Source: Rickettsiales bacterium
GTDB taxonomy: Bacteria; Pseudomonadota; Alphaproteobacteria; Rs-D84
Reading direction: 5' to 3'
Assembly: GCA_031266915.1 (NCBI GenBank)
Contig: JAISAB010000011.1
Span: 1-35,639, forward strand
Length of the DNA stretch: 35,639 nt
Notes under the pieces: model-generated
Databases searched by the model: none
Seen by the model: only the letters and a program-made list of their open reading frames with translations
Told to the model about the DNA's origin: nothing
Translations under genes and position numbers: made by a program
In this document: positions 1-35,639 of the stretch, one piece after another
Layout: each line of letters begins with the position of its first letter
Position numbering within the stretch: the first letter of the stretch is position 1

Positions 1-183
1 CGTTGATAAAGTGGAGTACAAGGCGCACTAACAAACAAGTAGTGCATAGTGATTAGTTTATAGTGCATAGTTAATAGTTCACTAATCACTATAAACTAAG
101 CACTAATCACTATAGACTATTGACTAATGACTAAAGGTTATCACCCATTTGCTATTTGCTATCTGTTATTCGCTATTTGTTTC

Positions 184-268
184 ACCCAAACATCCCCCAA
201 GAGTTGCTAGGCGCGCTCTGCGCGCAAGCCAACTCTTTCCCCCTTTACCAAGTGGGAAAAGTGCCAAA
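184..268. repeat. Copy A of an 84-bp direct repeat
   Basis: It begins 'acccaaacatcccccaagag' and ends in 'gtgggaaaagtgccaaa'. The copy at 511-593 differs by only about two positions (one missing A, one G/A change). It contains the inner palindromic run GCGCGCTCTGCGCGC. Both copies are bordered by short TAGCAAAT-type repeats. This looks like a small interspersed non-coding element rather than a gene. Confidence 0.85.
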
Positions 269-510
269 CCAAGGGGGATAAGAGTCAAGTTTTGTGCCGA
301 TGCGCGGTTCTGGGCGCCTGCCATAAATTGTTTTACACTCTTTCCCCGCATCTGGCACAGTCCCCTCTTGTTAAAGAGGGGTGAAAATCTTGGCAACTTG
401 TTGCCATAGATTTTCGGGGAGATTACTTTTTCAAACACTAGCGCATAGCAGATAGCGTATAGCACGTAACGGATAGCCGTCCGGTTGTGACGCTAATTGC
501 GACTTGTTTT

Positions 511-593
511 ACCCAACATCCCCCAAGAGTTGCTAAGCGCGCTCTGCGCGCAAGCCAACTCTTTCCCCCTTTACCAAGTGGGAAAAGTGCCAA
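511..593. repeat. Copy B of the 84-bp direct repeat
   Basis: Near-identical to 184-268, about 330 bp downstream in the same orientation. The high identity implies recent duplication or ongoing homogenisation. It is immediately followed by the 'gctatttgatatttgcta' tract. Confidence 0.85.
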
Positions 594-632
594 ATGCACT
601 ATTTGTTATTTGATATTTGCTAATTGCTATTT

Positions 633-660
633 AAAAAACCGCCATCCGGCGGTTTTTTCA
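633..660 (-). terminator. Intrinsic terminator of frr
   Basis: AAAAAACCGCC-at-CCGGCGGTTTTTT forms a tight hairpin with a U run on either strand. It overlaps the frr stop codon on the minus strand and can work in both directions. Confidence 0.85.
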
Positions 661-1218
661 AACAGACATAATATCTATTTCTTTTTGTTTCGCAAGGGCG
701 TCCACTTCGGCCGCGCGGGATTCAAAGACCTTTTGAATATCGTCTTCGTAACGGCGCTGATCGTCTTCGGAAATTTCCTTGTCATCCTTGGCGCGCTTGA
801 TTTTGCCCATGACGTCCTGGCGGATATTGCGCATTGAAATTTTGGCTTCTTCGGCGTATTTGCCGGAAACTTTGACCAGTTCGCGGCGGCGCTCTTCGGT
901 CAACGGGGGCAGATTCAGGCGAATAACGCCGCCCGCGGTCATCGGATTCAGCCCCAGGCCTGATTCACGGATGGCCTTTTCCACAGCCGCCGCATTCGAC
1001 GCGTCCCAAACGGTCACAGACAAAGTCTGGGTATCCGGCGCGGATACGGTCGCAACCTGAGTAATCGGCATCTCGGACCCATATACGGGGACCTGGACGC
1101 CATCCAGCAGGCGGACGGACGCGCGACCCGCGCGCAGGCCCGCGAATTCGTTCTTTAACACGTCGATGGTCTGCAGGGTTTTTGCCTCGGCATCGCCCTT
1201 TAACGCATTATAATCCAT
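658..1218 (-). CDS. frr: Ribosome recycling factor
   Basis: This 186-residue protein has the normal length of ribosome recycling factor, which splits post-termination ribosomes together with EF-G in the cytoplasm. The start MDYNALKGDAEAKT and the family blocks LRAGRAS (about residues 28-34), NPMTAGGVIRLNLPPLTEERR and the C-terminal three-helix segment with RRYEDDIQK are easily recognised. The start is supported by an AAGGAG ribosome binding site about eight bases upstream. The gene stands alone here: in many alphaproteobacteria frr follows pyrH and precedes uppS, but in this window uppS lies about 6 kb away on the other strand. The terminator sits directly at the stop codon. Confidence 0.97.
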   Translation of the reverse strand: MDYNALKGDAEAKTLQTIDVLKNEFAGLRAGRASVRLLDGVQVPVYGSEMPITQVATVSAPDTQTLSVTVWDASNAAAVEKAIRESGLGLNPMTAGGVIRLNLPPLTEERRRELVKVSGKYAEEAKISMRNIRQDVMGKIKRAKDDKEISEDDQRRYEDDIQKVFESRAAEVDALAKQKEIDIMSV

Positions 1219-1288
1219 AAGTAAGCTCCTTCGGTACTCAGAGAAGATAGCAAATTGATTTGAGTTTTGGCAAGAAGATTATCGTTGT

Positions 1289-1327
1289 TAATCGTTAGTC
1301 AATAGTCATTAGTCTATAGTCGTTAGT
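1289..1327. repeat. Quasi-tandem 'gttagtcaatagtcattagt' tract
   Basis: Degenerate units of about 7-8 bp (ttagtca, atagtca, ttagtct, atagtcg) are repeated between frr and the next promoter. They belong to the same general class of short quasi-tandem repeats as other spacers in the window, but with a different unit. Confidence 0.7.
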
Positions 1328-1347
1328 AGGGGTGTTTCATAAAATAC

Positions 1348-1377
1348 TTGACAAATAATACTATCGTATAATAATAT
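1348..1377 (+). promoter_or_regulatory. Promoter of the 178-residue unknown gene
   Basis: A consensus -35 TTGACA (1348-1353) is followed by an AT-rich -10 zone. The best match is TAATAT at 1372-1377 with an 18-base spacer. It lies 20 bases ahead of the ATG at 1398. Confidence 0.55.
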
Positions 1378-1397
1378 GATAAAAAAGAGATATAAAC

Positions 1398-1934
1398 ATG
1401 AATAAAGATTATTCGACTTTATTGAAAGCGTGTTCTGTGCCCCGTGAAACTATGGGACGTATTTCCGGGCATGATGGCATAGACTTTGATTGTGTGGTGG
1501 AATTCGATTATGGACGAAACAATCGTAATTATGACTATATGAACCATTTGTCCCGTCAGATGGAAGAAGCGGACACGGTCTTGATGCGCGCATCGTTCCG
1601 TCGCGCGACGGTCGGCGAGCTAAGGGATTTTATCGAAAACTGTATGAAAAAGGTAACCCACGGCATAACGTCTGTGGCGCAAAAGGCTTATGTCGACGGC
1701 TGTCGCCGCGAAGAATCACCTGAAAAACTGGCGCTGCATTTGGAATATATGAAATGGTATATAAAAGAAACGTACGGTTGGATGATGATGACCAAGGATA
1801 TGAAACTGGAAGATTTGTTTGACAAGGAAGAAATAGGATTTTTTCGCTATCGATTTGAATTGGAAAAATTTTTGGATATGAAGAAAGCACAGGACAACGC
1901 GATGCCGGGCGTCAAACCTGAAAACACAAAATAA
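1398..1934 (+). CDS. Unknown cytoplasmic protein, 178 residues
   Basis: I do not recognise a family. The protein is soluble, without signal peptide or membrane segment, rich in charged residues and mostly helical in appearance. The N-terminal part holds an acidic stretch (HDGIDFDCVVEFDYG, about residues 25-39). The C-terminal part has YMKWYIKETYGWMMM and ends in a charged helix. The start ATG has only a weak AAGAGAT ribosome site but a good promoter 20 bases upstream, so it is likely transcribed alone. It lies between frr (convergent) and tRNA-Ala (same strand). Codon use and the long uninterrupted frame support a real gene; the function is unknown. Confidence 0.75.
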   Translation: MNKDYSTLLKACSVPRETMGRISGHDGIDFDCVVEFDYGRNNRNYDYMNHLSRQMEEADTVLMRASFRRATVGELRDFIENCMKKVTHGITSVAQKAYVDGCRREESPEKLALHLEYMKWYIKETYGWMMMTKDMKLEDLFDKEEIGFFRYRFELEKFLDMKKAQDNAMPGVKPENTK

Positions 1935-1981
1935 AAAACGCTTGTAATTTAAGATTTTATAGGTTACTATTGCGCAACATT

Positions 1982-2057
1982 GGGGTTGTAGCTCAGTTGG
2001 TAGAGTACTTGCATGGCATGCAAGGGGTCGTGAGTTCAAGTCTCATCAGCTCCACCA
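1982..2057 (+). tRNA. tRNA-Ala (anticodon GGC)
   Basis: The cloverleaf is complete. Acceptor stem GGGGTTG pairs with CAGCTCC (two G-U pairs), the D arm is GCTC/GAGT, and anticodon stem CTTGC/GCAAG carries loop ATGGCAT with anticodon GGC at 2015-2017. The T arm contains GTTCAAG, and CCA is encoded. It reads GCC codons for alanine. A strong terminator hairpin follows. Confidence 0.95.
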
Positions 2058-2060
2058 AGA

Positions 2061-2099
2061 AAAATAAAAACCATCCAAAAGGATGATTTTTATTTTTCT
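2061..2099 (+). terminator. Terminator after tRNA-Ala
   Basis: AAAATAAAAACCATCC pairs with GGATGATTTTTATTTT around an AAAA loop, and the 3' arm is U-rich. It ends the tRNA-Ala transcript. Confidence 0.85.
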
Positions 2100-2131
2100 T
2101 GGTTTGCTTACAATCATTAGATTTATTTGTT

Positions 2132-2159
2132 TTGACAAATGTAAATATTGTAGTATATT
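2132..2159 (+). promoter_or_regulatory. Promoter of the small lipoprotein gene
   Basis: TTGACA (2132-2137), 16-base spacer, TATATT (2154-2159). The ATG at 2181 follows after an AGGGG ribosome site. Confidence 0.7.
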
Positions 2160-2180
2160 TAAATAACAACAGGGGTAATA

Positions 2181-2537
2181 ATGAATAAAAACATACTAAA
2201 ACATGCAAAGTATTTTGGTTTTGGGACCTTAATATATTTAGTTGGCTGCGGCACGTTTAAACAAACATCCGCGCCGGTGTCTTCTGTATCAAGTATAGAG
2301 TTCGAAGGCAAAGTGCCAAGTGGCACCATGCAAAATTTTAAATATGGTCATGTTAATTTAGACTTGGATGGCGACGGGATTACTGATAAAACAGCAGTAT
2401 TAGACTTATCGAGTTCTACAGAGTCGGCATTATACTTTCGCGCCAGGGATATCCTTAGTAAATATGGCAAGGCGACTGCATATTATCGCGACGTGTTTGA
2501 AACAATAGAGCTAGATTCTATAGCCAAAACAAGATAA
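2181..2537 (+). CDS. Small putative lipoprotein, 118 residues
   Basis: The N-terminus has a basic start, a hydrophobic stretch and a lipobox-like LVGC (about residues 20-23), so the mature protein probably starts with a lipidated cysteine and sits in the periplasm or outer membrane. The middle holds DLDGDGITDK (about residues 61-70), a Ca-binding loop of the kind found in dockerin or thrombospondin type 3 repeats. No larger family is recognised. It has its own promoter and is lower in GC than the surrounding housekeeping genes. It lies between the two tRNA genes. The lipoprotein call rests on the lipobox; calcium binding is inferred from the motif alone. Confidence 0.75.
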   Translation: MNKNILKHAKYFGFGTLIYLVGCGTFKQTSAPVSSVSSIEFEGKVPSGTMQNFKYGHVNLDLDGDGITDKTAVLDLSSSTESALYFRARDILSKYGKATAYYRDVFETIELDSIAKTR

Positions 2538-2575
2538 AAACTTGTATTAATAAAATGCCAATCACAATTTGTTTC

Positions 2576-2604
2576 TTGCAATTCGCGGATTTGTTCTCTA
2601 TAAT
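2576..2604 (+). promoter_or_regulatory. Strong promoter of the small RNA before tRNA-His
   Basis: TTGCAA (2576-2581), exactly 17 bases, TATAAT (2599-2604). This is one of the best promoter matches in the window, and no open reading frame with a ribosome site follows it. Confidence 0.8.
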
Positions 2605-2610
2605 CTCGGC

Positions 2611-2744
2611 TAGTTTGGAAGTCATTTAATCTCTTCCACCACCGTTCGTCCTGTGGGCTACGGGTGGTAAGCCGCAGATTTTCGTTATCGGCCTGGTCGG
2701 TCAGGAAATTTGCATACGGTTCGGCAAGGGCCGCCGTTTTTTTG
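2611..2744 (+). ncRNA. Candidate small structured RNA, unidentified
   Basis: From the predicted start near 2611 to the U run at 2737-2743 there is no plausible gene, but several hairpins can form. GGAAG pairs with CTTCC (2616-2638), CTGTGGGCT with AGCCGCAG (about 2651-2677), and CCTG with CAGG (2692-2705). A terminator-like end has ACGG pairing with CCGT before seven Ts. With its own consensus promoter this looks like an independent transcript of about 135 nt. I could not match it to 6S, SRP or tmRNA by eye; 6S-like RNA remains possible. tRNA-His starts 20 bases after the U run and may rely on read-through. Confidence 0.55.
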
Positions 2745-2762
2745 TCTGTGTGACTGGTTCAT

Positions 2763-2839
2763 GGCGGATATAGCTCAGTTGGTAGAGCACCGGTTTGTGG
2801 TACCGGTTGTCGCGGGTTCGAGCCCCGTTATTCGCCCCA
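2763..2839 (+). tRNA. tRNA-His (anticodon GTG)
   Basis: The sequence carries an encoded G-1 (2763), acceptor GCGGATA pairing with TATTCGC, anticodon stem CCGGT/ACCGG with loop TTGTGGT and anticodon GTG at 2797-2799, a GGTTCGA T loop, C73 opposite G-1, and encoded CCA at the 3' end. This is the standard histidine identity set. Confidence 0.95.
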
Positions 2840-2843
2840 TATA

Positions 2844-2879
2844 TAAAACAAAACCCCGAAATTCGGGGTTTTGTTTTAT
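2844..2879 (+). terminator. Terminator after tRNA-His
   Basis: TAAAACAAAACCCCGAA pairs perfectly with TTCGGGGTTTTGTTTTA. It is directly downstream of the tRNA. Confidence 0.88.
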
Positions 2880-2888
2880 AAATAAGTG

Positions 2889-3005
2889 GCGATATAACGG
2901 GCCCGTTATTCGCTCACTCTGTTCGCGTATCCTCGTAGTTGTTCGAACTGCGCGATAACAGCTTGTTCTCACATACTCGGATTCGCCCCATTATAAAATA
3001 AAACC
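2889..3005. repeat. Palindrome and partial duplicate of the tRNA-His 3' end
   Basis: A 16-bp perfect palindrome, ATAACGGGCCCGTTAT (2894-2909), is flanked by gcga/tcgc. Near 2981 the sequence 'attcgccccat' plus an AT-rich tail and 'aaaaccc' repeats the end of tRNA-His (2830-2840) and the beginning of its terminator. 'cccgttattcg' also occurs twice (inside the tRNA and at about 2902). It looks like a local duplication or an old integration scar at the tRNA. Confidence 0.55.
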
Positions 3006-3025
3006 CGGTGTTGCGGTTTTTTTTG

Positions 3026-3055
3026 TTGAGATTTCGTATTTTTATGCTCTAATAA
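3026..3055 (+). promoter_or_regulatory. Promoter of the deformylase-like gene
   Basis: TTGAGA (3026-3031), 18 bases, TAATAA (3050-3055), about 20 bases before the ATG at 3076. The match is moderate. Confidence 0.45.
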
Positions 3056-3075
3056 TCTCAGAAAAAAAGCTCGCA

Positions 3076-3666
3076 ATGCAGATAAATCGTAAAACTATTG
3101 AAAAAGACGAAGTTTATTTGCGCCAGATTTCCAAAAACGTGGATTTTACAAGTGCGGATTTGAAACAGGAAATAGGACGGTTGGAAGAATTTTGCTCAAA
3201 TACAGCCTGTTTTGCGCTGGCGGCGGTTCAAATCGGTATTCCAAAAAGAATGGTTTATATAAAAAGCACGAATCCAAACATTGCGCCGGGGGATGTGAAA
3301 CAAGATGAAGCGCGTATCATTATAAACCCTGTTGTCATTTCCAGAAAAGGCCATACCAAGTTTTGGGAGGCCTGTTTAAGTTGCCTGAACAACTTGGGAT
3401 TGGTCAGCCGTCCGTATGAAATCATTCTGGATTATTGGGATGCGAGCGGCGCCAAGCAACGCGGTGTGTTCCAGGGTTTTGAATCGACTGTTTTGTCGCA
3501 TGAACTGGACCATCTGGACGGTATTTTTCATATGGATGTCGCAGAAAAAGTCATTCAGATGCCGATTGATGGTCGGGCGGCGTTCAGAAAAGATAATCCG
3601 TACACGGTTATTTCCCAAGACTGCGATTTTGAGAATATTGTGAAACAACGGAATAAAACGCGTTAG
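3076..3666 (+). CDS. def: Peptide deformylase-family protein, divergent motif 1
   Basis: Peptide deformylases remove the formyl group from nascent N-terminal methionine using a metal held by one cysteine and two histidines. Here motif 2 reads EACLS (residues 98-102; the usual form is EGCLS) and motif 3 reads HELDH (142-146) followed by LDG, so all three metal ligands and the catalytic glutamate are present. Motif 1, normally GxGLAAPQ, is altered to FALAAVQIG (residues 46-54), losing its first glycine and its proline. The length of 196 is slightly above the usual 165-190. It may be a second, specialised deformylase rather than the housekeeping copy. It is a single gene behind its own promoter. 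Confidence 0.85.
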   Translation: MQINRKTIEKDEVYLRQISKNVDFTSADLKQEIGRLEEFCSNTACFALAAVQIGIPKRMVYIKSTNPNIAPGDVKQDEARIIINPVVISRKGHTKFWEACLSCLNNLGLVSRPYEIILDYWDASGAKQRGVFQGFESTVLSHELDHLDGIFHMDVAEKVIQMPIDGRAAFRKDNPYTVISQDCDFENIVKQRNKTR

Positions 3667-3750
3667 GCATAAAATTAGAAATCCTGATAATGACATTTAG
3701 TTTTATCTGACGGGTTCGGTTTTAAAGACCTGAAATTTCATCTCTTAATT

Positions 3751-3856
3751 GTCATTGCGAGGGGCGTCAGCCCCGCGGCAATCCAGATAATATACTAGAG
3801 CGCGGCCTTGCCGCGCTTATTTTACTACTGGATTGCTTCGCTTTGCTCGCAATGAC
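3751..3856. repeat. Palindromic repeat element (CATTGCGAG type)
   Basis: Left arm 'gtcattgcgagg...gcaatccag' (3751-3785) and right arm 'ctggattgc...ctcgcaatgac' (3828-3856) are inverted copies, enclosing a perfect inner hairpin AGCGCGGC-ctt-GCCGCGCT (3799-3817). It lies between convergent genes and may double as a terminator. A shorter relative is at about 11868-11900. Confidence 0.8.
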
Positions 3857-3869
3857 AAAGCGGCGTTAA

Positions 3870-4595
3870 TTACTCACATTGCGCCAAAATCTGTTTCTGC
3901 AAGTCGGCCAGTTTTTCGCATCCGGCCTTGGCCATACCCATCAGTTCGATAATCTGTTCCTGGGTGAACGGGTGTTCTTCGCCGGTGGCCTGGATTTCAA
4001 CAAACTTGCCGTTGCCCGACACCACAAAGTTCGCGTCCAATTCCGCCGCGCAATCTTCTTCAAAATCCAAATCCAAAATCGCATTGTCTTTCCAAACGCC
4101 CGCGCTGACCGCCGAGACAAAATCCAAAATCGGGTTTTCGCGAATGCGTCCCTGGTCCATCAGCCACTTTATTGCCAACGCCAAGGCCACAAAACCGCCG
4201 GTAATCGACGCGCAGCGCGTGCCGCCGTCGGCCTGGATAACGTCGCAGTCGATATAAATTGAGTGCTTGCCCAGCCTTTCCATATCGACGACGCTGCGGA
4301 ACGCGCGGCTTATCAAGCGGGATATTTCCGCGCTACGGTGGTCTTTCATCAAATGCTCGCGATTCTTGCGCACGCCGACCGACCGCGGCAGCATCGAATA
4401 TTCGGCGTAAACCCAGCCGCCGGTCTTGTTCTGCACACGCTTCCAAGTCGGCTGTTGATTCTCGACCGACGCGGTGCACATCACGTGCGTTCCGCCGATT
4501 TTAATCAGACAGCTGCCCTCGGCCCACTTGTTCACATTGATTTCCATTGAAACGGGGCGTATTTGGTCGTTTTTTCGCAGGGATGGACGTATCAT
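3870..4595 (-). CDS. rph: Ribonuclease PH
   Basis: RNase PH trims the 3' ends of tRNA precursors phosphorolytically. The 241-residue length is normal and the sequence follows the family throughout: RPSLRKNDQIRPVSME at the start, EGSCLIKIGGTHVMCTASVE, the WVYAEYSMLPRS segment, ISRLISRAFRSVVDM, and the DCDVIQADGGTRCASITG block (about residues 115-132) with phosphate-binding residues. The gene is divergent from the operon at 4674. The ATG at 4595 is the natural family start, although the ribosome site is weak. Confidence 0.96.
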   Translation of the reverse strand: MIRPSLRKNDQIRPVSMEINVNKWAEGSCLIKIGGTHVMCTASVENQQPTWKRVQNKTGGWVYAEYSMLPRSVGVRKNREHLMKDHRSAEISRLISRAFRSVVDMERLGKHSIYIDCDVIQADGGTRCASITGGFVALALAIKWLMDQGRIRENPILDFVSAVSAGVWKDNAILDLDFEEDCAAELDANFVVSGNGKFVEIQATGEEHPFTQEQIIELMGMAKAGCEKLADLQKQILAQCE

Positions 4596-4613
4596 ATCGG
4601 GATGCCTTTTGGG

Positions 4614-4641
4614 TTGACAAAAATGGTTTTTGTTCTATAAT
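4614..4641 (+). promoter_or_regulatory. Promoter of the two-gene unknown operon
   Basis: TTGACA (4614-4619), 16 bases, TATAAT (4636-4641): close to perfect. The transcript would start about 25 bases before the ATG at 4674. Confidence 0.8.
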
Positions 4642-4673
4642 GACAAGGACAGTGTAGAACTATGGAGGCAAGA

Positions 4674-5120
4674 ATGCAACCGAAAAACATTTTCAAGAAT
4701 GAAATCAATCCGTCGGCGATTCAGGCGCTGGAAAGCAACATCGATTCTCTGCGGGAACGTTTGCTGGAAATCGAGACTCAGCGGTTCGACTTTGGTCAAG
4801 CGGCGGATATGATGGTGAACCTGAATGATAAAAGAAACTATGAAGCCGATGTTGCCGCGCTGAAACAGAAAGAATTGTCGATATTGCATACGCTGCATAA
4901 AAAGCTGGGCGAATACGTTCAAATGCACGCAAGACGCGACAGCAAAGCCGCGAAAAAAATCTTCGCCGAAATGCGGAACTTTGCCGAGAAAATAAGTCAG
5001 CTGGACGGCTGGAAAAGTCCGGTCGTATCGCGTTCGGATTTCACCGGCGGGTGCGAGCGATGCCGGGAACGCGATTTGCGCCAGGCTTTGCTTAACGAAT
5101 TGGCCGAACATAAGAGGTAA
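4674..5120 (+). CDS. Unknown helical protein, 148 residues
   Basis: I choose the ATG at 4674 (MQPKNIFKNE) because GGAGG at 4663-4667 then lies at ideal distance; the earlier ATG at 4662 overlaps that ribosome site. The product is soluble and strongly helical, with probable coiled-coil segments (ALESNIDSLRERLLEIETQ and a later ALKQKELSILHTLHKKLGEY). Near the C-terminus a CERC pair (GGCERCRERD) could bind metal. No family is recognised. It is the first gene of a two-gene operon with 5127-5972, six bases apart, behind a near-consensus promoter. Confidence 0.75.
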   Translation: MQPKNIFKNEINPSAIQALESNIDSLRERLLEIETQRFDFGQAADMMVNLNDKRNYEADVAALKQKELSILHTLHKKLGEYVQMHARRDSKAAKKIFAEMRNFAEKISQLDGWKSPVVSRSDFTGGCERCRERDLRQALLNELAEHKR

Positions 5121-5126
5121 ATTCAA

Positions 5127-5972
5127 ATGACGGAAAAGAAAACGCCTTTTCAAACGATGTTCCCCGGCGTCGAAGCCGAACCAAGAATGCAAAAAAAATT
5201 GTTGAACTTGGGAAAATCATATGCGAATTATTCTCGCGACGCCCGCGGATTGAAATGGCTGCTGTCCGTCATGGGCGATAAAATCCCGCAAGAAGACAAA
5301 CTGGCGCTGATGGTTGGCGAAGCCACGGCGATGATGAATTGCGACTTTTTGACCGAAAAAATGGACGATGCGATTATGAATCTGTCGTGTCCGGCCCGTT
5401 CGTCCAAGGCAATCAGTTCGGATTTGTTCTTTGCGAACAGGCCTGTGTCAGCCCTTTACGATAAATACCGCCGGGAATACTGGACGACCGATTTGGCCAA
5501 GTGGACCGAAGATTACAAACTGGCGGCGCCGCGGGTGACGCTGTCGCGCGTCAAAGACAAGGCTTTTCGAAACCGCGACGATGAAATGCTGGCGGAAAGC
5601 TTTTGGCATATCAGGGAAAATATCAAGACGGCGGCGCGCGAACTGGGACGCGAATTCAAAGATGTTCTGATGTCCATTCATTGCGAGATGCAGGCCTGCG
5701 CACCCATCCCGACCCTGGCCGAACGGTTGAAAGAAATCGACGCGCGCCGGGCCTATGCGATATACAAGAAGATAGAGAAACAGGCCGCGCGGGTCAAACG
5801 CATGACCGCCGAGAACGGCCGAATTCATTTAGACACCCGCGACGCGGCGGCCAAGCTGCTTGCGCTGGAACGCGACTTTCAAAAAGTCAGCAGCATTTCA
5901 ATCCGGGAATGGGACGAAAAATATTGGTCCATGTGCGATTGGAAACGGAAAAAATCAGGCAAAGGGAAATAG
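5127..5972 (+). CDS. Unknown helical protein, 281 residues
   Basis: The second gene of the operon starts six bases after its neighbour, with an AAGAGG ribosome site overlapping the end of that gene. The protein is soluble and almost entirely helical, rich in Lys, Arg, Glu and Ala, without signal peptide or membrane segment. Recognisable local features are a basic C-terminus (WKRKKSGKGK) and scattered tryptophans (KWLL, EYWTTDLAKW, WDEKYWSMCDW). I do not recognise a family. The tight spacing suggests it works with the coiled-coil protein upstream. It converges with ispA, leaving 28 bases between stops. Confidence 0.72.
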   Translation: MTEKKTPFQTMFPGVEAEPRMQKKLLNLGKSYANYSRDARGLKWLLSVMGDKIPQEDKLALMVGEATAMMNCDFLTEKMDDAIMNLSCPARSSKAISSDLFFANRPVSALYDKYRREYWTTDLAKWTEDYKLAAPRVTLSRVKDKAFRNRDDEMLAESFWHIRENIKTAARELGREFKDVLMSIHCEMQACAPIPTLAERLKEIDARRAYAIYKKIEKQAARVKRMTAENGRIHLDTRDAAAKLLALERDFQKVSSISIREWDEKYWSMCDWKRKKSGKGK

Positions 5973-6000
5973 CAAATAACTACTATTGACTGCCGGCTAT

Positions 6001-6882
6001 TCAATATTCCCGGACGATGATATAATCCATCAATTCGCGCAGTATGTCGGCGCGTGGGCCAAATATTTCCAATGCGACATCGGCTTCGGCCGCAATCCGC
6101 CCTGCCCGCTGGCGCGCGCCGTCCAGCCCCAGCAGCGACACGAATGTCGCCTTGTTCGCGGCCACGTCCTTGCGCAATGTTTTTCCGACTTTGTCCGCGT
6201 CGCCAACCGCGTCCAGAATATCGTCCGTTATCTGAAAGCACAACCCCATCGCGTCCGTGAATTTCTTTAACGCTGCACGTTGTTCGGCATTCGCGCCGCC
6301 CAGCACCGCGCCCATTGACGTCGACGCGTTGAACAGACATCCCGTCTTTAACGATTGAATCAGCAAAATGTCTTCTTCAGTTTGGTTGGTTTTCGTCTCG
6401 GCATCGACATCCAGCCATTCACCCTGAATCATCCCGCCGGTCATTTCGGACAAAATTCTGACCAATTCCATCCGCACTGCGGCATCACCAGAAATACGCG
6501 TGTCGTTCGCCAAAGTAGTGTACGCACGGTTCAGCAAAAAGTCGCCCGCCAGCACCGCGTTGCATTCGCCGTACTTCGCCCAGACGGACGGGCGGCCGCG
6601 CCGCAGCCGGTCGTTGTCGATACACGGCAAATCGTCGTGAATCAGGGAAAAATTGTGAATCATCTCCAAACACGCGCCGGCGCGAATGGCGGATTCATAT
6701 GACGCACCGAACAGGCCCGCCGACGCCACAGTCAAAAAACTGCGCAGACGCTTGCCGGCGTCCAAAACGGCGTAGCGCGCAACATTCGCCGGGGAATTTT
6801 CATACTCGTCGCCTGGAATCATTTCATCCAAAATGACATCCATATCGGCGGCAATTTTCAAGAGTTCGGTTTTCAGCGACAT
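6001..6882 (-). CDS. ispA: Polyprenyl (farnesyl/geranyl) diphosphate synthase
   Basis: A trans-type short-chain prenyl diphosphate synthase of 293 residues, which condenses IPP with allylic diphosphates to give farnesyl diphosphate. The first Asp-rich motif is DDLPCIDND (residues 83-91), followed by LRRGRPSVW. The second is DDILD (220-224), followed by GKTLRKD. KRLRSFL (44-50) supplies the pyrophosphate-binding basic residues. The start is supported by AGGAG about nine bases upstream. Farnesyl diphosphate is the substrate of UppS, encoded divergently at 7016, so the neighbourhood makes biochemical sense. Unlike many alphaproteobacteria, xseB and dxs are not adjacent. Confidence 0.94.
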   Translation of the reverse strand: MSLKTELLKIAADMDVILDEMIPGDEYENSPANVARYAVLDAGKRLRSFLTVASAGLFGASYESAIRAGACLEMIHNFSLIHDDLPCIDNDRLRRGRPSVWAKYGECNAVLAGDFLLNRAYTTLANDTRISGDAAVRMELVRILSEMTGGMIQGEWLDVDAETKTNQTEEDILLIQSLKTGCLFNASTSMGAVLGGANAEQRAALKKFTDAMGLCFQITDDILDAVGDADKVGKTLRKDVAANKATFVSLLGLDGARQRAGRIAAEADVALEIFGPRADILRELMDYIIVREY

Positions 6883-6918
6883 GCCGGACGTCTCCTATTC
6901 GTTTTTTTCGGACTATAA

Positions 6919-6947
6919 ATTATAAAACGCGATAATTCCAGAACTAA
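6919..6947 (-). promoter_or_regulatory. Promoter of ispA
   Basis: On the minus strand: TTAGTT (6947-6942), 17 bases, TATAAT (6924-6919). The -10 is perfect and the -35 weak. It is divergent from the uppS promoter. Confidence 0.5.
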
Positions 6948-6953
6948 AAAAGC

Positions 6954-6982
6954 TTGTCTTTCGTTGATTAAAACGCTAGGAT
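6954..6982 (+). promoter_or_regulatory. Promoter of the uppS-cdsA-rseP-bamA operon
   Basis: TTGTCT (6954-6959), 17 bases, TAGGAT (6977-6982), placing the start about 28 bases before uppS. The match is moderate but well placed. Confidence 0.45.
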
Positions 6983-7015
6983 TCTTTCTCGTAGGCTAAA
7001 GCGTAAGGAAAATAT

Positions 7016-7714
7016 ATGTTTTTCAAACGGAAGAAAAAATCAACCGCCCCCGGGCATGTGGCGTTTATCTGCGACGGAAACCGACGCTGGGCGCGGCGGC
7101 TCGGTATGCCAGCATCGTACGGTCATGAAAAAGGCGCCGATATTGTCGATGCGGCGGCCGAATATTTAATTGAACACGGCGTCACGACCGTCAGTTTTTT
7201 TCTTTTCTCGATTGAAAATTGGGGCCGCGATAAAAAAGAAGTAAAGTTCCTGATGGACTTTATGTCGCGCGAAATGCCAAAGCATGTAAAGCGCGCCGAT
7301 GAAAAAAACATCCGCGTGCGGTTCGTCGGCCGCCGCGACCACTTGTCGCCGGCCATTGTCGAAATGTGCGACAGGCTGGAACGCGACACATGCGAAAACA
7401 CGGCGGGCACGATTGTGTTCGCGCTGGACTTCGGCGGCCAGGACGAGATTGTCCGCGCGGCCAACGCGGCAATTGCGGCAGGCGAACCAGTCGACGCTGA
7501 AACGTTCGAGGCCTTGATGGACACCGGCGAATTCCTGCCGATTGATTTGCTGGTTCGGACCAGCGGCGAACAGCGAGTGTCCAATTTCATGCTGTGGAAA
7601 CTGGCCTATGCGGAATTGATGTTTTATCCAAAGGACTGGCCGGCGCTGCGTGCGCGCGACTTTGCCAGAATGCTGGATGAATTCGACAAGCGCCAGCGAA
7701 GATACGGAAAATAA
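7016..7714 (+). CDS. uppS: Undecaprenyl diphosphate synthase
   Basis: This cis-prenyltransferase extends farnesyl diphosphate with IPP to the C55 carrier lipid used for peptidoglycan and surface glycans. It has 232 residues. Motif I is HVAFICDGNRRWARR (residues 14-28) with the essential Asp at 20. FSIENW follows, and the C-terminal signature LLVRTSGEQRVSNFMLW with LAYAELMF is intact. The start has an AAGGA site. It is the first gene of the envelope operon; cdsA starts 16 bases after its stop. Confidence 0.96.
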   Translation: MFFKRKKKSTAPGHVAFICDGNRRWARRLGMPASYGHEKGADIVDAAAEYLIEHGVTTVSFFLFSIENWGRDKKEVKFLMDFMSREMPKHVKRADEKNIRVRFVGRRDHLSPAIVEMCDRLERDTCENTAGTIVFALDFGGQDEIVRAANAAIAAGEPVDAETFEALMDTGEFLPIDLLVRTSGEQRVSNFMLWKLAYAELMFYPKDWPALRARDFARMLDEFDKRQRRYGK

Positions 7715-7730
7715 TCAGGGGGGAACGCAC

Positions 7731-8366
7731 ATGACCAATACAACAAAAAGAATCTTGGTGGGCGCCGTTATGGGACTGATTGCCGCCTGTGCGGGCGCGG
7801 CCGAATACTTTGGCATACACGCGGTTCACTGGCTGACCGTCGCGATTGTCGCCCTGATGACGGGCGAGGTCTTGCGGGCGATATATAAATCAAAAATCAA
7901 AAATAAATTTATCTGTTATCTGTGCTCTGTTATCTGTGCTCTGCCGTTGTTGGCGGCGGCGTACGCGGTGGGCGGGCGGCCTTGGATTATCCTGTTGCTG
8001 CTGATGACAATCAGCGCGGCCGACGTCGGCGCGTGGTTTTTCGGCCGGCTGTTGGGCGGCGACAAGATGTGGGAAAAACTGTCCGCGGGCAAAACATGGG
8101 CAGGACAAATTGCAGGCATCCTGTGCGGCACGTTCGCGTCGGTCATGTATGGGCTGCTGGGGACAGACACCTTTTTGCCCCAGCTGTTGTGGATTGGCGT
8201 CAGCATATCGCTGATGTCGCAGTATGGCGATTTGACGGCCAGCTGGATTAAGCGCAAGCTGGGCGTCAAGGACTTTGGCAATATCCTGCCGGGTCACGGC
8301 GGCGTCGCCGACAGATTCGACGGATGGATTTACGTCCTGCCGATTGTTTGGCTGGTGATGCTGTAA
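7731..8366 (+). CDS. cdsA: Phosphatidate cytidylyltransferase
   Basis: CdsA makes CDP-diacylglycerol, the precursor of bacterial phospholipids, in the inner membrane. At 211 residues it is shorter than the usual 260-290, with an abbreviated N-terminal membrane part. The diagnostic C-terminal signature is complete: WIKRKLGVKDFGN, then PGHGG and DRFDG (about residues 176-203), which carry the metal-binding acidic residues. I start at ATG 7731, behind GGGGGGAA. The segment SKIKNKFICYLCSVICAL (about residues 53-70) is encoded by a 15-bp direct repeat and AAATCA-type repeats (7888-7945), so one membrane stretch seems to derive from repeat DNA. Confidence 0.92.
   Translation: MTNTTKRILVGAVMGLIAACAGAAEYFGIHAVHWLTVAIVALMTGEVLRAIYKSKIKNKFICYLCSVICALPLLAAAYAVGGRPWIILLLLMTISAADVGAWFFGRLLGGDKMWEKLSAGKTWAGQIAGILCGTFASVMYGLLGTDTFLPQLLWIGVSISLMSQYGDLTASWIKRKLGVKDFGNILPGHGGVADRFDGWIYVLPIVWLVML
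7888..7945 (+). repeat. Short direct repeats inside cdsA
   Basis: 'aaatcaaaaatcaaaaataaa' is followed by two copies of the 15-mer 'ctgttatctgtgctc'. The unit length is a multiple of three, so the frame is kept, and it encodes the hydrophobic ICYLCSVICAL. Confidence 0.8.
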
Positions 8367-8390
8367 AGATAAGATAAAAAGGGAAAAAGT

Positions 8391-9443
8391 ATGGAAACAT
8401 TATTGACAATTGTCGCATTATTGGTCGTTTTGGGCGTGGTGGTTTTTGTGCACGAATTGGGACATTTTTGGGCGGCGCGCTGGGCGCGCGTGCGCGTCAA
8501 CGTGTTTTCAATCGGATTCGGGCCGGCGCTGGTGAAATGGACGGACAGGCGCGGCACGGTGTGGAAAATATCCGCGCTGCCGCTGGGCGGATACGTTTCC
8601 ATATACGGCCAGGAAGACATGTTCGACCGCAAGAAATACGCCGGCATGACGCCCGCGAAGAAAAAGGGCCATTATTTGTCCGCGCCAGCCTGGAAACAGT
8701 TTATTATTATCGCCGCCGGCGTCGCGATGAACTTTGTTCTGGCGTGGGGCATTTATTCCACGATGTTCGCGTTCAAGCCGAAAACAGTCCAGCTGCCGAT
8801 TATCGGACAAGTTGTCCAGGAAACGCCCGCGTTCCGGGCCGGCGTCCAGGCCGGCGACATCATTGTGCGCGTGGACCAGGCGAAAATCACAAACTGGGGC
8901 GAATTGATTATCGCCAAGGAATTGGCCGCCAACCGCGACGCGAACGTGTTGCTGGCGCGCGGCGACAGATTGGTCCAAATCAAATTGACGCCGGCCGAAA
9001 AATGGGGTCTGATTGCGGACGGGTCGAAGACAGAGCTTCGCAAAAAAGGAATCATCGGCGCGATGTATTCGGGACTGCGCGAGACATATGTCCAATCGAA
9101 AACGCTGTTGGTCGTGCTGAAGCAAATCGTGACGGGCGAGCGCTCGTCGAAACAATTGGGCTCGTTCATCACAATTGCCGAGGTTTCAGGCAAAGCAATG
9201 GCCATGGGATTCTTCGCGCTGCTGTCTATCATCGCGCTGCTGTCCGTGAATTTGGCGGTTATCAATCTGCTGCCGCTGCCGGTGCTGGACGGTGGGTATT
9301 TGATGATACTTATCATAGAGGCCATCATTCGCCGCAAGCTGGGTGGCAAAGGCATGGAGATTGCCATAATCTGCGGCTGGATTTTAATTATGGGACTGTT
9401 CGCGCTGACCATGTGGAACGACATCGCCAGGCTGCTCGCTTAA
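8391..9443 (+). CDS. rseP: RseP-family site-2 intramembrane metalloprotease
   Basis: The protein has 350 residues. The zinc motif HELGH (21-25) lies in the first membrane helix, and the second motif NLLPLPVLDGG (292-302) in the last part carries the third metal ligand. One PDZ-like domain occupies about residues 120-190 (FRAGVQAGDIIVRVD). The enzyme cuts transmembrane anchors, for example anti-sigma factors or remnant signal peptides, after a first periplasmic cut. E. coli RseP has two PDZ domains and about 450 residues; the one-PDZ form here is frequent in other phyla. The gene sits between cdsA and bamA as in many proteobacteria, but dxr, often between cdsA and rseP, is absent. The gap of 24 bases carries an AAGGGAAA ribosome site. 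Confidence 0.95.
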   Translation: METLLTIVALLVVLGVVVFVHELGHFWAARWARVRVNVFSIGFGPALVKWTDRRGTVWKISALPLGGYVSIYGQEDMFDRKKYAGMTPAKKKGHYLSAPAWKQFIIIAAGVAMNFVLAWGIYSTMFAFKPKTVQLPIIGQVVQETPAFRAGVQAGDIIVRVDQAKITNWGELIIAKELAANRDANVLLARGDRLVQIKLTPAEKWGLIADGSKTELRKKGIIGAMYSGLRETYVQSKTLLVVLKQIVTGERSSKQLGSFITIAEVSGKAMAMGFFALLSIIALLSVNLAVINLLPLPVLDGGYLMILIIEAIIRRKLGGKGMEIAIICGWILIMGLFALTMWNDIARLLA

Positions 9444-9475
9444 AGAATAAAGAGTAAAGAATAGAGAATAAATAT
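9444..9475 (+). repeat. AGAATAA heptad repeats before bamA
   Basis: 'aagaataaagagtaaagaatagagaataaata' is a degenerate 7-bp repeat filling the rseP-bamA gap. It is complementary in type to the TTTATTC repeat inside the bamA signal sequence at about 9511-9540. Confidence 0.75.
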
Positions 9476-11773
9476 ATGAGAAGTTTTATAATGAAATCGT
9501 TTTCTAGACCTTTATTCTTTATTCTTTATTCTTTATTCATTTGCACCGCGTCTGCGGCGACGGTGTCGCGCATTGACATCACTGGAAACCAGCGCATGGA
9601 CGCGGAATCGGTGCGCATTCTGGCCGATGTGAAAGTCGGCGACAATCTGACATCCGAAGACGTCAACCAGGTCGCGAAACGCCTGCAGACATCCGGATAC
9701 TTTTCCAAGGTGAATGTCAAGCTGAACGATGGCGCGCTGCTGGTCGCGCTGTCCGAGGCGCCGACGGTCGCCGCCGTAACCGTCGAGGGCAACGACGACA
9801 TATCGACCGAGGATTTGAAAAAGGAAATCCGCCTGGCGGAACGCGCGTCGTACGACGAATCCGTCATCGGCGGCGACGTGCAGCGAATGCTGGTCCTGTA
9901 TCAGCGCAAGGGCTTTTTCGGAACAAAAATCGAACCGAAAAAAATCACTCTGCCAGATAATCGCGTGAACGTCGTCTATGAAATCAAAGAAGGTCACCCG
10001 ACATACATCAGCCGCATTCGATTTTCAGGCAACAAAGTATTCAACGCGCGCACCCTGCGCGGCGAAATTTTATCCCAAGAACACGCCTGGTGGAAATTCA
10101 TGACGCAATTCGACGTGTTCGACGAAGACCGCATTCAATACGACCAGCAGATGCTGCGCCAGTTCTATCTGCGCAACGGTTACGTCGATTTCCAGGTCCG
10201 GGACGCGACCGGCGTCTTTACCACGGACAGGCAATATTATTCCGTGAACTTTACCGTGGACGAGGGCGAAAAATACTGCATCGGAAAATTGTCGGTCAAG
10301 AATCCCTTTGACGATATTCCCGACCAGGAATTGATGCGGGCGCTGACTGTCGCGACCGGCGATGTCTATAACGTGGACCAGGTCGAGGAAACCGTCGCGA
10401 CCCTGCGCGGCGTTATCGCGGGCCATGGATACGCTTTTATTAATGTCGAGCCCACACCTAAGAAAAACGACGCGAACCGGACAATCGATTTGGAATTCAT
10501 CATCGCCAAGACGAACCGCGTTTATCTGAACAGCATAAATATCCTGGGCAACGTCCGCACATTCGACGGCGTTATCGAACAATTGCTGCCGATGCGCGCG
10601 GGCGACCCATTCAGCCTGCAGACGATAGAGGAAGGCCGCCAAAGATTGATGCGCACCCGTTATTTCAAGGACGTTCAGATGATTCCGACGCGCGTCACGG
10701 GCGAAAACCTGATGAATTTGGACGTCAAACTGGAAGAACAGCCCACCGGCGAATTGTCCGGCGGCATAGGCTGGTCCAACATCAACGGATTCATGGTTGA
10801 TGCGGGCATTACCGAAACGAACTTTATGGGCCGCGGCCAGACTGTCCAGCTAAAGGGTTCGGTCGCCCAGTACCAGAAACAGGCCTTGTTGGGCTTTACC
10901 GAACCGTATCTGTGGGACCGCGCGCTGTCCGGCGGATTCGATATTTCATACGCGATGTACGACTATTCGTCCCTGGGCAGCTTCGGATATGACCGCGATT
11001 CCCTGATGGTGGCGGGGCGCTTGGGCTGGAAATTGACGGACCACTGGAGCCAGACCCTGCGCCTGTCGGCGTCGTTCGACCAGAACTATGATTTGCACAG
11101 TTCCGGATGGCGGGCCGCGAACCTGTACACGCTGGGCACGAATGTGCGCTATCATAATCTGAATACTAATTTTGCCCAGAACACGCATACCGGCGTCGTC
11201 GCGAATTTGGGATTGTCCTATACGGGATTCGGCAGCACGGAAACGTTCATGCGCTATAACGCGGATATAATCGGATTGGTAAATTTCCTGGATGACAGAT
11301 GGCAGCTGAAATCAACCCTGGAATTCGGAATGGTGCAGCCGCTGGAAGACGATTATATCTCGCGCGTTTACCGTTACTTTTTGGGCGGCGAATCCCTGCG
11401 CGGGTTCGACGTCGCGGGCGTCGGTTCGCGCAACTGGGCGTACCGCAACTATTCCTTGGGCGGCATGTGGAAACTGAACGGTTCCACGCAGTTGAATTTC
11501 CCCATCTTTATCCCGGACGAATATCCGATAAAGGGATTTGTTTTCGCGGACTATGGCGTTTTGGGCAAACCGCCGAAAGATGAATACACATACTGTTACG
11601 GCGCGGACTGCAGGGATAACCTGGTTGACCAGGATTTGCGCACGTCGGTCGGTGTCGGCATTTATTGGAACACGCCTATGGGCCCGATGAATTTCAGCTG
11701 GGGCTGGCCTTTGAAGGCAAACAAATACGACCGCGAGCGCAAATTCCTGCTGTCGTTCGAAACACAGTTCTGA
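9476..11773 (+). CDS. bamA: Outer membrane protein assembly factor BamA
   Basis: BamA folds and inserts outer-membrane beta barrels. The 765-residue protein starts with a signal peptide cut near ASAA (about residue 27). Five POTRA domains follow to about residue 350 (first ones starting SRIDITGNQRMDAESV and AAVTVEGNDDISTEDL). The C-terminal barrel contains the lid motif LRGFDVAG (VRGF/Y type, about residue 642) and ends in the beta signal FETQF. The start may be 9476 or the second ATG at 9491 (MKSFSRP); neither has a strong ribosome site. The hydrophobic core LFFILYSLFI is encoded by the heptad repeat TTTATTC. Downstream, the usual lpxD, fabZ and lpxA are missing, so lipid A genes are elsewhere or absent. 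Confidence 0.96.
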   Translation: MRSFIMKSFSRPLFFILYSLFICTASAATVSRIDITGNQRMDAESVRILADVKVGDNLTSEDVNQVAKRLQTSGYFSKVNVKLNDGALLVALSEAPTVAAVTVEGNDDISTEDLKKEIRLAERASYDESVIGGDVQRMLVLYQRKGFFGTKIEPKKITLPDNRVNVVYEIKEGHPTYISRIRFSGNKVFNARTLRGEILSQEHAWWKFMTQFDVFDEDRIQYDQQMLRQFYLRNGYVDFQVRDATGVFTTDRQYYSVNFTVDEGEKYCIGKLSVKNPFDDIPDQELMRALTVATGDVYNVDQVEETVATLRGVIAGHGYAFINVEPTPKKNDANRTIDLEFIIAKTNRVYLNSINILGNVRTFDGVIEQLLPMRAGDPFSLQTIEEGRQRLMRTRYFKDVQMIPTRVTGENLMNLDVKLEEQPTGELSGGIGWSNINGFMVDAGITETNFMGRGQTVQLKGSVAQYQKQALLGFTEPYLWDRALSGGFDISYAMYDYSSLGSFGYDRDSLMVAGRLGWKLTDHWSQTLRLSASFDQNYDLHSSGWRAANLYTLGTNVRYHNLNTNFAQNTHTGVVANLGLSYTGFGSTETFMRYNADIIGLVNFLDDRWQLKSTLEFGMVQPLEDDYISRVYRYFLGGESLRGFDVAGVGSRNWAYRNYSLGGMWKLNGSTQLNFPIFIPDEYPIKGFVFADYGVLGKPPKDEYTYCYGADCRDNLVDQDLRTSVGVGIYWNTPMGPMNFSWGWPLKANKYDRERKFLLSFETQF
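9511..9540 (+). repeat. TTTATTC heptad repeat coding for the BamA signal core
   Basis: There are four near-perfect tandem copies of TTTATTC. Because 7 is not a multiple of 3, all three frames give the same periodic peptide (F-I-L-Y-S-L-F), which is hydrophobic and stop-free. Confidence 0.85.
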
Positions 11774-11962
11774 TTTATGATTTCGGATTTCTGATTGCTG
11801 ATTTGGTGCGAAAAATCGAAAACCGAGCACATCGCACAGGACCCGCCAGGCGCAACTTCTTTCCACTGGATTGCAGCGGGGCTGCGCCCCCCGCAATGAC
11901 AACTTTAAGATTTGCAATAACAACCCGTCTGATAACTTATTATTTTCCGCATAATTTTATGC
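11774..11962. repeat. Repeat-bearing spacer after bamA
   Basis: It starts with 'gatttatgatttcggatttctgattgctgattt' (7-8 bp quasi-tandem units, 11771-11805). It then holds a palindromic 'ggattgcagcggggctgcgccccccgcaatgac' (about 11868-11900) related to the 3751 element. This palindrome may terminate the bamA operon. I see no gene. Confidence 0.6.
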
Positions 11963-11991
11963 TTGACTAGTGTTGGTTTTGTTCTTAGAAT
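11963..11991 (+). promoter_or_regulatory. Promoter of leader RNA 1
   Basis: TTGACT (11963-11968), 17 bases, TAGAAT (11986-11991), with a start near 11998, just before the first conserved hairpin. Confidence 0.7.
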
Positions 11992-11997
11992 CTGCAA

Positions 11998-12284
11998 TGA
12001 ATCCAAAGGGATTTGGGTTCGGGGCCTTCAAAAAGCCCACGTTAAAGCAATGCGAATCTTCGTGTTGTTATCCGCCTGATGGAACTGCGGCGCGGAAAGC
12101 GCCTTTTGTTTTATCGGGAACACCCCGCTTTTAGGCCGGGGAGCCGCCGGTTATACAACAGTCCGGGCACTGCTTGCGGTGCTGGACAAAGACCGGCGGG
12201 GTCATACTTTAACGTGATTTTTTGAACTCCCCGACCGCCAAATTCTTTTGGCGGTTTCTTTTTGCACAAAACGGGGGCTTTGCA
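11998..12284 (+). ncRNA. Structured 5' leader RNA, copy 1 (candidate riboswitch-like element)
   Basis: Hairpins in order: GAATCC/GGGTTC (11999-12004 with 12015-12020), then GGGC-CTTCAAAAA-GCCC (12022-12038). Later come CCCCG/CGGGG (about 12123-12141) and a P1 helix CCGCCGGT/ACCGGCGG (12144-12151 with 12192-12199). A pseudoknot pairs loop TTCAAAAA (12027-12034) with TTTTTGAA (12219-12226). The anti-SD strand CCCCG (12229-12233) can pair either with CGGGG at 12197-12201, partly inside P1, or with CGGGG of the ribosome site (12272-12276). Between them is a terminator-like hairpin, ACCGCCAAA/TTTGGCGGT (12234-12255). Copy 2 (17483-17765) keeps all these elements with compensatory changes. The ligand or signal is unknown. 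Confidence 0.8.
12234..12263 (+). terminator. Terminator-like hairpin inside leader 1
   Basis: A perfect 9-bp stem with a 4-base loop is followed by a U-rich stretch (TTTCTTTTTG). It lies between the anti-SD strand and the ribosome site of the 12285 gene, so it could act as a transcriptional attenuator. Confidence 0.75.
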
Positions 12285-12995
12285 ATGAGTTTAAGATTTA
12301 TGAATTTAAAGAATGTGATTCCGGCGGTGATAATCGCGGTAATTTGCGCGGGCGTTCCCGGGCCGTCTTTCGGAGATAATTGGTCGCCGTTTACAACGCT
12401 TTGCGGCGGACAATTAGTCCACAATGGCTCGGGCAGTTGTTATTCATGTGGAACAAATGTTTGCTCATCGTGTTCCAGCGCTTCAGCGAATTGTACCAGC
12501 TGCACTACTACCAATTCAGGCGGCAGCATGGGCGTCAGCTTATATTATTATTTCACATGTCAAAACGGCTTCTGGAGTCCTGTTGACAATAGCGCGTCAG
12601 GATCTTCATCCTGCAGTGGGACGGAAACTTGCGATTGCAATCTCTACGACCCCGACGACGACAGCGTAAGCGGTTATGGAACCGGCACGGTTTCGAAAAC
12701 AGGCACTTTGCCGAACTGCAGTTTCGATTGCTCTACAGTCCAAACATGCAAATGGAATAGTTGCATCAGCGGATATTACCCTTACGGAGCCAGTTCTTAT
12801 ATGCCCGAGGGTTGCAAGAAATGCCCGAATTATTCGACCGACTGGACGTCGAACGGCGGCACAGTGAAAAGCGAATATAGTCATAACAACGGTTATTACA
12901 TCGGCATAGCTTCCTGCTATGTCAGTGGAAATTTCTCAGACACGACCGGGAATTTCACGATAAGCGGAACCAGCTGCACTTATTCTTCCAATTAA
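12285..12995 (+). CDS. Secreted cysteine-rich protein A, 236 residues
   Basis: I start at ATG 12285, seven bases after GGGGG. The N-terminus MSLRFMNLKNVIPAVIIAVI with cleavage near PSFG-D is a Sec signal peptide. The mature part is rich in Cys, Ser, Thr and Tyr, with many CxxC or near-CxxC pairs (CSSCSSASANCTSC, CKKCP). It ends in a module GNFSDTTGNFTISGTSC that resembles GTYTDDTGTYDLSGTC of the 17766 product, as does a shared GYY...C..CP block. It is probably an exported, disulphide-bonded surface or extracellular protein; function unknown. Expression is likely controlled by the structured leader upstream. A long hairpin follows the stop. Confidence 0.82.
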   Translation: MSLRFMNLKNVIPAVIIAVICAGVPGPSFGDNWSPFTTLCGGQLVHNGSGSCYSCGTNVCSSCSSASANCTSCTTTNSGGSMGVSLYYYFTCQNGFWSPVDNSASGSSSCSGTETCDCNLYDPDDDSVSGYGTGTVSKTGTLPNCSFDCSTVQTCKWNSCISGYYPYGASSYMPEGCKKCPNYSTDWTSNGGTVKSEYSHNNGYYIGIASCYVSGNFSDTTGNFTISGTSCTYSSN

Positions 12996-13026
12996 AAAAC
13001 CATGCAAGCTTTCGGGACGGGACAAT

Positions 13027-13050
13027 TCGGGCGAATGCAATTCGCCCCCA
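13027..13050. terminator. Convergent terminator hairpin
   Basis: GGGCGAAT-gca-ATTCGCCC (13029-13047) lies between the convergent genes ending at 12995 and 13062. It can stop transcription from both sides, though a strong U run is missing. Confidence 0.55.
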
Positions 13051-13061
13051 CAATTTATCCG

Positions 13062-14078
13062 TTAACAGCGCACCTTGTCTTTCATGCCGTATATGACTTC
13101 GCACATGATGTTCGCATATTCCGCGCGCTTGTTTTCAAAGTAATGATCCGCGCCAGAGACAAAAAAAGTTTTGTAAACGTCCGGTTTTATTTGTTCCAAT
13201 TTGCTGAACATCGCCTTGTTTATGATTTGGTTTTCCTGCTTGTCTTTACCGCCCATGACGATAGTTTTCTTCTTTTGGCCCAGTTTTTCCGACACCTTGC
13301 TGATAAAGCCCTCGTTCCCGGCAAAAATATCTATGTCCGGCTGCCTGATTGCCTTAATCACGTTCCTGACGAACAGGTTGTAATCGGAAAACGCGCCCAG
13401 CCATTCGGGCGGCAGCTGGGCGTCTATGTCGAAATATGCCGCGCAGGCCGGTATGTTGCACTGATTGTCCAGGATGATTCTTACTTCGGAATTCTGCCTG
13501 GCTGAAAAGTTTTTCCACAATCCGCCGGACGGGTCGCGCGACATCACCACGGCCTTTCGTTCGTGAAGGCCCGGCGCCGTCATCAAATAAGGCTGGATGC
13601 AGACGTATTCGTCGCCGGCCCGCCTGACCAGATGCGAATCATTATTCAAATCGTTTCGCGCGCGGGTGGCCAGCGAGTGCAACAGCACGGCGTGATAGAC
13701 CGAATTGGCCAGTCTCTTTTTAACGAATTGTGATTTTATCGCGTGAAATATGGCCATGCGCAAATCGACCAGTTTCATATTCGCCAGAATTTTTGCGGAA
13801 CCATCCGTCGCGGACAGCGGAACACATTCAATCGCCATAATATCAAAGCCATGGTCTTGGGCGATTGCCAAAGCCTCGCGCAGACAGTGCTCGACGGGGC
13901 TGCCGCCATAGCCGTGGTCGGCCTCGAAAATACGGGATTTGCTTTTTTCCTGTTTCGACGGGCTGTAGAATACGTTCGCGATATGGGTGTCGTGCGCGCA
14001 AACCTGAAAGCATTCACGAAAGTATTTTTCAGAAATATTGGAATTTGTGTTTCCCGGATCCGGGTCGTTGTCTGACAT
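13062..14078 (-). CDS. Unknown protein, 338 residues, possible alpha/beta-hydrolase relative
   Basis: A longer frame reaches 14195, but a minus-strand promoter (TTGACA at 14143-14138, 16 bases, TAGAAT at 14121-14116) lies inside that extension. I therefore start at ATG 14078 (MSDNDPDPGN). The protein has no signal peptide. The second half resembles the end of alpha/beta hydrolases: a strand plus acid (DIDIFAGNEG), a KTIVMGGKDKQENQ segment and VSGADHYFENKRAE, similar to the GADHFF histidine loop. A nucleophile elbow GxSxG is not obvious, so enzyme activity is uncertain. It is divergent from the VirB8-like operon and shares its upstream region. Confidence 0.7.
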   Translation of the reverse strand: MSDNDPDPGNTNSNISEKYFRECFQVCAHDTHIANVFYSPSKQEKSKSRIFEADHGYGGSPVEHCLREALAIAQDHGFDIMAIECVPLSATDGSAKILANMKLVDLRMAIFHAIKSQFVKKRLANSVYHAVLLHSLATRARNDLNNDSHLVRRAGDEYVCIQPYLMTAPGLHERKAVVMSRDPSGGLWKNFSARQNSEVRIILDNQCNIPACAAYFDIDAQLPPEWLGAFSDYNLFVRNVIKAIRQPDIDIFAGNEGFISKVSEKLGQKKKTIVMGGKDKQENQIINKAMFSKLEQIKPDVYKTFFVSGADHYFENKRAEYANIMCEVIYGMKDKVRC

Positions 14079-14115
14079 TTTGCTTTTAATCTCTTTTGTT
14101 TTGTCCGAGCAGTTT

Positions 14116-14143
14116 ATTCTATCCTTTTTTAAAAGATTGTCAA
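14116..14143 (-). promoter_or_regulatory. Promoter of the 13062-14078 gene
   Basis: Minus strand TTGACA (14143-14138), 16 bases, TAGAAT (14121-14116). It is close to consensus and decides the start of the gene. Confidence 0.7.
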
Positions 14144-14155
14144 ATTGTTTTAAAC

Positions 14156-14185
14156 TTGACGCTGCGCCCGGATTTTTTCTATAAT
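14156..14185 (+). promoter_or_regulatory. Promoter of the lipoprotein/VirB8-like operon
   Basis: TTGACG (14156-14161), 18 bases, TATAAT (14180-14185), with the ATG at 14214 behind AAGGAAG. It is back to back with the minus-strand promoter at 14116-14143. Confidence 0.75.
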
Positions 14186-14213
14186 TTCCATGCATAAGGA
14201 AAGGAAGAAAGGG

Positions 14214-14360
14214 ATGAAGAAGATTTTATTGGCTGTTTTTGTCGCCCTGGCGTTGGCCGGGTGCGGTCAGGTCTATGACCGCGAGCCTGTCGGCGTCGGC
14301 TATGACAACGACGAGCTGAAGTTGTCGCCCTGCGCGTGTATCATGGTGTACCAGGCCTAG
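14214..14360 (+). CDS. Small lipoprotein (VirB7-like size and position)
   Basis: This 48-residue peptide starts MKKILLAVFVALALAGC: a short signal with lipobox ALAGC at residues 13-17. The mature part is about 32 residues and ends LSPCACIMVYQA with two further cysteines. Size, lipidation and the place immediately ahead of a VirB8-like gene recall VirB7-type lipoproteins of type IV secretion systems, but such short proteins cannot be assigned by sequence alone. It is the first gene of an operon and has a good AAGGAAGAAAGGG ribosome region. Confidence 0.7.
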   Translation: MKKILLAVFVALALAGCGQVYDREPVGVGYDNDELKLSPCACIMVYQA

Positions 14361-14407
14361 GCCGGCCGCCGGTATCGGCCGACGTCGTTGGGTTTGTGGA
14401 GCAGATT

Positions 14408-15103
14408 ATGAACTATCCGGATAATTTCGAAACACCGGTTTTTCCGGCGGGAAAGCGCATTGCGATTTCCCGCTTTATGGCTATTGGCACGCTGACCGCT
14501 TTCCTGGTCATTGTATTTTTATGCGCGGTGTTGCTATGGTCTTCGCGTTCCGATCGTCTGGTTCCATTTATGATTTCCACGGACAACGCGACCGGCGAAT
14601 GGCGGGCCCTGGGCAAATCGGATGACGGCGCCAGCTATTCCGTGGAATACACGATGCAGGAATCTTTGGCCGGGAATTTCACCAGGGACTGGTTCAGAAT
14701 ATCCCCAACGCCCGTCGTGAATGAAATCGTGTGGCGGCGATGCGACCGCGCCGCGTGCGGGTCGGACGAAGGCCTGATGTTCGGTTCGAAACAATGCGCG
14801 ATTTATTGCAACGCCAGCGACGAAATGTTTTCGCGTTTCTTTTTCGACGTGCTGCCGGGCTATCAGCGGCGCGCCGAATATGGCGATGTCTGGTCCCTTA
14901 ACGATAATGACATGACGATATTGCCGGCGGGGCAAATCGAACCGGCCGGCGGAACCTGGACGGTAAAGTCGACCGTATCATCGGACGCGACGGGGGATTT
15001 TAAAATTGTTGCCTTTGTCACCATCGCGCGCAACAACAGTTTTTATCCGAAAACGCTTGGGTACTATGTGGCGGACTTTAATTCGTACAGGATTGACCAG
15101 TGA
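14408..15103 (+). CDS. VirB8-like inner-membrane protein 1
   Basis: I use ATG 14408 (MNYPDNFETP), six bases after GGAG, not the upstream ATG at 14336, which overlaps the lipoprotein gene. The 231-residue product has a short cytoplasmic N-terminus, one membrane helix (about residues 24-46) and a periplasmic domain. Just after the helix comes LVPFMISTDNATGEW, which matches the typical VirB8 pattern P-Y-V-I-x-V-D-x-x-T-G. The remainder, with YTMQESLAGNFTRDWF, fits an NTF2-like VirB8 fold. Four cysteines in the periplasmic part may form disulphides. VirB8 nucleates type IV secretion machines; whether such a machine exists here cannot be seen. Confidence 0.65.
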   Translation: MNYPDNFETPVFPAGKRIAISRFMAIGTLTAFLVIVFLCAVLLWSSRSDRLVPFMISTDNATGEWRALGKSDDGASYSVEYTMQESLAGNFTRDWFRISPTPVVNEIVWRRCDRAACGSDEGLMFGSKQCAIYCNASDEMFSRFFFDVLPGYQRRAEYGDVWSLNDNDMTILPAGQIEPAGGTWTVKSTVSSDATGDFKIVAFVTIARNNSFYPKTLGYYVADFNSYRIDQ

Positions 15104-15738
15104 GAAAACTGATTATGTTTTTTGCCGGACTTGCATTGCTGTTGCTGACGTTCGCGACGCTGTATTTTTCCGGCGCGCTGTTCGACGCCGGCAACAAACG
15201 ATATATCAGCGCTTTCGTTTTCCAGCCGAATAATCTGTCGGCATACAGGATAGGCCATCCCTTGCCCTTGGACCGGCTGTCTGACAAGTTCGTACGCGAA
15301 AAATTGATTAAAAAATTCGTTGTCGAATATTTTTATGTGACGCCCAATCTGGCGAACATCGAACGGCGCGCCCGCGCCAACAGCGTCATGGCCGCGATGG
15401 CATCGCCGGCCGTGTTCAAAGAATGGATAAAGACCGAGGCCGACGTTATTGAAAAACTGTCTGGAAAAAAAATGATGCGCACGGTCGCCGTCGCCGACGA
15501 GATTATTCAAAAAGGCGATTACTGGGAAGTCTATTACAAATTGAAAACCTGGGACGTACCCAATGATATGGATGCGCAGCCCGTCGTCAGCGACGGCGTC
15601 ATGTATCTGAAACTGTCCTTTGACAAGGGTGTCCGCGACAAAATAAACGGGCAGGATTTCGACGCTCAGAAATATTTGGGCAAAGGCGGAGACCCTGCCG
15701 CGATTTTCAAATTCACAGTAGAAGAAGTGCAAAGATAA
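15100..15738 (+). CDS. VirB8-like inner-membrane protein 2
   Basis: The GTG start at 15100 overlaps the stop of the preceding gene (GTGA), with AGGA upstream. The 212-residue protein has an N-terminal membrane helix (residues 5-26) and a periplasmic domain with KFVREKLIKKFVVEYFYVTPN, an Ala-Asn-Ser-rich helix (RRARANSVMAAMASPAVFKEWI) and strands ending FKFTVEEVQR. The order of elements resembles VirB8/NTF2-like domains, and the coupling to another VirB8-like gene supports this. Sequence similarity is too weak for certainty. It may be a structural partner of protein 1. Confidence 0.55.
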   Translation: MRKLIMFFAGLALLLLTFATLYFSGALFDAGNKRYISAFVFQPNNLSAYRIGHPLPLDRLSDKFVREKLIKKFVVEYFYVTPNLANIERRARANSVMAAMASPAVFKEWIKTEADVIEKLSGKKMMRTVAVADEIIQKGDYWEVYYKLKTWDVPNDMDAQPVVSDGVMYLKLSFDKGVRDKINGQDFDAQKYLGKGGDPAAIFKFTVEEVQR

Positions 15739-16556
15739 TGAACGATAAGAAACGGTTTTCATTAAGAAATATTTTTCGTCACGCTTGCGGTCTGTTTCTT
15801 GTTCCTTGTGTCCTGCTCTGTTTCGGCGCGGCCGGCGTGGCCGATGATTCGTTTCTGTCGGACGATTTCGCAATTGTCGACAGCAGCGATTCGGATATTA
15901 TCGCGAATCCGATTGCAATGGATTCGGACGCGGCGCCCGCGAACGTCGGCGGATTCGACATTGCCGGCGCCATGCTGGGCATGCCGTTCGAAGATGTTCA
16001 GACATTGTTCTTTAAAACAAAATCTCTGTACACTCCGCGAAAAAAAAACAGCATCGTCTACACTATGCACAAGGACTGGAAATACAATCTTGATTACGAA
16101 TGCCGCCAGCGGAAAATCAACGTGCCTGCGGAACTGGAAAAGTGCATTAATACGCTGGCGCGCAGCCGCGGATTGCTGTACGCGTCCGAATTGCACTTGG
16201 AACGCCCCGAGACCAACGAGAAGATAGAGATTTATTTCACCAGCAACGCGACGGACAATGTCGTGTGGCGCGTGACATATAAAAACGACGTGAATGAAGT
16301 CGAAGGCAGCGCGGAAAAATTCGAAAACCAGCGCCAGAAAAAAATCCTGGCGTTCTGGCAGGGCGTCTTGGACAAGTATGCCGCGCCGAATTCTGGGGGC
16401 GACAAATGGCTGTCCACCGGCAACGCGTACGACCCGATGATGACTGCGTATTACGGATCGCTGGATTTGGTGGACATGGGGCGCAACGCCAGCGACGCAG
16501 CCAAGAACGTGAACGATTCGCGCGAAAATTTCCGCGCGAAACCGTATGCGTTTTAA
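15738..16556 (+). CDS. Exported protein of the VirB8-like operon
   Basis: The start overlaps the previous stop (TAATG). The 272-residue protein has a basic N-terminus followed by a hydrophobic segment LFLVPCVLLCFGAAGVAD, a signal peptide cut near residue 35. After an acidic, low-complexity stretch (about residues 36-65) comes a conserved-looking domain: IAGAMLGMPFEDVQTLFFKTK, a cysteine pair (YECRQRKINV...LEKC) and a beta-rich region. The GMxxEDV block recalls small periplasmic domains that begin 'LGMspeev'. No function can be assigned. Translational coupling to both VirB8-like genes suggests a shared envelope complex. Confidence 0.65.
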   Translation: MNDKKRFSLRNIFRHACGLFLVPCVLLCFGAAGVADDSFLSDDFAIVDSSDSDIIANPIAMDSDAAPANVGGFDIAGAMLGMPFEDVQTLFFKTKSLYTPRKKNSIVYTMHKDWKYNLDYECRQRKINVPAELEKCINTLARSRGLLYASELHLERPETNEKIEIYFTSNATDNVVWRVTYKNDVNEVEGSAEKFENQRQKKILAFWQGVLDKYAAPNSGGDKWLSTGNAYDPMMTAYYGSLDLVDMGRNASDAAKNVNDSRENFRAKPYAF

Positions 16557-16592
16557 GGAATCAGTTCAAAGGAATCAGGAATCAGAAATTAT
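16557..16592 (+). repeat. 'ggaatcag' quasi-repeats at the yraN start
   Basis: 'ggaatcagttcaaaggaatcaggaatcagaaatt' has three degenerate copies placed exactly where the yraN start codon and ribosome site would be expected. Confidence 0.7.
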
Positions 16593-16934
16593 CTGAATTC
16601 TTATAAATCGGGATTACTTGCCGAATTCGTGGCCAGATGCTATTTGCGGCTGCATGGATTTCGAATCTTGGAATCCAGGTATATCACAGGACGCCATACG
16701 GGTCGCGCCGAAATCGACATCATCGCACGCCGTGGAAATCTGATTGTATTTTGCGAGGTCAAAAAACGCGCTGACCTGGAAACGGCGTTGGATGCGGTGA
16801 CGCCCGCCCAGGCCCTACGTTTGCGCAAAGCCGCCCAGAATTATATATCCCGGATTTATTGGACCGGCGACGCCCGGTTTGACATAATCGCGGTTTGCAA
16901 TAACAAAGTTTACTGGATTCAGAACGTTATATAA
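16593..16934 (+). CDS. yraN: YraN-family endonuclease-like protein, start uncertain
   Basis: The PD-(D/E)xK core of the UPF0102/YraN family is intact: GRAEIDIIARRGNLIVFCEVK, with catalytic Asp and E-x-K. The family-typical N-terminus 'G..AE..A..YL...G..IL..RY' begins before the first usable GTG (16629): SGLLAEFVARCYLRLHGFRIL reads in frame from about 16605. Between the upstream stop (16554) and that point there is no ATG, GTG or TTG in frame, only CTG at 16593. That segment consists of 'ggaatcag' repeats, so the original start may have been replaced by repeat DNA, with translation initiating at CTG, another non-standard codon, or GTG 16629 with truncation. Confidence 0.75.
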   Translation: MNSYKSGLLAEFVARCYLRLHGFRILESRYITGRHTGRAEIDIIARRGNLIVFCEVKKRADLETALDAVTPAQALRLRKAAQNYISRIYWTGDARFDIIAVCNNKVYWIQNVI

Positions 16935-16939
16935 TTCGG

Positions 16940-16968
16940 TTGAAAACAGATATTTTATCCGTTAAAAT
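16940..16968 (+). promoter_or_regulatory. Promoter of the 47-residue lipoprotein
   Basis: TTGAAA (16940-16945), 17 bases, TAAAAT (16963-16968), 29 bases before the ATG. Confidence 0.7.
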
Positions 16969-16996
16969 ATTTGCGTTTTAAACAAAGGAGAAACTT

Positions 16997-17140
16997 ATGA
17001 AAAAAGTAATGTTGGCATTAGTTGCGCTTGGCATGCTGTCTGCCTGCACAGGTTCTTACAAATCAGGCAACTGCGAATATGATTTCTGGTTCCACAAAGA
17101 TATTTCCATTTCCAAAATCATTGGTTCGTGCGGAAAGTAA
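16997..17140 (+). CDS. Small lipoprotein, 47 residues
   Basis: It begins MKKVMLALVALGMLSACTGS: signal peptide with lipobox LSAC at residues 14-17. The mature part is about 31 residues with two additional cysteines (GNCEYDFWFHKD and the C-terminal GSCGK) that could form one disulphide. The ribosome site AAAGGAG is ideal, and both a promoter and a terminator (17168-17193) bracket the gene, so it is a single-gene transcript. This looks like a small abundant envelope lipoprotein of the entericidin size class, but no homology is claimed. Confidence 0.75.
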   Translation: MKKVMLALVALGMLSACTGSYKSGNCEYDFWFHKDISISKIIGSCGK

Positions 17141-17167
17141 TATAGGTCCGACTGCATACGATTGGAT

Positions 17168-17193
17168 AAAGCCCGCGCGATTGCGCGGGTTTT
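17168..17193 (+). terminator. Terminator after the small lipoprotein
   Basis: AAAGCCCGCGC-gatt-GCGCGGGTTTT: a 7-bp GC stem followed by a U run. Confidence 0.85.
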
Positions 17194-17447
17194 AAAATTC
17201 CCGCTTGGACCACCCACGAAAATCCGGCTGGTTTTCGCGGGGCCCGGTGGCGGGAATCCCTTGTATGTATTATTTTTGGCTCAACTGACAGAAAAATATC
17301 TTTTTCAAACAAATCTTTGCAATAGCTGTGTCATCCCGTGGCTTGACCACGGGATGACACAGCAAGGAATAACGAGTTCTTTGCATGTCAATCGGGCGAA
17401 GATTGAACAAATCTTAAATCCATAAATCTGAAATCTTAAATTCTATG
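17194..17447. repeat. Spacer with two palindromic repeats
   Basis: There is no gene. The first palindrome is 'attcccgc...gcgggaat' (about 17197-17258). The second is a 17-bp perfect inverted repeat, GCTGTGTCATCCCGTGG / CCACGGGATGACACAGC (17325-17341 with 17347-17363). This type is common in Rickettsiales-like genomes and also occurs at 21136-21188. The right end carries 'aatcttaaatccataaatctgaaatcttaaatt' quasi-tandem repeats (17408-17443). Confidence 0.75.
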
Positions 17448-17476
17448 TTGATTTCTGTCTAAACGTTTTGTATACT
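17448..17476 (+). promoter_or_regulatory. Promoter of leader RNA 2
   Basis: TTGATT (17448-17453), 17 bases, TATACT (17471-17476), with a start near 17483, at the same position relative to the first hairpin as in leader 1. Confidence 0.75.
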
Positions 17477-17482
17477 CAATGA

Positions 17483-17765
17483 CGAATCCATAGGGAATGG
17501 GTTCGGGTCCTTCAAAAAGACCATATAATCGGCAGCAATGTAAAAATTGCTGCAATCCCGCACAGCAACAGCGGGCTTTATGCCCGATTTTTGTTGCATC
17601 CCCGCTTGGTCGGGGGGCTGTTGGTTATAAAATAGTCTCGGCTGCGCTTGCGCGGACGAGTCGAAGACCAACGGGGTCATTCGATTATATGATTTTTTGA
17701 ACCTCCCGACCGCCAATTTCCCTTGGCGGTTTTTTGATTCTATACAAAAAAAAGGGAGATATAAG
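17483..17765 (+). ncRNA. Structured 5' leader RNA, copy 2
   Basis: It is homologous to 11998-12284. Hairpin A is GAATCC/GGGTTC (17484-17489 with 17499-17504). Hairpin B is GGTC-CTTCAAAAA-GACC (17506-17522), where GGGC/GCCC of copy 1 has become GGTC/GACC. P1 is CTGTTGGT/ACCAACGG (17618-17625 with 17667-17674), replacing CCGCCGGT/ACCGGCGG. The pseudoknot pairs TTCAAAAA (17511-17518) with TTTTTGAA (17694-17701). The anti-SD strand CTCCC (17703-17707) pairs perfectly with the ribosome site GGGAG (17754-17758) or, overlapping, TCCCG with CGGGG at 17672-17676. The 3' block TGATTTTTTGAAC is identical in both copies. It lies directly upstream of the secreted protein at 17766. Confidence 0.82.
17709..17736 (+). 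terminator. Terminator-like hairpin inside leader 2
   Basis: ACCGCCAA-tttccc-TTGGCGGT followed by TTTTT. It occupies the same position as in leader 1, between the anti-SD strand and the ribosome site. Confidence 0.8.
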
Positions 17766-18278
17766 ATGAAAAAAATCATCGCGGCATTGATGCTGACGCT
17801 GCTTGTCGCAACAGATTTGATGGCCGACACAGCCTATGTTGGTACGGTTGACACTATTTGCTATACAGGCCCATCTTACGGAGATTATCGCGAGCTAAAC
17901 ACTGCGTACGATTATGTGAATATTACCTACACTCGGTCCGATGGAAATCATTTTTTTACCTGCACTATCAATAGCTATGCCTGCAGACCAGACAAAAGCT
18001 ACTCAAGTGATGGCTGCACAGATTGTCCAACGGGCTCGGTTGCCACTCCTACCGGAAAAGGCTATAATTCCACCATCGACCCGATTTGCAGATACTGCAT
18101 TATGGGATATTACCGGGACGTCGTCCTTGGTGCGTGCGTGGCATGTCCGTACGGCGGAACTTCCAGTAATCGTCCGGAAGACAATTCCAACATAATCGCG
18201 TGTTCTCAAGAAGCCGGCACATACACCGACGACACGGGAACCTATGACCTAAGCGGCACATGCAATTACGAAGAATAG
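17766..18278 (+). CDS. Secreted cysteine-rich protein B, 170 residues
   Basis: The ATG at 17766 follows GGGAG by seven bases. The signal peptide MKKIIAALMLTLLVATDLMA is cut before DTAYVG. The mature part has many cysteines, arranged as ACRPDKSYSSDGCTDCPTG, CRYCIMGYY and CVACPYGGTSS, similar to TNFR/EGF-like 'CxxCPxG' modules. The end GTYTDDTGTYDLSGTCNY matches the C-terminal module of protein A (12285). It is most likely an exported disulphide-rich surface protein. Leader RNA 2 ends at its start codon, so the gene appears to be under the same control as protein A. Confidence 0.82.
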   Translation: MKKIIAALMLTLLVATDLMADTAYVGTVDTICYTGPSYGDYRELNTAYDYVNITYTRSDGNHFFTCTINSYACRPDKSYSSDGCTDCPTGSVATPTGKGYNSTIDPICRYCIMGYYRDVVLGACVACPYGGTSSNRPEDNSNIIACSQEAGTYTDDTGTYDLSGTCNYEE

Positions 18279-18321
18279 CAGTTTCCAGTTAACAATTAAC
18301 AGAGCACAGATAGCAGTTAAT

Positions 18322-18588
18322 TAAAGAATAAAGAAAAAAGAATAGAGAATAAATATATGCTCGGTCTAAGTTCCCCTCCCTTGGAAAGGTGGCATGCGTA
18401 GCATGACGGGATGGTTTGAGGCTTCGAGATTAAACTCTTATTCTCTAACCACCTCCCCGTCTGCCTTCGTTCGTCGCCGCCGCCGCGGCGTCCGAACTTC
18501 GGCGCGACGGTACTCCTCCACAGGAGGAGAACTTAGACCGAGCATATATTTATTCTTTATTCTTTATTATTTATTCTTTATTTTATTA
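18322..18588. repeat. MITE-like element with about 50-bp inverted ends
   Basis: The left end 'agaataaa...atatatgctcggtctaagttc' (about 18322-18371) and the right end 'gaacttagaccgagcatatatttattct...' (about 18530-18588) are inverted copies. They enclose about 160 bp with 'cctcccttgg...', 'acctccccgtctgcc' and 'ctcctccacaggaggag' palindromes. There is no transposase. The outer part of the ends is the AGAATAA/TTTATTC heptad repeat. It fills the gap between the secreted protein and the phage cluster. Confidence 0.7.
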
Positions 18589-18835
18589 CCGCGGCTTTAA
18601 TCAGCGTGACGTCTTCCTTGATTCCGTCGATTTTCATTTTCAACTGCCCTATTCCCGATTCCAAAACGGCGGCGCGGTTTTCCAGCGCTGTGATTCGGAC
18701 TTCGTCTTTCTGCACATAGGCCATCGACGAATCCTGGCGCGCGGCCCAGTACACCAGGCCGCCTACGAACATAATTAAAAACCAACTGCCGCGCAGAAAA
18801 TCAATTATTCCTGTTATGCTCTGTTTTTCTATCAT
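18578..18835 (-). CDS. Small membrane/coiled-coil phage protein, 85 residues
   Basis: It has one membrane helix (SWFLIMFVGGLVYWAAR, about residues 17-33) and then a coiled coil with heptad-like spacing (VRITALENRAAVLESGIGQLKMKIDGIKEDV) to the end. The topology resembles small phage holin- or spanin-associated proteins and 'membrane anchor plus coiled coil' proteins often found near portal genes. It is the last gene of the minus-strand phage cluster. The ribosome site is poor, because the upstream spacer is filled with 'ttactaggtacttggtactggg' repeats (18848-18885). The function is unknown. Confidence 0.65.
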   Translation of the reverse strand: MIEKQSITGIIDFLRGSWFLIMFVGGLVYWAARQDSSMAYVQKDEVRITALENRAAVLESGIGQLKMKIDGIKEDVTLIKAAVIK

Positions 18836-18847
18836 GTATTTTATTAA

Positions 18848-18885
18848 TAGTTACTAGGTACTTGGTACTGGGTACTAGTGACTAT
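18848..18885. repeat. 'actaggtacttggtactggg' quasi-tandem tract
   Basis: Degenerate units of about 8 bp (ggtactt, ggtactg, ggtacta) separate two phage genes that would normally be adjacent. Confidence 0.75.
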
Positions 18886-19076
18886 TTTCCCCTTTCTATT
18901 AAAGTTTCTATTTGATGAACCAGGGCGCGCTGGGCCTCCAGCGTGCGCAATTCGGCCTCGGTCGCGGTGGCGCCCAAAAAGCGCTCGATGGTAATTTTGC
19001 GCAGGTGCCGCAGCACGGCCGTGCCCGCGGGCGCCGCGAAGCATCGCGCGAAGTCTTTTTCGATTTCCGTTTTCAT
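18882..19076 (-). CDS. Bbp19-like small phage protein
   Basis: This 64-residue protein has the pattern F-(A)-R-C-F-x-x-P-x-G-x-x-V-L-R-H-L early, and LRTLEAQRALVHQIETLIERG at the end. It matches the small Bbp19-like proteins that accompany portal and terminase genes in T7-like phages of alpha- and betaproteobacteria. The role of that family is unknown; the position suggests a part in head assembly or packaging. The start has AAGGAAC upstream and lies 13 bases after the portal stop. Confidence 0.75.
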   Translation of the reverse strand: MKTEIEKDFARCFAAPAGTAVLRHLRKITIERFLGATATEAELRTLEAQRALVHQIETLIERGK

Positions 19077-19089
19077 TTTCGCGTTCCTT

Positions 19090-20313
19090 TTATAAAATAG
19101 TGTCTTGTTTGGTCATCAATACAATCGGTGCGACGTATTTTAATTCCGCGTCCGAGTGCAGCGAAATCCGCTCAATCAATCCGCGACGCGACAGGATTTG
19201 CAATCCGCGCTCGCACATTGGGCGAATGAATTCGTGCAGCAGCCGGCCGTACGTCGCCCCCAGCACGCGCATCATTTCCGCGTTGCGCGCCAGGACTTCG
19301 GTCGCCGTCATTTCGCGGTCCGATAACAGGCCCAGTCTGTCCGCCAGCAGCGAATGCCTGATTCGGTCGCGCAAATCACCCAGAATAATCTGGGACACGT
19401 CGAAGTCCGCGCCGCTGGACAAAGGCGTCAGGCCGGAACTGCCGACCGCTTTTGGAATAATCGCGCCCGGCGTCAGATTGATGTTGGACAGGTTGATAAC
19501 GCCATCGTCGTCCGCCTGCCAGATGCCGCTGACGGCAATCGTCGCGTTTTTCAATACCAATTCGACGACCTTGTTCGCCGTTTTGATGTCCGGCAAAGCG
19601 CGCAGAATTGGGCCGCGGCCGTATTGTTCGCCGCTGGCGACGGACCAGCGGAAAATAATGTAGGGATTCGTTTCGAATATTCCGGTTGATACGATGTTGT
19701 TCTCGATGTCACCGCCGACATCCAGCCAGGCCGTGAATTCCTGGCCGATCAGGGCCTGGACCAGTTTCAGCGGCGTTTGGGGATTGTTTCGAATCGTATC
19801 GCGCATGTCCACCGGCGGCGTCCATTCGGGATACTTTTCCATAACGTCGGCCGCAGACATTGATGTCGTGTGAAACACTGCGTTCGGCAGAATCGCGATG
19901 TCAGCCATCGGAATCGCAGTGAATGAAAATGCGCTGTCGGAACCGATTGGATTTTCAGACATAAACAGACATGCGGTGCCCAGGATAATCAAATCCAAAT
20001 AGCATTGATGAACGGTCGTGTAAAAATTCGAATCGTTCAGGTGCGCGCGCAAGACCCGGGCCGCGGCGTCCGCGTCCGGCGACAAGTCGCTTTCGCGGAC
20101 CAGTTCCAGCCAGGCCGATTCCGGCGGCGTCAGCAGCGAATAGATGCTGGCGGCCAGATTGTCCGCCGCGTCGCCGGCGGTCGCGTCGAACAGGGTCGCC
20201 GCATCGTCGTCCGCCAGCGGCATGGTATAACGCTGTGCCTGTTCCCATCGGGTTATCCACGGCGCGCGGGCGTCCATGGCGTTTTTATAAAGTTGCAAAA
20301 GTTGTTTGTGCAT
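19090..20313 (-). CDS. Portal (head-tail connector) protein, podovirus type
   Basis: Portal proteins form the dodecameric ring through which DNA enters the head. This one is 407 residues; T7 gp8 and relatives are about 500-560, so it is shortened. It has the family features: an N-terminal WITRWEQAQRYTMP, an ASIYSLLTPPESAWLEL block (about residues 55-69), the RWSVASGEQYGRGP segment (about residues 219-232), and MTATEVLARNAEMMRVLGATYGRLLHEFI (about residues 338-366), a hallmark of T7-type connectors. No stop or frameshift occurs. The start has AAAGGAAC. It is divergent from leader RNA 3. Confidence 0.92.
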   Translation of the reverse strand: MHKQLLQLYKNAMDARAPWITRWEQAQRYTMPLADDDAATLFDATAGDAADNLAASIYSLLTPPESAWLELVRESDLSPDADAAARVLRAHLNDSNFYTTVHQCYLDLIILGTACLFMSENPIGSDSAFSFTAIPMADIAILPNAVFHTTSMSAADVMEKYPEWTPPVDMRDTIRNNPQTPLKLVQALIGQEFTAWLDVGGDIENNIVSTGIFETNPYIIFRWSVASGEQYGRGPILRALPDIKTANKVVELVLKNATIAVSGIWQADDDGVINLSNINLTPGAIIPKAVGSSGLTPLSSGADFDVSQIILGDLRDRIRHSLLADRLGLLSDREMTATEVLARNAEMMRVLGATYGRLLHEFIRPMCERGLQILSRRGLIERISLHSDAELKYVAPIVLMTKQDTIL

Positions 20314-20343
20314 ATATGTTCCTTTTTTTATTTAAAAATCGCC

Positions 20344-20372
20344 TTGCAAAATGCGCGGCGGTCGGATATAAT
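20344..20372 (+). promoter_or_regulatory. Promoter of leader RNA 3
   Basis: TTGCAA (20344-20349), 17 bases, TATAAT (20367-20372). It is identical in both boxes and spacer length to the promoter at 2576-2604, with a start near 20379. Confidence 0.85.
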
Positions 20373-20378
20373 TTCTTT

Positions 20379-20569
20379 GTCGCAGGGTGTTCCTGCGGCG
20401 GGGCGTAGAAACCCTTTCTTTAGCGTCGATAAAGACGAAAAAACTCCAACCGTTGGTTGGAGGACTCCCGAATATATCGAATAGGGCGTGCAATTCTAAA
20501 GATTGTTTCTAACCTCCAACCACCACATTCGTCGGTGGTTTTTTACTTGCCGAAAAATGGAGGTCTTGA
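20379..20569 (+). ncRNA. Structured 5' leader RNA, copy 3 (diverged)
   Basis: The primary sequence is unlike copies 1 and 2, but the order of elements is the same. Hairpin A is CGCAGG-gtgtt-CCTGCG (20381-20397). Hairpin B is a GGG/CCC stem with loop CGTAGAAA (20401-20414), whose TAGAAA (20406-20411) pairs with TTTCTA (20506-20511). The P1-like hairpin CTCCAACC-gtt-GGTTGGAG spans 20444-20462. The anti-SD strand ACCTCC (20512-20517) pairs perfectly with the ribosome site GGAGGT (20559-20564). GGTTGGAGG (20455-20463) can instead pair with CCTCCAACC (20513-20521), breaking both the SD-blocking helix and the terminator stem. This gives two clear, mutually exclusive states. Confidence 0.8.
20518..20545 (+). 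terminator. Terminator-like hairpin inside leader 3
   Basis: AACCACC-(9-base loop)-GGTGGTT followed by a U run (20539-20544). The 5' arm overlaps the strand that can pair with GGTTGGAGG, so an antiterminator form exists. Confidence 0.8.
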
Positions 20570-21103
20570 ATGAAAAAATCAACCATAATAGCTTTACTTG
20601 TCTGGGCGGTTGTATTCCAAGGCGTTTTTGCAGATGTAGTTACAGTTTCAGATATTACCGGAAGTTATGAAACTGATGGTTTTGAGATTTCGACCCCGGA
20701 AACCGACTACGAAAATGGCATATATACGACTTATAATACCGGGGCGCAATACTTGTCCTCTAAATACTATAAAGGTCAGATTGTTGATATTTATACTTAT
20801 TACTTATATGCTGATATAAACGATTATCTTATTCAAAGCGTATGCGCTTCTGGAGGTGGCGATTATGCCGAGTGGAGTTGTGATGTTCCAAGGACTAATC
20901 TTGATAATAATCCTAGTGATGACGAAATATATTGCTATTGCCGTTTGAAGAGAATAAGTGATAATGTTAGCTCTGTCGGTTGGGTCTTCTTCGCGGGCAA
21001 CACGGTCGACTATTGCGCGAGGCTCTGCGCGCATGATTGCGCGTACTACGTCAGCGAGCAGCCCGACTTCGTGTCTGCGTTATTAGCACCATTCGAACCC
21101 TAA
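20570..21103 (+). CDS. Secreted cysteine-rich protein C, 177 residues
   Basis: The signal peptide MKKSTIIALLVWAVVFQGVFA is cut before DVVTVS. The ribosome site GGAGGT lies five bases before the ATG. The mature protein is Tyr-, Asp- and Ser-rich in its first half. The second half carries CYCRLKRIS, GWVFFAGNTVDYCARLCAHDCAYYV and ends SALLAPFEP. The same pattern (CxCR, WV, DC..xC, CA..C, SAL(F/L)A.P) is found in the product at 34920-35417, so these two form one family of exported Cys-rich proteins. It lies on the plus strand between terminase and portal genes and was evidently inserted into the phage cluster together with its leader. Confidence 0.82.
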   Translation: MKKSTIIALLVWAVVFQGVFADVVTVSDITGSYETDGFEISTPETDYENGIYTTYNTGAQYLSSKYYKGQIVDIYTYYLYADINDYLIQSVCASGGGDYAEWSCDVPRTNLDNNPSDDEIYCYCRLKRISDNVSSVGWVFFAGNTVDYCARLCAHDCAYYVSEQPDFVSALLAPFEP

Positions 21104-21132
21104 CTCCTGTATGCATGACGCGCCGTGTGGCC

Positions 21133-21191
21133 GTTACCCCTAGCAGTGTCATCCCGGGGCTTGACCCAGGGATGACACTGCTAGGGGTGAC
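21133..21191. terminator. Long palindromic repeat, bidirectional terminator
   Basis: A perfect 20-bp inverted repeat (21136-21155 with 21169-21188), extendable to 23 pairs with one wobble, around a 13-base loop. It contains the GTCATCCC/GGGATGAC core shared with 17325-17363. It lies between the convergent secreted protein gene and terminase C-part. Confidence 0.8.
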
Positions 21192-21237
21192 GACAAGAGG
21201 GAATAATGTCGAAAAAGGTACATTCATATCACTTGGT

Positions 21238-22182
21238 TTAAACTTTAAAATCCGTCCTGGCTTTTAATATTTGTGCGCCCGCGGACAGCGGCCGAATCGG
21301 TATCGGTTGTATGCGCAGCGCGCCCGCAACCGCATCCAATCCGTCGTCATACTGTGACGCACCAAGCGGCGACCAGCCTAGCATTTCCGACAACAGCGGC
21401 GTGTTCGCAACCCGCCTGTGCGCATGCATCCGGCCAGTTGTCAGCAAGGGTTCTATGGAATCCAGGATTCGGGTCTCCTTTCTCTGGTGGTTGACGATTT
21501 TCTGAACGACGACGGGCTGGCCGCGCTTTTGCGCGGCCTTGCGCATGATTTCTGGCAAAGCGTTGCCGATGCCGTTGACCTCAATGGCGATTCTGTTGGT
21601 TCCGTGCCGGCGCATAAAATCCAAAACCGCGCCGCATTGCGTCGCCAACGGATGCAAGTCTTCGTCGGACACCGTCAAATATAAAATATCGTGGATAAAA
21701 ACGCGCCTGTTTCTGTCGTCGCGGTAAATCAGGACGCAGACGCTGCCGTCGGATTTGACGCGTCCGCCCGACGGGTCCCAGTACATGGCCATACCCGTTA
21801 AGGTGAAAGAGCGAAGAGCGCAGAGCGAAGGTGATTCGTTATTATTAACATCTTCCACCTGCGACCTGCGCTCTACGCTCTGCCGCGAAGCGGCAAGGCG
21901 CTCTTCCACCTCTATTGTTGCGGTTCCGGGATTGAATTCGCCGCTGTAAAAATGCAGAGCGCCAGGGTCCAAGCGCGCTTTTTCCTCGCTGATATATTCC
22001 AGCATCATCTGCGACGAAAAATGCCGCGCGCCCACGGTTTCGCGCAATTGTTCGACCTTGCTCAGCGGGAACAGCTGCGGCCAGGCCGGCGTTCCGTCGG
22101 AATCCACAATCGGAATTTTCAATTCCCGATACCCGATTAAAAAAGGGGTTGAATTTTCAAAACTTTGATATACTCTAGACAT
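21238..22182 (-). CDS. Terminase large subunit, C-terminal nuclease part
   Basis: This 314-residue product corresponds to the part of podovirus-type TerL after the ATPase domain. The RNase H-like nuclease has its metal-binding acids in place: YWDPSGG (Asp136), AIEVNGIGN (Glu201) and YDDGLDAVAGAL (Asp279-283). The first 75 residues (FLIGYRELKIPIVDSDG, SSQMMLEY) are the normal linker region. A new ATG with no in-frame extension upstream starts the gene. Residues of about 92-126 are an insertion coded by 'gagcgaagagcgcagagcg' repeats and their inverted counterpart (21808-21910), yet the frame is kept. The matching ATPase part lies at 25845-26450, 3.7 kb away. Confidence 0.88.
   Translation of the reverse strand: MSRVYQSFENSTPFLIGYRELKIPIVDSDGTPAWPQLFPLSKVEQLRETVGARHFSSQMMLEYISEEKARLDPGALHFYSGEFNPGTATIEVEERLAASRQSVERRSQVEDVNNNESPSLCALRSFTLTGMAMYWDPSGGRVKSDGSVCVLIYRDDRNRRVFIHDILYLTVSDEDLHPLATQCGAVLDFMRRHGTNRIAIEVNGIGNALPEIMRKAAQKRGQPVVVQKIVNHQRKETRILDSIEPLLTTGRMHAHRRVANTPLLSEMLGWSPLGASQYDDGLDAVAGALRIQPIPIRPLSAGAQILKARTDFKV
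21808..21910. repeat. Inverted short-repeat insert within the terminase nuclease gene
   Basis: 'gagcgaagagcgcagagcgaag' at the left and 'gcgctctacgctctgccgc...ggcgctcttcc' at the right form an imperfect inverted repeat of GAGCG-type units. It adds about 35 residues between the linker and the first catalytic Asp, in frame. Confidence 0.75.
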
Positions 22183-22210
22183 TGTTATCTATCTTTATTT
22201 TAATAGAACG

Positions 22211-22304
22211 ATGTTTTGTAAATAATATATATGCAAGGAAAACCGACAAAGACGTATAAGCATACGTCAAGGAGGTTTGACGAAGCAGATGTGTTATTTA
22301 CAAA
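22211..22304. repeat. Hairpin element 1 upstream of dnaB
   Basis: 13-bp perfect inverted ends GTTTTGTAAATAA / TTATTTACAAAAC enclose an inner hairpin GACGTAT-aagc-ATACGTC and the run 'aaggaggtttgacg'. It has no coding capacity. It lies between the divergent terminase C-part and dnaB. Confidence 0.8.
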
Positions 22305-22320
22305 ACACCCGAAGGGCAGA

Positions 22321-22411
22321 ATTATTTTGGATTTATAACGGCGGGTTTCCGCTTATCCGTATGTCCAATACGGATTGCGCGCCACCCCTTGTTCAAAATC
22401 CAAAATAATTT
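22321..22411. repeat. Hairpin element 2 upstream of dnaB
   Basis: 14-bp perfect inverted ends AATTATTTTGGATT / AATCCAAAATAATT enclose an inner hairpin ATCCGTAT-gtcca-ATACGGAT. It has the same size and build as element 1 (outer arms, inner CGTAT hairpin), immediately next to it, ending about 30 bases before dnaB. Confidence 0.8.
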
Positions 22412-22442
22412 CTGTCGTTCATCAAAATAAAGACAGATAACA

Positions 22443-23984
22443 ATGCCCAACATGGATTTCACACCTAAAACATTGCCCACCAATTTGGAAGCCGAACAGG
22501 CCGTTCTGGCCGCGGTTCTGATGAACAACCGCGCGTTGGAACGTATCGGCGAATTCCTGAAGCCCGAACATTTCACGCATCCGTCGCACCAGGAAATATA
22601 CCGCCTGGCAGAAAAGCAATTCGCGGCCGGAATTCCATTCGACATCATCACCGCAAAGAATTATCTGGAACAACAGGGCGTTTTGGAATCGGTCGGCGGC
22701 GTGGATTATCTGACTCAGTTGTCCGGCGCGGGCGCGACGGTCGTCAACGTCGACCAATATGGCCGCATCGTCCACGACAACGCCCTGCGCCGCGAATTAA
22801 TCGGCCTGGGCCAGGATATTACCGACAAGGCTTTTATCGAAGACCCCGACACCCCGGCCGCGCGCCAGATTGAAATCGCGGAACAGAAACTGTTCGAAAT
22901 GTCGGTGACCGGCGCCGCCGAAAAAGGCGCGATGTCCATGGGCGGCGCCCTGCGCGCCGCGCTGGAAGAGGCCGAAATCGCATACAAGGCAGACGGCAAG
23001 CTGTCCGGCCTGACCACCGGTTTCCGTGACCTGGACAAATCCGTCAGCGGCCTGCACCATTCCGATTTGATTGTCATCGCCGGCCGCCCTGCGATGGGAA
23101 AGACCGCGTTTGCGATGAACATCGCGTTCAACGCCGCCGGCGCGATTCTGTCGGGCCGCGCGAACAAGCAGTACAAGGGCTGCGTGGTGTTCTTCAGCCT
23201 TGAAATGTCAGCGTCCCAATTGGCGGCGCGCGTTTTGTCTTCCCAGACCAAGGTTCCGATGACATCCATGCGCAACGGTTCCCTGACCGACGAAGAATTC
23301 CTGAAGATGTCGCAGTATTCCGACGCGCTGGCCAAGGTTCCGCTGTTCTTCGACGACACGCCTGGAATGTCCGTGCCGATGATGCGCACGCGCGTGCGCC
23401 GGCTGGCGCGCAAGCATGGCGGCGTCGCGCTGGTCGTCATCGACTATCTGCAATTGATGACATCCCCGGGCGGGCGCCGCAACGACAACCGCGTCCAGGA
23501 AATTTCCGAAATCACACGCGGATTAAAAATGCTGGCCAAGGAAATGGACGTGCCGGTCATCGCCCTGTCCCAGTTGTCGCGCGGCGTCGAATCCCGCGAC
23601 GACAAGCGGCCCCAGTTGGCGGATTTGCGCGAATCCGGCTCTATCGAACAGGACGCCGACTTGGTCATGTTTACGTACCGCGAGGAATACTATCTTGACG
23701 GCCGCGACCCGTCCAACAAACTATCCGGCCGCGACAATACCAGCAGCAGCGATAACTGGAAGGCGCGCCTGGACCGCGCACGTGGCAAGGCTGACATCAT
23801 CATCGGCAAGAACCGCCACGGCCGCCCGGAAACCATCAGCCTGCGGTTCGCCGGCGAATACAGTCTGTTTGACGATTTCGACGAATTCGAATCACGACAG
23901 CCCGCCGGGCCAGCTCGTCCGGCCGCACCGGCGCCCACATCGGACATCGTCGACATCGACCAGATTCCCGACAACATAATGTAA
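22443..23984 (+). CDS. dnaB: Replicative DNA helicase DnaB
   Basis: The chromosomal replication fork helicase, 513 residues. The N-terminal primase-interacting helical domain (LPTNLEAEQAVLAAVLMN, residues 11-28) precedes the RecA-like motor with Walker A GRPAMGKT (214-221), FFSLEMSASQL, the Walker B region VVIDYLQLM, and ALSQLSRGVESRDDKRPQLADLRESG. It is closer to alphaproteobacterial chromosomal DnaB than to phage T7-type helicase-primase, so it is a host gene. It is the first of a plus-strand block (dnaB, double-HTH gene, unknown gene) that sits between the two halves of the phage terminase. The ribosome site is weak; two hairpin elements occupy the upstream region. Confidence 0.96.
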   Translation: MPNMDFTPKTLPTNLEAEQAVLAAVLMNNRALERIGEFLKPEHFTHPSHQEIYRLAEKQFAAGIPFDIITAKNYLEQQGVLESVGGVDYLTQLSGAGATVVNVDQYGRIVHDNALRRELIGLGQDITDKAFIEDPDTPAARQIEIAEQKLFEMSVTGAAEKGAMSMGGALRAALEEAEIAYKADGKLSGLTTGFRDLDKSVSGLHHSDLIVIAGRPAMGKTAFAMNIAFNAAGAILSGRANKQYKGCVVFFSLEMSASQLAARVLSSQTKVPMTSMRNGSLTDEEFLKMSQYSDALAKVPLFFDDTPGMSVPMMRTRVRRLARKHGGVALVVIDYLQLMTSPGGRRNDNRVQEISEITRGLKMLAKEMDVPVIALSQLSRGVESRDDKRPQLADLRESGSIEQDADLVMFTYREEYYLDGRDPSNKLSGRDNTSSSDNWKARLDRARGKADIIIGKNRHGRPETISLRFAGEYSLFDDFDEFESRQPAGPARPAAPAPTSDIVDIDQIPDNIM

Positions 23985-24019
23985 CCTTTATAATTATTCG
24001 CTTGCGTAAGCAAAGAAAT

Positions 24020-24056
24020 TTGACTAGAATTTTGTCAAGAATGTAATTATTGACAA
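24020..24056 (+). promoter_or_regulatory. Promoter and inverted-repeat operator of the double-HTH gene
   Basis: TTGACT (24020-24025), 16 bases, TGTAAT (24042-24047). Overlapping the -10 is a perfect inverted repeat TTGTCAA-(11)-TTGACAA (24032-24038 with 24050-24056), a good candidate operator for self-control. AAGGAG precedes the ATG at 24082. Confidence 0.65.
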
Positions 24057-24081
24057 CTTTGTTGAATCAAGGAGTTTTGCG

Positions 24082-25089
24082 ATGGCCCAAGAAGAAATCA
24101 TTTTTCCGAATAATATCCGCAGCATCCGTCTGGGAATCGGCATGAAAATGACCGAACTGGCACGACGCGCCAAGCTGTCTTTATCGGCGGTTTCCAAAAT
24201 CGAAAAAGGCGTGCGCCGCCTGAACCAAAAGCAGCTGCTGAATATATGCAACATTCTGGGATGCAAGCTGTCGGACATCTTTATCAAGGAATCCGACGAA
24301 GTCGCCGGCGAATGGCAATCCGAAATCAAGCGCCGCCTGACGGACAACGAGGGCAGCGGTCTGAAAATCTTTGGATCGGGTTTGCGCAAGATTCGTCAAA
24401 AGTCCGGAAAAACCATCGCTCAGGCCGCGCAAGCCGCCAGCATGACATTGTCCGTTTATCATAAAATCGAGGTCGGCCAGCGCGAAGTTTATCAGAACGA
24501 GGTAGAACCCCTGGCGAAATCTTTCGGTTATAATATCGGGGGCCTGTTCGACGAAATCGCCGCCCTGTACAAGGCCGGCGAATTGAACAAGCAAATCAGC
24601 AAAGTCAAAGAACGCATAAAATCCGTTCTTATCCCGGGCAGTCCGCTGTCGGGAATCGATTTGCCCGCGAACCTGTACGGCGCGAAATTATACGACAGCG
24701 CGCGCGCGAAACTGGTGCCCGTTTTCGGAACGCCCGACGCCAAAAGCATCACGCTGCGCAAATCCGACAAGACGATGATTGTCGCGCCCTTGACGCTGGA
24801 GGGCCGCAAAGGCGTCTATGCCGTCAAACCGAATTCTAAACGCATGTGCAACGTTCTGCCCGACAAATGCTATGTTTTCGCCGACAGCGAAACCAAGCCG
24901 GCCGTCGGCGATATGGCGGTTTTCATCGACGCGGACTTTGACAAGATGGATGTCAACGAAACGGTCGCAGCCCAGGTCTCGGTCGTGCGCGAAGACCCCA
25001 AGGGTCGGCTGTACGGCCAGCTGTTTTCGCCTGAAGAAAAAATCACGGCCAAAACAATGCACAAAGTCGTCATGATTGTAATGGAATAA
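24082..25089 (+). CDS. Transcription regulator with two XRE-type HTH domains
   Basis: The protein has 335 residues. The first helix-turn-helix (about residues 10-65) contains MTELARRAKLSLSAVSKIEKG and ends LGCKLSDIF. The second (about residues 93-150) contains GLRKIRQKSGKTIAQAAQAASMTLSVYHKIEVGQREV. The C-terminal third (AKSITLRKSDKTMIVAPLTLEGRKGVYAV ... PAVGDMAVFIDAD) resembles the S24/LexA-like beta domain, but a Ser/Lys catalytic pair is not evident, so self-cleavage is doubtful. A strong operator-like inverted repeat overlaps its promoter. The neighbour downstream starts 28 bases after its stop and may be co-transcribed. It could control that gene or the phage cluster around it. Confidence 0.82.
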   Translation: MAQEEIIFPNNIRSIRLGIGMKMTELARRAKLSLSAVSKIEKGVRRLNQKQLLNICNILGCKLSDIFIKESDEVAGEWQSEIKRRLTDNEGSGLKIFGSGLRKIRQKSGKTIAQAAQAASMTLSVYHKIEVGQREVYQNEVEPLAKSFGYNIGGLFDEIAALYKAGELNKQISKVKERIKSVLIPGSPLSGIDLPANLYGAKLYDSARAKLVPVFGTPDAKSITLRKSDKTMIVAPLTLEGRKGVYAVKPNSKRMCNVLPDKCYVFADSETKPAVGDMAVFIDADFDKMDVNETVAAQVSVVREDPKGRLYGQLFSPEEKITAKTMHKVVMIVME

Positions 25090-25116
25090 AATATCCAACC
25101 AGAGAGAGAATACATC

Positions 25117-25752
25117 GTGAAGCCAAGACCAAGCATCGTCGCGCAGAAACTGCTGAACCTTTACCGCCAGCAGCACGTCATCTTTGGCGGATGGAAAACC
25201 GTCAATCAAATTTTTATCGCCGAGGCCGACGACGACGTCATATCGGAACTGCCGAATTTGCCGACGGGCCGCATGCTGGCCCAGCACATCGCGAACTTGC
25301 GCAGCGGCAAGACACCGATGGATTCCATTTCCGTCGAACTGATGCCGTACGGCGGCCTGATGGCCGAGGCCGTCGCATCCACCCACCTGTCCGGCGAAGA
25401 AATATCGCAACTGCGCGGCGCGTTGGATTCTTTCGTTCCTGATTCGGACGGCTTGGCGCGCATACAGTCCCTGGACGTCGTCAAAAAATTCGGCGACGAA
25501 TGGCAGGTCGCCATCCGCAGCGCCCTGCTCGACGAACCGAAACTGCAGGAAAGCTGGAACGTTGTCATCAAAACCGCCCGCGCCTATTATTTATGGAAGG
25601 TTGCGAACGACATGCTGGCGTCGCCGATTTCGGAACGCTCGCGCGCGCAGATTCAGGCGGATTTGCCGGAATACGAAACCTATCTGCCAATGTTCGGCGA
25701 AGCGGGAACGAAATTATTGTCCAAGCTGCGAATCTATGTCAGCAGCGTGTAA
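25117..25752 (+). CDS. Unknown protein, 211 residues
   Basis: The GTG start at 25117 follows an AGAGAGAGAA stretch. The product is soluble and mostly helical, with MKPRPSIVAQKLLNLYRQQHVIFGGWKTV at the N-terminus and no signal peptide or membrane segment. No conserved motif is recognised. It is probably co-transcribed with the double-HTH regulator and is followed by a strong terminator at 25754-25775. It is the last gene of the plus-strand block that separates the terminase halves. Confidence 0.72.
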   Translation: MKPRPSIVAQKLLNLYRQQHVIFGGWKTVNQIFIAEADDDVISELPNLPTGRMLAQHIANLRSGKTPMDSISVELMPYGGLMAEAVASTHLSGEEISQLRGALDSFVPDSDGLARIQSLDVVKKFGDEWQVAIRSALLDEPKLQESWNVVIKTARAYYLWKVANDMLASPISERSRAQIQADLPEYETYLPMFGEAGTKLLSKLRIYVSSV

Positions 25753-25753
25753 A

Positions 25754-25775
25754 ACGCCCCGTTGGGGCGTTTTTA
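25754..25775 (+). terminator. Terminator of the dnaB/HTH block
   Basis: ACGCCCC-gtt-GGGGCGT followed by TTTT, directly after the stop codon at 25752. Confidence 0.88.
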
Positions 25776-25863
25776 AATAGCAAATAGCAAATTTGGTGCA
25801 AGATTGGGCTGTGGTGCTATAAACGGCACCCCATCTGCTATTTGCTAATTGCTATTTGCTATT
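25776..25863. repeat. TAGCAAA repeat tracts at the terminase break
   Basis: 'aaatagcaaatagcaaatt' (25776-25794) and the inverted 'ctatttgctaattgctatttgctatttt' (about 25838-25864) flank a short spacer. The second tract overlaps the 3' end of the terminase N-part and encodes its last residues (ANSN and stop). Confidence 0.85.
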
Positions 25864-26450
25864 TTGTAAATCGTGTCCATCGCGTGCGGTGTTCCGATAT
25901 AAATCATTGCGCCGTTTGGCGACAGGATAAAATCCAGTTCGCGCAAACGCGTGCGCAGGATTTCCCGTTTCTGCGCTGTGTTGCAGGTGTTGGGAACCTC
26001 TACGTCGTCGCAAATAATCAAATCCGCGCGCATGCCCGTTATGTTTCCGTGAATTCCCTGGCATATGACCGACGGTTCGCGAATCCCGACGGGGCGCTGT
26101 ATCGTTATCTTGTGCGCGCCCCATTCTTTTCGAATCGCCGGCAGCATATGCGCGCAGGCCGGATGGTTTTCCAAAATATGCCTGATATGCGATACCATTC
26201 GCGACGACAGATTGCTTTCCGCCGATAAAATCAAAATCCGGGTTTCTGGCCGCAGACGCAAAACGCACGCGGCGAACACGCCGACGACGGATGATTTTCC
26301 GGAATGGCGGAACGCTTTCAGCAATCCGCGCCGCGGCGGATTATCCAGCACCTCGGCCAGAAATTCCATTATCTTTTTATGATGCCCTGGCGTTTCAAGA
26401 TTCAGCAGTCCGTTCCAATCGTCTAAAAACCTAAAGCATTCCGTAATCAT
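25845..26450 (-). CDS. Terminase large subunit, N-terminal ATPase part
   Basis: The 201-residue product holds the packaging ATPase: Walker A region LLKAFRHSGKSS (43-54), Walker B DLIICDDVE (143-151) and the coupling motif YIGTPH (184-189). These drive translocation of DNA into the head. It stops shortly after YIGTPHAMDTIYKI, where the reading frame enters TAGCAAA repeats. The nuclease half continues at 22182-21238 on the same strand with no recognisable conserved block missing between them. Its start overlaps the end of the tail fibre gene by 20 bases. Both parts keep catalytic residues, so a two-subunit terminase is possible; simple disruption is the alternative. Confidence 0.88.
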   Translation of the reverse strand: MITECFRFLDDWNGLLNLETPGHHKKIMEFLAEVLDNPPRRGLLKAFRHSGKSSVVGVFAACVLRLRPETRILILSAESNLSSRMVSHIRHILENHPACAHMLPAIRKEWGAHKITIQRPVGIREPSVICQGIHGNITGMRADLIICDDVEVPNTCNTAQKREILRTRLRELDFILSPNGAMIYIGTPHAMDTIYKIANSN

Positions 26451-26979
26451 CGCTGTTTTCGTTCTGCGCGGCGGCGCCGACGCTGCCGTAATCGTTTATC
26501 AATCGCGGCAGCGCGTTATCCAAAACGGACAACAGATTGTTGTACAGCCCCAGCACGCTTCCGCCGGACAATTTATCTTCGATAATATCCGTCGTGTATT
26601 TGATAAAAGACAGCACGTTGTCATGAACGTTTTTCCATTCTGCTAAATCAATATCGACGGCGCGCAGGTCGCGGAACGCTTCTAGCAGAAAATTAAAGTC
26701 CGTGTTCAGATTTTCAGGGTCGATTTTCGCGGTCGGCTGGTAATCGACGACTCGGCTCAGCGAGATTTGCCTGAATATGTCTATGGCCGCGCCGGCGGCG
26801 GGCGCGGCGGCGAACACGACATATCCGCCGTCGAAATTTTCGTCGGCATGCGCGTCGTATTGCGACGCGTCCAGTAATTTTCCGTCGACGGCGACACGGA
26901 CGTCGGCCTCTTGGAAAAACGGGAACGCGAATAAAAATTCCGTCGTCGCGCCGTCGCCGATATAAGAAATCTTATGCAT
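26431..26979 (-). CDS. Tail fibre N-terminal (particle-attachment) domain protein
   Basis: The 182-residue protein begins MHKISYIGDGATTEFLFAFPFFQEADVRVAVDGK, the hallmark of the T7-type tail fibre N-terminal domain that attaches fibres to the tail. After about 100 residues, SRVVDYQPTAKIDPENLNTDFNFLLEAFRDL continues the usual pattern and a coiled-coil-like segment follows. The receptor-binding C-terminal part of true fibres (several hundred residues) is missing, so host recognition would need another protein or be absent. A stop is reached cleanly and the terminase N-part overlaps it. Confidence 0.85.
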   Translation of the reverse strand: MHKISYIGDGATTEFLFAFPFFQEADVRVAVDGKLLDASQYDAHADENFDGGYVVFAAAPAAGAAIDIFRQISLSRVVDYQPTAKIDPENLNTDFNFLLEAFRDLRAVDIDLAEWKNVHDNVLSFIKYTTDIIEDKLSGGSVLGLYNNLLSVLDNALPRLINDYGSVGAAAQNENSDDYGML

Positions 26980-26999
26980 ATTTTACTCCTGATTAATAA

Positions 27000-27034
27000 A
27001 ATACCGTCGCAAACGCAACGGTATTTCGATTTTT
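27000..27034 (-). terminator. Hairpin between fibre and membrane protein genes
   Basis: AATACCGT / ACGGTATT (27000-27007 with 27018-27025), with T-rich flanks on both strands. A bidirectional weak terminator is likely. Confidence 0.55.
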
Positions 27035-27054
27035 TTACGTTTTATCTATCATCT

Positions 27055-27375
27055 CTATATAACTAACAACATAATAACCAGAACCCATGTTATCACCGAT
27101 ATAAACGGAATGGACAGCACCCACCATTTATATCTCACGAATAACAACAGCGACATTATCCAGAATACAACAGAGGACAAAAAGATAAAAATTATATTAA
27201 AATTCGTGCAACATACTTCTGTTTGCATTGCATAATTGTCACGGCAATATCCATCCCAAAAACTATCCCACTTTCCGATGGTCGCGCTTGCTTGCAACTC
27301 ATTGAAAAAAAATAAAAAAGAACAAAAACCAAGAATTGCAATTACCCAATATAAATAATATTTCCAGTTCTTCAT
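27055..27375 (-). CDS. Small membrane protein, AT-rich, 106 residues
   Basis: Three or four hydrophobic segments: YYLYWVIAILGFCSFLFFF at the N-terminus, then NIIFIFLSSVVFWIMSLLLFV and WWVLSIPFISVITWVLVIMLLVI. A loop with two adjacent cysteines (TEVCCTNF) lies between. The ribosome site GAGG is good. The gene is clearly richer in A and T than the phage genes beside it and has terminators on its 3' side, so it looks like a later addition (moron) to the cluster. The function is unknown. Confidence 0.7.
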   Translation of the reverse strand: MKNWKYYLYWVIAILGFCSFLFFFNELQASATIGKWDSFWDGYCRDNYAMQTEVCCTNFNIIFIFLSSVVFWIMSLLLFVRYKWWVLSIPFISVITWVLVIMLLVI

Positions 27376-27474
27376 TTCCGCCTCTTTGCACTTTTTAGTA
27401 TTTTACATAAATTATAACATCTCTTCCATTAAATTATCTATGCCAAACATATTATTATACTTTGATGCTTAAAA

Positions 27475-27879
27475 TCATGAAATATCTTCCACAGGCTGCT
27501 GCTGCTTGTTTTTTTCTTTTTCGCGCACCCATAAGTCAAATTGTTTGCCCAGTCTCTTCAATATTGATTTTAATAAATTATGATTGTCAGGCTTTATGCT
27601 TCTATATCTTTCCATATTTAATCTTTTCTTTTCGTCAAAGGGCTGTTCTGTCTCGCTTTTCAGGCGTTTTAAAACGGCCCCCTCGGTAATTCCCTTGGAC
27701 GACATTCCGTCGGCGCCGTATTTCGCGCGCTGGGCGGCCAAGGCTTTTTTCACCAGATTCGTTTTGTTCTTTTCGTCTTCGGCAATCTGCGCCAAGATTT
27801 TCTGCCGCTGTGTTTTGGCTTCTTTTTTTGATTTGTTATAATCCAGTATCGTCGTTACGTCGGATACGATTTGTCCCAT
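27475..27879 (-). CDS. Small internal/tail-associated phage protein, 134 residues
   Basis: It starts MGQIVSDVTTILDYNKSKKEAKTQRQKIL, a lysine-rich helical segment, and continues with LVKKALAAQRAKYGADGMSSKGITEGAVLKRLKSET. This Ala-Gln-Arg-Ala-Lys-Tyr-Gly block recurs in short proteins next to tail tubular protein B in alphaproteobacterial podovirus-like prophages. The function is unknown. It follows tail tubular B by 19 bases and belongs to the same operon. Confidence 0.72.
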   Translation of the reverse strand: MGQIVSDVTTILDYNKSKKEAKTQRQKILAQIAEDEKNKTNLVKKALAAQRAKYGADGMSSKGITEGAVLKRLKSETEQPFDEKKRLNMERYRSIKPDNHNLLKSILKRLGKQFDLWVREKEKNKQQQPVEDIS

Positions 27880-27898
27880 TTTTCTCTCCTTTCTTTTT

Positions 27899-29611
27899 TT
27901 AAATTCCGTATATTCCGTTCATCGTGACGGACAACACAGTCGCGGGCAGCGGTTCCGCGCCCTCTATTTTCCACAGCGGTTTGATGGCGTCCGCGCACGT
28001 GCCCAGCAGATTGATGGACACGTCCCCGGAATATCCCGGCGAATCCGCGCCATAGACTTCATTGGGCAGCGGCGCACGAAATCCGTTTATAAATAATGAT
28101 TTCGTATTCAAAACGCGCGCCGTCAGTTTTCTCAGCCGGATTTTATTCGGCGCGTGCTTGCCCGACAGCAAAGGTAGCCCGGCCGCCTGATACGAGAATC
28201 CGCAATCATCGCCGTCGGTCATCGAATCGGCCGAGAATTTTTCTATGAACGTCTGGTCGCCGCGGTGGACGACGACGAATGTCTCGCCGTCCATGACGGC
28301 GACCGATTTAAAATCGCCCTGGGTTTTATAGACGCCCCATGCAGAAATCCCCAGCGCGGAATTCTTGTTCAGAACCGCTGCATGGCCGTTCGCCATCACG
28401 ACGAACAATTGATTAGTCCGGTCGTTATAGGCCAAATCCATCGGCCCGGCCATCATATGTTTGGACAACGCGCACAAATCAGCCGCGCTGTACGTTTCGC
28501 CCAAATCGTCCAGCGTCAGTTCCCGGATGTCTTTGCCGCCGGCGGATATGAAGACGGTGCCGCCTTCTATTTTCTGCGGCGGCAGATAGCGCGACGCGAC
28601 GCTGCCGACGGACGTATGCTGCCTTATGTTCACCGACGACGGTGTCAGCGGCTTGTTCGAAATCGCCCATTCGCCCGCCGACGTCAGAATCTGCAGGTTG
28701 TCGCTGCTGACCACAGTGCAGATTTGTTGGCGCTGTTCCGACAGCAGCGTGATAAAGATGGCCTCGTCGTCCAAACCCGTGCCGACGTCAAAATTGTTAT
28801 GAACGCCGACCTTGGACATCCACACGCCGCTGGGCCAATCACGCGACCCGCCGAACACCAGGCGGTCCTGGTGAAACGAAATGCTGCGCGGCCATCCGCG
28901 GGATTTGCCGAATGCGGCCTCGGCCCAGTCCGTCACGGCGGCACTGGGCAACGTATATCCGCCGCTGGTAATCGCGACCACGACCGTCGGGCTGACGTAT
29001 TGGGTCACGGTCCATTGCCTGCCCAGCAAAAACAAATGGCCAAAGACGTAATCTTCGGTCCAGAAACTCTGGCTGGCCGTAAGGGTCGCGTAGTTGTTGC
29101 CGCCGTTGTTCGCCGTGACGGTAATCTTTACCGCGGCCGCGTCGTCGAATTTCATAAACGGCATGTTGATCGTCGTATTGTTCTCGGATGAAAAAACGAA
29201 TGGCGACAAATCGAACGAATCGGCTTGTTTTCGCAATGTCTGCGGCTGGTAATCCGGATGTACGAAAATGATTGTTCCGAATCTCTGCGCGTATTGCAGA
29301 CATGTCAAATCATCCGCGCCCCACGGGGAAATCAGCGCTGCGACCTTGACGCCGTCACAAAAGACGTTCAGTTTTCCGTCGGTCAGCGCCAGCAGATAAT
29401 TTTCGCCCTCGTTAACGGAAAACTGTATCAGCCGCGCGTCTTGCGACGTTTCCGCGACGCGCTGCAAACCTTTGCGCCTGGACAGCGCGCCACTGGACAG
29501 CACGTCCATATTTTCCAGTTTCGACAATCCGTCGATGCTTTCGCGGGCAAAGAATTCGGGCGACACTTCGCCGGCCGCGAAAGAATTCTGCGTATGAATA
29601 AAATTTCCCAT
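27899..29611 (-). CDS. Tail tubular protein B (nozzle), podovirus type
   Basis: The 570-residue protein starts with HTQNSFAAGEVSPEFFARESIDGLSKLENMDVLSSGALSRRKGLQ, typical of T7 gp12-like tail nozzle proteins ('F.gGevsp...R.D...y..g......v...G....RpG'). Beta-rich propeller-like repeats follow (FHQDRLVFGGSRDWPSGVWMSKVG; about residues 245-272). Relatives are usually 700-800 residues, so this one is short but has no visible break. It forms the distal tail tube with tail tubular A, encoded just upstream. Confidence 0.88.
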   Translation of the reverse strand: MGNFIHTQNSFAAGEVSPEFFARESIDGLSKLENMDVLSSGALSRRKGLQRVAETSQDARLIQFSVNEGENYLLALTDGKLNVFCDGVKVAALISPWGADDLTCLQYAQRFGTIIFVHPDYQPQTLRKQADSFDLSPFVFSSENNTTINMPFMKFDDAAAVKITVTANNGGNNYATLTASQSFWTEDYVFGHLFLLGRQWTVTQYVSPTVVVAITSGGYTLPSAAVTDWAEAAFGKSRGWPRSISFHQDRLVFGGSRDWPSGVWMSKVGVHNNFDVGTGLDDEAIFITLLSEQRQQICTVVSSDNLQILTSAGEWAISNKPLTPSSVNIRQHTSVGSVASRYLPPQKIEGGTVFISAGGKDIRELTLDDLGETYSAADLCALSKHMMAGPMDLAYNDRTNQLFVVMANGHAAVLNKNSALGISAWGVYKTQGDFKSVAVMDGETFVVVHRGDQTFIEKFSADSMTDGDDCGFSYQAAGLPLLSGKHAPNKIRLRKLTARVLNTKSLFINGFRAPLPNEVYGADSPGYSGDVSINLLGTCADAIKPLWKIEGAEPLPATVLSVTMNGIYGI

Positions 29612-29625
29612 AATGTCATCCTTTG

Positions 29626-29656
29626 AGATTTGAGATGCGAGACGCGAGACGCGAAT
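29626..29656. repeat. 'gagatttgagatgcgagacgcgagacgcgaat' tract
   Basis: Degenerate GAGAYG-type units of 7-8 bp fill the gap between tail tubular B and A genes. Confidence 0.75.
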
Positions 29657-30175
29657 TTAAAACCTGGAACTAATCAGCGAGAATTCCTTAACACCGGCGT
29701 TCGCCGATATGGTGCTGTCTATAAACTTGGCGGATTTCAATTCCGATTCGTACAGCGCGACCAGCATTCTGAATACCGTCTGATCGCCGGCCAGCGGGAT
29801 GCAGAATTCCATCGCCAGCTTCGTCGCCGCCAGCGAAATGAAATAGCTTGGAAAATTTTCGACCGGCGTCCGAACCAGCGCCGTGATTGAAAGCGTCTCG
29901 TCCGCGGATATTATTTTGTTCCCCAGCACCTGGCCGCCGCAATGCAACACGCGCAGGACATCGCTTGGTATTTGGAAATCGCCTTCGGCGGTTTTGTTCA
30001 GATTGAATTTTTTCGTCGCGAATTTCCACGGATGCGACGCAATCAATGTGTCGACGACCGGGTCGAACAGAGTCCGGGACAACTGCGCTGACGCGGTGTT
30101 ATCATTCCAGGACTGAATCGGCTGTTCTCCCAGCTTCAGCAGCGCCGCTGCGCATAAATCAATTTTGGTAAGCAT
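29657..30175 (-). CDS. Tail tubular protein A (adaptor), podovirus type
   Basis: I start at ATG 30175 (MLTKIDLCAAALLKLGEQPIQSW). The longer frame to 30235 adds residues coded by a 'gttgaatgttgagtgtt' repeat. The 172-residue length is near that of T7 gp11-type adaptors (about 190). Recognisable blocks are LCAAALLKLGEQPI, FDPVVDTLIASHPWKFATKKFNL (about residues 36-58), FQIPSDVLRVLHCGG and the C-terminal helical YESELKSAKFIDSTI. It links the portal to the tail tube. Confidence 0.88.
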   Translation of the reverse strand: MLTKIDLCAAALLKLGEQPIQSWNDNTASAQLSRTLFDPVVDTLIASHPWKFATKKFNLNKTAEGDFQIPSDVLRVLHCGGQVLGNKIISADETLSITALVRTPVENFPSYFISLAATKLAMEFCIPLAGDQTVFRMLVALYESELKSAKFIDSTISANAGVKEFSLISSRF

Positions 30176-30198
30176 GATGAAAAAACCTTCGGTTCTCA

Positions 30199-30250
30199 GT
30201 GTTGAATGTTGAGTGTTGAATTCAACACTCAACATTCAACGCTCAATATT
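30199..30250. repeat. 'gttgaatgttgagtgttgaa' tract with inverted arms
   Basis: 'tgttgaatgttgagtgttgaa' is followed by its inverted 'ttcaacactcaacattcaacgctcaa', so an entire hairpin is made of 7-8 bp repeats. It lies just upstream of the tail tubular A start. Confidence 0.8.
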
Positions 30251-30272
30251 CGCATAATTTTTCCGTGCAAAA

Positions 30273-30503
30273 TTATGCGAGCGCGCCCGTTGTTACATTC
30301 TGGCTGGTTATGTTTATTTTCTTGATGGCGGTATTGTCGGACGCGTTGATGATAACGACATCGCCGATGTTCATCAGGCTTTTTACGCTGTTGAAATAAC
30401 CGTTCGCCGATATTGTCGTTATGGTTTCGCCCGCGGCGTAATGCCACAGTGTGAATCCGTTGGCGTACGCGATTACAGACAAGTTCTTGTTTTGAAATGC
30501 CAT
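30273..30503 (-). CDS. Small phage head protein, 76 residues
   Basis: MAFQNKNLSVIAYANGFTLWHYAAGETITTI ... GYFNSVKSLMNIGDVVIINASDNTA is the pattern of a short beta-rich protein that follows the capsid gene in many alphaproteobacterial podovirus-like prophages ('ANGFTLWHY', 'GYFN', 'GD.I'). The role is unproven; decoration or head-closure functions are possible. It follows the capsid gene by about 60 bases with an AGGAGGA ribosome site. Confidence 0.75.
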   Translation of the reverse strand: MAFQNKNLSVIAYANGFTLWHYAAGETITTISANGYFNSVKSLMNIGDVVIINASDNTAIKKINITSQNVTTGALA

Positions 30504-30565
30504 GTGGTTTTCCTCCTGGAAGTTACAATATTTTCATGATTCGTATCACGTGTCGCATGTCGCGC

Positions 30566-31384
30566 TTACGCTTCTTCGCATTTGATGCGGACGATTCCGT
30601 CCGCATCAATCAAAGACGCGCCCTGGGACATGCTGTTGGATATGAAGTGCGCGGCGCGCTCGCCATGCCAGCTGACGTCCGTCTTGACTTCCTGGCCACA
30701 GGCGTGTCCGACGCTGGACGAGTGATAGACAAAGCAGTCGCGTTCGCCCTCGCCGGCCGGCAGAGCGTTGTGCAGCACCCAAACCAGCCCCAACCATTTC
30801 TTGGTTTCAAACCCAGATACCAGCGGCGTTTCGCCACCGACATATTCGGCGGACACAAATTCGTCCATGGACAGCAGCTGGTTCCACTGCTGAACGCCGA
30901 CGACCGCGAACCGGCGGCCGTCGTCGGGAACATCGTTCGCATTCAGTTTTTCAACCGCCGCCAAAATCAAATCCTTGGTCAGGCCGGTCGAATAATCGCC
31001 GACTTCGTTCGACGCGGCGTTCATCGCGCTGATAATCAGCTCGTCGGTTTTGCGTCCCAACGCATAGGCGCCGGCGCTGGCCACGACGCGGCGTTCGTCG
31101 ATGTTCGTTTTCAGTTCGTCCAACGCGTCGACCCAGTCGCCCGCGTAATAGTCCTGCAAAAGACATTCGACGGGTTCATGGTTCAGATTCATCACTGGAA
31201 CGATGCCGTGACGCGATTTTGTGCTGGCCGTGCCTTTGCCGACCTTTTGAAAGGTGGTAGAGGCGCCGACAACACCGGATTTGCTGCGAACTGTGGAACG
31301 CAGCTTGGTGCCCATTTGCTGATAAGCCAAATGGACTTCGGCTTCGAATTGCTTTACGAAGACCTGGTCTATGGAAACTGACAT
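30566..31384 (-). CDS. Major capsid protein, podovirus type
   Basis: At 272 residues it is shorter than T7-like capsid proteins (about 310-345). The order MSVSIDQVFVKQFEAEVHLAYQQMGTKL, FQKVGKG, MNLNHEPVECLLQDYYAGDWVDALDELKTNIDERRVVASAGAYALGRKTDELI, and VVGVQQWNQLLSMDEFVSAEYVGGE is the typical path of this HK97-fold family, including the conserved spine helix. The protein builds the shell; scaffold, lysin and holin genes precede it. It is preceded by a 356-base spacer with a terminator just before its ribosome site (AAAGGAAAAAT). Confidence 0.9.
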   Translation of the reverse strand: MSVSIDQVFVKQFEAEVHLAYQQMGTKLRSTVRSKSGVVGASTTFQKVGKGTASTKSRHGIVPVMNLNHEPVECLLQDYYAGDWVDALDELKTNIDERRVVASAGAYALGRKTDELIISAMNAASNEVGDYSTGLTKDLILAAVEKLNANDVPDDGRRFAVVGVQQWNQLLSMDEFVSAEYVGGETPLVSGFETKKWLGLVWVLHNALPAGEGERDCFVYHSSSVGHACGQEVKTDVSWHGERAAHFISNSMSQGASLIDADGIVRIKCEEA

Positions 31385-31411
31385 TATTTTTCCTTTGTTG
31401 TTTCTTTGTTC

Positions 31412-31436
31412 AGAAAAAAAAAGCGCGCAAGCGCGC
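31412..31436 (-). terminator. Terminator/attenuator just before the capsid gene
   Basis: On the minus strand GCGCGC-tt-GCGCGC is followed by TTTTTTTTT, 28 bases ahead of the capsid ATG. It would stop transcription entering the capsid gene unless overridden. Confidence 0.75.
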
Positions 31437-31696
31437 GCCGGCTATGAATTTTGTTTTCGGGTTATGCCTTGGTTCCGACGGGCCCTTGGGCCGCGGCGGC
31501 CACGCGCCAGAAAACAAAACGCGCGGGTCCGAACGAATGGGTCCGGGATTATCCGCTGAATAGAATAAAAAAATCAGGCCGACCGCGTTTTCCGCATTGC
31601 GCGCATGATAAAGGCGCGGCCGCGGCGCGGGCACGCTTTCACGCGCGAATGACGCCGGTACAACGTCGGTCTGATTTTTCAATCCGCAAATAAGAA

Positions 31697-31716
31697 CGCC
31701 CCGGCGAACCGGGGCG
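31697..31716 (-). terminator. Terminator after the histone-like gene
   Basis: CGCCCCGG-ttcg-CCGGGGCG (minus strand) followed by TTCTTATTT. It is 25 bases past the stop codon. Confidence 0.8.
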
Positions 31717-31740
31717 CATAAATCCACTGACGCAGATTTA

Positions 31741-32067
31741 TTATTTTTTCTTTGCAACTTTTTTCGCGGCAGGTTTTTTCGCAACCGCTTTTTTTGCAAC
31801 AGGCTTTTTAACCGCGGCCTTTTTCACAACCGGCTTCGCAGCAGGTTTTTTCGCAACCGCTTTTTTCGCCGCTGGCTTCTTTACCGCCGGTTTTTTAACA
31901 GCTGGCTTTTTGACGGCCGTTTTTTTCGCCGCTGGTTTCTTTACTGCCGGTTTCGCGGCAACCTTCTTAACAGCAGGTTTAGCAGCTGGTTTTACGGCAG
32001 CTTTTTTCGCGGCCGGCTTTTTTGCAGCTGGTTTCTTCGCAGCTGGCTTTAAGAATGTAAATGCCAT
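31741..32067 (-). CDS. Histone H1-like Ala/Lys/Pro-rich protein
   Basis: Except for MAFTFLKP, the 108-residue product is made of AAKKPA / AVKKPA-type repeats: almost only Ala, Lys, Pro and Val, ending KKVAKKK. Such strongly basic tails bind DNA non-specifically, like histone H1 C-termini and bacterial AlgP or HctB/Hc2-type proteins. It has its own promoter (32123-32151), an AAGGAG ribosome site and its own terminator, so it is a separate, probably highly expressed transcription unit inside the phage cluster. It may be a host nucleoid protein or serve to condense packaged DNA; the location favours but does not prove the second. Confidence 0.85.
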   Translation of the reverse strand: MAFTFLKPAAKKPAAKKPAAKKAAVKPAAKPAVKKVAAKPAVKKPAAKKTAVKKPAVKKPAVKKPAAKKAVAKKPAAKPVVKKAAVKKPVAKKAVAKKPAAKKVAKKK

Positions 32068-32122
32068 TCTTCTTCTCCTTCTTTGTTTTCTCGGTAGAAC
32101 AAATTTTTTTGTTCATGTTTCT

Positions 32123-32151
32123 ATTTTATCTAAAACAAAAAAAATAGTAAA
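32123..32151 (-). promoter_or_regulatory. Promoter of the histone-like gene
   Basis: Minus strand TTTACT (32151-32146), 17 bases, TAAAAT (32128-32123), in a very AT-rich setting. Confidence 0.65.
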
Positions 32152-32177
32152 GAAGAAAGTTTAAATAATTTAAAATT

Positions 32178-32834
32178 TCATGAATATAATTTTTTAAATC
32201 CGTTTTCAATTTTGCGAACGTACTCGGGGTCGCGTTCCCGCCAGTATTTCGGATGGCGCATCATGCGTCTTAATTCCGCGTCGGACAAACCGGCCGAGGA
32301 ATTTTTTTCCGTTTCGACGGACGGTTCCATCGATTGCATCATCTTGTGAACGCTTTTGATTCCCTGGGGTGTGGCGCACAGCGATTCGAACGCGTCAAGT
32401 GGCAGAAACTTTTCGCCGAACGCGTTTATCTCTTTCAGCGCGTCCAGCATCTTGTCTTGGGAACCGAAAAACTTTTGCAATTCGGAAACGGCGTCCGCTT
32501 CGCGTCCGGTTTGAAAAATTTCCGACAAAACCGGACACAGAAATTCTTCGGCCATCTCGTAAATTTTTTCCGCCTGCGTTTTTGTCAGTCCGATTTCACA
32601 AAATCGCGTGCGGACCGATTCATCGTCGAACAAGTCGTGCATGGGATATTCGCCCGCGTCCGCCGGGACGCCGATGGCGCGATTAAACTTTTCGCGCGCG
32701 TCAAAGTCCGCGTCGGCGCCGGGCACAGATACCATCGCGCCCATTTTCTTTTCCAGTTCGGCATACGATTTTATCAGCGCGTCCGAATTCAGAGTTCCAT
32801 CGTCGTTCAGAAACTTTTCCGGGATGTTTTCCAT
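32178..32834 (-). CDS. Capsid assembly scaffold protein (putative)
   Basis: I start at ATG 32834 (MENIPEKFLNDDGTLNSDALIKSYAELEKK) with CAGGAG upstream; the frame extension to 32966 overlaps the holin gene. The 218-residue protein is acidic and helical. The N-terminal 'LN.DALIKSYAELEKKMG' and the C-terminal 'MRHPKYWRERDPEYVRKIENGFKKLY' are the conserved ends of T7-type scaffold or capsid-assembly proteins found before capsid genes. Such proteins shape the prohead and leave before packaging. It follows the holin-like gene by 13 bases. Confidence 0.8.
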   Translation of the reverse strand: MENIPEKFLNDDGTLNSDALIKSYAELEKKMGAMVSVPGADADFDAREKFNRAIGVPADAGEYPMHDLFDDESVRTRFCEIGLTKTQAEKIYEMAEEFLCPVLSEIFQTGREADAVSELQKFFGSQDKMLDALKEINAFGEKFLPLDAFESLCATPQGIKSVHKMMQSMEPSVETEKNSSAGLSDAELRRMMRHPKYWRERDPEYVRKIENGFKKLYS

Positions 32835-32847
32835 ATTTATCTCCTGT

Positions 32848-33051
32848 TTAATTTTTAGAATTTTTGTCGGCGTCGCCGGCCTTGCGCAGAAAATAAATTC
32901 CGCCCAGCGTAAAGATTGCCTGCAGCATATCGAAAATGTCGGTGTCCCCGACCAGATAGGCGCCAATTGCCGACAATATGCCGATGCCCGCTATGATATA
33001 GGTTCTTTGTCCGCGCAAAAAACCGCCCGTTATGATTTTGCCGTACATCAT
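32848..33051 (-). CDS. Holin-like small membrane protein, 67 residues
   Basis: The ATG at 33051 lies five bases after the stop of the lysin gene. The longer open frame to 33243 overlaps that gene and is not used. The product MMYGKIITGGFLRGQRTYIIAGIGILSAIGAYLVGD has two hydrophobic segments (about residues 18-33 and 39-55) and a charged tail ending DADKNSKN, the build of class II holins. Position between lysin and scaffold in a tight operon supports a lysis role. Confidence 0.72.
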   Translation of the reverse strand: MMYGKIITGGFLRGQRTYIIAGIGILSAIGAYLVGDTDIFDMLQAIFTLGGIYFLRKAGDADKNSKN

Positions 33052-33056
33052 GACCG

Positions 33057-33479
33057 TCACCCGTTTTCCTGAAGATAAAACACCAAGCCGTCGATTTCCG
33101 CGATGTATCCGCGCGACACCGCCCAGTACGGCAACAATTCCGAGCGATGAAATTTCGCCGCGCCGCAGCATTTGTCCGCCAGCGTGCCCTTCATCATCAT
33201 TCGAACGACCCGCAGACACATTTGAAATCCGCGCGACGCGCAATCGGTCCGCAAATCCCCGTGACGCGTCGAATCAGCGTTCAGCGATTCGAAAATATTT
33301 TTATCTTCGATTATATCAGCCCAATCTTGGTTCGACGCGGTGCGCAGATTTGCAATCATGGACGCCAAAGCCTCGACCGCAGCCAGGGACGACGCTTTTG
33401 TTTCCGCATAAACCACGCGCGCGATTTTATAAACAATGATTCTCGATTCGTCTGGGTTTTTAATCAACGTCAGATGCAT
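33057..33479 (-). CDS. SleB/CwlJ-type cell wall hydrolase (phage lysin)
   Basis: The 140-residue protein follows the Hydrolase_2 (SleB) pattern: IARVVYAETKASSLAAVEALASMIANLR with the catalytic Glu in VYAE (about residue 26), a DIIED/IFESL region, MCLRVVRMMMKGTLADKCCGAAKFHRSELLPYW, and GYIAEIDGLVFYL at the end. These enzymes cleave peptidoglycan glycan strands. As first gene of the phage operon, directly before a holin-like gene, it is the probable release enzyme. The ribosome site is AAAGG. Its promoter and two terminators lie just upstream. Confidence 0.82.
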   Translation of the reverse strand: MHLTLIKNPDESRIIVYKIARVVYAETKASSLAAVEALASMIANLRTASNQDWADIIEDKNIFESLNADSTRHGDLRTDCASRGFQMCLRVVRMMMKGTLADKCCGAAKFHRSELLPYWAVSRGYIAEIDGLVFYLQENG

Positions 33480-33504
33480 TTGTGTTTTGCCTTTATCTAG
33501 AAAT

Positions 33505-33530
33505 AAAAACCCGCGAATAAAATTCGCGGG
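33505..33530 (-). terminator. Second tandem terminator ahead of the phage operon
   Basis: Minus strand CCCGCGAAT-ttt-ATTCGCGGG followed by TTTTTATTT. It lies between the late promoter and the lysin start, on the transcript of that promoter. Confidence 0.8.
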
Positions 33531-33543
33531 CGAAAAAAGACAT

Positions 33544-33566
33544 AAAAAAACCGCGACGATGCGCGG
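33544..33566 (-). terminator. First tandem terminator ahead of the phage operon
   Basis: Minus strand CCGCG-catcgt-CGCGG followed by TTTTTTT. It starts only about 20 bases after the predicted transcription start. Confidence 0.8.
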
Positions 33567-33591
33567 ACATGACTTTTATTTTGATATATCT

Positions 33592-33620
33592 ATCATACCA
33601 TAATTCGAGATAAAAGTCAA
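33592..33620 (-). promoter_or_regulatory. Promoter of the phage structural operon
   Basis: Minus strand TTGACT (33620-33615), 17 bases, TATGAT (33597-33592). The transcript would begin near 33586, run through two intrinsic terminators and then reach the lysin, holin and scaffold genes. Confidence 0.75.
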
Positions 33621-33635
33621 GCTGGAAATTTCTGA

Positions 33636-33708
33636 TTTATGATTTAAGATTTATGATTTGGGGCAAGCTTGCCTACTTCTGCCTTTTGCTTTCTGACTTC
33701 TGCCTTCT
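33636..33708. repeat. 'gatttaagatttatgattt' and 'cttctgccttttgctttctg' tracts
   Basis: Two different quasi-tandem repeat families with units of about 7-8 bp fill the whole gap between the phage promoter and the end of birA. Confidence 0.8.
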
Positions 33709-34371
33709 TCAAATACTAATCTCGTCGCCATAGGCCATGATATATTCCGACCCCTTGCGCAGAACCAGCGCGCCGTTTTCATTGATGCCAATTAATTCGA
33801 CCAAACGCCCGCGATGCTTGATTGTCTTGTTCAGGCCGGCCGCCAAATCGGTCCACCTGTTTCTGACAATCTCGAAATCGCGTTTCAGCCATATGTCCAG
33901 ATTCTTAATCAACGCCGCCAACAGTTCGTCGCGGCTGACGTCTGCGTAATCGCCCAACTTGGCCGTTTCGTATTCTGGAACGGTCGGATTCGATTTTATA
34001 TTGATGCCGATTCCTATGATGACGAAATTTTTTGCATATTCTATTAATACGCCACTGGCCTTTTTGCCATCGATTAGAATATCGTTCGGCCATTTGATTG
34101 TCGGCTCGATATTAAAAGAAACCAGCGTTTCGGCAATCGCGACCGCGACCGCATAGGACAATTTCGGGTCGCGTTCTTCGGCGGAATAAATGAAACTGGC
34201 GTACAGGTTGCCATGGTGCGAAACCCACGCGCGCCTGTATCGGCCGCGGCCGGCGGATTGCGCGTCGGCCAGGACGACGGTGCGGTCCGCCGCGCACGAT
34301 TGCGAAATCAGCTTGTGCGCGTACAGCTGGGTGCTGGGGATTTTATCAAAAGAAATCAGTTTATAAGTCAT
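33709..34371 (-). CDS. birA: Biotin-protein ligase
   Basis: It joins biotin to carrier proteins such as acetyl-CoA carboxylase through biotinyl-AMP. The 220-residue protein is the short form without the N-terminal DNA-binding domain, so it cannot act as a biotin-operon repressor. The adenylate loop GRGRYRRAW (41-49), KWPNDI (93-98) with the catalytic Lys at its start, and GVLIE plus IGIGINIK are all present. The start overlaps the stop of the upstream gene (34368) by four bases, indicating coupling. Confidence 0.95.
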   Translation of the reverse strand: MTYKLISFDKIPSTQLYAHKLISQSCAADRTVVLADAQSAGRGRYRRAWVSHHGNLYASFIYSAEERDPKLSYAVAVAIAETLVSFNIEPTIKWPNDILIDGKKASGVLIEYAKNFVIIGIGINIKSNPTVPEYETAKLGDYADVSRDELLAALIKNLDIWLKRDFEIVRNRWTDLAAGLNKTIKHRGRLVELIGINENGALVLRKGSEYIMAYGDEISI

Positions 34372-34793
34372 CGCCGGCCAATCGAATATTTTCCGTTATC
34401 GTTTTTTATAAAATCGCGGCCGTATGTTTTCCTCAGTTGATATATGGCGGTGTCTATCGCATGCGTGGCGACATCCGGCAGTATGCCCAGAACATTTTTT
34501 AAATCATTTATGAACATTCCGCCCGTCTGGTGCAACAGCACGACTATCCGCATCTGCAGTCTGGGCAAAGCGACGGGCATATGAAATACTTTTTCCATAA
34601 TATCCCGCTGAGCTTTGTCGATGGACGCCAGGATTATTGATTTCAATTTCATCGGGAATACCGGGCTGGGTATGTCCAGCGAATCGAAATCGACATCCGC
34701 GACGGAGGCGCCGTCGACAATCATAGCGCCCAAATCTTGCAGCACTTTGCGCCATACGGCATCGGTGGTATATATGCGAACACCTTGTAACAT
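34368..34793 (-). CDS. Unknown protein with possible winged-helix C-terminus, 141 residues
   Basis: The stop overlaps the birA start, so the two are translationally coupled. The C-terminal half, PRLQMRIVVLLHQTGGMFINDLKNVLGI ... AIDTAIYQLRKTYGRDFIKNDNGKYSIG, resembles the winged-helix output domain of response regulators (helix, turn, 'h.R.LR.K' recognition helix, beta wing). The N-terminal half (VRIYTTDAVWRKVLQDLGAMIVDGASVADVDFDSLDIP) could be a degenerate receiver-like domain. This assignment is tentative. No good ribosome site is seen before ATG 34793. Confidence 0.6.
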   Translation of the reverse strand: MLQGVRIYTTDAVWRKVLQDLGAMIVDGASVADVDFDSLDIPSPVFPMKLKSIILASIDKAQRDIMEKVFHMPVALPRLQMRIVVLLHQTGGMFINDLKNVLGILPDVATHAIDTAIYQLRKTYGRDFIKNDNGKYSIGRR

Positions 34794-34854
34794 ATTCTGA
34801 TATTAGCCAATATTCGCGCCAGTTGCAAATTTTTTCTAGGCGACGCCACAGGAG

Positions 34855-34921
34855 TTAAGAATTAAGAATTAATAATTAAAAGTTGAGAACATCATTACTC
34901 ATCCATTATTCATCATTCATT
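34855..34921. repeat. 'aagaattaagaattaataatt' and 'tcatccattattcatcattcat' tracts
   Basis: Two quasi-tandem families fill the gap between the unknown gene and the 3' end of the secreted protein gene. The second tract runs into the stop codon. Confidence 0.8.
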
Positions 34922-35417
34922 ATGGTGCGGCGAACAATGCGGACCGGTAACACGCGTTATCCCGGCCATTGCGGACGCAATTGCTGCAAGCCGGCGCGCA
35001 GCTGGAATGACAATCGGTAAGCGAGTACGTCAGGCTGTAAACCCATGCGCCTAATGTTTCAATTCCATTTACCGAACTTACACGGCACCAGCAATTGCCG
35101 CCGTATAATGACACATCAGGGGCATTTCCGGATTTGGTTTTCGTTGAAAGGCACGCTGCGACGCCTCTTATCATGTGGGTGCTGATACGCGCTTCCCATG
35201 TATCGCCCCAGTGCGGGTCATCGGATTCGGTCGTGTCTGCATACGTCCTCAGTTCTGCCCAGGGAATCAACCCGCCGATGGTCCCGCCGCCGGCCGCGGC
35301 CAGACTGTCAACATAGGATTTGGATGCGATTTCGGCCCGCGCCAGCACGGGCGCGAATAACGCGATAAGCGCCATACATAATAACACACACGATAACCTG
35401 GAAATTATTCTGTTCAT
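34920..35417 (-). CDS. Secreted cysteine-rich protein D, 165 residues
   Basis: I use ATG 35417 (MNRIISRLSCVLLCMALIALFAPVLARA, signal peptide cut before EIASK). Upstream ATGs at 35456 and 35432 lack ribosome sites; the chosen one has GGGGAAAAGAGAG. EIASKSYVDSLAAAGG resembles the coiled start of trimeric surface proteins. The C-terminal half, NCWCRVSS ... AWVYSLTYSLTDCHSSCAPACSNCV ... YRSALFAAP, matches the pattern of protein C (20570-21103), so they are family members. The upstream region can fold (AATCCAA/TTGGATT; ATTGCC/GGCAAT) but does not clearly show the leader architecture of copies 1-3. Confidence 0.8.
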   Translation of the reverse strand: MNRIISRLSCVLLCMALIALFAPVLARAEIASKSYVDSLAAAGGGTIGGLIPWAELRTYADTTESDDPHWGDTWEARISTHMIRGVAACLSTKTKSGNAPDVSLYGGNCWCRVSSVNGIETLGAWVYSLTYSLTDCHSSCAPACSNCVRNGRDNACYRSALFAAP

Positions 35418-35604
35418 CTCTCTTTTCCCCATTGCCAAGAAGGGCATAAAAACCATGGTTTAGATTAGGCAATAAATAGGAAATAAGAGAAGGCGGAAAT
35501 GCGGGATTTTTGAAAACGAAAACTATGTACAATCCAACGATGGTTTGGATTAGCGGTCCTGTGAATACATTCTGCGCCTTTGTGGCGACCGTGTCCAGCA
35601 AAAA

Positions 35605-35639
35605 AATTAGCGCATAGCAAATAGCATATAGCAGATAGC
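35605..35639. repeat. TAGCAAATAGCATATAGCAG tract at the window end
   Basis: The same TAGCAAA-type heptad family as at 150-180, 435-475, 596-632 and 25776-25863. Confidence 0.85.

Follow-up and report, generated by a model that had tools for sequence, protein, structure and literature searches.

Background

Heptameric simple sequence repeats (SSRs) have been described in Xanthomonas and Nostoc with the units GGGAATC/GGGGAYT, and in Beggiatoaceae with the unit TAACTGA (PMC4692102, PMC4679880). For TAACTGA, PMC4679880 notes both the encoded heptapeptide and stops in all three frames. The term 'signal peptide' does not occur in the main text of either paper, and our literature search, which ran over titles and the starts of abstracts with most subscription journals outside its coverage, returned nothing on heptad-built signal peptides. 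A CTCTT tandem repeat encodes part of the leader peptide in Neisseria opa (PMC3960869), and Rickettsia palindromic elements (RPE) are hairpin-forming, dispersed and found in frame in unrelated genes (PMC10969869).

The locus described here lies in a window, the whole 35,639-nucleotide stretch of DNA that we analysed, which corresponds to contig C12 of G000, a genome of 1.09 Mb. According to BamA, the relatives of G000 are gut alphaproteobacteria, Candidatus Enterousia among them. We compared a G000 repeat sample of 395,539 bp (the window plus 18 stretches selected irrespective of their repeats), a family BamA set of 30 loci (the window plus L002-L030) and the wider bamA regions L033-L110 (78 loci). 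The genomes compared include metagenome assemblies, with one genome per species in all comparisons. Genes and signal peptides were called by simple home-made rules using two successive callers, and signal peptides scoring 8 or more at lag 7 were counted as heptad-built.

A heptad array codes for the BamA signal-peptide core

The bamA leader and its surroundings contain the following features:

8391..9443, plus strand: upstream ORF, putative rseP judged by sequence motifs and position
9441..9472, plus strand: left arm, opposite-strand array (TAAAGAA), period 7, 4.6 copies, 84%
9445..9538, plus strand: predicted RNA hairpin, 28-bp stem, 9445-9472 paired with 9511-9538
9478..9483, plus strand: Shine-Dalgarno-like GAGAAG, proposed by reading, 7 bases before ATG 9491
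9491..9556, plus strand: predicted signal peptide MKSFSRPLFFILYSLFICTASA, cleavage after TASA according to a home-made rule
9491..11773, plus strand: bamA, five POTRA stretches and an Omp85 barrel
9510..9538, plus strand: heptad array (TTTATTC)4, Tandem Repeats Finder period 7, 4.1 copies, 100% matches

BamA is identified by Pfam matches to POTRA (PF07244, five stretches, 3.1e-60) and Omp85 (PF01103, 2.7e-42). ATG 9491, with GAGAAG upstream, rather than the in-frame ATG 9476 is the likely start. The frame translates across the leader as PLFFILYSLFICTASA followed by ATVSRI, with the predicted cleavage junction between MKSFSRPLFFILYSLFICTASA and ATVSRI. The sequence-only reading had described four near-perfect TTTATTC copies; the four units (9511-9538) are in fact perfect and encode LFFILYSLF, the hydrophobic core of the signal peptide.

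Because 7 and 3 are coprime, the hydrophobic heptapeptide encoded by such an array does not depend on the frame, as had been claimed and as translation of the array in all three frames shows. The accompanying claim of a stop-free heptamer holds for the coding strand and fails for the opposite strand, GAATAAA, which has a stop in all three frames, so that only one array orientation can code through.

The array is the right arm of an inverted pair. Its left arm starts at the rseP stop codon and spans the rseP-bamA intergenic gap, in agreement with the opposite-strand repeat that had been seen there. The rseP-like protein ends in ARLLA in place of the ARVFGLN-type end of the family, exactly where the left arm begins.

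A predicted hairpin encloses the bamA start

The stem of the predicted hairpin (-36.6 kcal/mol, z = -8.0, with 0 of 200 shuffles as stable) encloses the bamA ribosome-binding site and start codon. By this folding prediction the hairpin may affect bamA translation. It is conceivable, if improbable, that the inverted arms form an mRNA hairpin hiding the ribosome-binding site and start codon, with array length tuning or switching BamA translation in a manner comparable to opa. The length and stability of the stem speak for such regulation, as does the fact that 12 of 48 heptad signal-peptide genes, G031 bamA among them, have an inverted arm in the 110 nt upstream. Against it, the other 36 genes score below 12 in the upstream-arm test, among them bamA of G013, G008 and G026, and the bamA leaders of G012, G005 and G025, read by eye, showed no such arm. 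Moreover, BamA being essential, switching it on and off by frameshift would kill the cell, and the stretch from the left arm to the tract contains no out-of-frame ATG. The start-codon hairpin is probably a side effect of the arms being inverted.

With the hairpin present in 12 and absent in 36 of these genes, conserved start-codon regulation was set aside. Phase variation was set aside too, as a change of one unit would throw an essential gene out of frame and we saw no start that could rescue it. Since a unit is 7 bp, its gain or loss shifts the bamA frame and only changes of three units are silent. A single-unit change should thus break bamA, and unit number in an essential gene should be constant modulo three.

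In G005, signal peptides of heptad type are found in both of two divergent neighbour genes, L191:13549 (minus) and 13600 (plus), and their arrays are thus each other's inverted arms.

Heptad-built BamA signal peptides recur in the family with different units

Eight of the 30 family BamA loci have lag-7 scores of 10.5-27, the next highest score being 7.0. Their units are mostly different:

Window: TTTATTC
L003: GCGCTTT
L009: TTTTGCC
L017: GTTACTG
L020: TTTTCAC
L022: TTCATTC
L026: TTTATTC variant
L027: CTTTTAC/CTTTACC

The suggestion that heptads serve as a source of signal sequence in an essential protein is therefore borne out in eight family BamA proteins, largely with different units. At the 78 loci L033-L110, with repeated sequences listed once, no BamA protein scores as high as 8 at lag 7. 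At L024 (G009) the BamA signal peptide comes from a period-8 repeat, (TTCTCTTA)3, the sole period-8 case among the 30 family loci.

A check for the ancestral signal sequence had been proposed: the closest relative, L028 of the same genus, has a BamA without the repeat and with an ordinary signal sequence, and its bamA begins one base past the stop codon of rseP. In a 40-row BamA tree, a repeat label carried by 9 rows (period-8 case included) needs 8 changes, at least 6 of them forced by well-supported branches, and is no more clustered than shuffled labels. These changes may comprise losses as well as gains. No intermediate states between an ordinary and a heptad signal peptide were seen and each species is represented by one strain, so replacement is deduced from relatives that are 79-81% identical or less.

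Heptad arrays are dispersed across the genome

Among arrays with periods 2-15 in the 395,539 bp of G000, 98 have period 7, 38 have period 14 and 13 have any other period. An order-1 Markov resample used as control yielded 1 array in all. Allowing for rotation and strand, the 136 period-7/14 arrays represent 53 unit sequences. According to our home-made calls, 96 of the 136 are intergenic, 7 fall in predicted signal peptides and 33 elsewhere in coding DNA, corresponding to densities per kb of 0.70, 1.38 and 0.13, respectively. Predicted signal peptides thus have roughly ten times the array density of other coding DNA, and they hold 7 of the 40 coding arrays compared to 2% expected (p = 1.2e-5).

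Repeats in metagenome assemblies can be misassembled, which could point to an assembly artefact or to chance low complexity. We find either extremely improbable: the tract of about 29 bp is below usual read length, the frames stay open, the same plan is found in several assemblies with different units, and the Markov control yields essentially no arrays.

The bamA tract is one of many and a second gene has a similar leader, neither of which the sequence-only reading had noted. The second copy (C3:22815-22936, 72% over query 7-110, E = 2.8e-15) likewise has both arms, the start site and the signal core. Pairs of neighbouring arrays are inverted in 10 of 39 cases compared to 3.5% expected.

Two generalizations were dropped. 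Arrays are not all paired hairpins, since 20 of 136 have an inverted partner no more than 400 bp away whose unit matches to one base, and coding arrays are not confined to signal peptides, with 33 of 40 elsewhere.

Further repeats were observed in the window. Inverted TTTATTC/TAAAGAA arrays about 200 bp apart (18322-18582) flank an imperfect, G+C-rich palindrome, which is also present at numerous other sites in G000. Inverted heptad pairs are also found at 25775-25864 (AAATAGC/TGCTATT) and 30200-30251 (TGTTGAA/TCAACAC). An array of 14-bp period at 7912-7943, TCTGTTATCTGTGC, encodes the hydrophobic stretch ICYLCSVICALP within ORF 7650-8366, perhaps a membrane helix.

Heptads are enriched in predicted signal peptides

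With the first caller, 8 of 67 G000 signal peptides score at least 8 at lag 7, compared to 0 at lags 4-6, 8, 10 and 11 and 1 at lag 9. Codon shuffling within the 67 signal peptides leaves a mean of 0.16 reaching a lag-7 score of 8. The second caller gives 9 of 78 at lag 7 and 0-2 at other lags. Among internal segments, 5 of 507 random ones and 1 of 113 hydrophobic ones reach 8 at lag 7, but the hydrophobic ones also give 5 at lag 6 and 3 at lag 9; Fisher tests of 9/78 against these two sets yield 1e-5 and 0.0016, respectively. The 9 include L148:4802 (minus), which resembles a membrane anchor and is a doubtful signal peptide kept in the count. The signal-peptide heptad excess is not due to composition alone. 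The overlap of signal peptides with heptad repeats that had been put forward for checking is hence an enrichment in the 395-kb G000 sample.

The earlier view that tracts supply hydrophobic segments wherever they land applies to signal-peptide cores; most arrays are intergenic, and those inside coding regions encode other heptapeptides.

In few-array family members, no heptads were found in the sampled signal peptides of G002 (0/3), G025 (0/7) and G017 (0/10), and G025 has a heptad array in bamA despite its 0/7. In Enterousia the count is 1/13, the one being L165, a doubtful row kept in the count. In the bamA regions L033-L110, 264 signal peptides were called and none reaches the threshold at lag 7, so the heptad trait belongs to part of the family. 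As the loci of G026 were selected by repeat pattern and those of G005 partly so, the fractions of 15/24 (G026) and 12/33 (G005) are not whole-genome estimates.

Arrays also lie within housekeeping proteins

G000 heptad arrays also occur in frame within housekeeping proteins; the identities of enolase, MnmE, phosphoglycerate mutase, MutS and ThrRS are backed by solved-structure matches. RsmH and GpmI are presumptive names. Compared to solved homologues, the array region of enolase is a short insertion five residues before the conserved PMMN, those of MutS (two) and ThrRS are larger insertions, and those of MnmE and phosphoglycerate mutase lie in loops that align poorly; phosphoglycerate mutase has no clear insertion at the array.

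A 99-bp element is found in frame, at 89% identity, in MutS (L135:10520-10618), which carries a second heptad insert besides, and in a DacC-type peptidase (L138:18910-19008). A dispersed heptad-armed element recurs at several sites, including window 21801-21894 inside the minus-strand ORF 21238-22182, and elsewhere in frame in several genes.

Units by genome and the origin of the arrays

The distribution of two-unit sequences was compared in 12 genomes. TTCATTC2 has 81 matches in G026 and 0 in the 11 others. TTTTCAC2 has 18 in G005, 1 in G031 and 0 in 10 genomes. TTTATTC2 has 34 in G000, 19 in G009, 5 in G005, 3 each in G012 and G031, and 0 in 7. GGTTACT2 has 1 in G008, in bamA, 5 in G031 and 0 in 10. 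Units can thus be genome-specific, but not all are, TTTATTC2 being spread over five genomes. The 21-mer (TTTATTC)3, the one unit covered by that search, was found in 2 of 398 Pseudomonadota genomes, one of which is G000.

In G026, among 38 arrays read, (TTCATTC)2 or more is present in at least 11 called signal peptides, where it encodes SFFILHSSFFIA or a close variant. These include the signal peptides of LptD (Pfam 5.8e-38) and BamA. The entry frame is 2 in six of the 11 and 0 in five, and the exit frame is 0 in 9 of 11, so the arrays are not in random frames. This bias fits selection or the copying of a ready-made module.

The orthologues listed here with their genomes each have a heptad signal peptide, but its unit differs from genome to genome:

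DacC-type peptidase S11: G000, G005, G031
L143 family: G000, G005, G026
L140:15740: G000, G005
L190:8169/L153: G005, G013 (tails matched by eye, plus BLAST)
L123/L180:2521: G000, G026

The protein at L114, which we call PpiC-like as a guess, has no Pfam domain and one weak NCBIfam match (E = 0.0031).

One explanation for the arrays is local slippage only: they would be born in place at T-rich hydrophobic codons, with no copying between sites and with selection merely tolerating them. In many bacteria, no long simple repeats are commoner than heptamers, and polymerase slippage has been proposed, as reported in PMC4692102 and PMC4679880. Units also differ between orthologues, and the single GGTTACT2 match of G008, in bamA only, fits local birth there. 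Several observations run counter to this explanation. Units used in signal peptides are found at numerous places in their own genome but seldom or never in relatives, a second gene has the same leader plan (C3:22815-22936), and two unrelated genes share the 99-bp element. Furthermore, upstream inverted arms are present in 12/48 heptad signal-peptide genes compared to 3/426 others. We consider local slippage alone unlikely.

Discussion

In our judgement the most probable account, held with good though incomplete confidence, is that dispersed 7-bp arrays, partly carried on hairpin-forming elements, have multiplied in G000 and some of its relatives and recurrently replace signal-peptide cores. 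Arrays would grow by 7-bp slippage and would be copied between sites through recombination or template switching. An array landing at the 5' end of an exported-protein gene with its T-rich strand as coding strand would overwrite the old signal core and, in bamA, the rseP-bamA junction as well. It would be retained because a signal peptide needs just a hydrophobic core.

We also lean, by a smaller degree, towards a broader hypothesis in which frame-neutral arrays are portable modules that overwrite the signal peptides of essential exported proteins, genomes drift to a 'house' signal peptide, and turnover is driven by repeats rather than by point mutation. House-type heptapeptides are SFFILHSSFFIA in G026, FTFHFSL in G005 and FILYSLF in G000.

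Signal peptides are required by all exported proteins yet barely conserved, and the birth of new ones is seldom visible. A repeat with a unit length coprime to three would provide a hydrophobic segment in every frame, a signal-peptide source readable in the DNA itself. The origin and turnover of signal peptides, even in BamA, would thereby become directly testable, and selfish or slippage-born DNA would have been put to essential use.

Compared with known systems, the arrays resemble bacterial heptameric SSRs in their 7-bp units, here above chance, and in their many dispersed, mostly intergenic arrays (96/136), some of them inverted or within ORFs. The published heptameric SSRs have one main unit and regulatory or quadruplex roles, whereas here units vary by genome and encode signal-peptide cores. 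As in opa, the bamA repeat lies within the leader-peptide coding region; opa has a pentamer in a phase-variable surface-protein family, whereas here heptamers lie in single-copy essential genes, with units replaced between species and no switching shown. The 99-bp element in MutS and DacC and the heptad-armed element at several sites are like RPE, a palindromic element being found in frame in several unrelated genes, a likeness by description. RPE are about 150 bp and form conserved peptide families in Rickettsia, whereas the elements described here have 7-bp tandem arms and many units, with signal peptides among their sites.

Follow-up and report, generated by a model that had tools for sequence, protein, structure and literature searches.

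The window analysed here is a stretch of 35,639 nucleotides from a Rickettsiales bacterium of the class Alphaproteobacteria. It contains three plus-strand genes encoding proteins with signal-peptide-like starts, each preceded by a structured RNA leader (Table 1). In leaders 1 and 2, a promoter is followed by a 5' hairpin, a hairpin P2 that displays the segment a1, the adjoining segment b1, the strand a, and a 3' domain containing b, P7, b', a' and d, the last of which overlaps an intrinsic terminator. Leader 3 was found to consist of the same elements in compact form, with its a1 and b1 complementary to a' (20505-20511) and b' (20496-20502). The sequence features reported in the original prediction were all confirmed, among them 17-spaced promoters before leaders 1 and 2 and a secreted Cys-rich protein downstream of each. 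The distance from the -10 element to the 5' hairpin is 8-9 nt in 19 of 20 aligned copies of the leader. A Pfam search with the proteins of genes 1, 2 and 3 gave no family (for gene 2, no significant match).

The leaders had been drawn from 11998 to 12284 and from 17483 to 17765, as far as the start codons. These regions are structured leaders, but the RNAs end at terminators that the prediction did not name, about 20-30 nt 5' of the start codon. A TTG within a' of leaders 1 and 2 (12222 and 17697) starts a reading frame that continues across the terminator and joins the secreted-protein gene in frame. Its use as a start was judged incidental, because most copies contain an ATG and an SD sequence 3' of the terminator.

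Table 1. Positions of the leader elements and downstream genes in the window.
Feature	Position	Strand	Remark
Promoter of leader 1, TTGACT-17-TAGAAT	11963..11991	+	
Leader 1, whole	11999-12263	+	
5' hairpin of leader 1, GAAUCC../..GGGUUC	11999..12020	+	
P2 hairpin of leader 1, GGGC/GCCC, displaying a1 (UUCAAAAA, 12027-12034)	12022..12038	+	stem and loop covary between copies
b1 of leader 1 (CACGUUAAAG), partner of b'	12038..12047	+	exact 10-nt complement of 12207-12216; copy-specific (76 copies)
a strand of leader 1, CCCCG	12123..12127	+	pairs with b, competes with d; a/b hairpin in nearly all copies
sRNA-Xcc1/C4-like domain of leader 1	12134..12244	+	RF02221 36.2 bits; R1 132.8 bits
Elements of the leader 1 domain	b 12134-12143; P7 12144-12151/12192-12199; b' 12207-12216; a' 12219-12226; d 12227-12236		
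Intrinsic terminator of leader 1, GACCGCCAAA..UUUUGGCGGUUUC and U-run	12233..12263	+	stem covaries (helix 4)
Gene 1, 236 aa, signal-peptide-like start, 8.5% Cys	12285..12995	+	SD CGGGGG at 12272-12277
Promoter of leader 2, TTGATT-17-TATACT	17448..17476	+	
Leader 2, whole	17484..17735	+	R1 129.2 bits; fold z -6.23
5' part of leader 2	5' hairpin 17484-17504; P2 (GGTC/GACC) 17506-17522; a1 17511-17518; b1 17522-17531		
3' part of leader 2	a 17600-17604; b 17608-17617; b' 17682-17691; a' 17694-17701; d 17702-17711; terminator 17708-17735		
Gene 2, 170 aa, signal-peptide-like start, 6.5% Cys	17766..18278	+	SD GGGAG at 17754-17758
Promoter-like site of leader 3, TTGCAA-17-TATAAT	20344..20372	+	sequence reading
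P2 hairpin of leader 3 with a1 (UAGAAAC, 20406-20412) and b1 (UCUUUAG, 20417-20423)	20400..20423	+	
a strand of leader 3	20444-20451	+	
Compact sRNA-Xcc1/C4-like domain and terminator of leader 3	20455..20545	+	R1 30.3 bits, E 6e-4; E 1.2e-4 with filters off
Gene 3, 177 aa, signal-peptide-like start, 4% Cys	20570..21103	+	

Covariation, distribution and downstream genes

The genome containing the window (1,091,825 bases in 26 contigs) was searched, and leader 1 together with model hits revealed about 32 copies of the leader in its 1.09 Mb, three of them in the window; 20 full copies were aligned. A covariance model of the 3' domain, designated R1, was built from bacterial copies only. Six copies that a MAFFT alignment of this domain had shifted by one column in b/d were left out of R1, and the model search recovered them. 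R1 realigned 82 hits, of which 76 distinct rows were used for covariation. In this alignment, paired cells amount to 97.0%, and 25 of the 26 pairs in the model have two-sided changes. The covariation score of 0.378 falls to 0.169 with shuffled partners and does not exceed 0.127 with slid ones. Each of the outer stem b/d, P7, P7.1 and the terminator stem is supported by covariation. The fold z-scores against shuffled sequence were -8.45 for leader 1 and -6.23 for leader 2.

The compensatory changes first seen between leaders 1 and 2 hold in the larger set. Hairpin B of the original prediction, here P2, pairs as GGGC/GCCC or GGTC/GACC, with GGAC/GTCC and GGGA/TCCC in further copies, and the helix then called P1, here P7, pairs as CCGCCGGT/ACCGGCGG or CTGTTGGT/ACCAACGG. 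The a/b hairpin likewise varies in sequence between copies, with its pairing kept. The covariance-model search for homologues returned many further copies, with strong covariation. With covariation, mutually exclusive pairings and an own promoter confirmed, the leaders constitute a real family of structured regulatory RNAs, and one larger than originally described.

Of 190 genomes of the same order, 172 contain copies detected by R1 (up to at least 18 in one genome), as do 13 of 190 genomes sampled across the class, where families outside the order contain 1-6 copies. Among records that contain the core motif, those with names are gut and termite metagenome-assembled genomes labelled Alphaproteobacteria, Proteobacteria or Rickettsiales, and they include Candidatus Enterousia intestinigallinarum.

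An open reading frame with an SD sequence is located within 90 nt in 59 of the 76 distinct copies. Its start codon typically lies 18-32 nt after the U-run, so that most copies have no room for another promoter. By a simple rule, 38 of these 59 frames have a signal-peptide-like start. The downstream genes include those for Cys-rich secreted proteins (6-12% Cys) and, as read from their N-termini, for GT2-type glycosyltransferases and Stealth-type capsule proteins; no common metabolic pathway connects them. Autotransporter-like proteins are mostly encoded about 100 nt downstream of leader copies. In some copies of the Ca. Enterousia type (L038, L061, L187, L197, L206, L208, L211 and L215), a promoter-like site follows the leader, and the autotransporter-like gene about 100 nt downstream has the conserved start MS.YKHLADLLKICSVLPALAIMPAMA; attenuation need not apply to these copies. 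XRE-type regulators were observed after two copies (L032 and L042) and could be remnants of phage-type use.

Copy-specific pairing and alternative folds

The original prediction paired a loop, TTCAAAAA, with a tail, TTTTTGAA, as an 8-bp pseudoknot. The complementarity is present in both leaders (12027-12034/12219-12226 and 17511-17518/17694-17701), but it is one half of a bipartite pairing and is nested in the minimum-energy fold. The tail UUUUUGAA is a', which pairs with a1 in the P2 loop, and the two sides change together in other copies (TAAGAAA/TTTCTTA, TTAGAAAA/TTTTCTAA and TGATAA/TTATCA). The other half, absent from the prediction, is formed by b1, just 3' of P2, and b', the loop of the hairpin before a' (CACGTTAAAG/CTTTAACGTG in leader 1 and CATATAATCG/CGATTATATG in leader 2); the match usually extends over 7-12 nt. 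This pairing was found to be specific to each copy. The b' segment matches the 5' region of its own leader over a mean of 8.5 bases and those of other copies over 5.6 (0 of 5000 permutations), with a match of at least 7 in 87% and 16% of cases, respectively; for a', the means are 7.2 and 5.6 (0 of 5000 permutations). The pairing segments are the most variable parts of the leader, a pattern that an antisense code specific to each copy would produce and a ligand pocket common to all would not.

In the minimum-energy folds of 20 out of 20 copies, a1b1 is joined to b'a' in a single long nested duplex that excludes b/d; the pairing is a pseudoknot only with P2 closed. On paper, the leader RNA would therefore be bistable, adopting either this duplex with the a/b hairpin or a C4-like fold in which b/d is paired and a1 is displayed in P2. 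The two folds differ by a mean of 15 kcal/mol, a value from RNAfold, which scores no pseudoknots, so that their relative stability is uncertain.

An "SD helix" between the d strand and the SD sequence had also been predicted. This pairing can form, and the complementarity of d and SD (4.55 versus 4.22) argues for it weakly; the difference is small, and shared descent could explain it. The SD is GGGG or GGGA in 15 of 19 leader genes, compared with 3 among the 28 remaining genes of the window (Fisher p 3e-6). Such a bias would fit pairing with CUCCCC of d but is no proof of it, given that common descent of leader and SD would produce the same bias.

Relation to sRNA-Xcc1, C4 and IsrK

At the gathering threshold, an Rfam search of the window returned two tRNAs only; the link to sRNA-Xcc1 (RF02221) was seen only at an E-value threshold. 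In a search with a 401-base stretch, leader 1 matched RF02221 from end to end (model positions 1-87; 36.2 bits, E 7.9e-5), and most other copies also gave end-to-end matches, at 30-46 bits and mostly below threshold. The gathering score of 53 bits is missed by the copies of the own genome, the best of which reaches 46.0 bits, and is exceeded by the leader of one relative (G007/L028; 58 bits). RF02221 matches number 17 in the own genome and were found in 27 of 40 relatives. The copies listed match the full-length, three-helix RF02221 structure, and R1 reciprocally finds the phage copies.

In Xanthomonas, sRNA-Xcc1 is a discrete 88-nt RNA demonstrated by Northern analysis and RACE (PMC2996969), and it is also known as an integron-cassette sRNA upstream of symE (PMC12444791). 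It shares with the leaders the outer stem b/d, a hairpin with an AUA.AA/GAA internal loop, a second hairpin and the single-stranded a'. The RF02221 model covers 87 nt only, without the 5' half and without the long-range pairings. Phage members of the family, like the leaders, have a P2 hairpin upstream that contains a1, and their b1 pairs with b'. The bacterial leaders differ from those members in an added terminator and in the absence of the start-codon target of b'; a terminator-like stem follows d in 89% of bacterial copies versus 7% of phage copies (p 1e-26). There is a solid case that the 3' domain is a divergent sRNA-Xcc1, and we hold the family relation of the leaders to be very probable. 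The original prediction of an undescribed class therefore does not stand for the 3' domain, for which it had named a match to an existing Rfam family as the contrary outcome. It does stand for the 5' half, the double pairing and the added terminator, which are new here, as is the expansion before host surface genes.

The antirepressor genes of phages trigger lysis. Phage and plasmid records were searched with the RF02221 consensus, and seven neighbourhoods, whose RNAs score 65-86 bits, were read. An annotated antirepressor-type gene lies directly downstream in five of the seven: ant (Aaphi23 and Rac-SA53), KilA-N, AntB (phage P27) and BRO. The remaining two precede an unnamed protein (Moraxella phage Mcat15) or lie in an Aeromonas stretch without annotated genes. 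In viral contigs, the RF02221 core was found in at least 120 stretches. Among the matches listed from phages, plasmids and viral contigs, including IMG/VR (L048-L054 and L065-L184), the 80 downstream proteins contain KilA-N (16), AntA (13), pRha (12), P22_AR_N (10), Bro-N (10) and ORF6N (9), where one protein may match several families. For 72 distinct loci among the matches listed, nearly all from viral contigs, b'/a' (P8/a') is complementary to the start of its own gene over at least 7 nt in 94%, versus 15% with exchanged partners; for its own upstream region, the figures are 92% and 32% (0 of 5000 permutations in both tests). A literature search for sRNA-Xcc1 together with antirepressor found no paper linking the two. 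The phage RF02221 RNAs, laid out like C4, probably work like C4.

The c4 RNA, on which the heteroimmunity of phages P1 and P7 is based, pairs around the ribosome-binding site of ant and so silences this gene (PMC12197685). Rfam models C4 (RF01695) and c4-a1b1 (RF03163) match the c4 region of phage P1, where the order of elements is that of the leaders: a1/b1, two hairpins enclosed by an outer stem, the second with b' in its loop, then a' as a single strand, and a gene on the same strand. The partners of b' and a' of C4 in P1 are a2/b2, where the following frame begins. Like C4, the leaders contain a'/b' in an outer-stem module with a1/b1 upstream, but they lack b2, the complementarity of b' to the downstream ribosome-binding region that is found in the phage RF02221 RNAs. 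RF01695 did not match leader 1 or L001-L008, and in phages carrying both RF01695 and RF02221 it marks another locus. The leaders are C4-like in layout; membership in RF01695 is not claimed.

RNase P processes the C4 precursor of P1 and P7. An RCC within 3 nt after d is present in 80% of bacterial versus 44% of phage copies, which is compatible with processing by RNase P but no proof of it. A further system for comparison is IsrK (RF01394) of the Salmonella prophage Gifsy-1, a terminated leader whose short form regulates the read-through form (PMC4825925). IsrK resembles the leaders in being a terminated leader RNA upstream of a gene; it differs in acting on orf45/anrP, in activating, and in that its model lies upstream of the C4-like domain, the isrK match adjoining the C4 match.

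Possible mode of action

We consider it rather probable that the leaders represent a phage C4-type immunity RNA module turned into multi-copy, cis-acting and individually coded attenuators, in which case the bacterial leaders would descend from phage RNAs. Action in cis is the likeliest mode, and cis attenuation as such is about as likely as not. Transcription would start just 5' of the 5' hairpin. The leader carries the targets a1 and b1, after which the C4-like domain supplies the complementary b' in a hairpin loop and a' as a single strand. The intrinsic terminator follows, and the secreted or surface gene typically begins 18-32 nt further on. The phage b' and a' can base-pair with the antirepressor mRNA around its ribosome-binding site; in the bacterial copies, the start-codon target of b' has gone, and the copy-specific pairing with the own a1/b1 is kept. 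The leader would then toggle between the long a1b1/b'a' duplex with the a/b hairpin and the C4 fold with b/d paired, and this balance may set terminator read-through and/or SD release, the gene being expressed by read-through. It counts against attenuation that neither fold prevents formation of the terminator stem, and reading the alignment by eye revealed no conserved antiterminator against the CCGCCAA arm.

Possibly, the released leader works in trans, on the locus it comes from and no other. IsrK, from the same type of phage locus, offers a precedent, as its terminated form regulates the read-through form. A tentative extension is that the leaders make up an orthogonal set, in which each of about 32 mostly surface genes has its own code and the released leader acts on its own locus only. 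Were this so, many surface proteins could be turned on and off independently without DNA rearrangement, a way of varying the cell surface, perhaps as a defence against phages or host immunity.

It is doubtful that the copies are instead standalone sRNA genes, with the terminated 220-265-nt RNA as a trans-acting product and the downstream gene expressed by leakage. Nearly every copy has a promoter and a terminator, sRNA-Xcc1 of Xanthomonas is a discrete RNA (PMC2996969), and IsrK, which is encoded at a locus of this kind, regulates its own read-through transcript in trans (PMC4825925). However, the fixed 18-32-nt spacing to a start codon and SD in most copies and the narrow class of downstream genes argue for cis control, and the start codons contain no b' target.

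The ligand-sensing leader of the original prediction, which would make this a new riboswitch class with the internal loop UAUAAAACAG / CGAAGA as pocket and the pairings as expression platform, now appears improbable. The internal loop is conserved, alternative pairings, a terminator and an SD are close by, and the many copies precede genes of related types. The same domain with the corresponding internal loop nevertheless stands before phage antirepressor genes, antisense to their starts; the 5' and 3' segments vary in a matched manner in each copy, which a common ligand does not require; and the downstream genes (secreted proteins, glycosyltransferases, capsule proteins and two XRE regulators) share no pathway. 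No Rfam riboswitch model matched the leaders, and their architecture is that of a phage antirepressor antisense RNA of the C4 kind, not of a metabolite aptamer.

Equally improbable is that the phage mechanism is retained, with b'/a' silencing the downstream gene as antisense to its ribosome-binding site: the complementarity is clear in phages, and bacterial a' plus b' show a slight excess at their own start region (20 of 5000 permutations), as does d to a small extent, but in 69 bacterial copies b' matches its own gene start region at chance (4.62 nt, versus 4.59 nt for other copies; 2186 of 5000 permutations as high), with the long match to b1 kept. A copy-specific SD-antisense role of bacterial b' was rejected on this ground. 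AntA and KilA-N were searched for in the own genome and neither was found, so that, as far as these two families tell, the leaders are not the antirepressor control of a resident phage.

The leaders are a regulatory RNA of phage kind, tens of copies of which precede surface genes of the host, and their variable, self-matching code could make each copy individually addressable. The family connects sRNA-Xcc1 with the C4 immunity RNAs of phages, with the control of phage antirepressors and with the surface proteins of an order of uncultured gut Alphaproteobacteria (Ca. Enterousia and relatives), subjects apparently unlinked in the literature searched. For sRNA-Xcc1, it offers a testable role, as an antisense silencer of antirepressor-type genes, and the missing 5' half.

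Repeats were also observed elsewhere in the window. Two similar palindromes at 17323-17375 and 21141-21193 (83%; GTGTCATCCCG..CGGGATGACAC) resemble dispersed palindromic elements of Alphaproteobacteria. A direct repeat of 83 nt at 186-268 and 512-594 is 98% identical, its copies being 326 bases apart, and the 15-bp repeats at 31733-32067, in a gene on the minus strand, resemble a Lys/Ala-rich, histone H1-like coding repeat.

Follow-up and report, generated by a model that had tools for sequence, protein, structure and literature searches.

The leader at positions 20379-20569 of the window (the whole stretch of 35,639 nt from a Rickettsiales bacterium that was analysed here), referred to as leader 3, is probably a C4-type antisense riboregulator (estimated probability about 0.72), i.e. 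an untranslated self-targeting module transcribed ahead of its own gene. By sequence comparison, leader 3 is a divergent relative of sRNA-Xcc1 (RF02221), and sRNA-Xcc1 and these leaders together are concluded to be C4-type antisense riboregulators; no earlier statement equating sRNA-Xcc1 with C4 was found in the open-access literature. Its own promoter match, the pairings and their covariation, the sharing of strands, the gene context and the copy number were all observed directly and are described below.

All the features of leader 3 are located on the forward strand. The promoter match (20344..20372) consists of TTGCAA at 20344, a 17 nt spacer and TATAAT at 20367, with 10/12 in a consensus scan; TATAAT-like boxes were also recognized by eye upstream of hairpin A in other copies, and hairpin A is the expected position of the transcript start, as predicted from the sequence. 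Hairpin A (20381..20397) is formed by CGCAGG (20381-20386) and CCTGCG (20392-20397), and is followed by hairpin B (20400..20415; stem GGGG/CCCT), the loop of which is TAGAAA (a1, 20406..20411; partner a', 20506-20511). Then come TCTTTAG (b1, 20417..20423; partner b', 20496-20502), a small hairpin C (20424..20437; CGTC/GACG) that was derived from the sequence and is not kept in every copy, and the strand CTCCAACC (uP1, 20444..20451), with which the P1 5' strand can alternatively pair. The C4-like/sRNA-Xcc1-like body (20455..20521; RF02221, 30.3 bits) contains P1, P2 and P3. The main helix P1 pairs GGTTGGAGG with CCTCCAACC (20455-20463/20513-20521), P3 is 20491-20494/20502-20505 with CTAAAGA as its loop (b', 20496..20502), and GTTTCTA (a', 20505..20511) runs on into the anti-SD strand ACCTCC. 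The intrinsic terminator with its U-run (20518..20540) is made of AACCACC (20518-20524) and GGTGGTT (20534-20540) and then a T-run, its 5' arm having AACC in common with the end of P1'. The Shine-Dalgarno sequence GGAGGT (20559..20564) is an a2-like target, with b2 not clear, and can form the SD helix ACCTCC/GGAGGT (20512-20517/20559-20564). The gene behind the leader (20570..21103) encodes a 177-aa predicted secreted protein without any Pfam match, and its closest paralogue (52% identical) likewise stands behind a leader (L017).

The first-pass annotation had named hairpins A and B, TAGAAA/TTTCTA, a P1-like hairpin (CTCCAACC/GGTTGGAG, 20444-20451/20455-20462), a terminator stem and an SD helix, and all of them were found again. 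Its placement of the pseudoknot strand immediately before the anti-SD strand holds in all subtypes, and the same architecture with rewritten bases, which it had described for three copies, extends far beyond these, with compensatory change in every helix of both subtypes. The second loop pairing (TCTTTAG/CTAAAGA) and the main helix P1 were absent from that annotation, as were the competition for strands, the identity of the RNA, and the kinship with sRNA-Xcc1 and C4.

The RNA 20379-20545 was predicted to fold at -65.4 kcal/mol, compared with a mean of -43.7 kcal/mol for 200 dinucleotide shuffles (z = -5.2; 0/200 as good). Column counts were made for 17 subtype II leaders, to which leader 3 belongs, and gave 88.9% paired cells for the whole structure vs 75.2% after shuffling; the whole-structure covariation was 0.437 vs 0.205 shuffled (0/500), and 0.06-0.16 when the structure was slid. 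P1 was the best conserved helix (100% paired), followed by a1/a' (99%, with two-sided changes in 3/6 pairs), hairpin B (95.6%), the alternative uP1/P1 hairpin (89.7%), the terminator (84.3%) and hairpin A (81.6%, with two-sided changes in 6/6 pairs), and the SD helix was the weakest element (53.7%).

For the own-vs-other test, the strands of each leader were paired with its own partner and, as the control, with the partners of all the other leaders (5000 permutations, without correction for shared ancestry among copies). In the discovery set, the strand 5' of P1' matched the upstream region of its own leader over 7.13 bp vs 5.39 bp for the others, and the P3 loop matched the strand after hairpin B over 7.52 vs 4.33 bp (both 0/5000). 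Within each subtype, a1/a', b1/b' and uP1/P1 all showed an excess for the own partner (0-1/5000); for b1/b' within type II the values were 7.18 vs 4.41 bp (0/5000), and uP1/P1 within type II likewise reached 0/5000. Differences between subtypes are therefore no explanation, since both loop pairings reached 0/5000 within subtypes. The pairings were also kept in homologues: the two loop pairings gave 6.67 vs 4.59 and 7.19 vs 4.25 bp (0/5000) in 36 loci that only the new models had retrieved, in which uP1 gave 6.11 vs 4.09 bp (0/5000), and 6.57 vs 4.52 and 6.80 vs 4.25 bp (0/5000) in 79 public-genome loci fetched by P1 sequence alone. A recent duplication of the leaders is ruled out by the rewriting of the helices through compensatory changes, and conserved function, which had been proposed in its place, is supported. 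The pairing of a' with its own SD was above chance within subtypes (6/5000 and, for type II, 13/5000), and b' of type II showed no own-partner excess toward its own SD (3217/5000). A b2 copy in leader 3 is accordingly no more than an imperfect match by eye, without statistical support.

Several of these elements cannot coexist. P1, the P1-like hairpin, the terminator and the SD helix all compete for shared strands: the uP1 hairpin and P1 are mutually exclusive because both use the one P1 5' strand, and P1 and the full terminator are mutually exclusive because the 5' arm of the latter begins inside P1'. An intrinsic terminator directly 3' of the body, with its 5' arm starting inside P1', was found in 45/54 leaders of the lineage, and any terminator between body and SD in 2/30 canonical loci (see below). 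Since the added terminator overlaps P1 bases, leader 3 is a probable attenuator. The nested energies of leader 3 (without pseudoknot terms) were -68.0, -67.3, -67.7 and -60.8 kcal/mol for the folds with uP1, the SD helix, the terminator and P1, respectively; being close, they leave both folds plausible, and the direction of switching cannot be read from them.

At its cut-offs, Rfam reported only two tRNAs in the whole window. At a lax threshold, full-model matches to RF02221 (cut-off 53 bits) were obtained for leader 1 (36.2 bits), leader 2 (36.6 bits) and leader 3, and there were 27 such matches in the genome (1.09 Mb, 26 contigs). Leader 1 (11999..12284, core 12134-12259) and leader 2 (17484..17765, core 17608-17734), both on the forward strand, represent subtype I, and leader 3 represents subtype II; a few odd ones exist besides. 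Covariance models were made from the subtype cores (R1 for subtype I and R2 for subtype II). R1 scored 98.3 bits for leader 1 and 102.4 bits for leader 2, and R2 scored 87.2 bits (E 4.8e-18) for leader 3, which is among its training sequences. With the subtype models, 86 separate positions across the whole genome were matched at E up to 0.01, or 88 once the RF02221 set was added; these are matches and not proven transcripts, and some weak ones are possibly terminator-like chance matches. Gene starts and orientation at the loci were assigned by script and by eye. Both subtypes occur in dozens of copies, in this genome and across its family. Nearly all genomes of the same family carry copies, from 1 to a few tens each, and the window's genome has the highest copy number among the genomes searched. 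One relative in the family exceeds the sRNA-Xcc1 cut-off (58 bits), and relative G035 and the window's genome are of the same family. The genus Candidatus Enterousia, placed in the order and family Rs-D84, has reduced genomes, and its members are predicted obligate symbionts or parasites (PMC12306168). A third subtype without a terminator (L016 and L021; P1 GGCGGGAUU) was also seen, one member preceding a lipoprotein-like gene, and two pairs of leaders (L008/L022 and L007/L024) stand back to back, 300-600 bases apart.

The copies mostly precede genes for predicted secreted proteins, many of them Cys-rich with a common C-terminal motif D-TG-F...C (signal peptides were called by eye, without a predictor); a minority precede genes for Stealth, PAP2, HTH and other proteins. 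The genes behind leader 1 (12285-12995) and leader 2 (17766-18278) both encode secreted Cys-rich proteins. In the genome, 28 matches to this Cys-rich family were counted. Among its members without an RF02221 match, a leader was recognized by eye upstream in 10/14 inspected, and one further member (C13:881) has a model match just upstream.

In its surroundings, leader 3 with its gene lies, like a moron, between the terminase and the portal of a minus-strand prophage remnant (18578-22182; Bbp19-like protein, portal PF12236 with E 1.7e-78, T7-type terminase domain PF22530) and runs in the opposite direction. A palindromic dispersed repeat, TGTCATCCCG..CTTGACC..GGGATGACA, occurs at 17323-17375 and at 21123-21201, the latter copy lying directly 3' of the leader-3 gene, for which it could be the terminator. 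Just past the leader-2 gene, a 67-nt inverted repeat (18319-18385/18517-18583, 90% complementary) encloses 131 bases and looks like a small non-coding mobile element.

Leader 3 remains below the RF02221 cut-off for sRNA-Xcc1 (30.3 vs 53 bits), and in its body P1, P2, P3, the U-rich a' strand and P1' align over the full model. The canonical set comprised 30 loci outside the lineage, 29 from a phylum-wide search (best 83 bits) and one class-level relative. Hairpin B, the body and the two loop pairings are present in these loci, and canonical members resemble the leaders in having hairpins A and B together with the two loop pairings, none of which is in the Rfam model. They have no strong uP1, unlike leader 3. 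A P1-like upstream terminator was matched by a strict regular expression in 6/30 canonical loci vs 4/580 control windows and by a looser one in 21/29; the looser pattern was run without a control, so this shared hairpin is supporting evidence only. In canonical SD regions the strand after hairpin B is repeated, which allows pairing between the P3 loop and the SD (6.04 bp with its own SD vs 4.17 bp with others, 0/5000; an instance is L086, whose body strand GTCTTGTTGC pairs with GCAACAAGAC at the SD), and a repeat of the loop of hairpin B was also recognized there by eye. The downstream genes of canonical loci encode Bro-N (5/25), pRha, P22_AR_N, KilA-N and SymE proteins, and PHROG anti-repressors.

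In phage P1, the annotated order is a1, b1, c4 RNA, a2, b2 and icd/ant, and Rfam scored C4 (68.8 bits) and c4-a1b1 there. The order of promoter, hairpin A, hairpin B with a1, b1, body, SD and gene is common to the leaders, C4 of phages P1/P7 (RF01695) and c4-a1b1 (RF03163), and the phage P1 order a1-b1-[b'-a']-a2-b2 is matched by the sRNA-Xcc1 members, including the place of each strand. Hairpin A of leader 3 sits where hairpin 1 of c4-a1b1 sits in phage P1; a1 lies in the second of two hairpins, as in the C4 target a1-b1; and, as in C4, a hairpin loop holds b', and a' immediately precedes the closing strand. A bipartite antisense is common to both, as is a duplicated target, although its second copy is only weakly represented in the lineage of leader 3. 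Unlike C4, this lineage shows no b2, has an a2 that is only the SD and a few bases (weak but significant), and has gained a terminator overlapping P1', the uP1 strand and tens of chromosomal copies; the next gene is for a secreted protein, whereas C4 precedes an antirepressor operon. No RF01695 match was found for leader 3 at E up to 5, or for nine relatives at E up to 3. In Rfam, C4, c4-2 and c4-a1b1 form clan CL00128, and sRNA-Xcc1 is shown without a clan. C4, isrK and sRNA-Xcc1 occur next to one another in a Xylella genome (PMC12189769). At L066, a match resembling c4-2 RNA (2890-2958 on the minus strand; 34.8 bits vs a cut-off of 41) lies about 1.3 kb from an sRNA-Xcc1 leader with a P22_AR_N-type gene, probably two C4-class RNAs in one prophage. 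Two pattern scans of IMG/VR for exact leaders in phages gave one chance match in a coding frame (L088), and then none.

A resemblance of another kind is offered by IsrK/STnc1160 of Salmonella Gifsy-1, which gives a short terminated RNA and a read-through transcript in alternative folds, its trans-acting leader copy controlling translation of an antirepressor operon, with the P4 CI RNA system cited alongside (PMC4825925). What IsrK and P4 CI RNA would have in common with leader 3 is the short terminated leader RNA, the alternative folds and control in trans; IsrK is an RNA family different in sequence, and its short form stops before the antisense body.

The points against the C4-type reading are the sub-cut-off sRNA-Xcc1 score, the lack of a C4 match and of b2, the weak SD helix, downstream genes that are not antirepressors, and some copies without a near downstream gene. 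Unpaired bases of the P2 region that hardly vary (GAATA; TATAAAACA with GAAA), an exchange of strands among terminator, SD and uP1 that resembles an expression platform, and many copies ahead of one functional class of genes would all suit a metabolite riboswitch class, in which the conserved P2 internal loop binds the ligand; yet a1/a' and b1/b' are freely rewritten between copies, a pattern that fits antisense specificity better than a fixed pocket, and the canonical relatives control phage antirepressor genes and have b1 copies at the SD. A riboswitch of this kind, for which there are no binding data, is considered unlikely but is not ruled out. A known riboswitch or leader family is ruled out: no Rfam riboswitch family matched leader 3, and only sRNA-Xcc1 matched it besides chance matches.

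There is slight support for the reading in which leader 3 is a gene for a trans-acting small RNA and only happens to precede another gene, which is the published view of sRNA-Xcc1, an 88-nt RNA with mapped ends and unknown action (PMC2996969). The body is indeed followed by a terminator and several copies have no close downstream gene (body copies L009, L026, L163, L169, L172, L173 and L176 of the same genome, which are possibly orphan trans-acting RNAs or decayed units), but a' matches the SD of its own gene above chance, canonical b' does so even more, and the leader is directly upstream in most of the inspected members of the secreted Cys-rich family. It is very improbable that the structure is a hairpin by which a mobile cassette recombines or inserts and that its RNA features are secondary; although sRNA-Xcc1 is carried by integron cassettes (PMC12444791) and leader 3 with its gene is lodged on the opposite strand between phage terminase and portal, promoter, leader, terminator, SD and gene always follow one another in this order, and the compensatory changes include long-range pairs that are useless to a DNA hairpin site.

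For the C4-type riboregulator preferred here, the following mode of action is proposed; expression of the RNA, the direction of switching, action in trans and the trigger are all inferred, there being no RNA data for this uncultured organism. The upstream copy of the target (a1 in the hairpin B loop, then b1) pairs with two antisense strands of the folded, P1-closed body, namely b', which occupies the P3 loop, and a', which immediately precedes P1'. The antisense a', together with CCUCC of P1', may also pair with the SD of the gene itself. In this lineage the end of P1' doubles as the 5' arm of the terminator, and the P1 5' strand may be captured by uP1, an upstream copy of P1'. In the inferred fold T, the uP1 hairpin would free P1' for the full terminator or the SD helix, and the gene would be off; in the inferred fold R, P1 would be closed, the terminator shortened and the anti-SD strand hidden, and the gene would be on. 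Short C4 RNAs of phage P1 are known to act on sister transcripts in trans, and by inference from this and from IsrK the short terminated RNA of leader 3 probably also does so. Within this genome, the best match of each b' is the b1 of its own leader (median rank 1/22), and the copies would therefore be insulated from one another at that contact.

For sRNA-Xcc1, which has been known since 2010 and was regarded as acting in trans in an unknown way (PMC2996969), being grouped with the phage immunity RNAs of the C4 class supplies a testable mechanism. It travels with symE, upstream of which it stands, in the most widespread Xanthomonas integron cassette, where a "divergent regulatory mechanism" has been noted (PMC12444791). 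C4-type RNAs can evidently leave phages and multiply, to about 1 copy per 12 kb in one reduced alphaproteobacterial genome, and the about 88 natural variants are a ready source of independent RNA attenuators. Because the pairing code is rewritten in every copy, cross-talk and orthogonality can be tested directly, as can possible alternating expression. The leaders would, by inference, give control over most of a secreted-protein family. Tentatively, and with somewhat less than even confidence, an antisense RNA of the phage-immunity type may have been co-opted in this 1.1-Mb gut symbiont-type genome, its approximately 88 copies serving as insulated attenuators, one per secreted-protein gene, that would let the surface and secreted repertoire be expressed independently or in turn.
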